From assembly GCF_010730955.1 (NCBI RefSeq), contig NZ_AP022577.1:1178001-1242000 (forward strand): a stretch of 64,000 nucleotides of DNA, given 5' to 3'. Both the position numbers and the translations under genes were made by a program. This document shows positions 1 through 64,000 of this stretch, in pieces. The DNA comes from Mycolicibacterium aubagnense (GTDB taxonomy: Bacteria > Actinomycetota > Actinomycetes > Mycobacteriales > Mycobacteriaceae). The number at the start of each line of letters is the position of its first letter. Position 1 is the first letter of the stretch. The notes below the pieces were generated by a model. That model saw only the letters and a program-made list of their open reading frames with translations, was not told the DNA's origin and made no database searches.

Positions 1-903
1 ACACCAGCCGCACTCGACCCCGGAGTGCTCGACGTCCCGCCGACCCGCCAGGTGCAACATGCGGCCGGCGCCACCGACGTCAAGACCGACCCGCAGCGCA
101 TCGTCGTCCTGTCGGGCACAGCGCTCGACGCGCTGTGCGCGCTGGGACTGCAGTCCCGCGTCGTCGCCGCGGCGACTCCGACGGATTCGTCGGGCCAGAC
201 GTCATATCTGGGCACCGTCATCCACAACGTGCCCGGGACCGGCGCCCGCAGTGCACCCGACATGGCTGCCATCAAGGCCGCCAATCCCGATCTGATCATC
301 GGCTCGCAGGCATCGGCGACGTCCGACACCTACGGCGCGTTGTCGGCGATCGCGCCGACGGTGCTCACGGGAGCCTCCGGCGCCGTCTGGCAGGACGATC
401 TGCGCATGGTCGGTGCGGCCACCGGGCGCGGTGCGGCCGCGGGCGCACTGGTCGACGGGTTCAACGCCGACGCCACCAAGGTCGGCGGACAGACCGACGC
501 CCCGCACTTCCAGGTGTCGGTGGTGCAGCTGACCGAGGGCGCCATGCGCGTCTGGGGCGCGAACAACTTCCCCGGCAGCGTGCTGGCCCGAACCGGCGCG
601 GATCGCCCTGCGCCACAACGGTTTACCGACAAGCCCTACCACGAGATCGACATCTCGAAGCTGGGCCCCGGCACCGACTTCTCGTCGGCCGACGGCGACA
701 TCGTCTATCTGTCGTTCGACTCCCCCGCAGCCAAGGACCGGGCCGCCACCCTGCTGGACAGTCCGGCTTGGAAGAAGCTCGCAGCCACCCGTGACAACCG
801 GGTGTTCGTGGTGAACAACGAGGTGTGGCAGACGGGTCAGGGCATCGTGGCGGCCCGCGGCATGCTCGACGACCTGCACTGGCTCAACGCGCCCATCAAC
901 TGA
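1..903 (+). CDS. fecB: FecB-type iron-siderophore binding lipoprotein (5' end outside window)
   Basis: The reading frame is open from base 1, so the N-terminus (signal peptide and lipobox) lies left of the window; the GTG at 25 is an internal codon. About 300 residues are visible. They fit the periplasmic-binding-protein fold of siderophore ABC importers (PF01497): an N-terminal lobe beginning with RIVVLSGTALDALCALGL, the PDLIIGSQ strand, and a C-terminal lobe ending with a DNRVFVVNNEVW strand. The family binds ferric siderophores outside the membrane and delivers them to an ABC permease, but no permease gene follows. Upstream of adhC in M. tuberculosis lies fecB (Rv3044), and the order here agrees apart from an 11-kb insertion between the two. 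The next gene converges on it with only 3 bases between. Ligand specificity cannot be read from the sequence. Confidence 0.8.
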   Translation, partial: TPAALDPGVLDVPPTRQVQHAAGATDVKTDPQRIVVLSGTALDALCALGLQSRVVAAATPTDSSGQTSYLGTVIHNVPGTGARSAPDMAAIKAANPDLIIGSQASATSDTYGALSAIAPTVLTGASGAVWQDDLRMVGAATGRGAAAGALVDGFNADATKVGGQTDAPHFQVSVVQLTEGAMRVWGANNFPGSVLARTGADRPAPQRFTDKPYHEIDISKLGPGTDFSSADGDIVYLSFDSPAAKDRAATLLDSPAWKKLAATRDNRVFVVNNEVWQTGQGIVAARGMLDDLHWLNAPIN

Positions 904-906
904 GGC

Positions 907-1944
907 TCATTCGACGCCTTGCAATGCCTGCTGGCCGAACTGCCCGAGCGCCAGCGACCCCTCGGGCAGCACCAGTTCGCCGGCCTCGATGCGTTCCCGG
1001 AGATAGGCGAACGTCTGCGCGGTCTGCGCGAAGAGATGCTCACCGGCACGTAGCGTGGGGCGACTCTGGGCGTCCGGGGTGGTGAACTGCGGCAGCGGCC
1101 TGACCTCGGTGTCGTAGTCCACGTTGAAGAACAGCGGGAACGAGTACCGCTCCTCGGCCACCTTGCGCACGCGGTGGCTGGTCGCCACGAACGCGCCGTT
1201 CGTCCACAATTCGAGCAGATCGCCGATGTTGACGACGAAAGCACCATCGACCGGCGGGACATCGATCCAGTCACCGGCGCCGTTGAGCACCTCCAACCCG
1301 GGGGCCGTCGGCTTGAGCAAGGTGAAGCATTCGTAGTCGGTGTGCGCGCCGATGCCGACACTGTCTTTGGCGTCCGGGTTGTACGGGTAGTGGATGAGCC
1401 GCAACTGGCTGGGAGTCTTGGTGGCGTGCCGGGAGAACACCTCGGGGTCTTCACCGAGTGCCACCGCGAACGCCCACAGCAGCCGCTGCCCCACCGCCAG
1501 CAACGCCTGGTAGTAGGCGGTCACGGCGGCGGCGAATCCCGGCAGCTCAGGCCACACGTTGGGACCCAGCATCGGGTTGCCGGAAAGGTAGTCCGGGTCG
1601 TCCGCAGGCAGGTCCAGCGCGGTGTCGAAGGCTTCTTTCAGATCCGGGACGGTGCCCTCCAAGCCCTCCTCACCGACGGGCACATAGCCGCGGTGGCACC
1701 GCGACAACCCGATGTAGTTGCGCATCTTCTCTGCCACCGGCAACGCGAAGAAGTCCTTCACGGCAGCGAGCATGGCAGTGAACAGGGACTCGTCGACGCC
1801 GGTACCGCTGATGTAGAAGAAGCCGACTTCGGCTGCCGCACGGCCGATCTCGGCGGCCACGCGCTCCTGCTCGGCACGATCGTCCGAGTACAGCCCACTG
1901 ATGTCGATGACGGGCACCGACGTGAATGACGTTATGCCACCCAT
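907..1944 (-). CDS. 2-oxoglutarate/Fe(II)-dependent oxygenase, isopenicillin-N-synthase family
   Basis: A 345-residue enzyme of usual family length. The N-terminal DIOX_N region begins VPVIDISG; the double-stranded beta-helix core carries an iron triad in the order HTDYECF (H and D) and TSHRVRK (distal H). The RYSFPLFFN motif supplies the Arg that would hold 2-oxoglutarate. It is the last gene of the allantoin/ureide operon and its ATG overlaps the preceding stop by 13 bases, so translation is probably coupled. The substrate is unknown. Such enzymes hydroxylate or oxidise small molecules in fungi and bacteria, and the operon suggests a nitrogen compound related to purine breakdown, which is inference only. 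Confidence 0.85.
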   Translation of the reverse strand: MGGITSFTSVPVIDISGLYSDDRAEQERVAAEIGRAAAEVGFFYISGTGVDESLFTAMLAAVKDFFALPVAEKMRNYIGLSRCHRGYVPVGEEGLEGTVPDLKEAFDTALDLPADDPDYLSGNPMLGPNVWPELPGFAAAVTAYYQALLAVGQRLLWAFAVALGEDPEVFSRHATKTPSQLRLIHYPYNPDAKDSVGIGAHTDYECFTLLKPTAPGLEVLNGAGDWIDVPPVDGAFVVNIGDLLELWTNGAFVATSHRVRKVAEERYSFPLFFNVDYDTEVRPLPQFTTPDAQSRPTLRAGEHLFAQTAQTFAYLRERIEAGELVLPEGSLALGQFGQQALQGVE

Positions 1945-2474
1945 GAATCCACATTCCCTTCCGATTCAGCCACCGTCCAGCGCACGTCGTTGGCCTGGAT
2001 TTCGTTGCCGGAAAAAATAATTCGCAGCGTCTGATACTCGGCGTCACCAACGGTACCGATCAGCACCTGCCCGCAACCGGCCCAGCCGAACAGGCTGCCG
2101 GCCCGCACGAGCAGGGCCGAGGCGCCGTCCGGCCCGGACAGGAACAGCGCACCCGTCGGGCCGGCGTCGTCCGGGTCGCGGACCCAATGTTCGACGTAGT
2201 TCTCGTGCACGCCGGTTTCGACGAGAACGTCACCTTCCCAGCGCATTTCACCGGCATCCGGGAAGGGGCCCGGCGGTTGCACATCTACCGCGCGGTGCCA
2301 TTCGAAGACGTCGCCGTGCTGCGCCAGCGTGCCCGCGAAACCACGAGAGTCGACGTAGGCGCTCGGGCCCTGCAGCCACCGCACACCGGGTTTTTCGTCC
2401 CGGGCGCCGTCCGCCTCGATGAGCAGGGTGCGGCGCCACAGTCCGGCGCAGTCCGCCACCAGCACCGTCACCAT
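1932..2474 (-). CDS. Hypothetical beta-rich protein of the allantoin operon (HRI1-like pattern)
   Basis: 180 residues, no signal peptide and no membrane segment. The pattern is Trp-rich beta strands: LWRRTLLIEADG, GVRWLQGPSAYVDSR, FEWHRAVDVQPPGPFPD, then DVLVETGVHENYVEHW. I associate this layout (WRR, WLQ, YVD-R, W-R, E-G-Y-E-W) with the HRI1-like barrel family, from memory and with low certainty. The gene lies between allantoicase (7-base overlap) and the Fe(II) oxygenase (13-base overlap), so it is translated with them. No function is assigned. The operon lacks a recognisable ureidoglycolate lyase, and this protein and the oxygenase are the two unassigned members, but it does not resemble AllA by eye. 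Confidence 0.75.
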   Translation of the reverse strand: MVTVLVADCAGLWRRTLLIEADGARDEKPGVRWLQGPSAYVDSRGFAGTLAQHGDVFEWHRAVDVQPPGPFPDAGEMRWEGDVLVETGVHENYVEHWVRDPDDAGPTGALFLSGPDGASALLVRAGSLFGWAGCGQVLIGTVGDAEYQTLRIIFSGNEIQANDVRWTVAESEGNVDSWVA

Positions 2475-3511
2475 CGACCTCCGTCGTGTCGCGCGCTCCC
2501 GCCGCTGTCCGCCCAGCGGCTCTGTAGCACCCGTAGCCCGTCCGCGGTGGGCACCCCGAGTGCCCGTACCCTGGCGATCCCGCCGTCGGGGTAGGCCTGT
2601 ACACGCAGCGCTGTCACCCCGGACACATCGACGGGAAAGACCTGGCGCGCATCAGGGATCAGCGCCGTGCGTGCCAGCACCGGTACGTCGAAAGCGACCC
2701 GGCCCCAGCCGTGTTCACGGTCGGGACCGCTGCAGCTACCCAGCACCGACACCTCGGTACTGGCATTGAACACGAAGTAGCTCGTGTCGATCTCGATGCG
2801 GCGCAGGTCCGCGGGGACCGCGAAGGAGATGATCACCGCGTCGTGGGTGTCAGGGCCGATGTCGCGGCGTCGGCGGGTCTCCCAACCGTCGCCCATATTG
2901 TGCGGTCGGTTCGGCGCGACCAGCGAGGTGGCACTGGAATAGAAACTGTCGCTGCACCATTCGACGCGCCCGCCCTGCTCGAGGCCGGACACTTCGACGG
3001 TCACCCCGGTCCACAACACCGGATCCGGGATCACCGCGCCGTAGGCGCGCAGCCGCGCGACACCACCGTCGGACTGCAACCGCAGCCGTAGGTGCGTCCA
3101 CCGGCGTGGGTCTGTCACCGCCAACGGGTTGTGCGAATCAGCCTTGAGCGCAGTCATTTCCACGATCGGCGTCCACACCACGCCAGGGTCGACAGGGTCC
3201 TCGGTCCGCTCGAGTGCGCAGGCGTCGACGGCGCAGGCGGTCGGGTGGTTACCGGAGAAGGACCGGGTGTCGACGTCGACGGTGTACAGCCGGCCGGGCG
3301 CGCCCAGCCGGATGATCGCCCAGTCACCGTCCCGGCCGGCGTGCCGTCTGGTCTCCCAGCCGTCCACCACTTCGCCGCGCAGATCGTAGGTACCGGGCAC
3401 AAAGGCCGGCTCAGCCGGATCGACGAGCCGTTCCTTGAATCCGAACGACTCGTCGCTGGCTGCCACCACGCTGCCTCCGACGACACGAGAGGCGAGATCG
3501 ACGTCGGTCAT
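2468..3511 (-). CDS. alc: Allantoicase
   Basis: Allantoate amidinohydrolase, which splits allantoate into ureidoglycolate and urea. The 347 residues show the family's duplicated beta-barrel architecture. The first half carries VDLASRVVGGSVVAASDE, GWETRRHAGRDGDWAIIRLG and VDVDTRSFSGNHP. The second half repeats the signature as NMGDGWETRRRRDIG and IEIDTSYFVFN. Both barrels look intact. It overlaps the upstream racemase gene by ATGA and the downstream unknown gene by 7 bases. With allantoinase, racemase and an ABC importer in the same operon, the pathway allantoin to allantoate to ureidoglycolate plus urea is well supported. No urease or ureidoglycolate-processing gene is in the window. Confidence 0.93.
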   Translation of the reverse strand: MTDVDLASRVVGGSVVAASDESFGFKERLVDPAEPAFVPGTYDLRGEVVDGWETRRHAGRDGDWAIIRLGAPGRLYTVDVDTRSFSGNHPTACAVDACALERTEDPVDPGVVWTPIVEMTALKADSHNPLAVTDPRRWTHLRLRLQSDGGVARLRAYGAVIPDPVLWTGVTVEVSGLEQGGRVEWCSDSFYSSATSLVAPNRPHNMGDGWETRRRRDIGPDTHDAVIISFAVPADLRRIEIDTSYFVFNASTEVSVLGSCSGPDREHGWGRVAFDVPVLARTALIPDARQVFPVDVSGVTALRVQAYPDGGIARVRALGVPTADGLRVLQSRWADSGGSARHDGGRW

Positions 3512-4269
3512 GAAACCGGAACTCCCGACCCCAGCGCTGTTGACAGTGGCCAGTGGCTGCGCGGGTTGTCCGGCCCGGGTGCGTACACCCCGGCCTTACT
3601 CGTGGACAGGCCCAGGCCGACGACGGCTTGCGCGAGCGCGACCGCCGCGGCCACCCCGTCGACGGCGGGAACGCCCAGCTTCGCCGAGATGGCGGCCGTC
3701 ACCCCGGCCATCCCGGCGCAGCCCAGACAGATCACGTCGGCGCCGTCCTCTGCGATTGCACGGGCGGCCGCGTCGACAACGGCCTGTACGGCACCGGCCG
3801 GGTCGGCGTCCACCTGTGCGGTGCCCAGGCCGCAGGCCCGCACAGAAGCACAGTGCGCGTTCAGCCCAGCCAGCAGAAGACGGTCTTCGATCGCCGGGAT
3901 CGAGCGGGCCAGTGTGGTGACCACCGAGAACCGCCGACCGATCAGATGCGCCACGTGCGCGGCACATTCGGCGATATCGAATACGGGGACGGTGAGCATC
4001 TCGGCCAGCGCGTCGCGGCCGTGCTCACCGAATCCGGCCAGCACCACGGCGTCGAAGTCCCACTCCCCGTTCTCGATGATCCGGTCCACGACATCCATCA
4101 CGCCAACCGCCGACAGGTAGCTCTCCGCGGCGGAATCGATCGCCTCGGCGCCGAAGAGCGGTGACCTGCAGACGATCTCGGTACCAGGCTGGGCGGCCGC
4201 CTGTGCCGCCTCCGCGATCTCGGCGGTCATCGCCGCCGAGGTGTTGGGATTGAGCACCAGGATTCTCAT
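3508..4269 (-). CDS. Allantoin/hydantoin racemase (Asp/Glu racemase superfamily)
   Basis: 253 residues from ATG at 4269, chosen because the family starts MRILVLNPNTS and because ATG-TGA overlaps the allantoinase stop exactly; a longer reading from 4314 adds only non-conserved residues. The fold is the Asp/Glu/hydantoin racemase type with two catalytic cysteines. One is in VFDIAECAAHVAHL, and the other is in CLGCAGMAG. In allantoin clusters this enzyme (HpxA/AllE-like) interconverts allantoin enantiomers so that allantoinase can use both. It sits between allantoinase and allantoicase, which favours allantoin over hydantoins as substrate. Confidence 0.85.
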   Translation of the reverse strand: MRILVLNPNTSAAMTAEIAEAAQAAAQPGTEIVCRSPLFGAEAIDSAAESYLSAVGVMDVVDRIIENGEWDFDAVVLAGFGEHGRDALAEMLTVPVFDIAECAAHVAHLIGRRFSVVTTLARSIPAIEDRLLLAGLNAHCASVRACGLGTAQVDADPAGAVQAVVDAAARAIAEDGADVICLGCAGMAGVTAAISAKLGVPAVDGVAAAVALAQAVVGLGLSTSKAGVYAPGPDNPRSHWPLSTALGSGVPVS

Positions 4270-5564
4270 ACCGACTCCCCTATTCTGGCGGGCGCAGGTG
4301 TGCCCGCCACCCATGTCTGCAACACCGAACCACGCAGGCGCACACCGTCGTACGGGCTCACCGGGTGCCGGTGCCGGAGTGTAGCCGCACTCACCGTCTC
4401 CTCAGCGTCCGGATCGAAGGCGCACAGGTCGGCTCGCATCCCGACCGCGATCCGGCCGCGGTCCGGGTAGCCGGCCAACGCGGCCGGCCGTTCCGACATC
4501 CACCGGCTCAGCTCGGTCACCTCGAATCCACGCTCCGCGGCCTGCGTCCAGGTGGCGCGCGGGCCCAGTTGTAGTGAGCTGACGCCGCCGAAGGCGCGTC
4601 CGAAATCGCCGCCGGCCTTCTGGTGCGGGGCGCACGGCGAGTGATCGGAGACCACGAGGTCGAGCGTTCCGTCGGCAAGGGCAGCCCACAGCTGTTCGCG
4701 GTTGGCCGCGCCGCGGATCGGTGGACACGCGGCGAACTCGGTGCCACCGTCAGGTACGTCCTCGGCACCGAAAGTCAGGTAATGCGGGCAGGTTTCGGCC
4801 GTGACGGCAAGGCCTTCGGTTTTGGCTGCGGCCAGCAACGGCAGTACCTGAGCGCTGGACACGTGCACGATGTGCGCCCTGGCGCCGGTCGACCGTGCCG
4901 TATCGATGACGAGGGCGACGGCGTCGACCTCGGCGGCGTCGGGGCGCGCGGCCAGAAATGACCGGTATTCACGACCGGCCGGCCGCGGGCTGGTGTCGAT
5001 CACCGCGTGGCTCTCGGCGTGCACCAGCAGGAGCGAATCCAGTTCGGCGATTCTGCTCATTGCGGCACGCAACTGCGCTGCAGTCAGATGCGGAAAGTTC
5101 GGATTGCCCGAATCGGCGAGGAAGCATTTGAAACCGCGCACTCCCGCAGCGGCCAGCGCGGCCAATTGGTCCAGGTTATCCGGCACGACACCGCCCCAGT
5201 ACCCCACATCGACATGGCAATTACCTTCGGCGGCTGCCTTTTTGGCGATGAGAGCCGGGACGCTGGTGGTCACCGGGTCGCAGTCCAGCGGCATGTCGAC
5301 CAGCGTCGTGATGCCACCGGCGGCGGCCGCCGCCGTCGCCGTGTCGAACCCCTCCCAGTCACTACCGGGTTCATTGATGTGAACATGCGTGTCGACGAAT
5401 CCGGGCAGCAACACTGCCGCCTCGGGTATCCGAACCTCCTGGGCCGCAGGGCAATCCGCGTCGGCTGACCCGACGAACGCGATCCGGCCGGCGGAGACCC
5501 CGACCGCCGCGGGACGCAGCTGACCATCCACCAGTACCCGGTCCGCGCGTAGTACACACTCCAT
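4266..5564 (-). CDS. allB: Allantoinase (cyclic amidohydrolase)
   Basis: 432 residues from ATG 5564, which forms TGATG with the preceding stop; a GTG one codon earlier is also possible. Opens the allantoin ring to allantoate. Amidohydrolase-superfamily metal ligands are visible in order: GFVDTHVHINEPG (HxH), a probable carboxylated lysine in GFKCFLADSG, LVHAESH, AHIVHVSS and VSDHSPCAP (Asp). Length and the order of motifs match allantoinase/dihydropyrimidinase. The allantoicase and racemase next door decide for allantoinase. Part of a chain of overlapping genes read leftward from 12575. Confidence 0.92.
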   Translation of the reverse strand: MECVLRADRVLVDGQLRPAAVGVSAGRIAFVGSADADCPAAQEVRIPEAAVLLPGFVDTHVHINEPGSDWEGFDTATAAAAAGGITTLVDMPLDCDPVTTSVPALIAKKAAAEGNCHVDVGYWGGVVPDNLDQLAALAAAGVRGFKCFLADSGNPNFPHLTAAQLRAAMSRIAELDSLLLVHAESHAVIDTSPRPAGREYRSFLAARPDAAEVDAVALVIDTARSTGARAHIVHVSSAQVLPLLAAAKTEGLAVTAETCPHYLTFGAEDVPDGGTEFAACPPIRGAANREQLWAALADGTLDLVVSDHSPCAPHQKAGGDFGRAFGGVSSLQLGPRATWTQAAERGFEVTELSRWMSERPAALAGYPDRGRIAVGMRADLCAFDPDAEETVSAATLRHRHPVSPYDGVRLRGSVLQTWVAGTPAPARIGESV

Positions 5565-6400
5565 CACGAGGCGACCGAGCCGAACCTGTGGTGGAAATGC
5601 TCGGTGAGCTGCGGCCAGACATGGGGGTCATGTCCCGGGATCAACTGAAACCCCCTCTCGGCGGCCAATCGTTTGAGTTTGCGAATCGGCTCGATCGTGT
5701 CCTGCGGGTCGACGTCGATGAACCCGCCGATGGCGAGCTCGTGCTCGATGTTCTCCGTGAGATCGGCCGCATCGAAGGCGAACACGAAGCCATCACCCCC
5801 GACGGACTGGTCGAGTTGGACGACGAAGCTCTGATGACCCGGCGTGTGCCCGTAGGTCGGCACCGCCGTGATCCCCGGCGCAATCTCGGCTTCCCCGTCC
5901 GCGAGACGCCATTCGATGTTCGGGTCGTCGAAGTCCACCCGCACGATCGCATTGCGTTCGGGTTCAGGGTGATTCGACAGTCCGTACTCGAGCTCGCGGC
6001 GCTGGGCGTGGACCGGCACCTTGCCGGCGAACAACTTCAGCCCGCCGGCATGGTCGTGGTGCAGGTGACTGACGGCGACGGTGTGGATTTCATCGAAATC
6101 CACCCCGACCTCCGCGAGACGCTGCTCGATGGGCTCGCCGGGACCGGGCAACACCGGGCGGTATTCGACGGTCGGGAAGAACCGCCGATACAGCGCCGGG
6201 TCACGCACGAGGGCGGTGTTGAAACCGGTGTCGAGTAGCACCCAGCCGCCGTCGGTCTGCAGCAGTACCCCCGGCACCGGTTCGCGCAGCCGCTCCTGGT
6301 GTGGTGCGCCGTACACCGACACCGACTTCGGCAGTTCCTCCCAGCCAAGTGTCAGCAGGATGATCCGGCGCACACCGGATTTGCCGACCAGGGTCGCCAT
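5564..6400 (-). CDS. Metallo-beta-lactamase-fold hydrolase, AHL-lactonase-like
   Basis: 278 residues from ATG 6400, which overlaps the previous stop by one base (TGATG). The longer open frame upstream of this ATG lies inside the binding-protein gene and is not coding. The zinc motif HLHHDH is at about residues 112-117, followed by an Asp in FAFDAADLTENIEHE and the final His in IPGHDP. The sequence EPVPGVLLQTDGGWVLLDTG is typical of the quorum-quenching lactonase branch (AttM/AiiA-like). In this operon it more likely opens a lactone or a related ring among purine or ureide intermediates. The substrate is not readable from the sequence. Confidence 0.82.
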   Translation of the reverse strand: MATLVGKSGVRRIILLTLGWEELPKSVSVYGAPHQERLREPVPGVLLQTDGGWVLLDTGFNTALVRDPALYRRFFPTVEYRPVLPGPGEPIEQRLAEVGVDFDEIHTVAVSHLHHDHAGGLKLFAGKVPVHAQRRELEYGLSNHPEPERNAIVRVDFDDPNIEWRLADGEAEIAPGITAVPTYGHTPGHQSFVVQLDQSVGGDGFVFAFDAADLTENIEHELAIGGFIDVDPQDTIEPIRKLKRLAAERGFQLIPGHDPHVWPQLTEHFHHRFGSVAS

Positions 6401-8010
6401 CAGCCCACCGACAGCGCTGCCAGCCGCAGCGAGTTGGGGTTGGTCACCACATGGGCCTGCTCGACGCCCTTCAGCCAGGGCTGCGCCACCATGAAGTCGT
6501 TGACGTCGGCGACGTTGAGCCAGCAGCCCGTCTTGACCGCTTCCACGCCGGCGGTGGAGAAGTCCGGGGCCGAATCGTTGGGCAGACCAGCGGCCAGCGC
6601 GGCGGAGACCGGTGGTGCCGAACACCCGAAGAAGTTCAAGCCGCCGTCGGCATCCCAGGAGATGTGTCCCCAGGTGTAGGGCGACGGCGCATCCGGCCAG
6701 CCGAGGTAGGTCAAGATCTCCGGTGCACCCTGCCCGTCACCGCCGACCCAGCCATAGATTTCCGATGTGGGGTACGCCTGCACCTTGGCGGTCAGCCCGG
6801 CCGCAGCCAGCTCGGTCTGAATCAGGTTGCTGATCAACTGATTATCCGGGTTGCTGGAGTCGTAGCCGATGGTGACGGTCTTCTGGTCGGCCGGCAATTT
6901 CCCGGCGATCGCCGACAGTGCCGACGGATCATGCGGGACCGTCTGCTTGCCGAACTCCGCGGCCATCATGTTCGGCGGATAAATCTGCTCGGCCTTCTTG
7001 CCGCGGCCGAAGTACGTCTGCTTGACCAGTTCGTCGACGTCGACCGCCTGCATCACGGCGGTGCGATTCTTGATGTCCGTCATGATGCCCTTGCGCGGGT
7101 TGATGTACACGTAGTTGGACATCATCGTCGGCAGTGAGTAGTTGGCGAACGACTTGTTGTTCAGGTAGGACTGGACCGCCGACGACGGCAGGTCATGCAG
7201 GATCGCGGCCACCTGTCCGTTGTTGAACTGCAGCTGCTGTGCCGACACATCGGTGATCACCGGGATGTCGACCTTCTCGAAATACGGTTTGGTGCCCCAA
7301 TAGTCGGGGAATGCGGCCAGCGCGTAGTGCGAACCCACCTGCGCATCTGTCAGCACGAACGGGCCCGTACCGAGATCGTGCGTGGTCAGGTAGCCCTGAG
7401 CGTTGTCGGTACCGGCGTTCTTCTTCAACCCTTCGGGGCTGAGCATCCGGGGACCGTACGGACACGCCAGGTAGTCGAGGAACGCCGAGTTCGGCGCCTT
7501 CAACGTGATGGTGACGTCGTAATCACCCTGCGTGGTAACCGATTCCACATCCTTGACCATGTAGGCCGGCCCCTGGTTGACCGCCAGCCTGCGATCGAAC
7601 GACGCCTTGACCGCCGCTGACGTGAACGGCGTGCCGTCGTGGAACTTGACACCCTCGCGAAGTTTGAACGTGTACACCTTGTTGTCCGGCGATGCCGTCC
7701 AACTCGTGGCCAGCAGCGGCTCCAGGACGGCCTTGTCGACGCCGGCCTTGTATTGCAGCAATCCTTCGTAGTTGTTGGTGGTCAGCAGCAGGCCCTGACC
7801 GGCGTAGTAGATGTCAGGGTCTGGCGGCTGGCCCGGGTCCTGCAGGAACGACAGGTGCAGCACTTTGTCCGTCGGGGCGGCGTTCGGTGTGCTGCCGCCA
7901 CCGGAATTCGAGCCACCGCAACCACTTAGCGTCAGCATCACCGCGGCAGCGCCGGCCGCGATCCGCCATCCTCCGCGTGCGCGAGCAGGGACCTTGTGGC
8001 TCTTCATCAT
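6400..8010 (-). CDS. ABC transporter substrate-binding lipoprotein, oligopeptide family (SBP_bac_5)
   Basis: 536 residues. The N-terminus has basic residues, a hydrophobic stretch and the lipobox LTLSGC (Cys at residue 31), so it is a lipid-anchored extracellular binding protein. The SBP_bac_5 core includes YEGLLQYK, YTFKLREGVKFHDGTPFT (family signature), TTHDLGTGPFVL and a C-terminal lobe. Two ATGs stand in tandem at 8010 and 8007; a GAAGGAG ribosome site 7 bases before the first favours 8010. It belongs to a complete DppBCDF-like importer in the same operon, presumably taking up allantoin, a related ureide or a small peptide. Confidence 0.9.
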   Translation of the reverse strand: MMKSHKVPARARGGWRIAAGAAAVMLTLSGCGGSNSGGGSTPNAAPTDKVLHLSFLQDPGQPPDPDIYYAGQGLLLTTNNYEGLLQYKAGVDKAVLEPLLATSWTASPDNKVYTFKLREGVKFHDGTPFTSAAVKASFDRRLAVNQGPAYMVKDVESVTTQGDYDVTITLKAPNSAFLDYLACPYGPRMLSPEGLKKNAGTDNAQGYLTTHDLGTGPFVLTDAQVGSHYALAAFPDYWGTKPYFEKVDIPVITDVSAQQLQFNNGQVAAILHDLPSSAVQSYLNNKSFANYSLPTMMSNYVYINPRKGIMTDIKNRTAVMQAVDVDELVKQTYFGRGKKAEQIYPPNMMAAEFGKQTVPHDPSALSAIAGKLPADQKTVTIGYDSSNPDNQLISNLIQTELAAAGLTAKVQAYPTSEIYGWVGGDGQGAPEILTYLGWPDAPSPYTWGHISWDADGGLNFFGCSAPPVSAALAAGLPNDSAPDFSTAGVEAVKTGCWLNVADVNDFMVAQPWLKGVEQAHVVTNPNSLRLAALSVG

Positions 8011-8660
8011 CGGGCAACTCCTTCGAGGGCGGGTTCGGACAATTCGGTAAACATCTCGGAAAAGGCGGCCACGATTTCATCGGTGGTTCGCATGGCGCCG
8101 GACTGCAGGTACTCCATGGCGTCCAGGGCAGCGTCGTGCCGGTACTGCGAGGAGCCGCCGACGCAGTCGGTGACCACCCGCACGTAGAAATCGCGCTGGT
8201 GCGCGTCGGCGAACGTGTAGTGCACACAGACATCGGTCAGTCCACCGATGAGGATGAGCGTCGAGGCCTTGAGACCGGACAGCACGATCTCGAAATCCGT
8301 TCCGATGAAACCGGAATAGCGGCGCTTGACGATATGGAACTCGTGGTTGGGGCCGGCGAAGTCGGGCCGCAATGCGGGATGCAAAGGCGTCCCCGGCCGG
8401 CCGTCGACACAGTGCTCGCCCTCGGCACCGTCGAGTTCGCGGCCGAAGTCGATCCCGTTGGCGCGGTGCACCTCCTGGAAGAACACGATCGGAATCCGTG
8501 CGGCGCGCGCGGCAGCGATCAAGCGCTGCGCCCGGGCGATTCGGCCGTCGTACCCGGCCATGTGTGCAATGCCGACCAGTTCGGCCGGCATGTCTCCGGA
8601 CTCCTGCATGTCAACGACGACCAGGACGGGATTGCCCACGATGAGTGGCTGTTTCGGCAC
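8007..8660 (-). CDS. Isochorismatase-family cysteine amidohydrolase
   Basis: 217 residues from GTG 8660, preceded by AGGAGG. The catalytic triad of the family is visible: Asp in VLVVVDMQE, Lys in HIVKRRYSGF and the nucleophilic Cys in LTDVCVHYT. Related enzymes hydrolyse carbamoyl or ureido compounds (N-carbamoylsarcosine amidase, biuret hydrolase, ureidoacrylate hydrolase RutB), which fits a ureide operon. It is placed between the permease gene dppB and the binding-protein gene, overlapping the latter. The exact substrate is unknown; a ureidoglycolate-derived amide is a reasonable guess only. Confidence 0.83.
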   Translation of the reverse strand: MPKQPLIVGNPVLVVVDMQESGDMPAELVGIAHMAGYDGRIARAQRLIAAARAARIPIVFFQEVHRANGIDFGRELDGAEGEHCVDGRPGTPLHPALRPDFAGPNHEFHIVKRRYSGFIGTDFEIVLSGLKASTLILIGGLTDVCVHYTFADAHQRDFYVRVVTDCVGGSSQYRHDAALDAMEYLQSGAMRTTDEIVAAFSEMFTELSEPALEGVAR

Positions 8661-9665
8661 CTAACCTCCTGTGATTGCGATACGTGGATCGGCGGCAGCC
8701 TGGAGCAGATCCACGACTGTGTTGATGACGACGTAGATGGCACCGAGCATCAGCGTCACGCCGGCGATCGCCGGAAAGTCCGCGACGGGAATGCTCTGTG
8801 CGATGTACTGCCCGATACCGGGCCAGCCGAACACCTGCTCGACCACCAGAACACCCGAGAACATCAGGCCCACTTGAAGTCCCGTCATGGACAAGGCCGC
8901 CCCGACTGAGTTGCGCAGCACATGCCGGGCCAGAATCTGGGTCTCGGACAGCCCTTTGGCCCGGGCGGTGCGCGCATAGTCGCTGTCGATATCGGCCAGC
9001 AGGCTGCTGCGCAGCACCCGGCCGATTGCGACAGCGGGGCCGATCGCGATGACGAACGCGGGCAGGATCAGATGGTGCATGGCGTCGGCCACGACGTCGA
9101 GCCGTGCGTGCAACAGGCCGTCGACGGTGAGCATGCCGGTCGGGCCGGTGGGTGCATTCGGCACCGCGATCCGGCCGTTGGCCGGCACCCAGCCCAGATC
9201 CTGGTAGAACACGATGAGCCCGACGATGCCGAGCAGGAACATCGGCGCCGAGGATCCGGTGAACAACACGGCCCGAAGCACATTGGCGCCACGCCAGTTC
9301 AGGGTCGTGCTGAATGCCAGCAGCACCGCGAGCACGATGGCGATCGCCAGGCCGCACAGCGCCAGCTCCAGGGTCGCCGGAACGAACGACCCGAGATCGG
9401 ATACCACCGAGTGCCGGGTCCGATACGAGGTGCCCAGGTCCCCGGTGGCGGCGCCGACCAGGTAGTGCCAGAACTGCACCAGGACAGGATCATTGAGTCC
9501 CAGCGCGGCCCGCCGGGCCGCCACCGCCTGGGCGGAGGCCTGGGCACCGAGCTGAGCCTTGACGGGGTCCAGCGGTGAGATGTTCTGCAGGACGAACATC
9601 ACTGCTGTGAGGGCGACCAGGATGGCCACCATCGCCCCGAGCCGGGACGCTATGAACGTCTTCAC
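8661..9665 (-). CDS. ABC transporter permease, DppB/OppB type
   Basis: Start set at GTG 9665 (reading VKTFIASRLGAMVAILV), 12 bases after AGAGAGG; a TTG at 9692 and a GTG at 9674 are poorer alternatives. 334 residues. The first helix covers roughly residues 8-28, followed by the external segment ending RTRHSVV, then five more hydrophobic helices. The cytoplasmic EAA loop reads YARTARAKGLSETQILARHVLRNS, the binding-protein-dependent transport signature. It pairs with the DppC-type permease encoded just upstream (58 bases apart). Confidence 0.88.
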   Translation of the reverse strand: MKTFIASRLGAMVAILVALTAVMFVLQNISPLDPVKAQLGAQASAQAVAARRAALGLNDPVLVQFWHYLVGAATGDLGTSYRTRHSVVSDLGSFVPATLELALCGLAIAIVLAVLLAFSTTLNWRGANVLRAVLFTGSSAPMFLLGIVGLIVFYQDLGWVPANGRIAVPNAPTGPTGMLTVDGLLHARLDVVADAMHHLILPAFVIAIGPAVAIGRVLRSSLLADIDSDYARTARAKGLSETQILARHVLRNSVGAALSMTGLQVGLMFSGVLVVEQVFGWPGIGQYIAQSIPVADFPAIAGVTLMLGAIYVVINTVVDLLQAAADPRIAITGG

Positions 9666-9723
9666 GGGTATCACCCACCTCTCTTCGCGCAAACCCTCGG
9701 TGCGGCCACCCGGCCCGTCGTCA

Positions 9724-10590
9724 TCAGGCGGTCGTCTTCATCACATTGCGCAAGCAGTCACCGGAGATGTTGGCGACCAGGGCCAGCACCAGCACACCCA
9801 GCCCCGGCATCACCGGAATCCACCACTGCTGCAGGAAATAACTCAGGTTGCGCGCGGAGTCGGCACCGAGCTCCGGCGCGGGCGCGGCTTGGCCGAGCCC
9901 GAGAAAGGACAGACCGGCCAGGGTGAGGATCAGGGTGCCGATGTCGAGGCTGGCGGCGACCAGCGCGTTGGGCACAGCGCCCGGCAACAGGTGCCGTCCG
10001 GCGAGCCGGAATCGGCTGACACCGGCCAGCTTTGCGGCCTCGACGTGTGGACGTGCCGCCAGCCGCGCCACCTCTCCACGCACCAGCCGGGCGTAGAACG
10101 GCCACCACACGACCGAGACGGCGATGAGCGTATGCAGGAAACTCGGTCCCATCGCGGCCACCACCGCGATCGCCAGTACCGGTGCGGGCAGGGACAGGAA
10201 GCCGTCGGTGATGCGCATCAGCGTCGAGTCGATCAGGCCGCCCGTCGCACCGGCGACCAAGCCCACGAACCCGCCGATCAGCAGTCCCAGCGCCACCACC
10301 GCCAGCGCCGCCAGCCAACTCGACCGCGCGCCGTAGAGCACCCGCGAAAGGATGTCGCGTCCGACACTGTCGGTGCCGAGCAGGAATCCGTGGTCGCCCG
10401 GCGCTTGCAGGGGCATCCCGACCGGTATCAGCGGGTCGTGCGGAGCCAGCAGCGGCACGGCGATGACGGCGAGGGTCAACACGATCACCAGAGAGAATCC
10501 GACCCAGTTGACGACCGCCGAGCGGGACTGCGGCAGGGCCAGTCTCACCCGGCCGCGGACCAGGCTCGGAGCGGAGAGCGCTACAGCCAT
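9724..10590 (-). CDS. ABC transporter permease, DppC/OppC type
   Basis: 288 residues from ATG 10590, which overlaps the ATPase stop as TGATG. An N-terminal helix (about 28-50), then the DppC hallmark LLGTDSVGRDILSRVLYGAR and further helices. The EAA-loop region reads HVEAAKLAGVSRFRLAGRH. Partner of the DppB-type subunit and of the fused ATPase. Frame continuation upstream of 10590 lies inside the ATPase gene and is not coding. Confidence 0.9.
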   Translation of the reverse strand: MAVALSAPSLVRGRVRLALPQSRSAVVNWVGFSLVIVLTLAVIAVPLLAPHDPLIPVGMPLQAPGDHGFLLGTDSVGRDILSRVLYGARSSWLAALAVVALGLLIGGFVGLVAGATGGLIDSTLMRITDGFLSLPAPVLAIAVVAAMGPSFLHTLIAVSVVWWPFYARLVRGEVARLAARPHVEAAKLAGVSRFRLAGRHLLPGAVPNALVAASLDIGTLILTLAGLSFLGLGQAAPAPELGADSARNLSYFLQQWWIPVMPGLGVLVLALVANISGDCLRNVMKTTA

Positions 10591-12575
10591 CAGGGCACCT
10601 TCTTTTCGATACAGGCCACCTGGTGCGCGCCACCGGCATTCCCCACCAGTCGGACATCGAGTTCGTCGCCGCTGCACGCGTCGACCGCGATCGGGCACCG
10701 CGGATGGAACGCGCACCCCGTCGGCGGCGACAACGGGCTCGCGGGTTCGCCTGGTAGTACGCGTGATTCGCGTCCCAGGTCGGGAATCGCATCGACCAGC
10801 GCGCGGGTGTACGGATGCGTCGGATCTCCGATGACCTGCTCGGCCGGGCCGATTTCCACGATGCGGCCCAGGTACATCACGGCGATGCGATCGGCCACCA
10901 CGCGGGCGACCGACAGGTCGTGCGTCACGAAGACCACCGACATATCCAGACTGCGGCGCAGGTCGCCGATCAGGTTGAGCACCGAGGCGGCCAGTGACAC
11001 GTCCAGCGCGCTGGTCGGCTCGTCGCACAACAGCACCGCGGGCGGGACGACGGTCGCACGAGCCAGCGATACCCGTTGGCGCTGACCACCGGAAAGTTGA
11101 CCGGCACGCGATTTCGCCACCTCTGCGGGCAGCCCGACTCGGTGAAGCACCTCGATGACGGCCTCGCGTCTGGCGGCGCGAGAGAGTTTCGCGCCGCGCA
11201 ATCGCTCGCCGATCAACTCGCCAACCGAGAGCCACGGGGTGAGCGAGGCACCCGCGTCCTGGAACACCATCTGCGGCCGTTGCTCGCCAGACACCTCCAC
11301 ACTGCCCGTGGTCGCCTTCTCCAGACCGGCGATCACGCGCAACAGGGTGGACTTTCCCGAACCGCTCTCCCCCACCAGCGCCACCGATTCGCCGTGCCCC
11401 ACCTGCAGCCGCACGCCGCGCAGTGCGTGCAACTTGCCGCGCTGCGCGACGGCAAACGTCTTGGTCACGTCGGTCACCGTGACGGCCGCGGGCAGCTCGG
11501 CAGTGACCGGACTGATCGCCTGCGCCACAATGGGTTCCGGCACATCGACGGCGTCTGGCTCACGATCGACTGCCAGCTGCTCCGGTGTCAGCAGACAGGC
11601 GCTGACTCGTCCGGCGCCGACGGAAACCGGCTCGGGCGGTGATGCCACGCAGTCGTCGGTGACCTGCCCACAGCGCGGCGCGAAGGCGCATCCGGGCAAG
11701 GGCGACAGCGCACTGGGTACCGCGCCCGGCATCGCGGCAAGCCGTTCGTCCCGGGCGGTCTGCAGTGTCAGCCGTGAACGCAGCAGTCCGCGGGTATACG
11801 GGTGGGCGGGCGCGCCGAGGACCTCTGCGGTGGGGCCGACCTCGGCGATACGGCCGGCATAGAGCACCGCGATGCGGTCGGATATCTGCGCCGCCACCCC
11901 GAGGTCGTGAGTGATGAATACGATGCTGCAACCGATTTCGTCGCGCAGCCGCTGCAGCAGACGGAGTACCTGCGCTTGCACGGTGACATCGAGTGCCGTC
12001 GTCGGTTCGTCGGCGATGATGAGGTCCGGGTTGCCTGCGATCGCGATGGCGATCATCACCCGCTGCCGCAGACCCCCCGAAAGCTCGTGCGGGTAGGCAC
12101 GCATCCGGCGGGCCGGTTCGGGTATCCCCACTGCGGTCAGCAGACGTAGCGCCTCATCAGAGCTGCCGGCGGCCTCAGCGACCTGCTTGCCGATCCGCAT
12201 CGTCGGATTGAGCGACGTCATCGGGTCCTGGAACACCGCGCCGAGGTCGAGCCGCCGCACTGTGCGCAGCGCCTTGGGGTCACCGTGCACCATGTCCGAG
12301 CCGGCCACCGAGATGGTGCCGTCGATTCGGGCAGACGCCGGGAGCAGTCCGAGCATGCCGAATCCCAATACGCTTTTCCCCGAGCCTGATTCGCCGACCA
12401 GTCCCAGGATTTCGCCAGGCAGCACCCCCAGCGACACACCGCGCAGCGCGTGCACCTCGCGCCCGTTGCGCTTGAAGGTGACGTGCAAGCCGGCGACGGT
12501 TGCCACCTCGTCGGGGTTCGGCGATGCCGCGGGGCGCACCTGCGATGCGTCCACTACGGATACAGCGGTGCTCAT
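10590..12575 (-). CDS. Fused double ABC ATPase, DppD-DppF type
   Basis: 661 residues containing two complete ABC modules. Module 1 has Walker A GESGSGKS, signature LSGGLRQRV, Walker [11 protein letters not shown] and the C-terminal oligopeptide-transporter extension with clustered Cys (CAFAPRCGQ). Module 2 repeats all of these: [29 protein letters not shown] and a second Cys-containing tail (CAFHPRCPI). In most bacteria the two ATPases are separate genes; a single fused chain is a known variation in actinobacteria. It is the first gene of the allantoin operon, with a 5' region shared with the divergent TetR gene. Confidence 0.92.
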
Positions 12576-12630
12576 GAGCGCTCTCCTGCACTGTCATCGC
12601 CACGCCTTGGTACGTCTGCGAACCGCTGGC

Positions 12631-12644
12631 CTGTCAACTGACAG
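12631..12644. promoter_or_regulatory. Palindromic operator candidate 1 (allantoin operon side)
   Basis: CTGTCAACTGACAG: 6-base arms CTGTCA/TGACAG around a 2-base spacer. It lies 56 bases before the first gene of the allantoin operon. The same motif recurs at 12737, the only other copy I saw, on the TetR side of the same divergent region. Probably bound by that TetR protein. Confidence 0.6.
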
Positions 12645-12736
12645 TTTTCCCCCCGGACGAACCTGTCTGGTGTCGCCGAAGTAAGCACGATGTAAGCAAC
12701 TCGGTCGTGTGCGTAACCGCCGGATATCGCATGTTT

Positions 12737-12750
12737 CTGTCAGATGACAG
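12737..12750. promoter_or_regulatory. Palindromic operator candidate 2 (TetR side)
   Basis: CTGTCAGATGACAG: the same arms as the site at 12631, differing only in the spacer. Centre-to-centre distance is 106 bases, close to ten helical turns, so both sites face the same side of the helix. It lies 30 bases before the assigned TetR start. Confidence 0.6.
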
Positions 12751-12780
12751 ATACCGGTGGCGATACCCGTCGGCGCCGCC

Positions 12781-13485
12781 ATGGACCACGATGAACGGAT
12801 GTCGATCACCCGCACCGGACGACCTCGGCTACACACTCAGCGTCGCCCGGGCGTTACCGCGCGAGACGAAATACTCGATGCGGCAAGCGAATTGTTCACC
12901 ACGTTGGGTTACGCAGGCACGTCGACGAGAACCATCGCCGACTCCGTCGGTATCAGACAGGCCTCGCTGTACCACTATTTCAAGACAAAGGACGACATCC
13001 TGTGTGCTCTGCTGAGCCAGACTGTCACGCCGACCCTGGCGTTCATCGCCACACTGACGGACGCGACCCCGACACTGACCGCGACTGAACACCTGCACGC
13101 CCTGGCGGCCTTCGACGGAGACCAATTGCTCAGTGGCAACTGGAATTTGGGGGCACTCTATTTGCTCCCCGAGGTGCGCGCCGACCGCCTGGAGCCGTTC
13201 TGGTCCGATCGCGAACGACTCCGGCTGCATTACCTGGCGCAGAGCGAAAGAGTGCTGGAGCGCACCGCCGTGCATCCAGCGGCCGCCGATCTACCGTTCC
13301 GGTTGGTCGAATCCCTGGTCAACATGTGGTCGGTGCCGCACGGCCCGCAGCGATCGGAATTGCCCATGCACGTCGCCGATGCCGGCGTGCGGGTGCTGGG
13401 TGTGCTCGACGCCGAGACACCCGAGTTGCGCAAGCGCACCAGGCAGGTCATCGAACTCCACACCGGCGATCATCAGCCGGCGTGA
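12781..13485 (+). CDS. TetR-family regulator, probable repressor of the allantoin operon
   Basis: 234 residues from ATG 12781; GTG 12757 and ATG 12799 are alternatives and no clear ribosome site decides. The TetR helix-turn-helix is at the N-terminus: ILDAASELFTTLGYAGTSTRTIADSVG then QASLYHYFKTKDDIL. The rest is an all-helical ligand-binding domain without recognisable specificity. It is divergent from the allantoin operon and separated by two identical palindromes, the usual arrangement for a local repressor that also controls itself. The inducer would be allantoin or a downstream ureide, by inference. Confidence 0.85.
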   Translation: MDHDERMSITRTGRPRLHTQRRPGVTARDEILDAASELFTTLGYAGTSTRTIADSVGIRQASLYHYFKTKDDILCALLSQTVTPTLAFIATLTDATPTLTATEHLHALAAFDGDQLLSGNWNLGALYLLPEVRADRLEPFWSDRERLRLHYLAQSERVLERTAVHPAAADLPFRLVESLVNMWSVPHGPQRSELPMHVADAGVRVLGVLDAETPELRKRTRQVIELHTGDHQPA

Positions 13486-13551
13486 GCCGCGCACTTTTGC
13501 GAACGCGACGTCCGTCCACGGTCACCAGCGCGGCCCGGATAACCTCGTAGC

Positions 13552-13827
13552 GTGTTTCACGTACTGAACATCACGTATACCCAGCCCCTCGACGTCGTCG
13601 ACCAGGCACGACCGGCGCATCTGGAATGGCTCGGGAAGCTGGTCGACGAGCGCCGCATCCTGCTCGCCGGCCGGCTGGAGTCGCAGGGTGGCGCCGTACT
13701 GATCGCCTCCGACATGTCGGCCGAGGACGCCGACGCGCTCACCGCCAGCGATCCCTACGTGCACGCGGGCGTGGCCGCCTATGAGCGGGTCAGCTTCAAC
13801 GCCGGTTTCCGCGCGTCCGGGCTGTAG
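13552..13827 (+). CDS. YciI-family small protein
   Basis: 91 residues. Ferredoxin-like YciI/YCII fold (PF03795) with the pattern ARPAHLEWLGKL, ILLAGRLES and a Ser-Asp-Pro-Tyr stretch (ASDPYVHAGV); family members have a conserved His-Asp pair of uncertain role. The start is GTG 13552: a TAACCT -10 hexamer lies at 13540-13545, 6 bases before it, so the mRNA is probably leaderless. Function unknown; not obviously linked to neighbours. Confidence 0.8.
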   Translation: MFHVLNITYTQPLDVVDQARPAHLEWLGKLVDERRILLAGRLESQGGAVLIASDMSAEDADALTASDPYVHAGVAAYERVSFNAGFRASGL

Positions 13828-13981
13828 CGCCGGAATTCACAGCCGGATCCGGGATTAGTTCCGCTCCAGCGGCCGTTGAGTGTGGTCAGGGCCTGACGAA
13901 TAGCCCATTTCGTTACCTTCGCTAATATTTGCGTTAGGTACACGCCGCTAGGCAAGCCGAGAATGAAGAGGACTGACACGC

Positions 13982-15031
13982 ATGACCACGACCATTTCCG
14001 CCTACGCCGCGACCTCAGCGACCAGCCCGCTGACCAAGACCACCATCGAGCGCCGTGATGTCGGCCCGCACGACGTGGCTTTCGACATCAAGTTCGCCGG
14101 CATCTGTCACTCGGACATCCACACCGTCAAGTCCGAATGGGGCCCGGCCAACTACCCCGTCGTACCCGGCCATGAGATCGCCGGCGTGGTCACCGCGGTC
14201 GGCTCCGAGGTGACCAAGTACAAGGTCGGCGACCACGTCGGCGTCGGCTGCTTCGTCGACTCCTGCCGCGAGTGCGACAACTGCCACGCCGGCCTGCAGC
14301 AGTACTGCACCGGCAAGGGCGGCAACATCGGCACGTACAACGCCACCGGCCGGGACGGCACGCCCACCTACGGCGGCTACAGCACCGCCATCGTGGTCGA
14401 CGAGAACTACGTGCTGCGCATCCCGGACAGCATTCCCCTCGACAAGGCCGCTCCCCTGCTCTGCGCCGGCATCACCCTGTACTCGCCGCTGCGGCACTGG
14501 AACGCCGGGCCGGGCAAGAAGGTCGCGATCGTCGGCCTCGGCGGCCTGGGCCACGTCGGCGTAAAGCTCGCCGTCGCCATGGGCGCCGAAGTCACAGTGT
14601 TGAGCCAGTCGCTCAAGAAGATGGAAGACGGCCTGCGCCTGGGCGCGCACCACTACTACGCCACCAATGACCCGGAGACGTTCCGGACGTTGGCCGGCAG
14701 CTTCGACCTGATCATCAACACGGTGTCGGCGAACCTGAACATGGGCGCCTACCTGAACCTGCTTCGGGCCGACGGCACGCTGGTCGAGCTCGGCGCGCCC
14801 GAGAAGCCGCTCGAAGTGCCGGTGTTCCCGCTGATCGGCATGCGTCGCACCTTGGCCGGTTCGCTGATCGGCGGCATTCCGGAGACCCAGGAGATGCTGG
14901 ACTTCTGCGCCGAGCACGACGTGACCCCGGAGATCGAGGTCATCGAGGCGTCGTACGTCAACGAGGCGTACGAGCGCGTGATCGCCAGCGACGTGCGCTA
15001 CCGCTTTGTGATCGACACCGCGACCATCTGA
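13982..15031 (+). CDS. adhC: Zinc-dependent alcohol dehydrogenase AdhC, NAD(P)-dependent
   Basis: 349 residues, medium-chain dehydrogenase of the cinnamyl-alcohol/YahK type. Catalytic zinc ligands are the Cys in GICHSD and His-Glu in PGHEIAG; structural zinc Cys cluster reads [15 protein letters not shown]. The nucleotide-binding glycine motif is [10 protein letters not shown]. Position next to fecB in the backbone and the sequence agree with M. tuberculosis adhC (Rv3045). The 154-base region upstream (13828-13981) has an AT-richer stretch around 13915-13935 (CGCTAATATTTGCG) that may hold the promoter; I could not assign a regulator. Confidence 0.93.
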
Positions 15032-15043
15032 TTCGGGCGCCCG

Positions 15044-15250
15044 GTGGCCGACGATCCGGTAGACATCCTGCAGCGCTGGGAGCTGGCAGGCGGTGTCTGG
15101 CGGATCATCGGCCGCCGCGCGCACGAACTGACCATCGGGTTGTTCCAGTGCGACGGCGGTGAGCGGGTCGACGTGATCCGCTCCGGCGACGCCGCCCTAC
15201 GCGCGTTCGTCGGCGACCGGGAGTCCAGCGCGGACCAGCGGACCAATTGA
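15044..15250 (+). CDS. Small conserved-looking hypothetical protein
   Basis: 68 residues from GTG 15044, 12 bases after the adhC stop and in the same direction, so probably co-transcribed. Sequence pattern WELAGGVWRIIGRRAHELTIGLFQCDGGERVD is compact and not repetitive, unlike antisense noise. No known domain recognised and no membrane segment. Confidence 0.6.
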   Translation: MADDPVDILQRWELAGGVWRIIGRRAHELTIGLFQCDGGERVDVIRSGDAALRAFVGDRESSADQRTN

Positions 15251-15302
15251 CGCGTCGATGAAAAAGTTGACGGCATTCGTTGTGGCGCATTAAAACTTGA
15301 CC

Positions 15303-15779
15303 ATGACGTCCACCCGCCGCCGCGCTCCGCTGCCCCAGCTGGCCTGTGCCGGCGTGGCCATCGCCCTGCTGCCGGGCATCGCGCATGCCGACCCTGATCC
15401 GGCCCCCGCTCCGGCTCCGGTGTCCGCCGGTGTCACCGGAGTGCTCAACGACTGGCAGAAATCCGTATGTGCGCCAGATAGTTTCACCCAGGACGATCCC
15501 GCCGTCGCGGCCCGCGACTGGCCGGGCGCGGTCCGCGCCGGCACCTGCGCGAGCGCGGTGAACCCCGGCCTGACCAACGGCCTGTGGATCACACAGTGGA
15601 CCGCCAACAGCGATATGACCTCGGCGCTGCAGCGCAATTTCATGGCCCTCTTCGCGTCGGCGGTCAGCGACCAGACCGCGATCATCACGTTCGCGGTGGC
15701 GAGCCCCGAGGCGCGCAAATCACTTGAGCCACTGACGAAATTCGGCTTCGCCATCCAGCCGGTACCGACACTGACCTGA
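15303..15779 (+). CDS. Secreted hypothetical protein
   Basis: 158 residues from ATG 15303. N-terminal signal peptide: RRR, hydrophobic LACAGVAIALLPGIAHA with a cleavage site after AHA, then a Pro/Ala-rich linker (DPDPAPAPAPVSAG). The mature part has two Cys (VCAPDSF and GTCASAV) that may form a disulfide. Resembles small exported mycobacterial proteins of unknown role. Confidence 0.78.
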   Translation: MTSTRRRAPLPQLACAGVAIALLPGIAHADPDPAPAPAPVSAGVTGVLNDWQKSVCAPDSFTQDDPAVAARDWPGAVRAGTCASAVNPGLTNGLWITQWTANSDMTSALQRNFMALFASAVSDQTAIITFAVASPEARKSLEPLTKFGFAIQPVPTLT

Positions 15780-15794
15780 CGACGGCTCCTGACC

Positions 15795-16034
15795 TCAGTG
15801 CGAGTGGCTGCCAGGGCTGGTGTGGCCACCCGTGGTCGAGCCTGACGTCCCGCCCGTGCTGCCCGTGTTGTTGTTCACGCCCGAGGGCACGTGGCACTGA
15901 CCGTCGATGACCACTTGTCCCGGCGCGCACTCGATCGTGTTGTCAGCGGAAGCCATCGGGATACCGATGGTCAGCGCCGCCGCGCACAGCGCGCCGACAG
16001 TGAAGAAATGTGAGATCGATGTCGATAGCGCCAT
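15795..16034 (-). CDS. Small secreted Gly/Thr/Ser-rich protein
   Basis: 79 residues from ATG 16034, preceded by AGGCGGG; a longer frame to 16070 exists but adds a basic segment without a ribosome site. Signal peptide with hydrophobic FFTVGALCAAALTIGIPMASA, cleavage predicted after ASA. The mature protein has two Cys (IECAPGQ, GQCHVP) and a low-complexity tail of Gly, Thr and Ser ending GSHSH. Function unknown. Confidence 0.7.
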   Translation of the reverse strand: MALSTSISHFFTVGALCAAALTIGIPMASADNTIECAPGQVVIDGQCHVPSGVNNNTGSTGGTSGSTTGGHTSPGSHSH

Positions 16035-16091
16035 GATCCGGCCCGCCTGTTGTCGACGTGTAAAGACCAATATTAACGCCAGATCAAATAG

Positions 16092-16128
16092 TCGCGGGGC
16101 GCATTCGGCAAGCCGATACGCCCCGCGA
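16092..16128 (-). terminator. Hairpin terminator downstream of nrdF2
   Basis: TCGCGGGGCG pairs with CGCCCCGCGA (10 bp); the inner part can also pair as TCGGC/GCCGA. It starts 22 bases past the nrdF2 stop in its direction. No U-run follows, as is common for mycobacterial hairpins. Confidence 0.6.
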
Positions 16129-16149
16129 TCACAGCACTGAACTGCGTCT

Positions 16150-17136
<987 letters not shown>

Positions 17137-17172
17137 TCACCTGGAACTGTGTTTGCCGGATCGGCACCACAG

Positions 17173-17188
17173 ACACTACCCCTGGTGT
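17173..17188 (-). promoter_or_regulatory. NrdR box, proximal (nrdF2)
   Basis: On the minus strand ACACCAGGGGTAGTGT, matching the ACACnAnnnnTAGnGT pattern of NrdR boxes. It is 48 bases before the nrdF2 start. NrdR represses nrd operons when dATP is plentiful. Confidence 0.75.
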
Positions 17189-17204
17189 TTACCTTCGACG
17201 AACA

Positions 17205-17220
17205 CCGCTAAAAGTTGTGT
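17205..17220 (-). promoter_or_regulatory. NrdR box, distal (nrdF2)
   Basis: On the minus strand ACACAACTTTTAGCGG. Its centre is 32 bases from the proximal box, about three helical turns, the spacing known for cooperative NrdR binding. Confidence 0.7.
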
Positions 17221-17246
17221 TTTCGTGTCGCGCCGGCGAGGCCGAT

Positions 17247-18770
17247 TCAACGGATGAATTCGTACTCCGTCGACTGGAACTTCCGGGTCTCGAGCCAGTA
17301 CTGCCAGGTCATGCCACTCCACAGCGTGCGATTGACCCCATGCTCGTCCATGTACCAGCTGTGGCAACCACCGGTGCTCCACACGGTGCCGGCCAGATTC
17401 TGCTGCAACTCGGCGTTGTACTCGTCCTGTGCGCGCCGGCTCGGCATGAGCGCGGCCGCGCCTGCTTTGTCGGCGGCGGCGATGGCCTGGGCGGCGTAGC
17501 GGATCTGCGACTCGATCATGAACACCACCGAGTTGTGCCCCAGCGCGGTGTTCGGACCCAGCAGGAAGAACAGGTTCGGCATGTTCGACACCGTGATGCC
17601 GCGGTGGGCCGCCATGCCCTCGCGGTTCCATCGGTCGACCAGGTCCTCTCCCCCGAGGCCCTTGATGTCGACGTAGGTGTACGAGTCGGTGACGTGAAAA
17701 CCGGTGCACCACACCACCACGTCGACGGGATGCAGGGCGCCGTCGCGGGTGACGATGCCGTCCGCGGTCATCCGCTCGATGCCCTCGGTGAAGACCTGAG
17801 TCTTCGGGTTGGCGATGCCGCGATAGTAGGTGTCGGAGTTCAGGATTCGCTTACAGCCCGCCACGTAGTTCGGGGTCAGCTTGCGGCGCAGTTCAGGGTC
17901 TTTGATGCTGCGGTTGATGTTCCATTTGCCCAGCAGCTCGCCAATTTTGAGTAGTCGCGGTTGCTTGGTCATCGCGAAACCGACACCTTCGTGAATCCAG
18001 TAGATGGCGTCCCGCATGAGGGCCCGGGTACCCGGTACCCGGCGGAAGGTGTCCTTCATCCACTCCGGAAATGCGTTGTTGGGACGCGGCATAACCCATG
18101 CGGGCGTTCGTTGGTACAGGTGCAATTCGGCCACCTGGTCGACGATCGCGGGCACGATCTGGATGGCGCTGGCACCGGTACCGATCACCGCGACGCGCTT
18201 GCCGGTGAGGTCGACGCTGTGATCCCACTGCGCGGAATGGAAAGCGGCACCGGCAAATTCGTCGCTGCCTTCGATTTCGGGGATGGACGGGATGTGCAAA
18301 CCCCCGGCCCCGGAGATCAGGAACTGGGCGACGTACTCCTGGCCGCTGTCGTCGTAGATGTGCCAGCGCCGCTCACCTTCGTCCCAGTGCGCGCGGTCGA
18401 CATGCGTGTTGAACCGGATGTTCCGGCGAAGATTGTGCTTGTCGGTGACGCCTTTGAGGTAGTCGAAGATCTCCGGCTGGAACGACCACATGTGCGTCCA
18501 GTCCGCCTTCGGCTCGAAGGAGAACGAGTACATGTGCGACGGGATGTCACACGCGCAGCCCGGATAGGTGTTGTCGCGCCAGGTGCCGCCGACCTCGTCG
18601 GCCTTCTCCAGGATCAGGAAGTCATGTGCACCGAAGCCTTGCTTGCGCAGCGCGATGCCCATGCCCAGCCCGGAGAAGCCGGACCCGATGATCACCGCCC
18701 GCGTAATGATCGGCTCGGTGCGAACCTCCGTGCCGGCGGACTGCGCTCCAGTTGACTGCTCGACCGTCAT
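17247..18770 (-). CDS. Flavin-containing monooxygenase, Baeyer-Villiger type
   Basis: 507 residues from ATG 18770 (AGGAAAGAG upstream). FAD Rossmann motif GSGFSGLGMGIAL, then the Baeyer-Villiger fingerprint FAGAAFHSAQWD (FxGxxxHxxxW) and the second Rossmann motif for NADPH, GTGASAIQ. Such enzymes insert oxygen into ketones or oxidise thio-compounds; mycobacteria carry several, of which EthA is best known. Position between nrdF2 and a TetR gene matches Rv3049c. The TetR gene upstream reads in the same direction and ends 80 bases before, so it may regulate it. Confidence 0.92.
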   Translation of the reverse strand: MTVEQSTGAQSAGTEVRTEPIITRAVIIGSGFSGLGMGIALRKQGFGAHDFLILEKADEVGGTWRDNTYPGCACDIPSHMYSFSFEPKADWTHMWSFQPEIFDYLKGVTDKHNLRRNIRFNTHVDRAHWDEGERRWHIYDDSGQEYVAQFLISGAGGLHIPSIPEIEGSDEFAGAAFHSAQWDHSVDLTGKRVAVIGTGASAIQIVPAIVDQVAELHLYQRTPAWVMPRPNNAFPEWMKDTFRRVPGTRALMRDAIYWIHEGVGFAMTKQPRLLKIGELLGKWNINRSIKDPELRRKLTPNYVAGCKRILNSDTYYRGIANPKTQVFTEGIERMTADGIVTRDGALHPVDVVVWCTGFHVTDSYTYVDIKGLGGEDLVDRWNREGMAAHRGITVSNMPNLFFLLGPNTALGHNSVVFMIESQIRYAAQAIAAADKAGAAALMPSRRAQDEYNAELQQNLAGTVWSTGGCHSWYMDEHGVNRTLWSGMTWQYWLETRKFQSTEYEFIR

Positions 18771-18850
18771 GAACCTGCTCTTTCCTGGGAACGGCGGTAC
18801 CGGATATTCCACAGTGTCCGGTCAGCCCGCCCAGGTGTCAACGGACCAGG

Positions 18851-19687
18851 CTACTGATGGCTGACGTCAGCCACGGATTCTTCGCGGCGCACCGCGTCGT
18901 GCACCGGCAGGTCCAGATCGAACCGGATGCCGAGCAGCCTGGCAGTGCCGTTGATGGCGCCGATCATGATGGTCGTCATGTGCGCGACGAATTGGTCGCG
19001 GGGCAGGCGGCGCGGAGTCTCGTCACTCCCGCCGAGCCACCAGTCGGTCGCCGAGGCCGCCGCGCCGAACAGCGTGAACGCGGCCAGCTCGAAGATGCTG
19101 GAGTCCAGGTCCATGTCCTTGAGCTCACCGCTGATCATGGCGGCGATGGCCAGCGTGATGTCGCGGCCCCGGTTGACGGTCGTCATGGCGGCGGCGGACT
19201 GGTCGGCGAACCGGCCCTGTAGCAGGAAGCGCACCACGTTGGGGTGCTGGTCCACCAGGTCCACATAGTGCTCGACAGCGCGGCCGATGATCTGACCGGT
19301 CGAATCGTTCTCGATGTCGATGGACGGAATGACGGCCGCCCACAACATGTCCCGCATGCGCTCGCCGATCTGCGAGAACATGTCGGACTTGTCGGCGAAG
19401 TGCCGATAGATCTTGGGCTTGGCGGTGCCGGCCTCTTCGGCGATCTCCCGCACGCTGACGTTCGGGCCGAGTCGGTCGATGGCCCGGAACGCGGCGTCCA
19501 CGATCTCCTCGCGGACCTTCAGCCGGTGCTCGCGCCACCGCTCGCTACGCGCGTCGACTTTCTCCGGCGCACCCTTGGGCGGCGTGACCTTCACCTGCAC
19601 GGTCACCGACGGCACGTTCACGCCCGGCACACCAGGCACCTTCACCCCGGCCTGGATGCCGGTGCGGGGAAGAGATGGCCTGCGCAC
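18851..19687 (-). CDS. TetR-family regulator
   Basis: 278 residues from GTG 19687, longer than a typical TetR protein because of an N-terminal Val/Pro-rich stretch (GVKVPGVPGVNVPSVTV). The helix-turn-helix is at about residues 60-100: IVDAAFRAIDRLGPNVSVREIAEEAG then KPKIYRHFADKSDMF. A later start is possible. Corresponds by position to Rv3050c. Divergent from the flavoprotein gene at 19854; the 166 bases between show no convincing palindrome. Confidence 0.85.
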   Translation of the reverse strand: MRRPSLPRTGIQAGVKVPGVPGVNVPSVTVQVKVTPPKGAPEKVDARSERWREHRLKVREEIVDAAFRAIDRLGPNVSVREIAEEAGTAKPKIYRHFADKSDMFSQIGERMRDMLWAAVIPSIDIENDSTGQIIGRAVEHYVDLVDQHPNVVRFLLQGRFADQSAAAMTTVNRGRDITLAIAAMISGELKDMDLDSSIFELAAFTLFGAAASATDWWLGGSDETPRRLPRDQFVAHMTTIMIGAINGTARLLGIRFDLDLPVHDAVRREESVADVSHQ

Positions 19688-19853
19688 CCCGCCACTGTAC
19701 CGGTCGGGGCAAATCTGACCTGCTCAGACCGCTCGGCGCGGCGAATGTCACAACGGAGGTCGCCTCGTCATGCGCAGCGGGTCGACAGTGTTCGCGCGTA
19801 GCATCGCGCTCGGGACTCGTCCGAAAGTACCGGCCTGACAAGGGGCTGAACAC

Positions 19854-21032
19854 ATGGCTGAGCGGTACGACATCGTCGTGGTCGGCGGAGGTCCGGCGGG
19901 ATCGGCCGCCGCCTGGCAGGCCGCGCAGACCGGTGCGCGCGTCGTCGTGCTCGACAAGGCCACCTTCCCCCGCGACAAACCCTGTGGCGACGGACTGACC
20001 GCGCGCGGGCTCAGTTATCTGCAGAAGATGGGCCTCGCGGAACAGGCCGCGACGTTCCACCAGATCAATCGGGTGACGGTGTTCAGCCCGCACCAATGGG
20101 AGCTGTCGTTCCCGCGCCGGCCCGGGATGCCCGACCACGGCTGCACCGTCAGTCGGACGCGGTTGGATGCCATGCTGCTCGCGCACGCCGCTGCTGCGGG
20201 CGCCGAAGTACGCCAGGGCGCCGAGGTGACGGGCCCTGAACGCAGCGACGACGGCCGCGTCACCGGCGTGGTCCTCAAAAGCGGAGAGATCGTGCGCGGC
20301 GACGCCGTCATCGCCGCCGACGGCGCCTACTCCCCGATCAAACGGGCACTGCACATCGACTCGGACTACCACGGCTACTCGGCCATCGCGATCCGCGCCG
20401 AGATGCCGGCCAACCGCCCCGACTCCGATTCCCTGGACATACATCTCCAGCTGCAGTTCAACGGCGACCAGTTGCCCGGCTACGGCTGGGTATTCCCCAT
20501 GGGCAACGGCACCTTCAACATCGGCCTGGGCTACGTCAACAGCTATCGGAATTGGCAGGCCATCAACGCAACTCGATTCCTCGGCGACTTTCTGCAGACG
20601 TTGCCGCGCGACTGGGAGCTGCCACCTGTCGACGCGTTGCGACGAAACAAGAGCGTCCGGGCCTGGCGGTTGCCCATGGGATTCACCGCATGGCCGCCGT
20701 GGCGGCCCGGAGTCGTGTTCGCCGGCGATGCGCTGGGCGCCGGGAAGCCCGCGTCCGGCGCGGGCATCTCGAAGGCGCTCGAATCCGGTTTGGCCGCAGG
20801 CGAATGCGCTGTCGCCGCGCTCATGAACGGCGGTCCCGACGACTTCACCAACTACCAGCAGCGAATCGAGGCGTCGTGGGGCCGCGAATACCGGCGCGGC
20901 CGCTTCTTTCACAAGCTGGCGGGCATCCCGCGAGTGGCCGAAGCGGGACGTCGGGCTGTGGACAGTCGCGCCTTCCGCGATCTACTGCTCAAGTCGCTGT
21001 ACAAGAAGGCGCAGAGCCCCTCGCATACGTGA
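19854..21032 (+). CDS. Geranylgeranyl-reductase-family FAD oxidoreductase
   Basis: 392 residues. N-terminal FAD motif YDIVVVGGGPAGSAAA, the PCGDGLTARGL motif typical of geranylgeranyl/digeranylglycerophospholipid reductases, the mid-sequence ADGAYSPIKR and the second FAD motif GVVFAGDALGAGKPASGAGI. Members reduce isoprenoid chains; in mycobacteria one (MenJ) reduces the menaquinone side chain, and this is a paralogue whose substrate cannot be inferred. No partner genes stand next to it. Confidence 0.85.
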   Translation: MAERYDIVVVGGGPAGSAAAWQAAQTGARVVVLDKATFPRDKPCGDGLTARGLSYLQKMGLAEQAATFHQINRVTVFSPHQWELSFPRRPGMPDHGCTVSRTRLDAMLLAHAAAAGAEVRQGAEVTGPERSDDGRVTGVVLKSGEIVRGDAVIAADGAYSPIKRALHIDSDYHGYSAIAIRAEMPANRPDSDSLDIHLQLQFNGDQLPGYGWVFPMGNGTFNIGLGYVNSYRNWQAINATRFLGDFLQTLPRDWELPPVDALRRNKSVRAWRLPMGFTAWPPWRPGVVFAGDALGAGKPASGAGISKALESGLAAGECAVAALMNGGPDDFTNYQQRIEASWGREYRRGRFFHKLAGIPRVAEAGRRAVDSRAFRDLLLKSLYKKAQSPSHT

Positions 21033-21083
21033 CGGGCGGGTCCCGCTCACCAGTTTGGGTCGGTCACCAATACCCAGTACCAA

Positions 21084-21112
21084 ATGACACAGTGTGTCTT
21101 ATGCGCTACAGT
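21084..21112 (+). promoter_or_regulatory. Candidate promoter with overlapping 13-base palindrome
   Basis: ATGACA (21084-21089) and TACAGT (21107-21112) are separated by 17 bases. The perfect palindrome GACACAGTGTGTC (21086-21098) covers the -35 side. A 32-codon frame from ATG 21101 to TGA 21199 overlaps the promoter, so it would only be read from a start further left; I do not call it a gene. Transcripts from here would run into the XRE-cupin gene. Confidence 0.4.
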
Positions 21113-21219
21113 GCGTCATACGCGAATCAGACGGTTGACGAGGAGCCGCTGCAGGAATCCGCCCGCTCCGAGCTTCGGGCCATGTTCGCCGCGGCGTGAA
21201 TGACACTGGTAGGCACTAC

Positions 21220-21249
21220 GTTGCCTACCAGACAACTATTGACTAGTCT
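21220..21249 (+). promoter_or_regulatory. Operator and promoter of the XRE-cupin gene
   Basis: GTTGCCTACCAGACAAC (21220-21236) is a near-palindrome containing a -35 TTGCCT (21221). A -10 TAGTCT (21244-21249) follows after 17 bases, and ATG 21257 is 7 bases later, so the mRNA is probably leaderless. The same layout precedes the permease gene at 21938. Confidence 0.6.
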
Positions 21250-21256
21250 GCGGTGC

Positions 21257-21829
21257 ATGTCATCGGCAGTCGATCTCGACGCAGTCGGCCAGCGACTCAA
21301 GTCGGCCCGGGAGAGCCGCGGATTGACTCTCGATCAGGTCTCTGAACTGTGCGGGCTCTCCAAAGCCCATCTGTCCCGCCTGGAGTCCGGCGAGCGACAA
21401 GCCTCGATCGGCGCATTAGTAGATCTGGCAACAGTTTTGGGAGTTCGGGTCAGCGCGTTACTGGGCGAGGAAACCGAGCCGTCGGTACTTGCGACATTTC
21501 CGGCCGAAGTCCCCCGACAGTCGACCGGAGGACTCGAAATCGCCGTCTGCAGTGGATATCTCGGATCGAAAGGGATCGAAGCCCTCCGCGTCCGGGTCAA
21601 GCCGCGGCGGCCGGCCAGCCCTCCGGTCCAGCACCGCGGCGAGGAGTGGCTGTACGTCGTGAGCGGAGAGCTCAACTTCGAGTACGACAGCGTCCAGTAT
21701 CTGATTTCACCAGGTACTGCAGTGCATTTCGACGCAGCACGACCACATCGGATGACCGCGCGCGTGGTGACCGAGGTACTACTGGTGTCATCCACCGACC
21801 ACGCCGAGTTGAGCCGCATCAAGCACTAG
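21257..21829 (+). CDS. XRE-cupin transcriptional regulator
   Basis: 190 residues. Start at ATG 21257, supported by the -10 hexamer 7 bases before it; an earlier ATG/GTG at 21200 would include the operator. HTH_3 domain at about residues 10-65: VGQRLKSARESRGLTLDQVS, LSKAHLSRLESGERQ. A linker is followed by a cupin barrel (about 110-185) with PPVQHRGEEWLYVVSGEL and a late His in FDAARPHRMTA. Proteins of this design sense small ligands, often amino acids or polyamines, and control nearby catabolic or transport genes. The permease just downstream carries the same operator, so it is the likely target. Confidence 0.88.
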   Translation: MSSAVDLDAVGQRLKSARESRGLTLDQVSELCGLSKAHLSRLESGERQASIGALVDLATVLGVRVSALLGEETEPSVLATFPAEVPRQSTGGLEIAVCSGYLGSKGIEALRVRVKPRRPASPPVQHRGEEWLYVVSGELNFEYDSVQYLISPGTAVHFDAARPHRMTARVVTEVLLVSSTDHAELSRIKH

Positions 21830-21865
21830 GCCACTCGTGCGCCGTGTGCCGTGATGCCGCCGAAT

Positions 21866-21895
21866 CGGTGCCCGAACGTCCGGGCATGACACCGA
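21866..21895 (+). terminator. Hairpin after XRE-cupin gene
   Basis: TGCCCG (21869) pairs with CGGGCA (21881), extended with a bulge by CGGTG/CACCG. It lies 40 bases after the regulator stop and before the permease operator, so the two genes are probably separate units. Confidence 0.45.
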
Positions 21896-21937
21896 CGTAA
21901 CGGCGCATTACCAGCTCTTAAATTCAGACAACTCCGT

Positions 21938-21967
21938 GTTGTCTACTAGACAACTCAGCTCTAGTGT
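21938..21967 (+). promoter_or_regulatory. Operator and promoter of the permease gene
   Basis: GTTGTCTACTAGACAAC (21938-21954) is a perfect odd palindrome (8-base arms, one central base). It holds a -35 TTGTCT (21939); TAGTGT (21962-21967) is 17 bases on. The distance from operator end to -10 (7 bases) is identical to the copy at 21220, and 15 of 17 operator bases match. Confidence 0.65.
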
Positions 21968-22057
21968 CGGTTGAGTCAGCGGCCTGTGGTGCCGCACTCA
22001 ACAAAGCCGGAGACGCCCCGATTCCTCGGTGCGTTCTGATCTCTAGGAGCTGAAACC

Positions 22058-23587
22058 ATGGCCATAGCAGCGGATCTACCGCCTGACAGTCCCGCCACAT
22101 TGCGATCCGCCCAGTCGGTCTCCGGCGTGCGCGCCGGGGCGTTGGGATTTCCGACTCTGCTGGCTCAATCGGTGGCGTTGATCTCACCCACCATGACAGC
22201 GGTACTCATTGTGCCGCTGGCATTCTCGTTCGCCGGCAACGGAACCTGGCTGGCATACCTCTTCGCAACGATCATGCTGTCCTTCGTGGTGATGAACCTC
22301 AACGTATTCGCCGGCCGGTCGGCGCTACCCGGGTCGATGTACGCCTATATCGGTCGCGGCTTGGGCCCGCGTGGCGGCGTGTTGTCGGGTTGGACGTTGC
22401 TGTGGTCGTACGGTTTCATCGCGATCGCGGGTCTCGCCGGCTTTTCCATCTTTGTCAATCAATTCCTCGACGCGGTCGGTGCGACCTTCCACGTTCCGGC
22501 AATCGCCGCGTTCTGCATCAGCGCCGCACTGTGTTGGTTGGTCGCATATAAGGACATTCGCATTTCGTCGCTCCTCATGCTGGTGCTGGAGGGCCTTTCC
22601 ACCGCACTCATCATTGCGCTGTGCCTGACCGTGCTGGCGAAACACGGCACCATGGTGGACACGCAGCAGCTACACCTTCACGGAGTGGGTGTCAGCGGAA
22701 TCACCCTTGCCGTCGTCATCTGCATATTCAGCCTGGTCGGCTTCGAGAGCGCCACTGCATTGGGTGGCGAGGCAAAGAACCCGCTACACAACGTTCCGCG
22801 CGCAGTGCGATGGAGCCTGGTGATTGCGGGGCTGTTCTTTGTGTTCGTCAGCTACGTCGAAGTCATCGGCGCCAGCTCTCACAACCTTCAGCTCGCGGAC
22901 CTGGACGCACCGCTGTCGACACTGTCCGACGCCTACCAGGTCGGGTTCCTCAAGGCACCGATCTGCCTCGGCGCCATCTTGAGCTTCTATTCGCTCACGC
23001 TGTCGTGTGTCAATGCCGGGTCACGCATCCTGTTGCCGATGGCACAGCACGGAATGCTCAGCCGGCACGTCGGAAGCATTCACTCGCAGAATCGAACACC
23101 CCACATCGCGGTCAGCGTCTACAGCCTGCTGGTGCTCGGAATCATCTGTGTGATGCAGATTTTCACCGATCCGCTGACCACCTTCGGAGACGCCGGAACA
23201 TTGGCGGCGTTCGGCTTCCTATTGGCCTATTTCATGGTCTCTGTCGCGGCGCCGGTGTACTTGCGCAAGCGCGGTCAGCTCACCGGCAAGAACATAACGA
23301 TTTCGGCTCTCGCGTTGGCCTGCCTACTCGTCCCGACCATCGGCAGTTTCTATCCGCTCCCACCGGTACCGGTGCGGTACTTCCCCTACTACTTCCTGGT
23401 CTACATGCTGGCCGGCTTGGCGTGGCTCACCGTTGTGAGCCGGCGCCGGCCAACCATCCTCGGGGAGATCGAGGCGGACCTGGAAGCGAGTGTGGACACC
23501 TGGACCACACCGCCGGGCACCGCCGGCGAGGCTCGGCGAGAATCCCCCGAGTCAGACAGCGCTGGACGCCAAGCGTGGGCTACCTGA
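22058..23587 (+). CDS. APC-superfamily amino acid/polyamine permease
   Basis: 509 residues with about 12 hydrophobic segments, beginning after a short cytoplasmic N-terminus. The sequence GALGFPTLLAQSVALISPTMTA in TM1 and SLVGFESATALGGEAKNP around TM6 are typical of APC transporters (the Gly-rich and GFE regions). The C-terminal 50 residues are hydrophilic. It probably imports an amino acid or amine under control of the adjacent XRE-cupin repressor. Substrate unknown. Confidence 0.9.
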   Translation: MAIAADLPPDSPATLRSAQSVSGVRAGALGFPTLLAQSVALISPTMTAVLIVPLAFSFAGNGTWLAYLFATIMLSFVVMNLNVFAGRSALPGSMYAYIGRGLGPRGGVLSGWTLLWSYGFIAIAGLAGFSIFVNQFLDAVGATFHVPAIAAFCISAALCWLVAYKDIRISSLLMLVLEGLSTALIIALCLTVLAKHGTMVDTQQLHLHGVGVSGITLAVVICIFSLVGFESATALGGEAKNPLHNVPRAVRWSLVIAGLFFVFVSYVEVIGASSHNLQLADLDAPLSTLSDAYQVGFLKAPICLGAILSFYSLTLSCVNAGSRILLPMAQHGMLSRHVGSIHSQNRTPHIAVSVYSLLVLGIICVMQIFTDPLTTFGDAGTLAAFGFLLAYFMVSVAAPVYLRKRGQLTGKNITISALALACLLVPTIGSFYPLPPVPVRYFPYYFLVYMLAGLAWLTVVSRRRPTILGEIEADLEASVDTWTTPPGTAGEARRESPESDSAGRQAWAT

Positions 23588-23597
23588 CCCGCTGACC

Positions 23598-23626
23598 GTG
23601 GCCGGGCACGACTGGTGCCCGGCCAC
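23598..23626. terminator. Bidirectional hairpin terminator
   Basis: GTGGCCGGGCAC pairs perfectly with GTGCCCGGCCAC (12 bp, loop GACTG). It lies between the permease (ending 23587) and the convergent LysR-like gene (ending 23720). Confidence 0.75.
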
Positions 23627-23719
23627 AGACGCATCAGCGTGCTTTCGCGGCTACCCGCTCCCTACCCGACCTGTCCAGGTGGGTGCGCAGCGTGAACGAC
23701 GCTTCCTGTCGGGGTTACC

Positions 23720-24445
23720 TCAGCGTCGGCCGCGCTTGGCCGGACCCGGCTTCCGGGCGCCCTTGCCCGCCGCTGCCCGAGCGGCCTGCTTCGCGAGAGT
23801 CTTCTCCCGAGCGCTGCGTTTCGGCGTCGGCTCGGCTTGGCCACGTGACGAGCTGGCCTTGCGGCCCCGAACGATGCCGATGAACTCATCGACCAGTTCC
23901 GGCTGCGGTCCCTCCGGGAAGGCCAGGGCCACGGGGCACGTCGGTGCATCGGTGATCGGGCGGTAGGTGAGGTCCTTGCGGTGATACAGCCGCGCCAGCG
24001 ACTGGGGCACGATCAGCGCACCCATCCCAGCGGCGACGAGTTCGATCGCGTCTTCGGTGGTCTCGGGCCGATGGTCGACCGGGATACCGGGAGCGTCCGC
24101 CCACGAGACGACGTGATCGAGCGGGATGAGAACCGGCTCACCGTCGAGGTCCGCGGCGGCGATCTCGTCGACGGCCGTCAGGAGGTGATCGGCCGGCACC
24201 ACCGCCACCGTCGTCTCCTCATAGAGGGGGATGATGGCCAGCCCCGCCGTATCGGCCGGCAGCCGGAGCAGTGCCACGTCGACGGTGCCGGACCGCACTG
24301 CCTCGGCCGCGTCCGCCGCAGCGACGGCGTGCAGGATCAACGGAACTTCGCGGTGGCGCTCGGCCCAAATCCGCGCCCACTTCGCGGGCGTCCCGCCGGG
24401 GACGTAGCCGAGAGTCAGGGAGAGCGTCGAATAGGACGGTGCCAC
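23720..24445 (-). CDS. LysR-type substrate-binding domain protein without HTH, basic tail
   Basis: 241 residues from GTG 24445; upstream frame overlaps the divergent gene and is not coding. About residues 5-190 are a LysR effector-binding domain: LTLGYVPGGTPAKWARIWAE, VDVALLRLPAD and AAGMGALIVPQSLARLYH. The N-terminal winged helix of LysR regulators is absent. Instead the protein ends in about 45 residues rich in Lys, Arg and Ala (PTPKRSAREKTLAKQ, KPGPAKRGRR), like a histone or nucleoid-protein tail. Only 30 bases separate it from the divergent DUF5997 gene. Ligand sensing without its own specific DNA-binding domain is inferred. Confidence 0.8.
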   Translation of the reverse strand: MAPSYSTLSLTLGYVPGGTPAKWARIWAERHREVPLILHAVAAADAAEAVRSGTVDVALLRLPADTAGLAIIPLYEETTVAVVPADHLLTAVDEIAAADLDGEPVLIPLDHVVSWADAPGIPVDHRPETTEDAIELVAAGMGALIVPQSLARLYHRKDLTYRPITDAPTCPVALAFPEGPQPELVDEFIGIVRGRKASSSRGQAEPTPKRSAREKTLAKQAARAAAGKGARKPGPAKRGRR

Positions 24446-24475
24446 GGCCGTCAGGCTACCGATAGGCTGATGCCC

Positions 24476-24862
24476 ATGAGCAGGCCCAACGCACAGTCCA
24501 TGAAACCCGCCACCGCGGCGAAGAAGCTGGACGTGTACTTGCCCGCGACGCCTGCGGAGTTCCAGGAGAACGCGATCACCCGCGCCGAGCTCGCCGCGCT
24601 GCAGGCCGACCCGCCGGAGTGGCTCAAAGACCTCCGCAAGAACGGGCCGCACCCCAAGAACCTGGTGGCGGCCAAGCTGGGCATCTCGATCGCCGGCCTC
24701 GCCCGCGGTGGCGTCGAGAAGGCACTGACCACCGAACAGATCGAGCAGCTGCTCGAAGAATTGCCCGACTGGCTGGTCATCGAACGTGAGAGCTACCAGC
24801 AGGTGTTGCGCGAACAGCGGCGTGTCAAAGCGCTGCACGCAGATCAGGCGCGCGAAGCGTGA
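24476..24862 (+). CDS. DUF5997-family protein
   Basis: 128 residues from ATG 24476 (ATG 24470 adds two residues). Conserved-looking central part: PATPAEFQENAITRAELAAL, PPEWLKDLRKNGPHPKN and VAAKLGISIAGLARGG, the last resembling a helix-turn-helix, then an acidic helix (TTEQIEQLLEELPDWL) and a charged C-terminus. I recognise it as the family named DUF5997, from memory. The divergent neighbour is a LysR-like effector domain lacking an HTH, and I recall the two being neighbours in other actinobacteria. Possibly a split regulator. Confidence 0.75.
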   Translation: MSRPNAQSMKPATAAKKLDVYLPATPAEFQENAITRAELAALQADPPEWLKDLRKNGPHPKNLVAAKLGISIAGLARGGVEKALTTEQIEQLLEELPDWLVIERESYQQVLREQRRVKALHADQAREA

Positions 24863-24924
24863 CGGGCCGGTAGCCACGGGTCCGTCACCGAACGACCGTC
24901 GACGCCTCTGCTTCGGTAGACCCG

Positions 24925-25806
24925 ATGGCTGACACTCCAAACCCTTCGCTGGGCATCGCCACGTTCAACGTCAACGGGATCCGGGCGGCACGCCGTCGCG
25001 GCTTCGACGCCTGGCTCGCCGGGCGGGGGCTCGACGTGGTGGCCCTGCAGGAGTTGCGCTGCCCACCCGAGGAGGTCGGCGCGTTCGACGGTTATCGCGC
25101 GGCAATCGACTGCGGCTCGATCCCGGGCCGCAACGGCGTCGCGATCCTGACCCGCGAAGCACCGGCGGACGTGCGGACCTGGGCCTCACACCCGCCGCGC
25201 ACCCGGGGCCTCGGGGCCCATGCGCACGAGGGACGGTACCTCGAGGTCGACCTCGCGGACCGTCCGCTTACGGTGGCGTGCCTCTACCTGCCAAAGGGCG
25301 GCCTGCCCGCGCACCTGCAGCGGCCCGGCACCATGCGCGACACCCCTGACGGCGGCGCCAAGTATGACCGGAAGATGCGCTTCCTCGATGCGTTCGCGCG
25401 TGAACTGAGCCGGAACCGCCGGGCGGCGCTCGCGGCCGGCCGCGAGTTCCTGCTGCTCGGCGACCTGAACCTGGCTCATCTTCCGCACGACGTGACCAAT
25501 TGGCGGCCCGCACAGAAAATGGAGGGCTTCCTCCCCGAGGAACGCGCCTGGCTGGACGCACAGATTGGGCCGCGCACGCTCGTCGACGTGGTCCGGACGC
25601 TGCACGGCGATCGCCCTGGGCCGCTGTCCTGGTGGAGTTGGGCCGGCGAGTCGTTCGTCAAAGACGTGGGCTGGCGGATCGATCACCACCTCGCCACGCC
25701 GCGGCTCGCGCGGACCGCCGTTTCGGTGACCGTCGACAAGGAACCCGAACCCGGCGCGCGGCTGTCCGACCACGCGCCCGTGGTCGTACGGTATGCGTTC
25801 CCCTGA
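24925..25806 (+). CDS. Exonuclease III-type AP endonuclease
   Basis: 293 residues, length as for XthA. DNase I-like EEP fold with GIATFNVNGIRAA (Asn metal ligand), VVALQELRCP (catalytic Glu), LYLPKGG, LLGDLNLAHLPHD (Asp and Asn) and the C-terminal RLSDHAPVVV (Asp-His). Cleaves DNA 5' of abasic sites and degrades 3' ends in base-excision repair. The motif WSWAGESFVKDVGWRIDH with the Asp-His is the usual substrate loop. It stands alone, 63 bases after the DUF5997 gene. Confidence 0.88.
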   Translation: MADTPNPSLGIATFNVNGIRAARRRGFDAWLAGRGLDVVALQELRCPPEEVGAFDGYRAAIDCGSIPGRNGVAILTREAPADVRTWASHPPRTRGLGAHAHEGRYLEVDLADRPLTVACLYLPKGGLPAHLQRPGTMRDTPDGGAKYDRKMRFLDAFARELSRNRRAALAAGREFLLLGDLNLAHLPHDVTNWRPAQKMEGFLPEERAWLDAQIGPRTLVDVVRTLHGDRPGPLSWWSWAGESFVKDVGWRIDHHLATPRLARTAVSVTVDKEPEPGARLSDHAPVVVRYAFP

Positions 25807-25939
25807 ACGCCGGTTGCAGATCCGGAAGGGTCGTCGACATCGGACCCTCTTCACGCCCGCGATGAGTTGTGCGCGGGCCGGCTGTCTACCCCTGTGACGG
25901 CACCCGCGTCCGGGCGCCGCGGACCACAGGAGTTGCCCG

Positions 25940-26356
25940 ATGCACCGCATGATCTTCGTGAATCTGCCCGTCGCCAACATCGAACGGTCGCGGAAGTTCT
26001 TCGCCGGCCTCGGCTATTCGTTCAACGAGACCTTCAGCAATGACAGTTGCGTGACGCTGGTGCTGGGCGCGAACCAGTTCACGATGCTGACGCAGCGCGA
26101 CGTCTTCGACTCCCTGCACCCGGCCGAGACCGCCGACGCGTCGAAGACGAAGGAGTGCGTCGTCTGCTTGGGCGTCGAGAGCCGCGAGTGTGTGGACAAG
26201 CTTGTCGACGATGCCCTCGCCGCCGGGGCCACGGAGGGCGACACCGACGACGAAGACGTCATGTACGGCCGGAGCTACCACGACCTGGACGGCCACTCCT
26301 GGCAGATCTTTTCGTTGGCACCCATCGCGGTCGGAGCCTCCGAAGCACACGGCTGA
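25940..26356 (+). CDS. VOC-superfamily (glyoxalase/bleomycin resistance) protein
   Basis: 138 residues. Two beta-alpha-beta-beta-beta modules: IFVNLPVANIERSRKFFAGLGY and YGRSYHDLDGHSWQIFSL. The usual metal-binding Glu/His positions are only partly preserved, and the family includes many proteins of unknown function. No linked pathway. A 133-base gap before it (25807-25939) shows nothing I can name apart from a possible ribosome site GGAG at 25928-25931. Confidence 0.82.
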   Translation: MHRMIFVNLPVANIERSRKFFAGLGYSFNETFSNDSCVTLVLGANQFTMLTQRDVFDSLHPAETADASKTKECVVCLGVESRECVDKLVDDALAAGATEGDTDDEDVMYGRSYHDLDGHSWQIFSLAPIAVGASEAHG

Positions 26357-26380
26357 GCGCGTCTCCACGCCCGACTTTCG

Positions 26381-27517
26381 TCACACCGTGGCGAGCAGGT
26401 GACCGGCTTTCAGCCCCGATCCGGTGAGAACGGCGACGATCGTGTCCGCCGTGTCGATCTCTCCGGCCGTTCGGAGCCGGCGTAGTGCGGGTACAATCTG
26501 GGCGCTGGTGGGCTCGACGAACAGCCCGAGGCGGGCGAGTTCACCCACCGCGGGTAGTAACTCGTCCTCCGGCACCGCGACGGCCGCCCCACCGCTGCCC
26601 CGGATCGCTTGCAGGACTTCACGATCGCGCACGGGCTTGGCAATGGCCGTCCCCTCGGCCGAAGTCGTCGACCAGCTCTGTTCGAGGACCTCTTGGCGCC
26701 CCTGCTCCATGGCCGTGACCAGCGGGCAGCAATTCCGCGGTTGGCTGACGAGGATTCGCGGCACCCGGTCGATCGCGCCGGCTCGGTGCAGCTCGCCGAA
26801 TCCGATGGCGCAACCGAGGACGAGACTGCCGGCGCCGGCGGGAACGAGAACCGCAGTGGGAGCGCGGAATCCGAGGTCCTCCCAGATTTCGTAGGCGATC
26901 AGCTTGACGCCCTGCAGGAAGTGCGGATGCCAGTTATGGCTTGCGTAGAAACAGGTTTCAGCTCGACGCACGGCCTCGTCGGCCACCGCCTGCCGGGTAC
27001 CGGAGACCAATTCGATATTGGCTCCGTGCAGCCGACTCTGGATGATCTTGTTCGACGAGGTGGCAGCGGGCACCAGGATATTGGCTTCGATCCCCGCCGT
27101 CGCGCAGTACGCGGCGACCGAGGATCCGCCGTTGCCGCTGGAATCCTCGAGTACCCGGTCTATCCCCTGGTGACGTACGGCGGTCACCATCACGGACACG
27201 CCGCGATCCTTGAAACTGCCGGTCGGGTTCATCGACTCAACCTTCAGGCCGACGTCGATGCCGTCGAAGGTCCGGGTGATCAGCGGTGTCCGGCCCTCAC
27301 CGAGGGTCACCGGGTCGATGTGCGCCAAGGGATTGGGCAGGGCCGAGCGGTACCGCCACTGGGAGTTGATGGCGGTGTCAATCTGCTGCCGACCGATGCC
27401 GGAAAGCGGTTCGAAGACCAGCGGGGTGCCGTCGTCACCACGCCATCGGGGTTGGTCAGCGGGATACCGCCGGCCGGTGCGGTCGATCAGGATCGGTCCG
27501 TGCGAGCTCGCGGGCAC
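26381..27517 (-). CDS. PLP-dependent threonine-synthase-like enzyme
   Basis: About 378 residues from GTG 27517; TTG 27523 is the alternative. Fold-type II PLP enzyme: GRTPLI, the Schiff-base lysine in NPTGSFKDRG, SSGNGGSSVAAYC for the phosphate loop and VPAGAGSLVLG. Begins with a short ThrC-like N-terminal segment (ILIDRTGRRYPADQPRW). It may make threonine or act as a beta-eliminase or replacement enzyme on a related phospho-amino acid; the main threonine synthase of mycobacteria lies with hom and thrB, so this is a paralogue. The GIY-YIG gene stops two bases before this GTG. Confidence 0.82.
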   Translation of the reverse strand: MPASSHGPILIDRTGRRYPADQPRWRGDDGTPLVFEPLSGIGRQQIDTAINSQWRYRSALPNPLAHIDPVTLGEGRTPLITRTFDGIDVGLKVESMNPTGSFKDRGVSVMVTAVRHQGIDRVLEDSSGNGGSSVAAYCATAGIEANILVPAATSSNKIIQSRLHGANIELVSGTRQAVADEAVRRAETCFYASHNWHPHFLQGVKLIAYEIWEDLGFRAPTAVLVPAGAGSLVLGCAIGFGELHRAGAIDRVPRILVSQPRNCCPLVTAMEQGRQEVLEQSWSTTSAEGTAIAKPVRDREVLQAIRGSGGAAVAVPEDELLPAVGELARLGLFVEPTSAQIVPALRRLRTAGEIDTADTIVAVLTGSGLKAGHLLATV

Positions 27518-27519
27518 AC

Positions 27520-28275
27520 TCAACTCGAGTCTTCAATGCAGTACTGGCAGGTGTCTTTCTTGATTCCCCGATTTGTGTGATAGCGCGTATGTGCACTACG
27601 TCGACTCGACGGCATAGGCCGGCCTTTTCGAACCGCTGACATCTTGGCGCGTGTTTCGTCGCTAGCAGTGCGGCCGAAGTTGGGGTTTCCAGCTCCCTTC
27701 CGCTTTTCAGAGAGCTTGGCCTTGGCCTCTTCCGACATCACATGGCCGAAACTCGGATGGTCAGCACCAAACTTCCCGTAATTCGGATTGGCAGCACCAA
27801 CGTTCCTGCCCTTGCGTTCAACTGACCACTTCGCCCGTTGTTCGGTGGAGTGTTCCCTCTGATAGAACGGGTTCTCGTCGCCGAATCGGCTGGGAACCTT
27901 GCGACCGGTCGATCGGATCCTCGCTGCCTCCCGCATCTCCGCGGTCCACACAACACCCGTCGGTCCGAGTCCACCGTCCGCGAGGTTCAGCAGTGGATGC
28001 CCCTCCTGGCGAAGAAGAGATATCCACGCAATCTCGGCCTCGCCAAGCTCGTCGAGTCCATCGGTCCAGTCCAGCGGGTCCACAGCCACATCGTCGCGCT
28101 GCTGCTTACGCAACCAGTCATAGAACGGCGTCTTTGTCCCGGCGTCAGCAACTTTCAGATGCTGCCGCAGCCGCACCTGTGCGGTTTTCGTCGTGAGGCC
28201 GACATAGCGATAAACGGACTCCGACCGGAGCCTGACCCCATAGATCAGGCCTCCGGTCGGAGTTCTGGCAGTCAT
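27520..28275 (-). CDS. Free-standing GIY-YIG homing endonuclease with NUMOD3 repeats
   Basis: 251 residues from ATG 28275, 25 bases past the nrdE stop. N-terminal GIY-YIG nuclease: GLIYGVRL (residues 9-16), YRYVGLTT (22-29), then Arg and His in RLRQHL and a catalytic-type Glu in LGEAEIAWI (about 81). The C-terminal half has NUMOD3-type DNA-binding repeats at about 135-156, 173-194 and 197-218, each of the form NPxFG..S.E...K.S..RKG. The end carries HTRYHTNRG and CQYC, perhaps a small zinc site. GC content looks lower than in neighbouring genes. This architecture is that of mobile homing endonucleases of phages and introns. nrdE itself is uninterrupted, so this is neither an intein nor obviously intron-borne. 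Confidence 0.88.
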   Translation of the reverse strand: MTARTPTGGLIYGVRLRSESVYRYVGLTTKTAQVRLRQHLKVADAGTKTPFYDWLRKQQRDDVAVDPLDWTDGLDELGEAEIAWISLLRQEGHPLLNLADGGLGPTGVVWTAEMREAARIRSTGRKVPSRFGDENPFYQREHSTEQRAKWSVERKGRNVGAANPNYGKFGADHPSFGHVMSEEAKAKLSEKRKGAGNPNFGRTASDETRAKMSAVRKGRPMPSSRRSAHTRYHTNRGIKKDTCQYCIEDSS

Positions 28276-28300
28276 GAATCCCGCTATCAGCAACCAAGTA

Positions 28301-30469
28301 TCACAACATGCAGCTGACGCAATTCTCCACGGCCGTGCCTTCCAAGGCCATCTGCCGCAGGCGGATGTAGTACAGCGTCTTGATACCCTTGCGCCAGGCG
28401 TAGATCTGCGCCTTGTTGACGTCACGCGTGCTGGCGGTGTCCTTGAAGAACAGCGTCAACGAAAGCCCCTGGTCCACATGCTGAGTGGCCGCGGCGTACG
28501 TGTCGATGATCTTTTCGTAGCCGATCTCGTACGCGTCCTGGTAGTACTCCAGGTTGTCGTTGGTGAGATACGGCGCCGGGTAGTAAACCCGGCCGATCTT
28601 GCCTTCCTTGCGGATCTCGATCTTCGACGCCACCGGGTGGATCGAGCTGGTCGAGTGGTTGATGTACGAGATCGAGCCCGTCGGCGGGACCGCCTGCAGG
28701 TTCTGGTTGTAGATGCCGTGGGCCTGCACCGACTCCTTCAGCGAACGCCAATCGTCCTGCGTCGGAATGTGAATGCCGGCATCGGCGAAGATCTGACGGA
28801 CCTTGTCGGTCTTCGGCTCCCACACCTGGTCGGTGTACTTGTCGAAGAACTCACCCGAGGCGTACTTCGACTTCTCGAACCCACCGAACTTCGTACCGCG
28901 TTCGATCGCAATGAGATTCGATGCGCGCAGCGCGTGGAAAAGCACCGTGTAGAAGTAGATGTTGGTGAAGTCGATGCCCTCGTCCGAGCCGTAGTAAATC
29001 TGCTCCCGGGCCAGGTAGCCGTGCAGGTTCATCTGGCCTAGGCCGATGGCGTGCGAGTCGTTGTTGCCCTGCTCGATCGACGGCACCGACCAGATGTGCG
29101 TCTGGTCCGACACCGCGGTCAGCGCCCGGATCGACACCTCGATGGTCTGCGCGAAGTCGGGCGAATCCATGGCCTTCGCGATGTTCAGCGAGCCCAGGTT
29201 GCACGAAATGTCCTTGCCGACCTTGGCGTAGGACAGGTCGTCGTTGTACAGCGACGGCGTCGAGACCTGCAAGATTTCCGAGCACAGGTTCGAGTGGGTG
29301 ATCTTGCCATCAATGGGATTAGCTCTGTTGACGGTATCCTCGTACATGATGTACGGGTAGCCCGACTCGAACTGCAGCTCGGCGAGGGTCTGGAAGAACT
29401 CGCGGGCCTTGATCTTGGTCTTGCGGATGGCACCGTTGTCGACCATCTCGTAGTACTTTTCGGTGACGTTGATGTCGGCGAACGGCAGCCCGTAGACCTT
29501 CTCCACGTCGTACGGCGAGAAGAGGTACATGTCCTCGTTCTTCTTCGCCAGTTCGAACGTGATGTCCGGGATCACGACACCGAGCGAGAGGGTCTTGATC
29601 CGGATCTTCTCGTCGGCGTTCTCGCGCTTGGTGTCGAGGAAGCGGTAGATGTCGGGGTGGTGCGCGTGCAGGTACACCGCGCCGGCGCCCTGGCGAGCAC
29701 CGAGCTGGTTGGCGTAGGAGAACGAGTCCTCCAGCAGCTTCATGATCGGGATGACGCCGGAGGACTGGTTCTCGATGTTCTTGATCGGCGCGCCGTGCTC
29801 GCGAATGTTGCTGAGCAGCAACGCAACTCCACCGCCGCGCTTGGACAGCTGCAGCGCCGAGTTGATGGAGCGGCCGATGGACTCCATGTTGTCCTCGATG
29901 CGCAGCAGGAAGCACGACACGGGTTCGCCGCGCTGCTTCTTGCCCGAGTTGAGGAACGTCGGGGTGGCCGGCTGGAAGCGGCCGTCGATGATCTCGTCGA
30001 CCAGCTTCTCGGCCAGCTCGGTGTCACCGGCGGCCAGGGTGAGGGCCACCATGACGACGCGGTCCTCGAACCGCTCCAGGTAGCGCTTACCGTCGAAGGT
30101 CTTCAGCGTGTAGCTGGTGTAGTACTTGAACGCGCCCAAAAACGTTGGGAACCGAAACTTCTTGGCGAAGGCCCGGTCCAGCAGCTGCTTGACGAAGTTG
30201 CGGCTGTACTGGTCGAGCACCTCGCGCTCGTAGTAATCCTTCTCGATCAGGTAATCGAGCTTCTCGTCCTGAGAGTGGAAGAACACCGTGTTCTGGTTTA
30301 CGTGCTGCAGGAAGTACTCCCGCGCCGCGAGCACGTCCTTGTCGAACTGGATCTTGCCGTCCGCGTCGTACAAGTTGAGCATCGCGTTGAGAGCGTGGTA
30401 GTCGCTCTCACCGGGCAGCGCGTGTGCCGTGGCGGCTACCGGTTCTGCAGCTGTGACGGTTGGTGGCAC
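28301..30469 (-). CDS. nrdE: Class Ib ribonucleotide reductase, alpha (catalytic) subunit
   Basis: 722 residues, full length. GTG start at 30469 lies inside the end of nrdI (34-base overlap). Motifs: [30 protein letters not shown] (active-site Cys of the redox pair), [21 protein letters not shown] and [12 protein letters not shown] (thiyl Cys region), [11 protein letters not shown], and the C-terminal CVSCML, whose Cys pair is re-reduced by NrdH. Nothing interrupts the coding sequence. It works with NrdF2 (16150-17124). The next gene in its direction is a GIY-YIG endonuclease rather than another nrd gene. Confidence 0.97.
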
Positions 30470-30888
30470 GAGAGTTCCTCCCAGAAGTGTTCCAAACCCT
30501 CGCGGACGGCAGCGACGTCGTCAGGGGTTCCCATAAGTTCGAAGCGGTAAAGGTACGGAACGCCGCACTTGCGGGAGACCACATTGCCCGCGTAGGCGAA
30601 TTCAGCACCAAAGTTGTTGTTGCCCGCAGCGATAACGCCACGGATCAACGACCTGTTGTGTTCGTTGTTGAGAAAGGCGATGACCTGCTTCGGTACGTAG
30701 CCACCGTCGTCGACGTCCGGGGTGGCCCGTCCGCCGCCGTAGGTCGGCAACACGAGGACGTAGGGCTCATCGATGAGCCCGTCCTCGATACGTCCATGAA
30801 CCGGGATGCGAATAGCCGGGATACCCAGCTTCTGAACGAAGCGGTGGGTGTTCTCCGACACGCTGGAGAAGTAGACGAGATTGCTCAC
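30436..30888 (-). CDS. nrdI: NrdI flavodoxin, class Ib RNR maturation factor
   Basis: 150 residues from GTG 30888 with GGAGGAGAAGG upstream. Flavodoxin-like: [20 protein letters not shown] for the FMN phosphate loop, [10 protein letters not shown], then the second FMN-contact stretch [14 protein letters not shown]. Supplies oxidant to load the NrdF metal-tyrosyl radical cofactor. Overlaps nrdE and follows nrdH by 31 bases, the usual nrdHIE operon. Confidence 0.95.
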
Positions 30889-30919
30889 TGTTCCTTCTCC
30901 TCCCCCGGTTGGTTGGTTT

Positions 30920-31159
30920 CTAGGCGGTGACCGCCACGGTGCTGAGCGCCTTGATCCGGTCCGGGCGGAAGCCCGACCAGTGCTCGCTGTCGGTCACGAC
31001 GACCGGGGCCTGCAGGTAGCCGAGCGCCAGCACGTACTCACGAGCTTCGTCGTCGATGCTGATGTCGACCTTCTCGTAAGCGATGCCCGCCTTGTCCAGC
31101 GCCTTGTAGGTGGCGTTGCACTGCACACATGCCGGCTTGGTGTACACGGTGACGGTCAT
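30920..31159 (-). CDS. nrdH: NrdH glutaredoxin-like redoxin
   Basis: 79 residues from ATG 31159, with AGAGGAG 10 bases before; the longer frame to 31213 lacks a site. Redox motif CVQC in [20 protein letters not shown], and the NrdH-type C-terminal pattern [12 protein letters not shown]. Transfers electrons from thioredoxin reductase to NrdE. First gene of nrdHIE. Confidence 0.96.
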
Positions 31160-31686
31160 CTCGGTGCGACTCCTCTTTGAAGGCCTGGAAGCTGAACTGA
31201 ACATGGCTGGCAACTGACGGGGTATCGCTTTCCGCTGATGTCCCCATCCGGATCAGCGGCCCGGCAATCCCTGAAATTCCCGCATCTCCGGTCGTCCTGA
31301 GCCGCGCGGTCAGTGCGTCGGAGAAACCCTGAGAATTCCCGTCCGACCGACTTTTCCGGCCCCGGCCGACCCTCGATGTGTTGGGGCCTGTCGGTCCGTC
31401 AAACACTACACCTAGTGGGCGACAAACCGAACAGATACAAGATGTTCTGAACAACATTCGTGAAATTCCCAGGTCGTAAGGCCGATACCGAGACACTCGC
31501 TCGGCGTGTCGCACATCACACCCGGGGGCGTGTCGCGCTTCAACTACCGGTTTAGCACCAGCCACCGACAAGTTGCGGCGACGCGCCGTCGGCACCTGAC
31601 CGGCGAAAGTCCGCAGCTACGCTGATTTCCGCGTGAGGAAACCGGCAGCCGTGGTAGCCGTGTGACGGACGTGACAGATGCGACCT
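31160..31686. other. nrdHIE 5' region, no gene
   Basis: 527 bases between nrdH and the membrane-protein gene. Open frames here are short and look random. The part near 31403-31450 holds the NrdR box and an AT-richer stretch suited to a promoter. The half nearest 31686 holds nothing I can name. Confidence 0.6.
31403..31418 (-). promoter_or_regulatory. NrdR box of nrdHIE
   Basis: ACACTACACCTAGTGG on the plus strand, closely like ACACTACCCCTGGTGT (plus strand of the nrdF2 proximal box). A weaker candidate partner lies about 32 bases upstream in transcription (31435-31450) but is too degenerate to call. The box is 243 bases before nrdH, so the 5' leader is probably long. Confidence 0.65.
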
Positions 31687-32055
31687 TCACCCCCGCGCGG
31701 CCCGCACCGTCCAGACCCCCGCAGTCAGCACGGCCACCGCTTCGGCGACCACGCTGAGGACTGCATACGGTACCGGTTCCCAGCCCGTCTCCACGAATCC
31801 GAACAACCCGACCGTTCGCGACAGCGCGAACGCCACCAGCGCGCCCGCCGACAGCAGCCCGGACGCCCACCCGAACCACGGCGGAGCCCCCACTGCCAAC
31901 AGCACGCCGACGGCACAGAACACCGACGCCTGCACCAGGAAGCCGGTGCCGACCGATGGGATATGCCCATACCCGTGGACGTACAGGTACGCGTGCAGCA
32001 GGCCGCTCGACAGCATGGCGGCCGCGATCACCAGGCGGTAGACGATGTTCGTCAC
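31687..32055 (-). CDS. Small integral membrane protein, four helices
   Basis: 122 residues, hydrophobic throughout, with four predicted transmembrane segments: about 5-27, 38-57, 64-83 and 96-116. Charged residues are few and mostly at the ends. Overlaps the metallophosphoesterase stop as ATGA and is the last gene of the sigma/Rieske/cupredoxin operon. No family recognised beyond a generic DoxX-like or DUF membrane pattern. Confidence 0.75.
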   Translation of the reverse strand: MTNIVYRLVIAAAMLSSGLLHAYLYVHGYGHIPSVGTGFLVQASVFCAVGVLLAVGAPPWFGWASGLLSAGALVAFALSRTVGLFGFVETGWEPVPYAVLSVVAEAVAVLTAGVWTVRAARG

Positions 32056-32984
32056 AGCAGGGTCCGTTCCTTGAGCGCGAGGGTGTGCTGGCCGGTCTGG
32101 TAACTGACCTCACGGATACCGAGCGCGTCGTGCAGCTTGCCGGCCGGCAGCGTCAGTGGCTTCGGCGCGGGACCGTCACCGGGATGTGGCAGCGGATACG
32201 CGGTCGTGGTCCCGCTATGGAACGTGACGTTGCCTTCGGTCTTGGAAAACACCTGGTGCACATGGCCGTTGAGGCAGGTCACCGATGCGAACCGCTTCAA
32301 ATAACTCAAGGCCTGCGCAGAGTCGTCGGTCCCCCAGCCCCAGTCGGGGTACATCGCGAACAGCGGGATGTGGCTGAACACCACGATCGGCGTATCGCTG
32401 GGTAGCGAGGCGACGTCCTTCTCCACGAACTCGAGCTGATCGACGCCGAGGTGACCGAGCTTCTTGAGGTTCAGCGTGTTCACCAGCGCGATGACGTGCA
32501 CCCCCGCGATATCGAAGCTGTACCAACCGTCACCGCGAGTGCCCGACCCGAATGCCTGGCGGTACTTGGCGCCACCGTCGTCGGCCGAATCATGTTCGCC
32601 CGGAACCGTGAACACGTGCGGGGTACGCATCCCCGTCATCATCTGCCGAACCTGATCGAACTGCGCCGGGGTGGCCAGATGCGTCAGGTCACCGGTGTGG
32701 ATGACGAAATCCGGCGTGTAGCCCAGGTTGTTGATGGTGTCGATGGCGTGGGTGAACGAGCCGGCCACATCCGTGTTGGCGGCCCCGGTGAAACCGATGT
32801 GACTGTCACTGACCTGGGCGAAGCGCAGAGTGGGCTGCGACGCCGGACCGGACGAGCTGCCCGCGACGTGCGACAGCACTTCCCCACCGACCACGGACAG
32901 TCCGACGGCGGCGCCGAACCACGCGGTGTGCCGGAGCAACTGGCGACGGTTCATCTGCTGCGGGTCACCTTGTGAGTCACTCAT
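32052..32984 (-). CDS. Exported calcineurin-like metallophosphoesterase (Tat signal)
   Basis: 310 residues. N-terminal twin-arginine motif NRRQLLRH followed by a hydrophobic stretch, so it is probably exported folded. Metallophosphoesterase motifs in order: VSDSHIG (Asp, His), IHTGDLTH, VPGEHDSAD (Glu where the family usually has Asn in GNHD), VFSHIPLF and LNGHVHQ. The GNHD to GEHD change could alter metal binding. It is co-translated with the cupredoxin gene (ATGA overlap), so its action in the cell wall space may be tied to the Rieske/cupredoxin pair. Confidence 0.85.
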   Translation of the reverse strand: MSDSQGDPQQMNRRQLLRHTAWFGAAVGLSVVGGEVLSHVAGSSSGPASQPTLRFAQVSDSHIGFTGAANTDVAGSFTHAIDTINNLGYTPDFVIHTGDLTHLATPAQFDQVRQMMTGMRTPHVFTVPGEHDSADDGGAKYRQAFGSGTRGDGWYSFDIAGVHVIALVNTLNLKKLGHLGVDQLEFVEKDVASLPSDTPIVVFSHIPLFAMYPDWGWGTDDSAQALSYLKRFASVTCLNGHVHQVFSKTEGNVTFHSGTTTAYPLPHPGDGPAPKPLTLPAGKLHDALGIREVSYQTGQHTLALKERTLL

Positions 32985-33457
32985 TTGACGACCACCGTTC
33001 CGTGCATGAAGGGATGAATCCCGCAGACGTAGGCGTACGTACCAGGCGTCGCAAACGTGTAGCTGAACGTGGCACCGGAACCCATTGTCGGAGAACGGAA
33101 CTGCCCGCCTTCGGCGACGATGTTGTGCGGGTCTTCATCGTGGTTGGTCCACGTCACCGTCGTGCCGGCGGGCACCGTCAACTCAGCCGGCGCGAACGCG
33201 AAGTTGTCGACGTTGATCGCGTTCGGCCCGGCCGGAGCCGGCGCCTGGTGGCCGGGCTCAGGCGGGGACATGGTCATGGACCCCATCGAGCCCATCGCGG
33301 GTCCGGAACCGGCACCGGGTCCGCTCATACCGGGTGTCCCGCTGACATCGGAGCTGAAAATAGGTGTGGGAGAAGCTTTTTGCTGCGGTGCCGTCGAGGT
33401 GCAGGCGGTCAGCAGCAGGGCGGCGCAGGTAAGCACCACCAGAGATCGTCGCGACAC
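32981..33457 (-). CDS. Lipoprotein cupredoxin (plastocyanin/azurin-like)
   Basis: 158 residues from GTG 33457, with GGAGG 8 bases before; the longer frame upstream is not supported. Signal peptide and lipobox LLLTAC, then a linker rich in Met, Gly and Pro (residues about 40-75) that could bind copper, then a cupredoxin domain: TVTWTNHDEDPHNIVAEGG and the C-terminal copper loop YAYVCGIHPFMHG, giving Cys, His and Met ligands plus the earlier His. A type 1 copper electron carrier anchored outside the membrane, next to a Rieske protein. Confidence 0.88.
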   Translation of the reverse strand: MSRRSLVVLTCAALLLTACTSTAPQQKASPTPIFSSDVSGTPGMSGPGAGSGPAMGSMGSMTMSPPEPGHQAPAPAGPNAINVDNFAFAPAELTVPAGTTVTWTNHDEDPHNIVAEGGQFRSPTMGSGATFSYTFATPGTYAYVCGIHPFMHGTVVVK

Positions 33458-33533
33458 GACGGGAACCTCCGTAGTCGTCGGGCGGGGTGCGCTGCGCACC
33501 CTCACCAACAGATACGGTGGCGGGTTACACGCC

Positions 33534-34241
33534 TCAGGCCGGCCGGCTCGGAGGAACCGGCGCGAACACCTCGATCACGCCGCCCACCTCGCGAACATCG
33601 AGTTTCGGCAAGGATTTTGGCGCAATCGGCAATTGATGGGTCAGGACGTGACCGTCGGTGGCGAACGACGTGGAGTGGCACGGGCAGCGCAGCCGGTCGT
33701 CCGGTCCGTCGAACCACAGCCGGCAGCCCTGGTGTGTGCAGACACCCGAGATGCCCTGCACATTGCCGTCGACCCTGCGCACGAACCCCACGACCGAGCC
33801 CAGGTCGAACGGATGCACCGCGCCCTCCGTCAGATCGGCGCTGTCGGCGACCTTCTGCCAGCTTCCCGCGGACGGGACCAGTTCCCCGCTCGCGGTGTCC
33901 TGCTTCGGCGGTTCACTGCGGCCATTCATCAACGCCCGGTCAACGGCTACCGCGGCGACCGCTGCGCTGGCCGCCGCCGACGTCCCGACGATCACCTGAC
34001 GACGATTCGCGCGCAGCCACCCCGGCTGCGCCGCCGGTTCGTCGCCGTCGAACTGTGCGGCGAGCCTGCTCTGCAGATCGGACAGGAACTCCGGACGCGG
34101 CTCGTCGGCGCCGGGGCGGGCCGCCTGCAGGTCGATCGCCGTACGCATCTGGGCGGCATCGAAGTCGTCGGGCTTGAACCCGGACGGTTTGCGCCCACGC
34201 AGCAGATCGTCGAGGTACCGACGCAAGCCCCGCGCGTTCAT
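33534..34241 (-). CDS. Membrane-anchored Rieske [2Fe-2S] protein, possible anti-sigma function
   Basis: 235 residues. Residues 1-80 are a soluble, charged segment (RYLDDLLRGRKPSGFKPDDF, then a helix rich in Arg and Ala). A single hydrophobic helix follows RRQVIVG (about 83-101). The outer part ends in a Rieske domain with CTHQGC and CPCHSTSF, the two Cys-His pairs for the cluster. The gene overlaps the sigma gene by ATGA. N-in topology with a cytoplasmic domain directly behind a sigma factor is the layout of an anti-sigma factor, here with a redox cluster outside; this role is inference. Downstream is the cupredoxin, 76 bases away. Confidence 0.85.
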   Translation of the reverse strand: MNARGLRRYLDDLLRGRKPSGFKPDDFDAAQMRTAIDLQAARPGADEPRPEFLSDLQSRLAAQFDGDEPAAQPGWLRANRRQVIVGTSAAASAAVAAVAVDRALMNGRSEPPKQDTASGELVPSAGSWQKVADSADLTEGAVHPFDLGSVVGFVRRVDGNVQGISGVCTHQGCRLWFDGPDDRLRCPCHSTSFATDGHVLTHQLPIAPKSLPKLDVREVGGVIEVFAPVPPSRPA

Positions 34242-34795
34242 GGCTCGCCCTTCTCATTGATCTGTGCAGCCAACCGTAATGCCCGGTGTTGCAACACCTT
34301 TGCGTTGGCGACGCTGACACCGAGTTCTGTCGCGGACTCCTTGATGGACCGGGTCTGGAGAAATCGCAGCTCCAGTATGCGTCGATAGTTGTCCGGCAGG
34401 GCCGCCAACACCGCGGCGACCCGGTCGGGCGCGGTACTGATGGACTGTTCGACTTCCGGCGGCGCCGCCGGCTCACCATCGGCGGCAACATCGATACAGG
34501 TGATCTCCCGCCCCATCGTCTCGCGCCAATGCGCGGCGAGCACCGTGCGCGCCGTGCTCCGCAGGTAGGACCGGACCTCGGCGGCACTCGCCGTCAGCCG
34601 CAGCGGCCGCAGCGCGGCCAGGAACACCTCGGCGGTGAGGTCCTCGGCGTCGGCCTGGTTGCCGACCCGCGCGTAGATCGTGCGGTACACCCACTTCGCA
34701 TTGTCCTGATAGACGGACTCCCAGTCGGGATACCGGGAATCCGACGAGACCACGCGCAGCGGGGGTCGGTGCACAGGATCACGCTGCGCTGACAC
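34238..34795 (-). CDS. ECF-type RNA polymerase sigma factor
   Basis: 185 residues from GTG 34795. Region 2: WVYRTIYARVGNQADAEDLTAEVFLAAL (the DAEDLTAEVF core). Region 4: DRVAAVLAALPDNYRRILELRF then SIKESATELGVSVANAKVLQHRAL, a helix-turn-helix for the -35 element. A linker of about 50 residues lies between. First gene of a five-gene operon ending at 31687; probably autoregulated. Upstream 95 bases (34796-34890) show no certain ECF promoter to me. Confidence 0.9.
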   Translation of the reverse strand: MSAQRDPVHRPPLRVVSSDSRYPDWESVYQDNAKWVYRTIYARVGNQADAEDLTAEVFLAALRPLRLTASAAEVRSYLRSTARTVLAAHWRETMGREITCIDVAADGEPAAPPEVEQSISTAPDRVAAVLAALPDNYRRILELRFLQTRSIKESATELGVSVANAKVLQHRALRLAAQINEKGEP

Positions 34796-34890
34796 ATCGA
34801 CCCCGTCTCATCGGTGCGGCCCGGCACACCCCGAGGCCACTTCACGACATAGATAGCCATCGGGGTTACACGCTGTCCTCGCGGATGCCA

Positions 34891-36174
34891 TCACGACCCG
34901 CCGTCGTCCGCCTGATCGAGCAGCTGGTCACCGAACAGACTGCACAACAGCAGCGCGACCTCCACATCCAGTCGGTCGTCCTCGATGGGCCGGCCCCGGC
35001 GTTCGATCGCCCGCTGGACCCGGTACTTCACCGAATTGGTGTGCAGGTGCAGTTCCTCGGCCGCGGCCTTGTTGCTGCCACCGGCCTTCAGGAAGGCCTG
35101 CAGCGTCTCCCGGAGGCGCTGGTCGCTGTCGGTCGAACAGGACAGCGGACCAAGGACTTCCGCCGCCCAGGCCGACAACGCGTCGACATTCGACCCCAAC
35201 AGCGCCGCGAGCGCGATGCCGCGGTGGCTGAATGCGGTGAACCGGCGTTGCGGGGCCGACGCCACGGCGACCATGCGGGCGTCTTCGGCCTGCCGGTACG
35301 AGAGCCGAAACCCGGCCACGCCGCACTGCGGGGTACCGACGGCGACATATGGGCCGTCGGCCGGCACCAGGCTGCCCAGGCACGTCACCGCCTCGTCCAC
35401 AACCGCCGCGGGCACCGCGACCCAGGCCCATGCCGTGGCACGATCCACCGAGATGAACAGCGGAGAATCCGCCGCGCCGATCGATGCGGCGAACTGCCGC
35501 ACGAGGCGCTCCATCTCGGCCAACCGGTCCTCGGCGTCCCCGCACCACAGCACCACCGCGAGATGGGTGCGCTGCAGTGGGTATCGGATTGCCAGGGTCG
35601 CAGCGTCGACGTCGACGTCGCCGCCGGCGAGCAGCTCGCGAATCTCCGTGATGCGCACGCTGTTTCGGTTCTCCAGCCAGCTCTCGCGGGCTTGCTGGTA
35701 CACCTCGACGACTTCTTGGGAGATCCTGTCGATGTAGTTGAACGAAATCGTCGACATCACGTCGAAGACGTCCAGCCCCAGTCCCGGACCGAGGTCCGCG
35801 GCCCTGATCTCCTCGAGCACCTCTTTCAGCACCGCCTGATGGCCGAGCCGGTACGACCGGACCAGCACATTGGCCGAGATGTCCCGCTGGGCCAGCCGGC
35901 GCGCGTGTTCGAGCGCGGCCGCGGGGGCATGCAACAGGTCGATCGAGATCCCGTGCCGGACCGCGGCAAAGAACGCATCGATGTTCGCCGTGACCGAATC
36001 GTCCAGGACCTGCTGAAGTTGCTCTTCACCGCGCAGTTCGGCGATGTCGGACACCAGCTGCTCGGCGACCGAGCGCGTGATGTCGGTGAGCCGAGCGTCC
36101 AGGCGCGTGCCGATCCCGGCCACCGCGTGCGTCAACGCGTCATTCGCTCCGCCCCGGTCCCCGCCACCGGCCAT
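34891..36174 (-). CDS. PucR/CdaR-type transcriptional regulator
   Basis: 427 residues from ATG 36174. N-terminal half is helical (RsbRD-N/GGDEF-like PucR sensor: ISANVLVRSYRLGHQAVLKEV, FNYIDRISQEVVEVY). The middle region is a degenerate nucleotide-cyclase-like domain. The C-terminus is the PucR HTH: LRETLQAFLKAGGSNKAAAEELHLHTNSVKYRVQRA. Such proteins activate purine, proline or sugar-acid catabolism. No obvious target flanks it, though a ureide operon is present 22 kb away in this window; linkage is not implied. Confidence 0.88.
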   Translation of the reverse strand: MAGGGDRGGANDALTHAVAGIGTRLDARLTDITRSVAEQLVSDIAELRGEEQLQQVLDDSVTANIDAFFAAVRHGISIDLLHAPAAALEHARRLAQRDISANVLVRSYRLGHQAVLKEVLEEIRAADLGPGLGLDVFDVMSTISFNYIDRISQEVVEVYQQARESWLENRNSVRITEIRELLAGGDVDVDAATLAIRYPLQRTHLAVVLWCGDAEDRLAEMERLVRQFAASIGAADSPLFISVDRATAWAWVAVPAAVVDEAVTCLGSLVPADGPYVAVGTPQCGVAGFRLSYRQAEDARMVAVASAPQRRFTAFSHRGIALAALLGSNVDALSAWAAEVLGPLSCSTDSDQRLRETLQAFLKAGGSNKAAAEELHLHTNSVKYRVQRAIERRGRPIEDDRLDVEVALLLCSLFGDQLLDQADDGGS

Positions 36175-36295
36175 GTTAGCTGCCTGTTTTCCCGGACACC
36201 CCCAAACCGTAGTTCGTTGTCAGTCCTTTTGTCCCCAAAGGACGCGAGCCATCGGAGATTTGGGCGTGCGCACCCGCCACACGACCACATAGCTC

Positions 36296-36333
36296 AGGGC
36301 CGTCGCCATCCGTTCCCGGATGGCGACGGCCCT
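36296..36333 (-). terminator. Perfect 17-bp hairpin terminator
   Basis: AGGGCCGTCGCCATCCG pairs without mismatch with CGGATGGCGACGGCCCT over loop TTCC. It lies 20 bases past the stop of the FMN reductase gene in its direction. No U-run. Confidence 0.8.
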
Positions 36334-36353
36334 GATGCTCTTCCCAGTTCTGG

Positions 36354-36893
36354 TCAGCCGACCTCGGCGGCCAGCTTGGCGATCACGCCACGCACTCCGT
36401 CGACCACCTCGGCAGCCTCGCGCGGATGCTTGCCGTCGAACGCCGACGCCGGCAGGGACAGCTTGACGTCCACGACATCCGCACCGGCGATGCCGAATGA
36501 CTTACGGCTCTCGTCGTGCGCCCACACACCGCCGTACTGCCCCAGCGCGGTGCCGATGACCGCCAGCGGCTTGCCGACGACGGCGCCGGCACCGTAGGGG
36601 CGGGACAGCCAGTCGATCGCGTTCTTCAGGACAGCCGGGATGGTGCCGTTGTACTCGGGGGTGACAGCCAGGATGGCATCCGCGTCGCCGGCGATCTGAC
36701 GCAGCGCCACGACCGCTTCGGATACCGACTCGTTGTCCAGGTCTTCGTTGTAGAAGGGCAGCTCGCCCAGTCCGTCCGCCACCCGTACCGTCACGCCTTC
36801 GGGCGCCGATTCGACCGCCACCTCGGCGAGCTGCCGGTTCAGCGAGGCCGCACGCAGGCTGCCGACCAGGACCAGGACCTTGGTATCTGCCAT
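36354..36893 (-). CDS. NADPH-dependent FMN reductase
   Basis: 179 residues, flavodoxin-like FMN_red family: VLVGSLRAASLNRQLAEVA for the phosphate loop, ILAVTPEYNGTIPAVLKNAIDWLSR (the TPEYNG-like signature) and GQYGGVWAHD. Supplies reduced flavin or reduces quinones or azo dyes. Corresponds to Rv3054c by position. Divergent from a TetR gene with a palindrome between, so it is probably TetR-regulated. Confidence 0.92.
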   Translation of the reverse strand: MADTKVLVLVGSLRAASLNRQLAEVAVESAPEGVTVRVADGLGELPFYNEDLDNESVSEAVVALRQIAGDADAILAVTPEYNGTIPAVLKNAIDWLSRPYGAGAVVGKPLAVIGTALGQYGGVWAHDESRKSFGIAGADVVDVKLSLPASAFDGKHPREAAEVVDGVRGVIAKLAAEVG

Positions 36894-36954
36894 TTTTCTT
36901 TCCCCTTAGCTTGTGTGTGTGGCCGGCTCCGTCGAACCGATCCTCGCATGAGTC

Positions 36955-36974
36955 AACCGGACTGTGGTCCGATT
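36955..36974. promoter_or_regulatory. TetR operator candidate between FMN reductase and TetR genes
   Basis: AACCGGACTGTGGTCCGATT: CGGAC/GTCCG arms around TGTG, with AA/TT at the outer ends. It lies 26 bases before the TetR start and 61 bases before the FMN reductase start. Confidence 0.55.
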
Positions 36975-37000
36975 AATTCCGGCTGAGCTAAAGTTCGATC

Positions 37001-37633
37001 ATGAGCGACGGGTTGGCGCAGCTGCAGCCGACGAAACTGCCCATGCCAGGCCTGCCCATGACCCCCGCGGCGCCGGTCGAGCGCGGTGATGCAGCGCGCA
37101 ACCGGCTTCTGCTGCTCGACGCGGCCCGGCGCCTCATCGCCGAGCACGGCGCCGACGCCGTCACCATGGACGACATCGCGGTCGAGGCCGGTGTCGGCAA
37201 GGGCACCTTGTTCCGCCGGTTCGGCAGCCGCTCCGGCCTGATGCTCGTGCTCCTCGACGAGGACGAGCAGGTCGAGCAGAAAGCCATGATGTTCGGCCCG
37301 CCTCCCCTGGGTCCCGGCGCACCGCCGCTGGAGCGACTACTCGCCTATGGCCGCGACCGACTCCAGTTCGTCTGGCAGCACCGCGCCCTGCTGTCCGACG
37401 CGGGCCGCGATCCGCAGAGCCGCTTCGGGGCCGCTGCCGCCGTCCACCGCACCCACATCCGGATGCTGCTGCACTCGGCGGGCACCACAGGGAACCTGGA
37501 CGCCCAGACCGATGCCCTGCTGGCCCTTCTCGAAGCCGACTACGTCAGCCACCAGCACGACGATCTCGGCCGCAGCCTGCAGGCGCAGGGCGACGCATGG
37601 GAAAGCGTGGCGCACAAGCTTTGTGGACGCTGA
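37001..37633 (+). CDS. TetR-family regulator
   Basis: 210 residues. After a Pro-rich N-terminus, the HTH reads LLLDAARRLIAEHGADAVTMDDIAVEAG then KGTLFRRFGSRSGLM. The ligand domain is of the small helical type (TetR_C_33-like pattern by eye). Corresponds to Rv3055. Its stop is followed one base later by the dinP start, so the two are co-translated; it may also repress the divergent FMN reductase gene. Confidence 0.9.
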   Translation: MSDGLAQLQPTKLPMPGLPMTPAAPVERGDAARNRLLLLDAARRLIAEHGADAVTMDDIAVEAGVGKGTLFRRFGSRSGLMLVLLDEDEQVEQKAMMFGPPPLGPGAPPLERLLAYGRDRLQFVWQHRALLSDAGRDPQSRFGAAAAVHRTHIRMLLHSAGTTGNLDAQTDALLALLEADYVSHQHDDLGRSLQAQGDAWESVAHKLCGR

Positions 37634-37634
37634 C

Positions 37635-38669
37635 GTGACGTGGGTACTGCACGTCGACCTGGACCAGTTCCTGGCTTCCGTCGAACTGCGCCGTCACCCA
37701 GAGCTGGTCGGGCAGCCGGTCATCGTCGGCGGGAGCGGCGATCCCACCGAACCCCGCAAAGTGGTCACCTGCGCCTCCTACGAGGCACGGGAATTCGGCG
37801 TCCACGCCGGGATGCCGCTGCGCACCGCCGCCCGTAAATGCCCCGAGGCCGTCTTCCTCCCTTCCGATGCGGCCGCCTACGATGAAGCCTCCGACCAAGT
37901 GATGGGCCTGCTCCGCGACCTCGGACATCCGGTCGAGGTGTGGGGCTGGGACGAGGCGTACGTCGGTGCGACCGTGGATGATCCGTTCGAGCTGGCCGAG
38001 AAGATTCGGGCCGTGATCGCCGCCGGGACCGGTCTGTCGTGCAGCGTCGGCATCAGTGACAACAAGCAGCGCGCCAAGGTCGCCACCGGATTCGGCAAGC
38101 CGGCCGGGGTTTTCGCGCTCACCGCCGAGAACTGGATGACGGTCATGGGCGACCGGCCGGTCGACGCGCTCTGGGGCGTGGGCCCCAAGACCGCCAAAAA
38201 GCTTGCCGAGCTGGATATCACGACTGTCGCGAAGCTGGCCCGCACCGATGCCGAGCTGCTCACCTCGACCTTCGGCCCGACCACCGGATTGTGGATTCTG
38301 TTGCTGGCCAAGGGCGGCGGCGACAGCAACGTGACGGCCGAACCGTGGGTGCCGCGGTCGCGCAGTCATGTGGTGACGTTCCCGGAAGACCTCACCGACA
38401 CCGCCGACATGGAAGGCGCGGTGATCGAGCTGGCGCGCCGGACTCTGGATGAGATCGTCGAGCAGGGCCGTGTCGTCACCAGAGTCGCCGTGACGCTGCG
38501 CACCAAAACGTTCTTCACCCGCACCAAGATTCGCAAGCTGCCGGTGGCCGGTACTGACCTGGAGTCCATCACCAGGACCGCAATCGATCTGCTGCACGAC
38601 TTCGAACTGGACCGGCCGGTGCGTCTGCTCGGGGTCCGGCTGGAATTGGAGATGCCCGACAGGTGCTGA
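37635..38669 (+). CDS. dinP: Y-family DNA polymerase IV, DinP/DinB2
   Basis: 344 residues from GTG 37635 (GTG 37623 overlapping the TetR stop is possible). Translesion polymerase. VLHVDLDQFLASVE carries the first metal Asp; Leu13 sits where other DinB enzymes have an aromatic steric gate, and by published work on M. smegmatis DinB2 this lets the enzyme take ribonucleotides. The second acidic pair is in VWGWDEAYVG. DKQRAKVATGFGKP and the little-finger domain follow. The C-terminus shows no beta-clamp motif I can name. Rv3056 in M. tuberculosis. Its end overlaps the AAA ATPase start by 7 bases. Confidence 0.93.
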   Translation: MTWVLHVDLDQFLASVELRRHPELVGQPVIVGGSGDPTEPRKVVTCASYEAREFGVHAGMPLRTAARKCPEAVFLPSDAAAYDEASDQVMGLLRDLGHPVEVWGWDEAYVGATVDDPFELAEKIRAVIAAGTGLSCSVGISDNKQRAKVATGFGKPAGVFALTAENWMTVMGDRPVDALWGVGPKTAKKLAELDITTVAKLARTDAELLTSTFGPTTGLWILLLAKGGGDSNVTAEPWVPRSRSHVVTFPEDLTDTADMEGAVIELARRTLDEIVEQGRVVTRVAVTLRTKTFFTRTKIRKLPVAGTDLESITRTAIDLLHDFELDRPVRLLGVRLELEMPDRC

Positions 38670-39823
38670 CCACCATCGCCATCCGGGGCTACCGGTCGCT
38701 GCGCGAGATCGTCCTGCCCCTATCGGAACTGACCGTGGTGACCGGAGCCAACGGCACCGGCAAGTCCTCGGTGTACCGGGCGCTGGGCCTGCTCGCCGAC
38801 TGCGGGCGCGGGGAGGTCATCGGGTCTCTGGCCCGCGAAGGCGGATTGCAGTCCGTGCTGTGGGCCGGCCCGGAGAACACCAGCGGCGCCCGCCGGACCG
38901 GTACCACGGAGGGCACCACCCGGACCCGGCCGGTGTCACTCGAACTCGGCTTTGCGGCAACTGATTTCGGCTACTTCATCGACCTCGGCCTGCCGCAGGA
39001 CCCGGGCCACAACTCGATGTTCGGCCAGGACCCCGAGATCAAGCGGGAGACGGTGTTCGCCGGGCCGTCTCCCCGGCCCAGCAGCACCCTGGTGCGTCGC
39101 ACCCGGACCTACGCCGAAGTGGCCTCCGACTCGGGCCGCGGCTTCGACGAACTGACCCGAGCCCTGCCCAGCTACCGCAGCGTGCTGGCCGAGTACGCCA
39201 ATCCCGAGGCGCTGCCCGAGCTCGCCGCGGTCCGGGATCGGTTGCGTGACTGGCGCTTCTACGACGGCTTCCGGGCCGACCGGGAGGCGCCGGCCCGCCG
39301 CCGCCAGGTGGGTACCCGGACCCCGGTGCTCAGCGACGATGGCAGCGATCTGGCCGCCGCCGTACAGACGATCCTCGAAGCCGGGTTCGACGATCTCGCG
39401 CGTGCGGTCGCAGATGCGTTCGACGGCGCCGAGATATCGGTGAGCTCCGACGGCGGGTTGTTCGAATTGCAGCTGCACCAACGCGGCATGCTCCGGCCGC
39501 TGCGGTCGGCCGAATTGTCCGACGGCACACTGCGATTCCTCCTCTGGGGTGCGGCCCTGCTGTCCCCGGAGCCGCCTGCGCTGATGGTGCTCAACGAGCC
39601 GGAGACGTCGCTGCATCCCGACCTGGTGGGCCCACTCGCGGACATGATCGCCGCCGCCGCGCGCAAGACGCAGCTTGTCGTGGTCACGCACTCGGCCCGG
39701 CTGCGCGAGCGGCTGGCCGCATGCGACGCGAGCGAAGTCGAGCTGGTCAAGCAATGGGGCGAAACCGAGATCGACGGCCAGACCATGATCAGCGCGCCGC
39801 CGTGGGACTGGGGAAAGCGCTGA
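38663..39823 (+). CDS. AAA/SMC-type ATPase (RecF/OLD-like)
   Basis: 386 residues from GTG 38663, inside the dinP end. Begins LTTIAIRGYRSLREI, the typical start of RecF-like ATPases. Walker A is GANGTGKSS, the ABC-like signature LSDGTLRFL, Walker B LMVLNEPETSLHPDL and the switch His in VVTHSARL. The ATPase halves enclose a shorter middle (about 100-230) than in RecF or SMC. Similar stand-alone ATPases appear in DNA repair and defence. Its coupling to a translesion polymerase suggests a DNA-damage function; this is inference. Confidence 0.85.
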   Translation: MLTTIAIRGYRSLREIVLPLSELTVVTGANGTGKSSVYRALGLLADCGRGEVIGSLAREGGLQSVLWAGPENTSGARRTGTTEGTTRTRPVSLELGFAATDFGYFIDLGLPQDPGHNSMFGQDPEIKRETVFAGPSPRPSSTLVRRTRTYAEVASDSGRGFDELTRALPSYRSVLAEYANPEALPELAAVRDRLRDWRFYDGFRADREAPARRRQVGTRTPVLSDDGSDLAAAVQTILEAGFDDLARAVADAFDGAEISVSSDGGLFELQLHQRGMLRPLRSAELSDGTLRFLLWGAALLSPEPPALMVLNEPETSLHPDLVGPLADMIAAAARKTQLVVVTHSARLRERLAACDASEVELVKQWGETEIDGQTMISAPPWDWGKR

Positions 39824-39841
39824 AGTTCAGAAGCTGTGGAC

Positions 39842-40699
39842 TCAGCGCGGCTTCGGCCGCAGCGCCCGCGTGAACAGCACGTTCACCTGACGCATGGACA
39901 CACTGTAGGGCCACCACGCGAGCCGCTTGAACAGGTACAGCGCCCGGATGTCCGGCGACGTGTAGATCATGAACTTGTTCTTGGCCACTCCCGCGAGGAG
40001 TTTGTCCGCGGCCTGCTCCGGCGACACCGCGTGTCCGGCGAACCTGGCCACCCAGCGCTGCACCTGTGGATGGTCGCGGTCTACGCCGGCGATCTGAACC
40101 GTTTGCACCAGAGGTGTTTTCACCGCGCCGGGCACCACGACCGACACCCCGATGCGGTGCCGGGCCAGATCGAAGCGCAGTACCTCGCTGACGCCGCGCA
40201 GGCCGTACTTGCTGGCGCTGTAGGCAGCGTGCCACGGCAGCGCGACGATGCCCGCGGCCGACGACACATTGGCCAAGCGTCCGCCGCGGCCCGCGGCCAC
40301 CATGGGCGGGACCATGGTCTCGATGACGTGGATGGGACCCATCAGGTTGACATCGACCATCGAGCGCCAGTGCTGATGGGTCAGGGTGCTGACAGTGCCC
40401 CAGGCCGAGATTCCGGCGATGTTGAGCACGACATCCATGGCCTCGTGCCCGTTGTGGATGTCGGCGGCGAAGGCCGCGACCGCGTCGTAGTCGGAGATGT
40501 CCAGCGCGCGGTATGCGGCCACTTCACCGCCGAGCGCGCGAACGTCGGCGACGGCCTGTTCCAGCCCCGTGGCATCACGGTCGGTGAGATACAGGACTGC
40601 CCCCTGCTGGGCCAGCTTGAGCGCGGTCGCCCGGCCGATGCCGCTGGCCGCCCCCGTCACGAAACACCGCTTGCCCGCGTAGCCGCTCCATCGCGTCAT
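39842..40699 (-). CDS. Short-chain dehydrogenase/reductase
   Basis: 285 residues from ATG 40699. NAD(P) motif TGAASGIGRA near the start, NNAG-equivalent NIAGISAWG, catalytic Ser in NVSSAAGIVALP, and YSASK for the Tyr-Lys pair. The C-terminus has a hydrophobic, basic stretch (YLFKRLAWWPYSVSMRQV) seen in mycobacterial SDRs that associate with membranes. Corresponds to Rv3057c. Substrate unknown. It ends 18 bases from the convergent AAA ATPase gene. Confidence 0.9.
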   Translation of the reverse strand: MTRWSGYAGKRCFVTGAASGIGRATALKLAQQGAVLYLTDRDATGLEQAVADVRALGGEVAAYRALDISDYDAVAAFAADIHNGHEAMDVVLNIAGISAWGTVSTLTHQHWRSMVDVNLMGPIHVIETMVPPMVAAGRGGRLANVSSAAGIVALPWHAAYSASKYGLRGVSEVLRFDLARHRIGVSVVVPGAVKTPLVQTVQIAGVDRDHPQVQRWVARFAGHAVSPEQAADKLLAGVAKNKFMIYTSPDIRALYLFKRLAWWPYSVSMRQVNVLFTRALRPKPR

Positions 40700-40726
40700 G
40701 GCCCGAACCCTACACACGCCCCGTCC

Positions 40727-41359
40727 TTATCCGGGGAGTTGGCCGCCACCCCATAACGCGCTGAGCCACAGCCGCTCCACGATGTCGACGGCGCGCTGCG
40801 GGTCTCCGCCGCGCCCGATGAAAGCGCTGTCGCGCGACAACGTATAGGCCGTCGTCGACACCAAGGTGCGAACCAGAGCCGGCAGATCGTCTGAGATCGG
40901 GCGCCTGCCGCTGTCTTGCTGAACAAGGCCGACGATCTTGTCGATGACGCCGTCCTCGAAGTCGGCCATCAAATCGCGGATTTCGGCGTCCGTGTTCTGA
41001 GCTGCGGTGCATGCCGCCATGATCGGGTCGTTGATGGCGTAGACCGCGGCCGCGCTGCCGACCATCCGTTTGGCGAAGGATGCCGGCGACTCGTCGGGCT
41101 CGCGCGGCGCGAAGTTGTGGGTGAGTTCGTCGAGTTCCTCCATTGCCTCGGACACGATCCGGGCCAGCACGGAGTACTTGGAGTCGAAGTAGAAGTAGAA
41201 ACCTGACCGCGCCACTCCGGCCCGGGCGCTGATGGTGCTGACGGACAGGTCGGCGAAGGGTCGTTCCTCCAGCAGTTCCCGGACCGCCGTGATGATGGCG
41301 TCGCGTTGTTTGTCGCCGCGACTGCGGCCCTTGTCGGCCGTCTCGACTTCAGCGCTCAT
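40727..41359 (-). CDS. TetR-family regulator (cyp136 neighbour)
   Basis: 210 residues from ATG 41359; the longer frame to 41593 runs through the operator and the cyp136 start. HTH: IITAVRELLEERPFADLSVSTISARAG then RSGFYFYFDSKYSVL. The C-terminal TetR_C domain resembles EthR-like regulators (VRTLVSTTAYTLSRDSAFIG). Corresponds to Rv3058c. Divergent from cyp136, with an 18-base palindrome between. The SDR gene follows in the same direction 27 bases on. Confidence 0.9.
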   Translation of the reverse strand: MSAEVETADKGRSRGDKQRDAIITAVRELLEERPFADLSVSTISARAGVARSGFYFYFDSKYSVLARIVSEAMEELDELTHNFAPREPDESPASFAKRMVGSAAAVYAINDPIMAACTAAQNTDAEIRDLMADFEDGVIDKIVGLVQQDSGRRPISDDLPALVRTLVSTTAYTLSRDSAFIGRGGDPQRAVDIVERLWLSALWGGGQLPG

Positions 41360-41396
41360 GGCGCTCACGATGTCATCGTCGACACGCCAAATCAAA

Positions 41397-41414
41397 ACTT
41401 GACACGCGTCAAGT
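41397..41414. promoter_or_regulatory. TetR operator candidate, TetR/cyp136 divergent region
   Basis: ACTTGACACGCGTCAAGT: 7-base arms ACTTGAC/GTCAAGT around ACGC. It is 37 bases from the TetR start and 62 from the cyp136 start. Includes TTGAC, which may be a -35 element. Confidence 0.65.
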
Positions 41415-41476
41415 GTGCCAGCCAAGATGACACCGGTGGTGACTTTCACCACAAACATCGCATTCAGGAGTGGTAC

Positions 41477-42958
41477 ATGGCGACCATCAGCACCCCCCGC
41501 TACCTGCTCGATCAGGCCTGGCGCCGGCTCAAGCCGACGCCGGTCACCGTGCCCGGAATGGGGATCGTCGAACAGCGACTTCGGGCCAAGCAATGGAATG
41601 AATTCGTGTTCGCCGAGCCGCCGGCAGGCAGCGGCCTCAAGGCGATCATGGGCGACTCGGGTCTACCGGTCATCGGCCACCTGATCGAGACCTTCCGGGG
41701 CGGCCCTGACTACATCCTGGAGCAGTACCGCAAACACGGTCCGCTGTATTTCGCCGATTCACCCGCGCTGTCGGCCGTGATGGCGGTCGGACCGGACGCC
41801 ACCCAGGCCGTCTTCTCCAACCGCAACAAGGACTTTTCTCAGCGGGCATGGGATCCGGTCATCGGCCCGTTCTTCGAAGGTGGGTTGATGCTGCTCGATT
41901 TCGACGAGCACATGTTCCACCGCCGCATCATGCAAGAGGCGTTCACTCGCACCAAGCTGTCCGGCTACGTCTCGCACATCGACTCGGTGGCCACCTCGGT
42001 GCTGGCCAAGGACTGGGTTGCCAACGACTCCCGGTTCCTGTTCCACCCCTCGGTCAAGGAGCTGACCCTGGACATCGCCGCGGAGGTCTTCATGGGCATC
42101 CCGGCAGGAACCGACCACAAGCTGGTCACCACCATCAACCAGGCCTTCACCACCACCACCCGGGCCGGCAATGCCATCGTCCGGACCTCGGTACCGCCGC
42201 TGACCTGGTGGCGCGGCATTCAGGCCCGCAAGACGCTGGTCGACTACTTCTCCCGTTCGATCGCAGAGAAGCGCCGCAGCGAGAGCACCGACATGTTCAG
42301 CGTGCTGTGTCACGCCCAGGACGAGGACGGCGGGAGCTTCACCGACGACCAGATCGTCAGCCACATGATCTTCCTCATGATGGCCGCTCACGACACCTCG
42401 ACGTCGACCATGACCACCATGGCCTATCACCTGGCCGCCAACCCCGAGTGGCAGGACAAGCTGCGGGCGGATTCGGCCCGCATCGGCGATGGGCCGCTGG
42501 ACATCGAAGCGCTGGAGAAGCTCGAGACCTACGACCTGGTGATCAACGAAGCGCTGCGGATGATGACGCCGCTGCCGTTCAACTTCCGGCGCGCCGTGCG
42601 GGACACCGACCTGTTGGGCTACTTCATTCCGGCCGGCACAGACGTGGTCACCTGGCCGTCGGTCAACCACCGACTCCCCGAGTTGTGGACAGACCCGGAA
42701 AAGTTCGACCCGGACCGTTTCGCCGAGCCACGCAACGAACACAAGAGACACCGGTACGCGTTCGCACCGTTCGGCGGCGGTGCGCACAAGTGCATCGGCA
42801 TGGTGTTCGGTCAGCTCGAGATCAAGACCGTGATGCACCGGCTGCTGCGCCGCTACCGGCTGGAGTTGCCGCACCCCGGTTACCAGCCCTGGTACGACTA
42901 CGGCGGCATGCCGGTACCCGTGGACGGCATGCCGATCGTCTTGCGACCACTCACCTAG
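41477..42958 (+). CDS. cyp136: Cytochrome P450, CYP136 type
   Basis: 493 residues from ATG 41477; AGGAG lies at 41466-41470. I-helix oxygen-binding motif MAAHDTSTSTM, K-helix ExxR in NEALRMM, and heme-Cys loop FAPFGGGAHKCIG. Longer than most bacterial P450s. The order TetR-cyp136 agrees with Rv3058c-Rv3059. The redox partners are not encoded nearby; the substrate is probably a sterol, lipid or terpene, by analogy only. Confidence 0.92.
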   Translation: MATISTPRYLLDQAWRRLKPTPVTVPGMGIVEQRLRAKQWNEFVFAEPPAGSGLKAIMGDSGLPVIGHLIETFRGGPDYILEQYRKHGPLYFADSPALSAVMAVGPDATQAVFSNRNKDFSQRAWDPVIGPFFEGGLMLLDFDEHMFHRRIMQEAFTRTKLSGYVSHIDSVATSVLAKDWVANDSRFLFHPSVKELTLDIAAEVFMGIPAGTDHKLVTTINQAFTTTTRAGNAIVRTSVPPLTWWRGIQARKTLVDYFSRSIAEKRRSESTDMFSVLCHAQDEDGGSFTDDQIVSHMIFLMMAAHDTSTSTMTTMAYHLAANPEWQDKLRADSARIGDGPLDIEALEKLETYDLVINEALRMMTPLPFNFRRAVRDTDLLGYFIPAGTDVVTWPSVNHRLPELWTDPEKFDPDRFAEPRNEHKRHRYAFAPFGGGAHKCIGMVFGQLEIKTVMHRLLRRYRLELPHPGYQPWYDYGGMPVPVDGMPIVLRPLT

Positions 42959-42967
42959 GACGCCGAG

Positions 42968-43016
42968 AGGCCAGTTGCCGCACGATTTGTTCGTAAACCT
43001 GTGCGGCAGCCGGCCT
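42968..43016. terminator. Bidirectional hairpin terminator
   Basis: AGGCC and TGCCGCAC pair with GTGCGGCA and GGCCT around a 17-base loop. It sits between convergent cyp136 (ending 42958) and the LeuA-domain gene (ending 43025). Confidence 0.65.
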
Positions 43017-43024
43017 TTCAGCGC

Positions 43025-43507
43025 TCACGCGTGCAGCCGGTTGGCGCAGGCGATCATCGCCCGCAGCGCTGACTGGACCGGGTCTCGCGCCCAGCCCATG
43101 GCCCACTCCGAGCAGACGCCGTCGGTGCCGTGGATGAACGTCGCGATTCCGCCGCCGACGGCCGGCAGTTGATGGAACTTGATCATCTCGACGGCCATGC
43201 CACGCTCGTGCAGCATGGCGGTGAGGGCGGCGACGGGGCCTGTCGCCGCTGCGGTGGAGGTTGCGATGCGGTCGCCGACGGCGATGCTGGCCCGGTACCG
43301 CCGGACGGCAGTGACGCCACGGCGGCTGCCGTCGTCGCCCGCGGTGCCCCAGCTGCCCAGACGGATGGGCCCACGTTGCTGCCCGTAGTGGTCGATGAAG
43401 GTGTCGTGGGACATCGTTTCTGCGTGTTCACGCAGGTCACGAGGCACGGGACGGTCAAACAGATCCGCGAAGCGCGAGGTGGTGGAGATGGCGGTGGAGG
43501 TGAACAT
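43025..43507 (-). CDS. Stand-alone LeuA allosteric (LeuA_dimer-type) domain protein
   Basis: 160 residues from ATG 43507. No catalytic TIM barrel is present. Residues about 70-158 align by eye with the C-terminal leucine-binding domain of 2-isopropylmalate synthase: TGPVAALTAMLHERGMAVEM, then FHQLPAVGGGIATFIHG and a Trp-Ala segment ending SALRAMIACANRL. The preceding part (TFIDHYGQQRGPIRLGSWG) resembles the LeuA linker region. It could be a leucine sensor or modulate the real LeuA by mixed assembly; neither is shown. The gene is preceded by a leader ORF with Leu and Val codons and strong alternative hairpins, so expression probably responds to branched-chain amino acids. Confidence 0.78.
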   Translation of the reverse strand: MFTSTAISTTSRFADLFDRPVPRDLREHAETMSHDTFIDHYGQQRGPIRLGSWGTAGDDGSRRGVTAVRRYRASIAVGDRIATSTAAATGPVAALTAMLHERGMAVEMIKFHQLPAVGGGIATFIHGTDGVCSEWAMGWARDPVQSALRAMIACANRLHA

Positions 43508-43534
43508 GCGTCAGTCTTTTCTGCTCGAAAGAGG

Positions 43535-43612
43535 TGACCGACAGGTAGTAGCGTCCGACCCACAGCGAGGGGTCGGTCAGGATCAGACCCCGCTGTGGGT
43601 ACTGGCTACTAC
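43535..43612 (-). promoter_or_regulatory. Leader attenuator with alternative hairpins
   Basis: Minus-strand leader RNA. State 1 is a long stem: 43605-43612 with 43545-43552 (8 bp), 43591-43599 with 43559-43567 (9 bp) and 43586-43590 with 43570-43574. State 2 is a short stem: 43570-43576 with 43555-43561 (7 bp). A further 8-bp pairing is 43572-43579 with 43535-43542. These cannot all form at once. The upstream arm of state 1 contains leader codons GTA-GTA-GCC, so a ribosome there decides the fold. No U-run is present. Confidence 0.7.
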
Positions 43613-43627
43613 GAGCATGTGAAGCAT
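43583..43627 (-). CDS. Branched-chain amino acid leader peptide
   Basis: 14 codons reading MLHMLVVASTHSGV, then TGA. Five of 14 residues are Leu or Val, and codons CTT, GTA and GTA are rare in this GC-rich genome. The ORF is preceded by TTGACC (43660-43665), 18 bases, and TAACCT (43636-43641), with ATG 8 bases later, which suggests a leaderless start. It ends in the loop of the attenuator hairpin, 75 bases before the LeuA-domain gene. Confidence 0.7.
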   Translation of the reverse strand: MLHMLVVASTHSGV

Positions 43628-43635
43628 GGTCGCCG

Positions 43636-43665
43636 AGGTTAGTCCGCGACCCCGTCTCGGGTCAA
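43636..43665 (-). promoter_or_regulatory. Promoter of the leader/LeuA-domain gene
   Basis: -35 TTGACC at 43660-43665 and -10 TAACCT at 43636-43641, spacing 18, read on the minus strand. The -35 overlaps the stop codon of the Fic gene. Confidence 0.6.
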
Positions 43666-44462
43666 GGCGATTTCACCGCGCGGTTCAGCAGCCACAGGAA
43701 CGGCCGGTGGCTGGGGTGTCCATCGCGGTGCAGCGGCATGCTGTCCCGGGCGGCCGCATACCAGGCGGCACGGGTGACGTCGGTGAAGTCCAGTTGCCGC
43801 CCGCACCGGCCGGCGACCGCGTGCAGCAGCAGCATCCCGGTGCGCCCGTTGCCTTCCCGGAATGGGTGAATCTGGTTGTACCGGGCGTACAGCCTGGACA
43901 GTTCCCACGCCAGCCTGGCGTTGTCGTACCCGGCTCCGATGTCTGCCAATACCGTTGCCGCAAGCTCGATTTCGCCTATTGCTGCGGCGACGTCCACCTG
44001 CCAGGTGAAGGCAGAGCCCCCGCGGCGAAGGTCGACGGTGCGCAGCTTTCCGGCCCACGGGTACACGTCACCGAAGAGCTCGCCGTGCAATGCGCGGACG
44101 TCCAGGCCCGCCTCCGTCGCCCCCTGTCGAACGTGCCACAACACCATGCGGCCCGCCGTCACCTCATATTCCGCTGCCGCCAGATCCGGTCCGTCCTGAA
44201 TCCCGAAGTTGTTGCGCAGTACCGATGTGCCGGGGATCAGGTACGGCACCCGGCGCCGGAGGAGCCGGCGTCGCGTCGGCGCCGACGGGTACCGCTCGCG
44301 ACACCGCGCGAGATAGTCGCCGAACTCCATTGCCCGGGAAGCCAAGGCACCCAACTCGACGATGTGGGCGCGTTGGGGCTCCCAGCCTTCGATGCGCTGC
44401 GCGGCGAGCGTCTGCTGCACCGCGTGGTCGGCCGCGATCGCGGCCGCGGTGGACTCTCTCAT
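43662..44462 (-). CDS. Fic-domain protein with N-terminal VbhA-like inhibitory helix
   Basis: 266 residues from ATG 44462, which forms TGATG with the nucleotidyltransferase stop. Residues about 11-58 resemble the VbhA antitoxin: LAAQRIEGWEP, where the inhibitory motif [S/T]xxxE[G/N] appears as AxxxEG, with Glu at 25. The Fic core begins IPGTSVLRNNFGI and has ALHGELFGDVYPWAGKLR and the active site HPFREGNGRTGM at 199-210. The catalytic His, the Asp/Glu and first Arg are present; the second Arg of HxFx[D/E]GNGRxxR is Met. Fic proteins transfer AMP or other phosphate groups to target proteins. The missing Arg could change nucleotide use. Fusion of toxin and antitoxin-like parts is inferred. Confidence 0.85.
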   Translation of the reverse strand: MRESTAAAIAADHAVQQTLAAQRIEGWEPQRAHIVELGALASRAMEFGDYLARCRERYPSAPTRRRLLRRRVPYLIPGTSVLRNNFGIQDGPDLAAAEYEVTAGRMVLWHVRQGATEAGLDVRALHGELFGDVYPWAGKLRTVDLRRGGSAFTWQVDVAAAIGEIELAATVLADIGAGYDNARLAWELSRLYARYNQIHPFREGNGRTGMLLLHAVAGRCGRQLDFTDVTRAAWYAAARDSMPLHRDGHPSHRPFLWLLNRAVKSP

Positions 44463-45445
44463 CAGCGGAACGCCGACGTCGAGGCGAGGAAGGTCAGTTT
44501 GCGGCTGATGCCGGCCACCTCCCGCGCCGCACTGCGCAGCATGGCCCGCTCCTGCGGTGGCAGCTCCGACAAGACCACCTGATCGCCCACTGCGCGCGAC
44601 ATCCACCGAAATCTCAACATCGCGGTGAAACACTCGCGCAGGGTCGAAACATCATCGGCATCAAGCACTTTCGCGGCGCCGGCCGCGTCGAGCCGACTCG
44701 GCGTGGACAGGTCCGTAGCGCCGGCCGACAACGCCGCCCACCGCGCGATCTTCACCAGCGGATCGATCGCCGCGAATTTGAGGTCGACGGCGTCGGACTG
44801 GTTGGCCAGCATGCGCAGCCGAGAGGGGAACGTGGCCCGGAACGTGGTGGCGTCCTGCAGCAGGTACTGACGGGCCGGGTAGTGATCGCCGGCGGCGCGC
44901 ACCACCTGGGCACGTAGGAAATCTTCGGCCAGGCTCGGGTCGGCCAGATGAACAGCGCGCGAGTCGGCCAGCACGCCCGTCATCACCACGCCACGGTCCG
45001 CCCGCGGGTCGGCTGTCCAGTGTGCGATGCCGTCGGACCACGCGCCCGCCGACCGGCAGAACCTGGATCGGCTGGCCAGCACCCCGTTGGCGTCGGCACG
45101 CACCCCGCACCGTTCCAGCACGGCATGCACCACCGCCGCGGCTTCCAGCGCCTCGTCGCGCGCGGTGTAGCCGTCCAACACGATCAGCGTCTCGACGTCG
45201 GACCCGGCCACCGCCTCACCCCGGGCGACACTGCCGGAGACGAACCACGACCACGGCCGGCTGATGGGTGTCAACCGGACGGCCGCTGCGACGCCGCATC
45301 GGAGCACCGCTGACCACGCGGCCGCCACTTCGACGGCCGGCGCAGAAGCCCGTGCCGCGGCCCGCACCGCCTGCAGGCCCGCCTCGATTCCCGACCTCAG
45401 CGCGGCCTCGTGTTCCGCCGCACGGATTGCGGCGATGGCGTCCAT
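44462..45445 (-). CDS. DUF294-type nucleotidyltransferase
   Basis: 327 residues from ATG 45445. Nucleotidyltransferase fold: WFVSGSVARGEAVAGSDVE at about 67-85, giving the GS...SDxE metal-site pattern. The C-terminal part, with LKFAAIDPLVKIARWAAL, matches the DUF294_C helical domain. Length lacks the CBS and cNMP domains that many DUF294 proteins carry. Overlaps the Fic gene, so both are made together. Such enzymes transfer nucleotides to proteins or small molecules; target unknown. Confidence 0.82.
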   Translation of the reverse strand: MDAIAAIRAAEHEAALRSGIEAGLQAVRAAARASAPAVEVAAAWSAVLRCGVAAAVRLTPISRPWSWFVSGSVARGEAVAGSDVETLIVLDGYTARDEALEAAAVVHAVLERCGVRADANGVLASRSRFCRSAGAWSDGIAHWTADPRADRGVVMTGVLADSRAVHLADPSLAEDFLRAQVVRAAGDHYPARQYLLQDATTFRATFPSRLRMLANQSDAVDLKFAAIDPLVKIARWAALSAGATDLSTPSRLDAAGAAKVLDADDVSTLRECFTAMLRFRWMSRAVGDQVVLSELPPQERAMLRSAAREVAGISRKLTFLASTSAFR

Positions 45446-45484
45446 ACCGATGTTTCTATCGGACGACAGTTAATTTCGCGATTC

Positions 45485-45523
45485 GTGCACGATTTTCCGC
45501 GCTCAGCGCGGATTTTCGTGCAC
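45485..45523. promoter_or_regulatory. Nested dyad element between nucleotidyltransferase and TSUP genes
   Basis: GTGCAC at 45485-45490 and again at 45518-45523, with the hairpin CCGCGC-TCA-GCGCGG (45497-45511) exactly in the middle (centre 45504; arms 16.5 bases either side). Lies in the 106-base divergent region. A -10 TAGGGT at 45538-45543, 8 bases before the TSUP ATG, suggests that the right arm covers its -35. Confidence 0.5.
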
Positions 45524-45551
45524 AAATTGCGAGGTTGTAGGGTGTGCCGCG

Positions 45552-46301
45552 ATGAGCTGGCAGCACGCACTACTTCTGCTCGCCGCCGGTGTCGCAGGCG
45601 GCCTGACCGGAAGCATCGCGGGTCTGGCTTCCGTCGCGACCTACCCGGCGCTGCTGATGGTCGGGCTGCCGCCGGTGGCGGCGAACGTGACCAACACCGT
45701 CGCGCTCACGTTCAACACCGTCGGATCGGTCTGGGGCTCGCTCCCCGAACTCGACGGCATGGGTCCCTGGCTGCGCCGGGTCCTGCCGGTCGCCGCGCTC
45801 GGCGGGGCGGCCGGGGCCGCACTGCTGCTGGCTCTGCCCGCGGAGGGCTTCGAGGTCGTGGTTCCGCTACTGCTCGGGCTCTCGTCGGTCACCATCGCCA
45901 TCCCGCAACGGCCGGGGGCCGACACCGAGCCCGGCCGGGGACGGGAGCTGCTCATCGCGGTCGCGATCTTCGTGATCTGTTTGTACGGAGGGTATTTCGG
46001 TGCTGCCGCCGGTGTGGTGCTGCTTGCCCTGATGCTGCACAGCGGCAGCGAGTCGATGGCCCATGCGAACGCCGCCAAGAACGTCATCCTCGGTGCGGCC
46101 AATGGCGTGGCCGCCGTGGGCTTCATCGCACTGGCGCCGGTGAACTGGGTCGCCGTGGTACCGCTGGGCATCGGGTGCCTGGTGGGCTCCCGACTGGGGC
46201 CGGTCGTGGTGCGGCACACGCCGGCGACGCCGCTGCGTATGACCATCGCGATGGCCGGCCTGGCGTTGGCCGTCAAACTGGGCTGGGATACCTACCGATA
46301 G
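45552..46301 (+). CDS. TSUP-family membrane permease (TauE/SafE)
   Basis: 249 residues, about eight hydrophobic segments. The two-fold repeat is visible: GLTGSIAGLASVATYPALLM near the N-terminus and ICLYGGYFGAAAGVVLLALML in the second half. Exports or imports sulfur compounds or organic anions. Start ATG 45552 with -10 TAGGGT 8 bases upstream (probably leaderless). Its end overlaps the convergent phosphotransferase gene by 10 bases. Confidence 0.87.
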   Translation: MSWQHALLLLAAGVAGGLTGSIAGLASVATYPALLMVGLPPVAANVTNTVALTFNTVGSVWGSLPELDGMGPWLRRVLPVAALGGAAGAALLLALPAEGFEVVVPLLLGLSSVTIAIPQRPGADTEPGRGRELLIAVAIFVICLYGGYFGAAAGVVLLALMLHSGSESMAHANAAKNVILGAANGVAAVGFIALAPVNWVAVVPLGIGCLVGSRLGPVVVRHTPATPLRMTIAMAGLALAVKLGWDTYR

Positions 46302-47344
46302 GCGAACGGGTTGTCGCCCTTGGCAACCCGCACACCGAGCTGGATCAACTCGGTGGCCGAGGCATGCAGCTTCTCCCCCGCCTCGCGGTCGGCCAATCCT
46401 GCCAGGAACCGCGACCAGGTGCCTTCGATGACGATGCCCAATTTGAAGCAGGCCATCGCGAGGTACCAGTCCAGATGTTCGGTGCGTCGGCCACCCGCGC
46501 TGAGATAGGCGTCCAGCAGTTCGTCCCGTCCCGCCAAGCCACCGGCCTCGGCCAGCGCGGCACCGACCACGATGGCGTTGGGCGCGGTCGGCCAGCACAC
46601 CAGCATCCAGCCCAGGTCCAGCAACGGATCACCGACGGTGCACATCTCCCAGTCGACGAATGCGGCCAGCTCCGGCCGGTCATGCCGCAGCATCACGTTG
46701 TTCAGGTGGCAGTCGCCGTGCATGATCCCGGGCTCGCCATCAGGTGGCCGGTTGTCCGTCAGCCAGGTCGCCAGTGCCGCTACCCCGTCCAGCGATTCGG
46801 GGTCGTAGTGGTCATGCCGATAGCTCTGCAGCAGTCCGACGAACTGCGGAACCTGCCGCGCCACAAATGATCCCGACTTGCGGATGGCCGCCAGCGGGCT
46901 GCCGTCCCAAGCCACGTTGCCCAGCTGTGCCAGGCTCGCCGCGTACGACAGTCCGACGTCGTGCCGCAGCGTCGCATCGGCGGCGTACGCGGGCGACAAC
47001 TCCTCGCCGGGATTGAAGCCGTCGACCTCGGCCATCAGATAGAAGACGACGCCGAGCGCCGACGGGTCCTCGCAGCCGGCGATGAACGCGGGATGCGGCA
47101 CGGCTGTTCCGGCCAGGGTCCGCAGCACGGCGATCTCGCGCTGCATGGTCTTGTCGCTGGTCGGCCGCGGATGCAGCGGCGGTCGGCGCAGCACCACCGG
47201 CCGGCCGTCGATGCGCAACCGCACCACGATGTTCTGGGTGCCGCCGGTCAGCGGCTCGACGTCGGTGAGGTGCTCACCCAGCCCCTCCGCGCGGATCCAG
47301 TTCTGGACGATGTCTCGGTCACGGTCGGTCAAGGTCGGCTGCAT
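46292..47344 (-). CDS. APH-family phosphotransferase (acyl-CoA dehydrogenase-associated type)
   Basis: 350 residues. Kinase-like fold: PLTGGTQNIVVRLRIDGRPVVLRRP in the N-lobe, catalytic loop GIMHGDCHLNNVMLRHD and metal-binding Asp in AFVDWEMCTVGDP. This subgroup is often named 'phosphotransferase family protein' and goes with FadE-type enzymes in mycobacteria (such as Rv3761c region), from memory. Substrate could be a hydroxyacyl compound, by analogy. No FadE partner is adjacent. Confidence 0.87.
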   Translation of the reverse strand: MQPTLTDRDRDIVQNWIRAEGLGEHLTDVEPLTGGTQNIVVRLRIDGRPVVLRRPPLHPRPTSDKTMQREIAVLRTLAGTAVPHPAFIAGCEDPSALGVVFYLMAEVDGFNPGEELSPAYAADATLRHDVGLSYAASLAQLGNVAWDGSPLAAIRKSGSFVARQVPQFVGLLQSYRHDHYDPESLDGVAALATWLTDNRPPDGEPGIMHGDCHLNNVMLRHDRPELAAFVDWEMCTVGDPLLDLGWMLVCWPTAPNAIVVGAALAEAGGLAGRDELLDAYLSAGGRRTEHLDWYLAMACFKLGIVIEGTWSRFLAGLADREAGEKLHASATELIQLGVRVAKGDNPFAYR

Positions 47345-47445
47345 GATGCAGTGATTCTGGCCCGGAATCCGCCAATCGGACAGCCAATTCTTACGATCCG
47401 CTTACATGCGGGCTTGCCCACCGGTTGCGCCCGTACTGTGGCGGT

Positions 47446-48984
47446 GTGGCACCCCGACTGGACCCGCACCGCTCACTCGCCGGCCTGGCAGCCGCGGCCG
47501 TCGCGCTCGGTGTGGCTGCGCTCCTGGCGATCCCCTTCGGGCCGCACGCCGATTCCCGCACCGCGGTCGGGTCGGTGGTCATCGACCTGACCCCGGGACC
47601 GGTCAAAGAGTGGGCCATCCAGACCTTCGCCACCGACGACAAGCTGTTCCTGACCGTCGCGGTACTCGTGGCCATCGCGGTGATCGCCATGGCGACAGCA
47701 CAATTCGAGGACCGGAAGATCGGCAGCATCGCCCTCGGGCTGGCCGGGGTGCTGGGCAGCGCCGCGGTGCTGTCCCGCACCGGAGCTCGTCCCATCGACA
47801 TCGTCCCGTCACTCGTCGGCGCTGCGGCGGGCATCGCGGTACTGCGCCTGCTGGTCTCTGAGCGTCTCGGCCACCCGACGCCGGCCACCAGCCCGGACAC
47901 CGATGCCGCGGCCGATCCCGGGCGGCGCCGATCGCTGGCAGCACTGAGCTTCCTGGCGGCCGGCACGCTGGCCGGCGTCATCGGGGCGGTGCTGGGCCGC
48001 GCGGCGTCGTCGGTCTCGAGCGACCGCAGCGCCTATGCCCCGCCGGCCCCCAAGGTCCCCGGGCCGCCGGTACCGCCGGACGTGCAACCCGCTGGAGTGG
48101 ACCTGCCGCCGTTCATCACCCCGACGGCCGACTTCTACCGGATCGACACGGCGCTGTCCGTCCCCCAGGTGCAGCGGCAGGATTGGCGGCTGCGGATCCA
48201 CGGCATGGTCGATCGCGAGGTGACGTTTCGGTTCGATGAGCTGGCCCAGTTCGAGGCGATCAACAAGGTCGTCACGCTCACCTGCGTGTCAAACCCCGTG
48301 GGCGGCAACCTGATATCGAACGCCACCTGGACGGGCTACCGCGTGCGCGACCTGCTGGCACGGGCCGGCGTGCACGCTGATGCCGACATGGTGTTGTCCA
48401 CGTCCGTGGACGGCTTCACCGCAGGCACCCCCGTCGAGGCACTGACCGACAACCGCGATGCCCTGCTTGCTGTCGCCATGAACGGCGATCCGCTCCCCAC
48501 CGAGCACGGCTACCCTGCGCGGCTGGTGGTGCCCGGTCTGTACGGCTACGTGTCCGCGACCAAATGGCTCGTCGACCTCGAACTCACCAGATTCGATCGG
48601 GCGCAGGCGTATTGGACGAAGTTGGGGTGGTCGGCTCACGGCCCGATCAAGACGGAGTCACGCATCGACGTGCCCCGCGCGGGAGCCGGTGTGCCGGTGG
48701 GTACCGCGACCTTCGGCGGCGTCGCCTGGGCACAGCACCGCGGGGTCAAATCGGTGGAAGTCCGCATCGACGACGGCCCGTGGCGGCCCGCGGCGCTGGG
48801 CGCCGCGTATTCGAACGACGCCTGGCGGTTGTGGAGCTACACCTGGCAGGCCGAGGAACCCGGGCGCCACACCATCACCGTCCGGGCCACCGACGGCACC
48901 GGCGCGGTGCAGACCGCCGACGTCGCCGACGTCGTTCCCGATGGGGCCACCGGCTGGCACTCGGTGTCCTTCACCGTCGCGTGA
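47446..48984 (+). CDS. Membrane-anchored sulfite-oxidase-type molybdopterin oxidoreductase
   Basis: 512 residues from GTG 47446 (the frame runs back to 47425 without a ribosome site). N-terminal part has about four or five transmembrane helices (LAGLAAAAVALGVAALLAI, LTVAVLVAIAVIAMA, IALGLAGVLGSAAVL, LAALSFLAAGTLAGVIGAVL). It continues as an extracytoplasmic molybdopterin domain, VTLTCVSNPVGG with the Mo-ligand Cys, EHGYPARLVVPGLYGYVSATKWL, and a C-terminal dimerisation domain with GVAWAQHRGVKSVEVRIDDG. Electron acceptor and substrate unknown. Confidence 0.87.
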   Translation: MAPRLDPHRSLAGLAAAAVALGVAALLAIPFGPHADSRTAVGSVVIDLTPGPVKEWAIQTFATDDKLFLTVAVLVAIAVIAMATAQFEDRKIGSIALGLAGVLGSAAVLSRTGARPIDIVPSLVGAAAGIAVLRLLVSERLGHPTPATSPDTDAAADPGRRRSLAALSFLAAGTLAGVIGAVLGRAASSVSSDRSAYAPPAPKVPGPPVPPDVQPAGVDLPPFITPTADFYRIDTALSVPQVQRQDWRLRIHGMVDREVTFRFDELAQFEAINKVVTLTCVSNPVGGNLISNATWTGYRVRDLLARAGVHADADMVLSTSVDGFTAGTPVEALTDNRDALLAVAMNGDPLPTEHGYPARLVVPGLYGYVSATKWLVDLELTRFDRAQAYWTKLGWSAHGPIKTESRIDVPRAGAGVPVGTATFGGVAWAQHRGVKSVEVRIDDGPWRPAALGAAYSNDAWRLWSYTWQAEEPGRHTITVRATDGTGAVQTADVADVVPDGATGWHSVSFTVA

Positions 48985-49097
48985 CCGGAGCCCGGCCACG
49001 ACGACCGCGCTGAGCAGATCGAGGCCGAAGCCGCGGTCCTGGATGGATTACTCAGCGCCGACTGAAGATTGTCGGTCCCCCGTGCCAAGCTGGATTC

Positions 49098-50633
49098 GTG
49101 CTTCTCACCGACGTCGCCGTGGCCTCAACAGAGGTCGGAGCGGTGTCTGCGCGGTCGGCGAAGATCAGCCGGATCGCGGCTCTGCTCGGCGCCGCGGCCG
49201 GCGATCAGGCCGGCGATCAGGCCACTGTCGCCATCGTCGTCGATTGGCTGTCCGGTGAGTTGCCGCAGCGGCAGATCGGGGTCGGCTGGGCGGCGCTGCG
49301 CTCGCTGCCGCCACCCGCCGACAACCCGACACTGACCGTCATCGAGGTCGACGCCGCCCTGTCGGCCATCAAGGCCGTCGCCGGCCGAGGTTCGGCTGCC
49401 ACCCGCACCGAATTGCTCCACGGCCTCTTCGGAGCAGGCACCGCGGCCGAGCAGACGTTCCTGCGCGGGCTGCTCAGCGGCGGGCTCCGGCAGGGCGCGT
49501 TGGCCGGGGTGATGGCGGACGCGGTGGCCACGGCGGCGGGTATCCCGGCCGCCGACGTGCGACGCGCCGCGATGCTCAGTGGCGATCTGGCCACAGTGGC
49601 AGCCGCCGCGATGTCCGACGGCGCCGACAGCCTGCGGCGCTTCACCCTCACCGTCGGCAAGCCGGTGAGTCCGATGCTCGCCCAGACGGCGACCGGTGTC
49701 GGCGACGCACTCGAAAAGCTGGATGGCGCGGCAATATTCGAGACGAAGCTCGACGGGGTTCGGCTGCAGATCCACCGGGCCGGTACCGAGGTGTCGGTCT
49801 TCACCCGCAGCCTGGATGACATCACGGCCCGCGTGCCCGACGTGGTGAACGCAGTGCTGGCCCTGCCCGTCACCGACCTGATCGCGGACGCAGAAGCCCT
49901 CGCCCTACGGGCCGACGGTCGTCCGCACCGGTTCCAGGTCACGTCCTCCCGGATCGGCAGACGCTCCGATGATGGGGCGCAACCGCTTTCGGTGTTCTTC
50001 TTCGACATCCTGCACCGCGACGGCACCGACCTGCTGGATGAGCCGGCCACCCAGCGCCGTGACGCACTCGAGGAGGTCGTTCCCGAGCCGCTCCGGGTCC
50101 GCCGCTGCGTCACCTCCGATTCGGTTGTCGCCCAACAGTTCCTCGACGAGACACTCGCCGCCGGTCACGAAGGCGTCATGGCCAAGCACCCCGCATCGCC
50201 CTACGAGGCGGGCCGGCGCGGCGCCGGCTGGCTCAAGGTCAAGCCGGTACACACCCTGGATCTGGTGGTGCTGGCCGTCGAATGGGGTTCCGGCCGGCGC
50301 ACGGGCAAGCTGTCGAACATCCATCTTGGCGCCCGCGACCCGGACACCGGCGGATACGTCATGTTGGGCAAGACCTTCAAAGGGATGACCGACGCGATGC
50401 TGGACTGGCAGACCGCACGGTTCACCGAACTGGCCGACGGCCCGATGGACAGTTATGTGGTCCGGCTGCGGCCCGAGCAGGTGGTGGAGATCGCGTTCGA
50501 CGGCGTGCAGGGCTCGAGCCGCTACCCGGGCAAGATGGCGCTGCGATTCGCTCGGGTGCTGCGCTACCGCGACGACAAGCGACCGGAAGAGGCCGACACC
50601 ATCGACACCGTCCGGTCGCTGTACGAACGCTGA
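49098..50633 (+). CDS. ligB: ATP-dependent DNA ligase LigB
   Basis: 511 residues from GTG 49098. N-terminal helical DNA-binding domain, then the nucleotidyltransferase core with AMP-accepting Lys217 in [10 protein letters not shown], the motif [28 protein letters not shown] and [15 protein letters not shown], followed by an OB domain. Known mycobacterial LigB (Rv3062) is of the same length and place. Seals nicks with ATP; the essential ligase of mycobacteria is the NAD-dependent LigA. The 113 bases before it carry nothing recognised. Confidence 0.95.
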
Positions 50634-50678
50634 GTGTTACCCCGCGATTCGGAGCCACCGGATGACAGGATGTGAGGC

Positions 50679-52973
50679 ATGTCGCCAGCCACCGCCGTCC
50701 CCGACGAGTCCGTCGGGGACGTCACCTATGTGCGTACCGACCCGGACCTGCCCCCGGTCGCGATCATCGACCGCTCGCCCATCACTGCCCGGCATCGGGT
50801 GGCCTTCGGCGTCATCGCAGTCCTCGCCGCCGTGGCGTGGGCCGTCATCGCCTTCGCCCGCGGCGAGACCGTCAACGCGGTGTGGTTCGTCATCGCCGCC
50901 ATCTGCACCTATGTCATCGGATACCGGTTCTATGCGCGGCTGATCGAGATGAAGATCGTCAAACCGCGCGACGATCACGCCACCCCGGCCGAGCTTCTCG
51001 ACAACGGCACCGACTACATGCCGACCGACCGCCGGGTGCTCTTCGGGCATCACTTCGCCGCCATCGCCGGCGCAGGCCCACTGGTCGGGCCCGTGCTGGC
51101 CATGCAGATGGGTTACCTGCCCGGCACCATCTGGATCATCGTCGGCGCCGTCGTCGCCGGCTGCGTACAGGACTACCTGGTGCTGGTCATCTCGACACGG
51201 CGCCGCGGCCGCTCCCTCGGCCAGATGGCGCGCGACGAACTCGGGCCCATCGGCGGCGTCGCCGCCATCGTCGCCGTACTGGTGATCATGGTGATCCTGC
51301 TGGCGGTGCTGGCGCTCGTCGTGGTCAACGCCCTCGCCGAGAGCCCGTGGGGCGTGTTCTCCATCGCGATGACCATTCCGATCGCCATCTTCATGGGTCT
51401 GTACCTGCGGTTCCTGCGGCCCGGCCGGGTGTCCGAGGTGTCCCTGATCGGCGTCGCACTGCTGCTGCTGGCGGTGATCTCCGGCGGCTGGGTCGCCGAA
51501 ACATCCTGGGGCGCAGACTGGTTCACGCTGTCGAAGGTGACGTTGTCGTGGTGCATCATCGGCTACGGACTGGCCGCCTCGGTACTGCCGGTGTGGTTCC
51601 TGCTCGCGCCGCGCGACTACCTGTCGACGTTCATGAAGGTCGGCACCATCTCACTGCTCGCGGTCGGCATCCTGGTCGCCCAGCCGGTCATGTCTGCTCC
51701 CGCGGTGTCCCAGTTCGCCACCCGGGCCGACGGCCCGGTGTTCGCCGGTGCGCTGTTCCCGTTCCTGTTCATCACCATCGCGTGCGGTGCGCTGTCCGGC
51801 TTCCATTCCTTGATCTCGTCGGGCACCACACCCAAGCTCCTGGAGAAGGAAGGGCAGACGCGGCTGATCGGCTACGGCGGCATGCTGACCGAGTCGTTCG
51901 TCGCCATCATGGCGCTGATCACGGCGGCGATCCTCAACCAGCACCTGTACTTCGTGATCAACTCGCCCGGAGCCGCGACGGGCACCAGCGCCGCGACCGC
52001 AGCCACCTACGCCAACGGGCTCGGCCTGTCCGGCGCCCCGATCACCCCGGGCCAGATCACGTCGGCCGCGACGGAAGTCGGTGAGCACTCGGTGATTTCG
52101 CGGACCGGAGGCGCACCCACGTTGGCGCTGGGCATGTCCGAAGTCCTGCACCAGGTCTTCGGCGGCTCGAACATGAAGGCCTTCTGGTACCACTTCGCGA
52201 TCATGTTCGAGGCGCTGTTCATCCTCACCACCGTGGATGCCGGCACCCGGGTCGCCCGCTTCATGTTGTCCGACGCCGTCGGCAATCTCGGTGGACCGCT
52301 ACGCAAGCTGCGCGACCCCAGCTGGCGCATCGGCGCGTGGGCCTGCAGCCTGATCGTCGTCGCGGGTTGGGGCAGCATCCTGCTCATGGGCGTCACCGAT
52401 CCCCTCGGTGGCATCAATACGCTGTTCCCGTTGTTCGGCATCGCCAACCAGTTGCTCGCGGCCATCGCGCTGACCGTCGTCACCGTCGTGGTGATCAAGA
52501 AGGGCCTCCTGAAATGGGCCTGGATTCCGGGTCTGCCACTGTTCTGGGACGCCCTCGTGACCCTCACCGCGTCGTGGCAGAAGATCTTCTCCCACGACCC
52601 CAAGATCGGCTACTGGCAACAGCATTCGCAGTATCTGGCGGCCAAGGCCGCCGGCAAGACGACGTTCGGCTCCGCCAAGAACCCTGACCAGATCGACGCC
52701 GTCATCCGGAATACGTTCATCCAGGGCACGCTGTCCATCGTCTTCGCGGTGCTGGTGGTCATCGTTGTCCTGATGGGAATCATCGTTGCCGTGCAAGCCA
52801 TCGGCGGCGGCGGCCGGCCACTGACCGACGACGAGGCGGTGCCGTCCCGGCGGTTCGCCCCGCGCGGCCTCTTCCCCACCGACGCCGAGAAGGAGGTGCA
52901 GAAGCAGTGGGACGATTACTCGTCGACGCACACGGGATCGTCGCAAAAATCAGTTGGTACTGGTCATCATTGA
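50679..52973 (+). CDS. cstA: CstA-family carbon-starvation (pyruvate/peptide) transporter
   Basis: 764 residues with some 16-18 membrane helices. Characteristic sequence FGHHFAAIAGAGPLVGPVLA near the N-terminus and GALSGFHSLISSGTTPKLLE in the centre, both conserved in CstA/BtsT. ATG 50679 follows AGGATGTGAGG. Matches Rv3063 by place. In E. coli the family imports peptides or pyruvate on starvation. A small YbdD-type gene overlaps the end. Confidence 0.95.
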   Translation: MSPATAVPDESVGDVTYVRTDPDLPPVAIIDRSPITARHRVAFGVIAVLAAVAWAVIAFARGETVNAVWFVIAAICTYVIGYRFYARLIEMKIVKPRDDHATPAELLDNGTDYMPTDRRVLFGHHFAAIAGAGPLVGPVLAMQMGYLPGTIWIIVGAVVAGCVQDYLVLVISTRRRGRSLGQMARDELGPIGGVAAIVAVLVIMVILLAVLALVVVNALAESPWGVFSIAMTIPIAIFMGLYLRFLRPGRVSEVSLIGVALLLLAVISGGWVAETSWGADWFTLSKVTLSWCIIGYGLAASVLPVWFLLAPRDYLSTFMKVGTISLLAVGILVAQPVMSAPAVSQFATRADGPVFAGALFPFLFITIACGALSGFHSLISSGTTPKLLEKEGQTRLIGYGGMLTESFVAIMALITAAILNQHLYFVINSPGAATGTSAATAATYANGLGLSGAPITPGQITSAATEVGEHSVISRTGGAPTLALGMSEVLHQVFGGSNMKAFWYHFAIMFEALFILTTVDAGTRVARFMLSDAVGNLGGPLRKLRDPSWRIGAWACSLIVVAGWGSILLMGVTDPLGGINTLFPLFGIANQLLAAIALTVVTVVVIKKGLLKWAWIPGLPLFWDALVTLTASWQKIFSHDPKIGYWQQHSQYLAAKAAGKTTFGSAKNPDQIDAVIRNTFIQGTLSIVFAVLVVIVVLMGIIVAVQAIGGGGRPLTDDEAVPSRRFAPRGLFPTDAEKEVQKQWDDYSSTHTGSSQKSVGTGHH

Positions 52974-53110
52974 TGGGCGACAACCACTACGCCCGGTACC
53001 TGGAACACCACCGTCGCACCCATGCCGGTGAGCCGGCGTTGAGCGAGCGTGACTACTGGAAGGCCCGGCACCGCACCGCCGACCTCAACCCCCAGGGCCG
53101 CTGCTGCTGA
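52907..53110 (+). CDS. YbdD/YjiX-family small protein
   Basis: 67 residues from GTG 52907, which lies inside cstA (67-base overlap). The sequence YARYLEHHRRTHAGEPALSE and the C-terminal WKARHRTADLNPQGRCC match the short YbdD/DUF466 family, which is regularly encoded after cstA or btsT. A later ATG at 52973 would lose the first 22 residues, whose hydrophobic face suggests a membrane-associated segment. Presumed accessory subunit of the transporter. Confidence 0.8.
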   Translation: MGRLLVDAHGIVAKISWYWSSLMGDNHYARYLEHHRRTHAGEPALSERDYWKARHRTADLNPQGRCC

Positions 53111-53254
53111 GGCCCGCGTAATGGGCGATCCTCAGGCAGCCGGCCAACCGCCTCCCACCCGACCGTCCGCACAGTGGACGCATACGGCTGTTGCTTCCGC
53201 ACAAGGGTGGTACCACAGGAGACGACCCGCACTCCGTGGTACTAAATGAGTGTA

Positions 53255-53268
53255 TGGACAGATGTCCA
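53255..53268. promoter_or_regulatory. Inverted repeat upstream of acyl-CoA synthetase gene
   Basis: TGGACAGATGTCCA: 5-base arms TGGAC/GTCCA. It lies 28 bases before the assigned GTG at 53297 and would be inside the coding frame if the earlier start at 53246 were used, which favours the later start. Confidence 0.45.
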
Positions 53269-53296
53269 GTTGTTGCCGACCAGCCTTAGGAGAAAT

Positions 53297-54943
53297 GTGC
53301 TGTTCACGGTTTCCGACGTCACCGACGCCGTCGCTGCAGCCATCCCGGACCGGACCCTCATCATTCAAGGCGATCGCCGCTTCACCTACGCCGAGGTCGT
53401 CGCCCGGGCGAACCGGCTGGCCGCGTACCTGCACGCGCAGGGCCTGGGCATGCACACCGAGCGCGACCAGCTGGCCGGCCACGAAGTCGGTCAGGACCTC
53501 GTGGGCATCTACGCCTACAACGGCCCCGAGTTCGTCGAGTCGCTGCTCGGCGCGTTCCGGGCTCGCGTGGCGCCGTTCAACGTCAACTACCGCTACGTCA
53601 AGGCCGAACTGCAGTACCTGCTGAACGACGCCGGCGCCTCCGCCCTGATCTACCACGCCGCGTTCGCGCCGACCCTGGCCGAGGTGCTGCCGGACCTGCC
53701 GAACCTCAAGGTGCTGATCCAGATCGCCGACAGCTCGGGCAACGAGCTGCTGCCGGGGGCCGTCGACTACGAAACCGTCGTGAACGCCGACGTCGCGCCA
53801 CCGCCGGTGACGCCGTCGCCCGACGACCTCTACGTGCTGTACACGGGCGGCACCACCGGCATGCCCAAGGGTGTGCTGTGGCGCCAGCACGACATCTTCA
53901 TGGCCTCCTTCGGCGGCCGCAACGCGATGACGGGCGAGCCCGCCCAATCGGCCCAGGAGATCGTCGACCGGGCCTCGGCCGCCGCCGAGATGCGCATGAT
54001 GATCCTGCCGCCGCTCATGCACGGTGCCGCCCAGTGGGCCGTGATGACCGGCATCAACAACGGCCAGACCATCGTGTTCGCCAAGGACGTCGAGGTCTTC
54101 AACGCCAAGGAGATCGTCGAGACCGTCGCCCGCGAGAAGATCGCGATCGCGACGGTCGTCGGGGACGCCATGGCCCGGCCGCTGGTCACCGCCATCGAGG
54201 AAGCCATGGCCGACGGCAGCCACGACCCGACCTCCCTGGTCGTCGTCGCCAACGGCGGTGCGCTGTTCACGCCGGGCGTGAAGGGTCGCCTGGTGGCGGC
54301 ACTGCCGAACGCCATGGTGATCGACGGTGTCGGCTCATCCGAGACCGGCGCGCAGATGTCGCACGTGTCGACCGCCTCGAACGTGTCCAGCGGCACCTTC
54401 ACCGCCGGGCCCGCCACCCGGATCGTCTCTGAGGACTTCACCGCGCTGCTGGCGCCCGGGCACGAGGGCAACGGCTGGCTGGCCCAGGAGGGCCACGTGC
54501 CGCTCGGCTACAAGGGCGATGCGGCCAAGACGGCCAAGACGTTCCCGGTGATCGACGACGTCCGGTACGCCGTGCCGGGAGACCGCGCCCGACTGCTGGA
54601 GGGCGGCACCGTCGAGCTGCTCGGCCGCGACTCGGTGACCATCAACTCCGGCGGCGAGAAGATCTTCGCCGAAGAGGTCGAGTCCGCCATCGCCTCACAT
54701 CCGGCCGTGGTCGACGTGGTCGTCGCCGGCCGACCGAGCGAGCGCTGGGGCAACGAGGTCGTCGCGGTCGTGGCGCTGGTCGATGGCGCCGCAGTCGATG
54801 CCACCGAACTCATCGAGCACGCGTCGGAGTCGATCGCCCGCTACAAGCTGCCGAAGGCCATCGTGTTCCGGCCGACCATCGTGCGCAGCCCTGCCGGCAA
54901 GGCCGACTACCGGTGGGCCAAGGAGCAGGCGCTCCAGGACTGA
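53297..54943 (+). CDS. Acyl-CoA synthetase, FadD19-like
   Basis: 548 residues from GTG 53297; AGGAG lies at 53288-53292 and an operator-like repeat precedes it. AMP-forming ligase: P-loop LYTGGTTGMPKGVLWR, LPPLMHGAAQW, GSSETGAQMS, then the Gly-Glu motif in TINSGGEKIFAEEVE and catalytic Lys near the C-terminus in SPAGKADYRW. The MHGAAQW and GGEKIFAEEVE pattern is that of mycobacterial FadD19-type enzymes that activate sterol side chains or fatty acids. Location next to cstA is not shared with the M. tuberculosis order as I recall it. Confidence 0.88.
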   Translation: MLFTVSDVTDAVAAAIPDRTLIIQGDRRFTYAEVVARANRLAAYLHAQGLGMHTERDQLAGHEVGQDLVGIYAYNGPEFVESLLGAFRARVAPFNVNYRYVKAELQYLLNDAGASALIYHAAFAPTLAEVLPDLPNLKVLIQIADSSGNELLPGAVDYETVVNADVAPPPVTPSPDDLYVLYTGGTTGMPKGVLWRQHDIFMASFGGRNAMTGEPAQSAQEIVDRASAAAEMRMMILPPLMHGAAQWAVMTGINNGQTIVFAKDVEVFNAKEIVETVAREKIAIATVVGDAMARPLVTAIEEAMADGSHDPTSLVVVANGGALFTPGVKGRLVAALPNAMVIDGVGSSETGAQMSHVSTASNVSSGTFTAGPATRIVSEDFTALLAPGHEGNGWLAQEGHVPLGYKGDAAKTAKTFPVIDDVRYAVPGDRARLLEGGTVELLGRDSVTINSGGEKIFAEEVESAIASHPAVVDVVVAGRPSERWGNEVVAVVALVDGAAVDATELIEHASESIARYKLPKAIVFRPTIVRSPAGKADYRWAKEQALQD

Positions 54944-54979
54944 GTTCCGCGAGCTGGGTATCTCCCGTCTGGGGGAACG

Positions 54980-55348
54980 TCAGCCCGCAGCCCACTCCTT
55001 GGCACGGTCGAGTTCGTCGATCCCGAAGATCTGGAGCTCGCCCGGGATCATCCAGGCGACGGCGTGCAGCGTGTGCGCCACCCAGGCCTTGTCGGACACC
55101 ACCGCGATGCGTTTGAACGCCGAGTGGTGCTTGAACAGCGCACCGAACCCCACCTTGAGGTCCTCGGCCAGGCCACCCGGCCCGAAGCCCTCGTAGTCGG
55201 GCGCGATGACCTCGACGATCCGGATTTCACCACCGACGACGAGATTGTCCATGGTGGGCTCGAATTCGCGGATATCGTCACCGCTCACTCGCCCAGAGAC
55301 GCGAATGCCCGTCACCCCTTCGGGCATGTCTGACAGCACTTCGATCAT
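54980..55348 (-). CDS. SpoIIAA-like (STAS-related) protein
   Basis: 122 residues from ATG 55348. Compact alpha/beta fold: IEVLSDMPEGVTGIRVSGRV, IRIVEVIAPDYEGFGPGGL, FKRIAVVSDKAWVAHTL and IPGELQIFGIDELDRAKEW, all typical of the SpoIIAA-like family (PF11964). Role unknown; family members may bind lipids or act in stress responses. Convergent with the acyl-CoA synthetase gene (36 bases apart). The 109 bases on its right (55349-55457) hold nothing I can name. Confidence 0.82.
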   Translation of the reverse strand: MIEVLSDMPEGVTGIRVSGRVSGDDIREFEPTMDNLVVGGEIRIVEVIAPDYEGFGPGGLAEDLKVGFGALFKHHSAFKRIAVVSDKAWVAHTLHAVAWMIPGELQIFGIDELDRAKEWAAG

Positions 55349-55457
55349 GTCGCCAGCGTACGGCGTCGGTCCATGCCGCGAACAGACGTGACGCTCCAAC
55401 TTTCGATGGATTCAAGGGTTTTCACGCGCCCCGCAACCCCCGGCTCGAGGCAAGAGA

Positions 55458-56315
55458 TCACGCCCCGAACCGGGCCAACGGATCGGCAGTCGCCTCGATC
55501 TTGGCGACGAGTCCATCGCGAATCGTCAGAACCACCACCGCGAAAAGCTGTCGGTGGGCGAATGCCAGCAGGACGGGCTGGCCGAGCGGACCGGCGACCA
55601 CGGTGGTACCCGGTCCGAGGTACAGCATCAGGTTCTCGGCGACCCGCTGCGGTCCGTGGTTGACGATCGGCGGGATCGGCGGATCGCTCAGCACCGTACC
55701 GACGCCCCAGACGGTCGGGTCCAGCACCGCGGCCAGTGCCTGCACGTCGCCGCCGGCGCAGGCCGTGATGAACTTTTCGGTGACGAGCTGATGTTCGGTC
55801 ACCTCGACGTCCTCGGCGCGCGGGTCCGTGCTGGCCACCTTGGCCCGCGCCCGCCGGGCCAGTTGCCGACAGGTGCCGACGGGCCTGCCGACGGTCTCCG
55901 CGATCGAAGCGAACGGCACCTGGAACACGTCGTGCAGGATGAACGCCACGCGCTCGCCGGGACTCAGCTGCCGCAGCACCCGCAGCAGCGCGCCCGAGAC
56001 CTGGTCGTCGAGCGTGATCCGATCGGCGGGGTCCGGCTCGCTCGAAGCCAGTGGCGGCATCTCGTCCTGCTCGGTCGGTTGTTCCCGCCGCGCCCGTGCC
56101 GACCGCACCACGTCGAGGCACAATCGGCCCGCCACGGTGGTCAGCCAGGCCCGGACATCTTCGACCTCACCGGGCTCCGTCCGGGACAACCGCAGAAAGG
56201 CTTCCTGCGCAATATCTTCGGCGTCACCGACGTCACCGAGCATCTGGTACGCAAGATTGACCAGATACGGGTGGTGGTGGCGCCACGCCACAGTGAATTC
56301 AGTGGTTTCTGTCAT
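55458..56315 (-). CDS. ECF sigma factor with C-terminal SnoaL-like domain (SigI/SigJ type)
   Basis: 285 residues from ATG 56315. Region 2: LVNLAYQMLGDVGDAEDIAQEAFLRL. Region 4: LRQLSPGERVAFILHDVFQVPFASIAETVG then RPVGTCRQLARRAR. Residues about 180-285 form a SnoaL_2-like domain (EKFITACAGGDVQALAAVLD, VVVLTIRDGLVAKIE). In the ECF groups with this tail, the domain controls sigma activity without a separate anti-sigma factor. The divergent NAD(P)-binding gene is the likely target, as such sigma factors usually control a neighbouring oxidoreductase. Confidence 0.88.
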   Translation of the reverse strand: MTETTEFTVAWRHHHPYLVNLAYQMLGDVGDAEDIAQEAFLRLSRTEPGEVEDVRAWLTTVAGRLCLDVVRSARARREQPTEQDEMPPLASSEPDPADRITLDDQVSGALLRVLRQLSPGERVAFILHDVFQVPFASIAETVGRPVGTCRQLARRARAKVASTDPRAEDVEVTEHQLVTEKFITACAGGDVQALAAVLDPTVWGVGTVLSDPPIPPIVNHGPQRVAENLMLYLGPGTTVVAGPLGQPVLLAFAHRQLFAVVVLTIRDGLVAKIEATADPLARFGA

Positions 56316-56340
56316 CAGTTGAAGACGATCCAGGGTGGTG

Positions 56341-56381
56341 AAAAGTTACCGCACTGCCTCATCCCGCGGATCGTAACTTTT
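56341..56381. promoter_or_regulatory. Inverted repeat in the sigma/NmrA divergent region
   Basis: AAAAGTTAC (56341-56349) and GTAACTTTT (56373-56381) are perfect inverted 9-mers, 23 bases apart, in a 91-base divergent region. They may be matching promoter elements of the two divergent genes, or one operator. Confidence 0.5.
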
Positions 56382-56406
56382 TTGGGCGGACTTCCGTCCT
56401 TGGTTC

Positions 56407-57258
56407 ATGACCATTCTCATCACTGGGGCCACCGGCAATGTCGGTCGCCCGCTCGTCGAACAGTTGCACGCCACAGGCGCGAAAGTCCGTGCCGTCACCC
56501 GTAATCCGTCCCCGCACTTCCCGCCCGGCGTCGAGGTCGTCGCGTCCGTATGCGACGGCCTGGCCGGAGCCGGCGCGGTGTTTCTCAACTCCCGCGCCCT
56601 CGGGCCGGACCTGGCGTGGACGGTCGAGGCCGCCATGGACTCCGGAGCCAAACTGGTGGCGCTGTCCGCGATGAACGTCGACGAAGACTTCACCCGCCAG
56701 CCATCGCGCCTGCGGGGCGACCGCAACAAGGAGGTCGAACAACTGGCTGTCGACTCTGGGCTGCCGTGGGTGAGTCTGCGGCCGGCGTTGTTCGCCACCA
56801 ACTTCATCGGGATGTGGGCCGGGCAGCTGCAGGCCGGCGATGTCGTGGCCGGCCCATTCGCGTCCGCCTCCAGCGCCCCGATCATCGAGTCGGACATCGC
56901 AGCCGTCGCCGCGCACGCGCTGTTGACCGACGATCTGAACGGCCGCAAGATTCCGTTGACCGGGCCGCAGTCGCTCACCAACGTCGAGCTGCTGGCCGTC
57001 GTCGGCGAGGTGCTGGGGCGCGATCTGCGCTACCGCGAAATCCCGGTCGAGCAGGTCCGTGAGCGGTTCGTCGCCATCGGCTTCCCCGCCGAGTTCGGCA
57101 CCGCCTATACCGCGCTGCTGGCCGAAACAGTCGACAGCCCCGCACCGGTGAGCGGCGAGGTCGAGCGCATCCTCGGCCGCCCGGCACAGACGTTTGCCGA
57201 ATGGGTGGGTCAGCACCGCGGCGCCTTCTCACGCACAGTGGAGACCAGCCATGTCTGA
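56407..57258 (+). CDS. NmrA-like NAD(P)-binding protein (atypical SDR)
   Basis: 283 residues. ILITGATGNVGRPLVEQLHATG gives the dinucleotide-binding motif, followed by VRAVTRNP and the NmrA-family pattern SLRPALFATNF. The usual YxxxK pair is absent, as in other atypical SDRs, so it may be a redox sensor or isomerase-like. It is divergent from the SnoaL-tailed sigma gene and overlaps the F420-type nitroreductase gene by 8 bases. Confidence 0.87.
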   Translation: MTILITGATGNVGRPLVEQLHATGAKVRAVTRNPSPHFPPGVEVVASVCDGLAGAGAVFLNSRALGPDLAWTVEAAMDSGAKLVALSAMNVDEDFTRQPSRLRGDRNKEVEQLAVDSGLPWVSLRPALFATNFIGMWAGQLQAGDVVAGPFASASSAPIIESDIAAVAAHALLTDDLNGRKIPLTGPQSLTNVELLAVVGEVLGRDLRYREIPVEQVRERFVAIGFPAEFGTAYTALLAETVDSPAPVSGEVERILGRPAQTFAEWVGQHRGAFSRTVETSHV

Positions 57259-57709
57259 GCCGCGCACCTCGAATCCGCGACCCCCGCGTTACCTCAAGCA
57301 GATGAACAAGGTCGTCGTCGCCGTCGGGAAGCTCGGCATTCCGGTCGGCCCCGCGATGGTGTTGACCGTGCCCGGCCGCAAGACGGGTGCGCCACGCAGC
57401 ACCCCGATGACGCCGTTTGTCGTTCACGGCGCGATGTATGCCGTGGCCGGCTATCCGGGCGCGCACTGGGCTCTGAACGCACGTGCCGCCGGTTCCGGCA
57501 CCTTGACGCGGGGGCGTAAGTCCCAGCCGGTGAAGATCACCGAGCTGACGGTCGACGAGGCGCGGCCGGTGCTGCGCGAGTTCCCGGTGCAGGTGCCCGT
57601 CGGCGTGAAATTCGCGAAGAGCTCCGGCATGGTCACCGAGGGCACGCCCGACGAATTCGAGTCGCTGGCAGGCAGACTCGCCGTCTTCCGGTTCGACCCG
57701 TTGGGCTGA
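57251..57709 (+). CDS. Nitroreductase-family deazaflavin (F420)-dependent protein (DUF385)
   Basis: 152 residues from ATG 57251, inside the end of the previous gene. The DUF385/Ddn pattern is clear: MVLTVPGRKTGAPRSTPMTP, VVHGAMYAVAGYPGAHWALNARAAG, and a Gly-Arg-Lys segment. The family uses F420H2 or binds lipids and quinones; mycobacteria have many members. Together with the NAD(P)-binding neighbour it may form a small stress unit run by the sigma factor. Confidence 0.88.
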   Translation: MSEPRTSNPRPPRYLKQMNKVVVAVGKLGIPVGPAMVLTVPGRKTGAPRSTPMTPFVVHGAMYAVAGYPGAHWALNARAAGSGTLTRGRKSQPVKITELTVDEARPVLREFPVQVPVGVKFAKSSGMVTEGTPDEFESLAGRLAVFRFDPLG

Positions 57710-57747
57710 TCTGGACGCGCGTTCCGATCGCGCAACCCGTGAAACCC

Positions 57748-59085
57748 TCAGCGGTAAGCGCTGCCCTGCTCATGGTCGAGGTAGGTGTCGGACTTGTTCT
57801 TCAAGCAGAACAGATAGACCAGCAGCGACAGTGCGATACAGACGGTGACGTAGACGATGAACAGCAGCACGTCGCCTCGGGCCTTGAGGGCCTGGTAGAT
57901 CAGGGGCGCAGTGCCGCCGAATATCGAGTTGGCCAGCGCATAGCCGACGCCGACGCCGAGCGCCCGCACGTGGGCGGGGAACAGTTCGGACTTCACCAGC
58001 GCATTGATCGATGTGTATCCGGTGAGAATGACGTACGCGATGGCCACGAGCAAGAACGACAGGATCGGCGAGTGCGTCTGCGGCAGGTAGGTGATGAGGA
58101 CGTACGTGTAGACCAGCCCGCCGAAGCCGAACCACAATAGCAGCGGTTTGCGACCCACCCGGTCGCTGATCATTCCGCCGATCGGCTGGATCAGCATCAG
58201 GAAAATCAGCCCGAGCAGGTTGACCCATGTCGCGGTCATGGGTTGGTTCTTGTAGGTCGCCTTGACCATCGCCGGCGCATTCACGCTGTACGTGTAGAAC
58301 GCGACGGTGCCGCCGAGCGTGATCAGGAAGCACAGCAACAGTGGCTTCCAGTAACGCGTGAACAGTTCACGTATCGAACCGGCCTGCGGCTCCTTGCCTT
58401 CCTGGACCGCCTTGAGGGTCTCCTCGGGAAGCGACTCGTCCATGCTGCGCCGCAGCCAGAACACCACTACCGCCGCGACACCGCCGACTGCAAAGCCTAT
58501 GCGCCAACCGAATTCACCCACCTGCGCGGTGCTGAGTGCCGTGAGGATGATGAGCAAGGTGAATTGGGCAAGCACGTGCCCACCGACCAGGGTCACGTAC
58601 TGGAACGAGGAAAAGAACCCGCGGCGTTCCCTGGTCGCCGCCTCCGACATATATGTCGCGGAGGTGCCGTACTCACCGCCGGTGGCGAACCCCTGCACCA
58701 ACCGACAGATGATCAGGATGATCGGCGCCGCGACGCCGATACTGGCCCGCGAAGGAACCACGGCGATCACCATCGAGCAGGCGGCCATCAGCGAAACACT
58801 GACCAACAGTGCGGTGCGGCGGCCCCGGCGGTCGGCGTAGCGGCCGAAGAACCACGACCCGATCGGCCGGGTGATGAACGTGACCGCGAAGATCGCGTAC
58901 ACGTAGATCGTCGAATTCTGGTCGGCCTTGTCGAAGAACTGATTTTCGAAGTAGGTGGCGAAGACGGTGTAGACGTAGACGTCGTACCACTCGACGAGGT
59001 TTCCCGACGACCCCCGGATGGTGTTCCAGATCGCGCGACGGGTCGCTGCGCGGTCCGACGGCGTGTCCTCGATTGCTACGGTCAT
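57748..59085 (-). CDS. MFS transporter, metabolite:H+ symporter family
   Basis: 445 residues from ATG 59085; the frame to 59193 has no ribosome site. Twelve transmembrane helices are expected. MHS-family marks: GNLVEWYDVYVYTVFATYF at the first helix, GRYADRRGRRTALL in loop 2-3, CRLVQGFATGGEYGTSATYMSE, and DRVGRKPLLLW in loop 8-9. Imports organic acids such as shikimate, ketoglutarate or dicarboxylates. It follows the GntR gene after 153 bases (59086-59238), in which I see no clear operator. It presumably supplies substrate to the acyl-CoA pathway encoded beside it. Confidence 0.88.
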   Translation of the reverse strand: MTVAIEDTPSDRAATRRAIWNTIRGSSGNLVEWYDVYVYTVFATYFENQFFDKADQNSTIYVYAIFAVTFITRPIGSWFFGRYADRRGRRTALLVSVSLMAACSMVIAVVPSRASIGVAAPIILIICRLVQGFATGGEYGTSATYMSEAATRERRGFFSSFQYVTLVGGHVLAQFTLLIILTALSTAQVGEFGWRIGFAVGGVAAVVVFWLRRSMDESLPEETLKAVQEGKEPQAGSIRELFTRYWKPLLLCFLITLGGTVAFYTYSVNAPAMVKATYKNQPMTATWVNLLGLIFLMLIQPIGGMISDRVGRKPLLLWFGFGGLVYTYVLITYLPQTHSPILSFLLVAIAYVILTGYTSINALVKSELFPAHVRALGVGVGYALANSIFGGTAPLIYQALKARGDVLLFIVYVTVCIALSLLVYLFCLKNKSDTYLDHEQGSAYR

Positions 59086-59238
59086 GCGGCTCTCCAACGG
59101 TGGGCAACAAATTGGTCGTGGGCACATCATCGCGGCGGGCTGCCGGCAAAGGACGGGATCTGGCCGCAGCGTCGATTTCCTCGCGCGATTCACAGATCCA
59201 CACAGACCGTACCCTCGGGCGTTACCGGCTCGGTGGGT

Positions 59239-59922
59239 TTAGTCCTCGCGGATCACACCGCGTTCGCACAGGTGCTCGGTGAGCGGCTCGACACCGACCT
59301 CGAAGTGTTCGGCCATCGCCGTTCGGGCCGCATCGCCGTCGCCGGCCTGCAGCGCGGCGATCACGCGGCGGTGGTCCCGGATCGACAGATCCGGCCAGCC
59401 CTCGAGCGTCGGGAACACGGCCTCTGGTGCGTAACGCGTTATGCCGGACATGAATTGGGTCAGCTTGGGCGAATCGGCGACGACGTTGATCAGCCGGTGG
59501 AACTCGTGGTTGAGCCGCACCATGCGGTCGACATCGGTGTGCTGGTAGGCCTGTTCCAGCGCCTCCTGGATTCGGGTCAAGTCGGCGACCTGGTCGGCGG
59601 TGATGTTCGCTGCGGCGCGGGCCGCCAGCTCTCCACCGACGAACGCCTGCACCATGGCCACATCCGACACGTCGCGGGCGGTCACCTCCAGCACCATGAA
59701 GCCGCGCCGCGGATGCTGCACCAACAGTCCCTCGGCCCGCAGATTCAACAACGCCTCCCGAACCGGGGTGACGCTGACACCCAGTTCGGTGGCCAGCTGG
59801 TCCAGCCGCAGGTACTCCCCGGCCCGATAGGTGCCGTTGAAGATGCGCCGGCGCACGTACCGCGCCACATCATGAGAAAGCTGTGCGGGCGCGGCGAATT
59901 CGGGTTCAGATGCGGTATTCAT
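59239..59922 (-). CDS. GntR-family regulator, FadR/FCD subfamily
   Basis: 227 residues. wHTH at about 15-75: VARYVRRRIFNGTYRAGEYL, LDQLATELGVSVTPVREALLNLRAEGLL. FCD ligand domain follows, with metal-site His and Asp in RMVRLNHEFHRLI and IRDHRRVIAAL. The start overlaps the acyl-CoA dehydrogenase gene by 17 bases, so the regulator is in the operon. It probably responds to an acid or acyl-CoA intermediate. Rv3060c is also GntR-type but I recall it as about twice as long, so equivalence is doubtful. Confidence 0.88.
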   Translation of the reverse strand: MNTASEPEFAAPAQLSHDVARYVRRRIFNGTYRAGEYLRLDQLATELGVSVTPVREALLNLRAEGLLVQHPRRGFMVLEVTARDVSDVAMVQAFVGGELAARAAANITADQVADLTRIQEALEQAYQHTDVDRMVRLNHEFHRLINVVADSPKLTQFMSGITRYAPEAVFPTLEGWPDLSIRDHRRVIAALQAGDGDAARTAMAEHFEVGVEPLTEHLCERGVIRED

Positions 59923-61099
59923 GGAGCAGGTTCTTGCTGATGATGGTCTTCTGGATTTCGCTGGTGCCCTCGCCGATCAACAGGAAGGGCGCGTCCCGCA
60001 TCAGGCGTTCGATCTCGTATTCCTTGGAGTAACCGTAGCCACCGTGGATCCGGAAACTCTGCTGGGTGACTTCCGAACAGAACTCACTGGCAAGGTATTT
60101 CGCCATCCCGGCCGCGACGTCGTTGCGCTCTCCCGAGTCCTTGAGCCGGGCGGCATTGACCATCATCAGATGTGCCGCTTCGACTTTGGTGGCCATCTCG
60201 GCGAGTTGGAAGGCGATGGCCTGGTGGTCGGCGATCGGCTTGCCGAACGTCTCCCGCTGCTGGGCGTAGCGCACCGCCAGTTCGAAGGCCCGGATGCCGA
60301 CACCGCAAGCCCGCGCGGAGACGTTCACCCGCCCGACCTCGATACCGTCCATCATCTGGAAAAAGCCCTCGCCGGGCTTGCCGCCGAGCACGTCGTCGGC
60401 GCCCGCGCGGTACCCGTCGAAGACGAGCTCGGTGGTGTCGATGCCCTTGTAGCCCAATTTGTCGATCTTGCCCGGGATGGTCAGGCCGGGTTTGACCTCG
60501 CCGAAACCGGTCGGTTTCTCGACCAGGAAGGCCGTCAGGTTGCGATGCGGTTTGTCTGCGCCCTCATCGGTTTTCACCAGCGCCGCAATCAGAGTCGAGC
60601 TGCCGCCGTTGGTCAGCCACATCTTCTGCCCGGTGATGGTGTAGCCACCGGCGGCGTCGCGCACGCCTCTGGTACGGATCGCGGCAACGTCGGAACCCAG
60701 CTCCGGCTCGGACATCGAGAAGGCGCCGCGCACCTCGCCGGTCGCCATTCGGGGCAGGTAGCGCTGCTTCTGCTCGTCGGTGCCGTGCTGACGGAGCATG
60801 TAGGCGACGATGAAGTGGGTATTGAGAACACCTGAAACGCTCATCCAGCCCCGGGCGAGTTCCTCGACACACAGCGCGTACGTCAGCAGTGACTCCCCGA
60901 GCCCGCCATACTCCTCGGGAACCATCAGGCCGAACAGGCCCATCTCTTTCATCTGATCGACGATGGCCTGCGGGTAGGAGTCCGAGTGCTCCAGTTCCTG
61001 GGCCGCCGGAATGACCTCTCGATCAACGAACTGCCGCACCGTGGCGACGATTTCGCGCTGTACCTCGGTGAGGCCGGCGGTCTGCGCCAGACGTGTCAT
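59906..61099 (-). CDS. Acyl-CoA dehydrogenase
   Basis: 397 residues. FAD-dependent alpha,beta-dehydrogenation of an acyl-CoA. Motifs: GEVRGAFSMSEPELGSDVAAI, GQKMWLTNGGSS, RETFGKPIADHQAIAF, and at the end FRIHGGYGYSKEYEIERLMRD and GEGTSEIQKTII, where the catalytic base is usually Glu in GGYGY...E. The start forms ATGA with the thiolase stop. Chain specificity unknown. Confidence 0.9.
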   Translation of the reverse strand: MTRLAQTAGLTEVQREIVATVRQFVDREVIPAAQELEHSDSYPQAIVDQMKEMGLFGLMVPEEYGGLGESLLTYALCVEELARGWMSVSGVLNTHFIVAYMLRQHGTDEQKQRYLPRMATGEVRGAFSMSEPELGSDVAAIRTRGVRDAAGGYTITGQKMWLTNGGSSTLIAALVKTDEGADKPHRNLTAFLVEKPTGFGEVKPGLTIPGKIDKLGYKGIDTTELVFDGYRAGADDVLGGKPGEGFFQMMDGIEVGRVNVSARACGVGIRAFELAVRYAQQRETFGKPIADHQAIAFQLAEMATKVEAAHLMMVNAARLKDSGERNDVAAGMAKYLASEFCSEVTQQSFRIHGGYGYSKEYEIERLMRDAPFLLIGEGTSEIQKTIISKNLLHEYRI

Positions 61100-62325
61100 G
61101 GGGTGATCCGTTCAAATACGGCAGCCAACCCCTGGCCGCCTCCGATGCACATGGTTTCCAGTCCGTAGCGCGCGTCCCGCAGGTGCAGTTCGCGCGCCAG
61201 GGTCGCGAGCATCCGGCCGCCGGTCGCGCCGACGGGATGGCCGAGGGAGATGCCCGACCCACGCACATTCGTGCGCTCCCAGTCCGCGTCGGTGAACTTC
61301 CATTCCCGGGTGCACGCCAGCGCCTGTGCGGCGAAGGCCTCGTTGAGCTCGATCAGATCGATATCGGCAAGGGCCAGATGGGCTTTGGCCAACGCGACCT
61401 CGGTGGCCGGAACCGGGCCGATGCCCATCACCTTCGGCGGCACCCCGGCCACGCCCCAGGACACCAGCCGCACCAGTGGCTGCAGCCCGAGGTCGGCCGC
61501 CCGCTCCGGAGTGGTCACGACGCACATCGAGGCCGCATCGTTCTGCCCGCTGGAGTTGCCCGCCGTCACCGTGGCCTCCGGATCACTCTTGCCCAGAACG
61601 GGTTTGAGCTTCGCCAACGCCTCGACGGTGGTGTCGGCCCGCGGATGTTCGTCGGTATCGACAACGGTGTCCCCCGTCCGCGACGACGAGGAAGGCACTG
61701 ACACGGGGACAATTTCCTCTCTCAGCACGCCACTGCGCTGTGCCGCAACGGCTTTCTGATGGGACCGCACGGCCAACGCATCCTGCTCCACGCGAGAGAT
61801 CGCGTACTGCCGGCGCAGATTCTCCGCGGTCTCGAGCATGCCGCCCGGCACCGGGTAGTTCTTGCCACCGGCGGTGGTCCGCCCACGGGCCAGTCCGTCA
61901 TGCACCGTGATGCCGCCCCGCGAGCCACCCCACCGCATGTCGGTGGAGTGGAAGGCGACGTTGCTCATCGACTCCACACCACCGGCGATCACGAGATCGT
62001 TGGCGCCGCTGGCCACCTGCATGCAGGCCTGGATGACGGCCTGCAGACCCGACCCGCAGCGCCGATCGACCTGCATGCCCGGCACCGTGACGGGTAGTCC
62101 GGCGTCGAGCGCTACCACGCGGCCGATCGCCGGGGCCTCACTGGACGGGTAGCAGTGCCCGAGAACGACGTCCTGCACCGCGTCGACCGGAATCCCGGTG
62201 CGCTGCAACAGACCCTGCAATGCGGCGACGCCGAGCTCGACCGCGGTGAGGGACTTGAACACGCCACCGTAGCGGCCGATGGGGGTACGCACCGGCGCGC
62301 AGATGACAGGACTGGTCGCGGCCAT
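61096..62325 (-). CDS. Acetyl-CoA acetyltransferase (thiolase)
   Basis: 409 residues. Nucleophilic Cys in QVDRRCGSGLQAVIQA, then NEAFAAQALACTREW (NEAF), GSGISLGHPVGATGGR with the catalytic His, and CIGGGQGLAAVF with the second Cys. Cleaves or condenses 3-ketoacyl-CoA. Adjacent to FabG-like and acyl-CoA dehydrogenase genes, it should act in breakdown of a carboxylic acid; an enoyl-CoA hydratase is not in the window. Confidence 0.92.
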   Translation of the reverse strand: MAATSPVICAPVRTPIGRYGGVFKSLTAVELGVAALQGLLQRTGIPVDAVQDVVLGHCYPSSEAPAIGRVVALDAGLPVTVPGMQVDRRCGSGLQAVIQACMQVASGANDLVIAGGVESMSNVAFHSTDMRWGGSRGGITVHDGLARGRTTAGGKNYPVPGGMLETAENLRRQYAISRVEQDALAVRSHQKAVAAQRSGVLREEIVPVSVPSSSSRTGDTVVDTDEHPRADTTVEALAKLKPVLGKSDPEATVTAGNSSGQNDAASMCVVTTPERAADLGLQPLVRLVSWGVAGVPPKVMGIGPVPATEVALAKAHLALADIDLIELNEAFAAQALACTREWKFTDADWERTNVRGSGISLGHPVGATGGRMLATLARELHLRDARYGLETMCIGGGQGLAAVFERITP

Positions 62326-63072
62326 CTAGATGTGCCGTCCCCCGGTGATTTCCAGGACACAGCCCGTCATGTACGACGACATGTCCGACGCCAGGAACGT
62401 GACCACCGACGCCACCTCACTGGGTTCGGCGGCCCGTCCCATCGGGATCTCTGCCAGCTTCTGGTCCCAAATCCGTTGCGGCATGGCCTCGGTCATCGCG
62501 GACCGGATCAACCCCGGCTGCACAGCGTTGATCCGCACTCCGAGGTGGGCGACCTCCTTGGCGGCCGCCTTGGTCAGGCCCACGATGCCCGCCTTGGCCG
62601 CCGAGTAGTTGGTCTGGCCGATCAGGCCGACCTTGCCCGAGATCGACGAGATATTGATGATGGCACCGCGTTTCGCTTCCCGCATGACATTGGCGGCCAG
62701 CCGGGTGCCGTTCCAACAGCCTTTCAGATGGACGTCGATGACCTGGTCGAACTGCTCCTCGGTCATCTTGCGCATGGTGGCGTCGCGGGTGATGCCGGCG
62801 TTGTTGACCATGACATCGATGGCGCCAAGGCCTCCGAACTCGATGGCGGCATCGATCAGTGCCTGCACGTCGGCAGCCGATGTGACGTCGCACCGGACGG
62901 CCTTGGCCACGTCGGAGCCGCCGAGCGTGGCGACAGCCGCTTCGGTGGCGTCGAGATTCAGGTCACCGATCACCACGCGGGCGCCTTCGGCGATGAAACG
63001 CTCCGCGATCGCATAACCGATCCCCTGAGCACCACCGGTGATCACCGCGATACGTCCGTCCAGCAGCGGCAT
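62326..63072 (-). CDS. FabG-type 3-oxoacyl/3-hydroxyacyl-CoA reductase (SDR)
   Basis: 248 residues from ATG 63072; the longer frame is unlikely. Cofactor motif [24 protein letters not shown] (typical of FabG/PhaB), IINISSISG (Ser) and YSAAKAG (Tyr-Lys). First gene of the leftward operon and one base before the thiolase ATG. Most likely a 3-hydroxyacyl-CoA dehydrogenase in the same route. Confidence 0.92.
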
Positions 63073-63136
63073 GGTCGTCCATTCCCTCTCGATCGTCGGA
63101 GCCGGCCACGACCCTCGCGGCACCGTGGACAGCTCC

Positions 63137-63163
63137 ATACATAAAATATGATATTTCTTGCAT
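63137..63163. promoter_or_regulatory. AT-rich inverted repeat between FabG and acyl-CoA dehydrogenase genes
   Basis: Core AAATATGATATTT (63144-63156) is a perfect odd palindrome; outer bases extend to 27 bases with 10 of 13 arm positions paired. In a 133-base divergent region in GC-rich DNA this stands out and may be the GntR site or another regulator's. Confidence 0.55.
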
Positions 63164-63205
63164 CAAACCAGAACCCCGCTCGTGTCGCGCAAGGAGACCC
63201 CCGAG

Positions 63206-64000
63206 ATGGCCGAACCCACCGGTGCGCCCACCGCCCCGCAGTCAGTCAGTGAGCAGGATTTCCGCGACATCCTCGACGCGACCCGCCAGTTCGTCCGCAC
63301 CGCGGTGGTGCCACGCGAGCTGGAGATCATGAACGACAACCGCGTACCCGACGACATCCGCGACCAGGCCAAGAACATGGGGCTGTTCGGCTACGCGATC
63401 CCCCAGGAATGGGGCGGCCTGGGACTGCACCTGGTCCAGGACGTCGAGATGGCGATGGAACTGGGTTACACCACCCTCGCCGTGCGCTCGATGTTCGGCA
63501 CCAACAACGGCATTGCCGGGCAGGTGCTGGTCGGGTTCGGCACCGACACGCAGAAGCAGCGGTGGCTGGAGCCGATCGCCAGTGGCGACTGCGTCGCATC
63601 CTTCGCATTGACCGAATCCGGGGCCGGCTCCAACCCCGCAGGTCTGCGCACCAAGGCCGTCCGCGAGGGGGACGGCTGGATCATCAGCGGCCACAAGCGA
63701 TTCATCACCAACGCTCCCACCGCGAACCTCTTCGTCGTGTTCGCCCGGACTCGGCCCGCCGACATCGACGGACCCGGCATCGCCGTCTTCCTGGTACCCG
63801 CCGACGCGCCCGGCGTCGTGGTCGGACCCAAAGACGCGAAGATGGGCCAGGAAGGGGCATGGACCTCCGACATCACGTTCGACGACGTCCGCGTCGGTCC
63901 GGATGCCCTCATCGGCGGCAACGAGGACATCGGTTACCGTGCCGCGCTGACCTCGCTGGCCCGCGGCCGGGTGCACATCGCCGCGGTGGCGGTGGGGGCG
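63206..64000 (+). CDS. Acyl-CoA dehydrogenase (3' end outside window)
   Basis: 265 codons are visible from ATG 63206, with AAGGAG at 63191-63196; the frame is open at the right edge. Motifs of the family: SGDCVASFALTESGAGSNPAG, GWIISGHKRFITNAPTANLFV, and FDDVRVGPDALIGG. Divergent from the FabG/thiolase operon and sharing its control region, so probably in the same route with a different acyl chain or as an alternate dehydrogenase. Confidence 0.88.
   Translation, partial: MAEPTGAPTAPQSVSEQDFRDILDATRQFVRTAVVPRELEIMNDNRVPDDIRDQAKNMGLFGYAIPQEWGGLGLHLVQDVEMAMELGYTTLAVRSMFGTNNGIAGQVLVGFGTDTQKQRWLEPIASGDCVASFALTESGAGSNPAGLRTKAVREGDGWIISGHKRFITNAPTANLFVVFARTRPADIDGPGIAVFLVPADAPGVVVGPKDAKMGQEGAWTSDITFDDVRVGPDALIGGNEDIGYRAALTSLARGRVHIAAVAVGA

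Follow-up and report, generated by a model that had tools for sequence, protein, structure and literature searches.

The locus lies on the minus strand of a 64,000-nucleotide stretch of Mycolicibacterium aubagnense DNA, hereafter the window, in which positions 43665–43025 hold a promoter, followed in turn by a leader of 14 codons, a strong hairpin and an open reading frame (ORF) of 160 amino acids; all features described below are on that strand. The promoter (43636–43665) consists of TTGACC (43665–43660), an 18-base spacer and TAACCT (43641–43636), and its −35 hexamer overlaps the stop codon of a Fic-type ORF. That Fic-family ORF is found directly upstream, at 43662–44633 on the minus strand, and matches Pfam Fic with 47.5 bits. 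The leader ORF, MLHMLVVASTHSGV followed by TGA, extends over 43583–43627, with its ATG at 43627 and its stop codon at 43585–43583. Eight bases separate TAACCT from this ATG, so that transcription is expected to start at or near the ATG and the leader is probably leaderless. An earlier note on this DNA had proposed both the promoter and the leaderless start, as well as the use of rare codons in the leader. All three proposals are supported, the leaderless start as a probable one. In nine genes of the window's genome, GTA makes up 12 of 269 valine codons and CTT 9 of 299 leucine codons, so that both are rare, and the two GTA codons stand in tandem at 43607–43612.

Between the leader and the gene, the RNA can form several pairings. 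RNA folding places the 5′ arm of stem d, GTAGTAGC, on the valine codons (43605–43612) and its 3′ arm d′, GCTACTAC, at 43545–43552, upstream of c′ and ending 37 bases before the start codon of the gene in the window fold. The main hairpin, assigned from folding and comparative alignment, has its 5′ arm a (43586–43600) in the last codons of the leader and its 3′ arm a′ at 43558–43574. Segment c (GACCGAC, 43572–43578) begins 5 bases past the leader stop, and its partner in a pseudoknot of the LEU type would be c′ (GTCGGTC, 43536–43542). An alternative partner for c′ is e (GACTGAC, 43510–43516), located between the Shine–Dalgarno-like AGAAAAG (43516–43522; GAGAAG in many relatives) and the ATG of the 160-residue ORF (43025–43507). 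The leader and start region fold at −53.4 kcal/mol (z = −4.7), and none of 200 shuffled sequences folds as low. The window fold includes the pairing GUAGUAGC/GCUACUAC, the large hairpin and, next to the start codon, GUCGGUC/GACUGAC. The minimum-energy fold of the window also pairs CAUGC at the leader's second ATG (43615–43619) with GCAUG at the start codon of the 160-residue ORF (43505–43509).

The 160-residue protein adopts the fold of the LeuA C-terminal regulatory domain (LeuA_dimer, PF08502) over residues 10–159, the linker end included. By sequence the relationship of the window copy is weak: it scores 13.9 bits against PF08502, under the cut-off of 24.9, a sequence search of the PDB returned no LeuA match, and identity to Mycobacterium tuberculosis LeuA in the structural alignment is 17–18%. 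By fold it is clear, and relatives score better, with 32 of 34 matching PF08502 at E < 0.1 (best 1.8e-6) and three of the 120 relatives listed (P0115, P0118 and P0120) carrying a precomputed PF08502 domain. The stand-alone LeuA-type regulatory domain proposed earlier is supported. The fold is shared with the LeuA_dimer domain of alpha-isopropylmalate synthase and the regulatory domain of LiCMS (3f6g, 3f6h), and the GP-AA motif of the LeuA regulatory domain is kept. Two differences stand out: (i) the catalytic barrel is absent and (ii) the lid loop above the leucine site is shorter and, in the alignment, different from that of LeuA. The ligand may consequently be other than leucine. Residues F111-H112-Q113 are invariant in 34 aligned members, whereas LeuA has DYYEHA there. 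The ORF is under purifying selection (dN/dS 0.08–0.29 in 14 hand-picked close pairs). Public names for the family are ‘homocitrate synthase’, ‘hypothetical’ or ‘2-isopropylmalate synthase’, despite the missing barrel.

Of the 297 genomes sampled within the genus, 263 have the stand-alone gene (251 of 275 among those of good quality) and 34 lack it; it was found in none of 24 genomes from other families of the order. Homologues of the downstream neighbors lie on the same side in most of 80 loci (P450 in 77, TetR in 76 and SDR in 70), whereas the upstream side is variable, with a TauE-like gene in 38 and a Fic gene in 11. The RNA element thus accompanies the gene rather than forming the tail of a unit that lies upstream.

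We compared the upstream regions of 110 loci, 30 of them from a set of 34 matches and the others the best 80 of 232; the two sets share some species, and 97 of the elements are distinct. A leader with GTAGTA, which the search pattern demanded, and the same hairpin precede the gene in 109 of these loci; in the single exception (L029) the contig begins 28 bases before the match, and this locus is left out of the element counts. A TTG-N17–19-TANNNT promoter lies 6–8 bases upstream of a candidate leader start in all 109, compared with 0.37% of shuffled upstream sequences given an equal choice of starts. This is the fairer control, as allowing one start per locus gave 0.18% and the loci had several. 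The arrangement of promoter and leader is therefore beyond chance. The leader peptides terminate in VVA(S)TRSGV or a sequence close to it, and the first valine codon is 8 codons from the stop in 63 loci, 9 in 45 and 7 in one. The earlier note had set conservation of leader and hairpin in relatives as a check on its reading, and both are conserved. Its description of a leucine/valine leader is upheld for the invariant valine pair; the leucine part is to be revised, since the codon preceding GTA GTA encodes Leu in only 74 of the 109 loci, the others having Ala (23), Val (8), Gly (2) or Phe (2).

Pairing of c′ with the start region is also widespread. The best heptamer between the Shine–Dalgarno sequence and the ATG pairs with c′ at 7 of 7 positions in 85 of 97 distinct elements, versus 4% of shuffled regions; this count includes two loci (L025 and L067) in which c′ was set at the wrong place and which were left out of the alignments, the family element alignment holding 95 of the 97. 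The e variants GACCGGC, GGCCGGC, GACCGAC and GACTGAC all keep the pairing, and the c′–e stem is found by RNAalifold and contained in the minimum-energy fold of the window. Within the family, RNAalifold gave no both-side changes among 23 pairs, and when the unmasked RNA is folded to minimum energy, five or more c′–e pairs form in no more than 25 of 97 elements. The mutually exclusive pairings that had been predicted near the leader are there, in that c′ can pair with either c or e, and they are conserved in relatives.

The RNA is of a known kind. A LEU element upstream of actinobacterial leuA was described in 2005, with a leader of leucine codons, a pseudoknot and a base stem that joins the leucine codons to the leuA Shine–Dalgarno sequence (Seliverstov et al.; available portion of PMC1262725). 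Both full-length leuA genes of the window's genome have such an element, with leaders MFIARVLLLGRRDGV at leuA and MTRVLLLGCRGGV at the second copy. This second LeuA (G000:C1:1081589–1083353; L034, L146) lies outside the window and is a protein of 577 amino acids, 52% identical to the first; a second leuA, counted from rows at 77% identity or above, occurs in 13 of 148 genus genomes. When the genome was searched with a covariance model derived from all three classes, the only strong sites were the elements of leuA (1.4e-11), the stand-alone gene (3.9e-11) and leuA2 (5.8e-8), the next site being at 1.39; 150 of 9279 first-look candidates were scored. An exact-pattern search of the genome had returned the window site alone, because the leuA copies differ from it; the covariance model recovered them. 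The window RNA is almost certainly, on sequence comparison, a paralogue of the leuA LEU element with which it shares common ancestry. The anatomy of an attenuator-like region given in the earlier note stands, and what it missed is that the region is a paralogue of a known leuA element, present also at leuA and leuA2. Rfam, searched over 42900–44000 at E up to 1, gave one miRNA model on both strands, far under its gathering score, and the LEU family was absent from the matches.

The three classes were compared in an alignment of 58 elements, which comprises 26 of 69 distinct core segments of the stand-alone family, 23 of 23 from leuA (27 of 30 loci) and 9 of 10 from leuA2. Over these three paralogous classes 25 of 64 columns are invariant, and the a–a′ and c–c′ helices have 99.5% standard cells, compared with 35–59% when slid. 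Both-side changes are seen in 76 cells and in five pairs, one of these pairs in c–c′; the pseudoknot columns 27–59 hold G-C in 32 elements and A-U in 26. When columns were shuffled, none of 500 shuffles matched the data in both-side-changed cells or in covariation score. Two further measures, how many pairs show both-side changes (reached in 46 of 500 shuffles) and further pair types (479 of 500), are alone not strong. By this sequence comparison the core of the RNA shows covariation between the three classes and the pseudoknot is kept. As c and c′ are nearly invariant within the family, the covariation stems from the comparison of paralogous classes, that is, from few events.

The leader of the stand-alone gene ends in GV followed by the stop codon, as do those of the LEU elements at leuA, and has the same hairpin and the same c–c′ pseudoknot. 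There are four differences: (i) at a similar distance to the stop, leuA has a leucine run and the stand-alone gene Val-Val, Leu-Leu-Leu being present in all 27 leuA leaders found at 30 loci and in 12 of 13 leuA2 leaders, the other reading LVL; (ii) the control codons of leuA pair with the Shine–Dalgarno sequence, whereas those of the stand-alone gene pair with d′ instead; (iii) the c′–e pairing at the start codon is added in the version of the stand-alone gene, where it takes the place of the Shine–Dalgarno stem of leuA, and (iv) the normal target is leuA, and here it is a regulatory domain with no synthase. As far as the accessible text of PMC1262725 goes, its survey upstream of amino-acid biosynthesis genes and tRNA-synthetase operons makes no mention of a stand-alone LeuA-domain gene. 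Titles and abstract openings of the papers listed by literature searches likewise gave no stand-alone LeuA regulatory domain, and no LEU element before a non-leuA gene except the transposase of PMC1262725.

The covariance model was also run on 61 relatives, 49 of which matched at E ≤ 0.01 under stricter filters. Among the 37 genus members in this set, three without the stand-alone gene (G015, G029 and G032) each have a single element, whose leader reads Leu-Leu-Leu; the G015 element is close to the end of a contig, and most of the leuA of that genome is on a different one. A 72%-complete genome (G003) has none. In G025, 80% complete and without the stand-alone gene, two leuA1 copies (C121, C132) each have a LEU element. 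An extra site in G033 lies 91 bases short of the end of its contig, and a different contig starts with that genome's stand-alone gene, a pattern that fits a broken assembly. An extra site in G002 (G002:C1:964385–964443; L230, about 2060–2180, minus strand) appears by eye to be a decayed element of the window type, with an ATG frame that stops after nine codons. Weak matches in G035 (C73, E 0.0039) and G049 (C187, E 0.0084) looked coding-like by eye and were set aside.

In a tree of regulatory domains (36 rows from the stand-alone family, 30 from leuA, 12 from leuA2 and 14 others) the stand-alone family forms one group (100/100) on a long stem of 2.29. A possible origin from leuA2 is to be read with the midpoint root, the unsettled bootstrap and the long-branch warning of this tree in mind.

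What is observed is how the unit is built, that it is conserved and that it is homologous to the elements of leuA. To account for this we favor, as the probable reading, a control unit of leuA that was duplicated and then re-tuned, in which a valine-responsive RNA of the LEU type and its leader govern a LeuA regulatory domain acting in trans. Control that responds to branched-chain amino acids through the leader is a likely part of this model. The leader would be the sensor and, with its two rare GTA codons, would respond mainly to charged tRNA-Val and in most species to leucine as well. When valine is ample, the ribosome would reach the stop codon and mask c, c′ would pair with e and the start region would be closed. 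A ribosome stalled at GTA-GTA would leave c free to capture c′ in the pseudoknot, and the start would open. Whether the output is translational rather than transcriptional we consider evenly balanced.

For the protein, the model supposes that the domain joins or competes with the regulatory domain of LeuA, throttling or tuning the enzyme so that 2-ketoisovalerate is spared for valine. In the available part of PMC11057210, the leucine pockets of LeuA are located at the dimer interface of the regulatory domains, and M. abscessus strains with feedback-blind LeuA make less valine. A valine-sensing switch that yields an extra regulatory domain would fit a brake at the valine/leucine branch point, by which the shared precursor would be kept for valine. 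IlvN and IlvH are regulatory subunits encoded apart from catalytic ones. The stand-alone domain resembles them and, as far as the accessible accounts of these systems go, HisZ in that a regulatory part is coded separately from a catalytic part, and differs in that LeuA retains its own regulatory domain, so that the stand-alone copy would be extra. Action of the protein on LeuA is a tentative proposal, rather doubtful at present. The full chain is about as tentative, and we think it rather unlikely to hold in every step: a valine-starvation switch in which a leuA element re-coded from leucine to valine yields an extra domain that would enter LeuA dimers at the leucine-sensing interface and turn LeuA down.

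The strongest alternative concerns this last part, and we give it a substantial chance, somewhat short of even. On this view the protein would work by itself as a sensor of a small molecule, valine or another, and would either have some partner that is not LeuA or form a homodimer with a role of its own; its derivation from LeuA would be ancestry only. The invariant F111-H112-Q113 in place of DYYEHA and the shorter lid loop would be explained, and none of the downstream neighbors (P450, TetR and SDR) is a leucine gene. Against it, the element is found elsewhere only ahead of LeuA genes, barring the one decayed copy of its own type and a few weak or unassigned matches.

A second alternative replaces the translational switch by transcription attenuation, with early termination, intrinsic or Rho-dependent, unless the ribosome stalls. 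The model is the M. tuberculosis ilvB1 attenuator, the closest precedent to have been put to the test, for which the available text of PMC13236596 describes a short upstream ORF with L-V-V, GUA codons and a UGA stop, proposes sensing of branched-chain amino acids and reports that changing LVVI to AAAA abolished induction; putative leader peptides of Corynebacterium glutamicum are treated in PMC4046766, likewise available in part. The leader of the stand-alone gene shares with ilvB1 its short length, L-V-V, GUA codons and UGA stop, and a very strong hairpin starts inside it. It differs, on the same partial account, in that ilvB1 has a Rho-independent terminator with a U-tract, whereas here no U-rich stretch is present and the RNA belongs to the leuA family. 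No classical terminator U-tract (six T in eight bases, or a run of five T) was seen in the 50 bases behind the leader in any of 109 loci, which makes intrinsic termination less likely, and the conserved 3′ part is able to pair with the start region. A Rho route, as proposed for mycobacterial cys leaders in the accessible portion of PMC1262725, would be in line with termination. On balance we judge transcription attenuation improbable, though a Rho-dependent form may still apply.

It is also conceivable, at a similarly low level of probability, that a regulatory protein or some other factor recognizes elements of the LEU type and that the leader peptide is no sensor. For leuA the authors of the 2005 study preferred such a factor, and they recount that leader-peptide mutations in Streptomyces coelicolor leuA had some effect, not in the pattern of classical attenuation (PMC1262725, in the part available). 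The high conservation of the RNA core, with its many columns invariant over three classes, also speaks for this reading. In addition, a ribosome-dependent switch is not seen in folding: with the ribosome's footprint masked in 95 elements, c′–e is favored (P > 0.5) in 82–86 under either mask and in 56 unmasked, so that the stall and stop states are alike and no switch is shown, by a method that cannot model the pseudoknot that would open the start. Against a factor of this kind, 109 loci retain the leader start, the spacing of the promoter and the GTA pair, and the control codons differ systematically among paralogues while the RNA core is constant.

That the locus is a decaying, functionless remnant of leuA, as the small protein without a catalytic barrel, the decayed second element in G002 and the genomes without the gene might suggest, is already contradicted by purifying selection, the presence of the gene in most genomes, its single group in the tree and the promoter and leader kept in 109 loci, and is highly improbable.

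The unit is widely conserved and combines a known kind of RNA with an unusual target; the valine re-coding and the origin from a leuA element are what is added here. A valine-coded copy of the LEU element placed over a LeuA-like domain suggests an unrecognized balancing of valine and leucine in most of the mycobacteria sampled. Because sister LEU elements with a common core and different codons occur in one cell, the question of whether the leader is the sensor, open since 2005, becomes testable by a codon swap. The model also provides a candidate role for a protein family that is found in 263 of 297 genomes and listed as ‘homocitrate synthase’ or ‘hypothetical’. If true, the valine-starvation switch would constitute cross-pathway control exerted through a detached allosteric domain.
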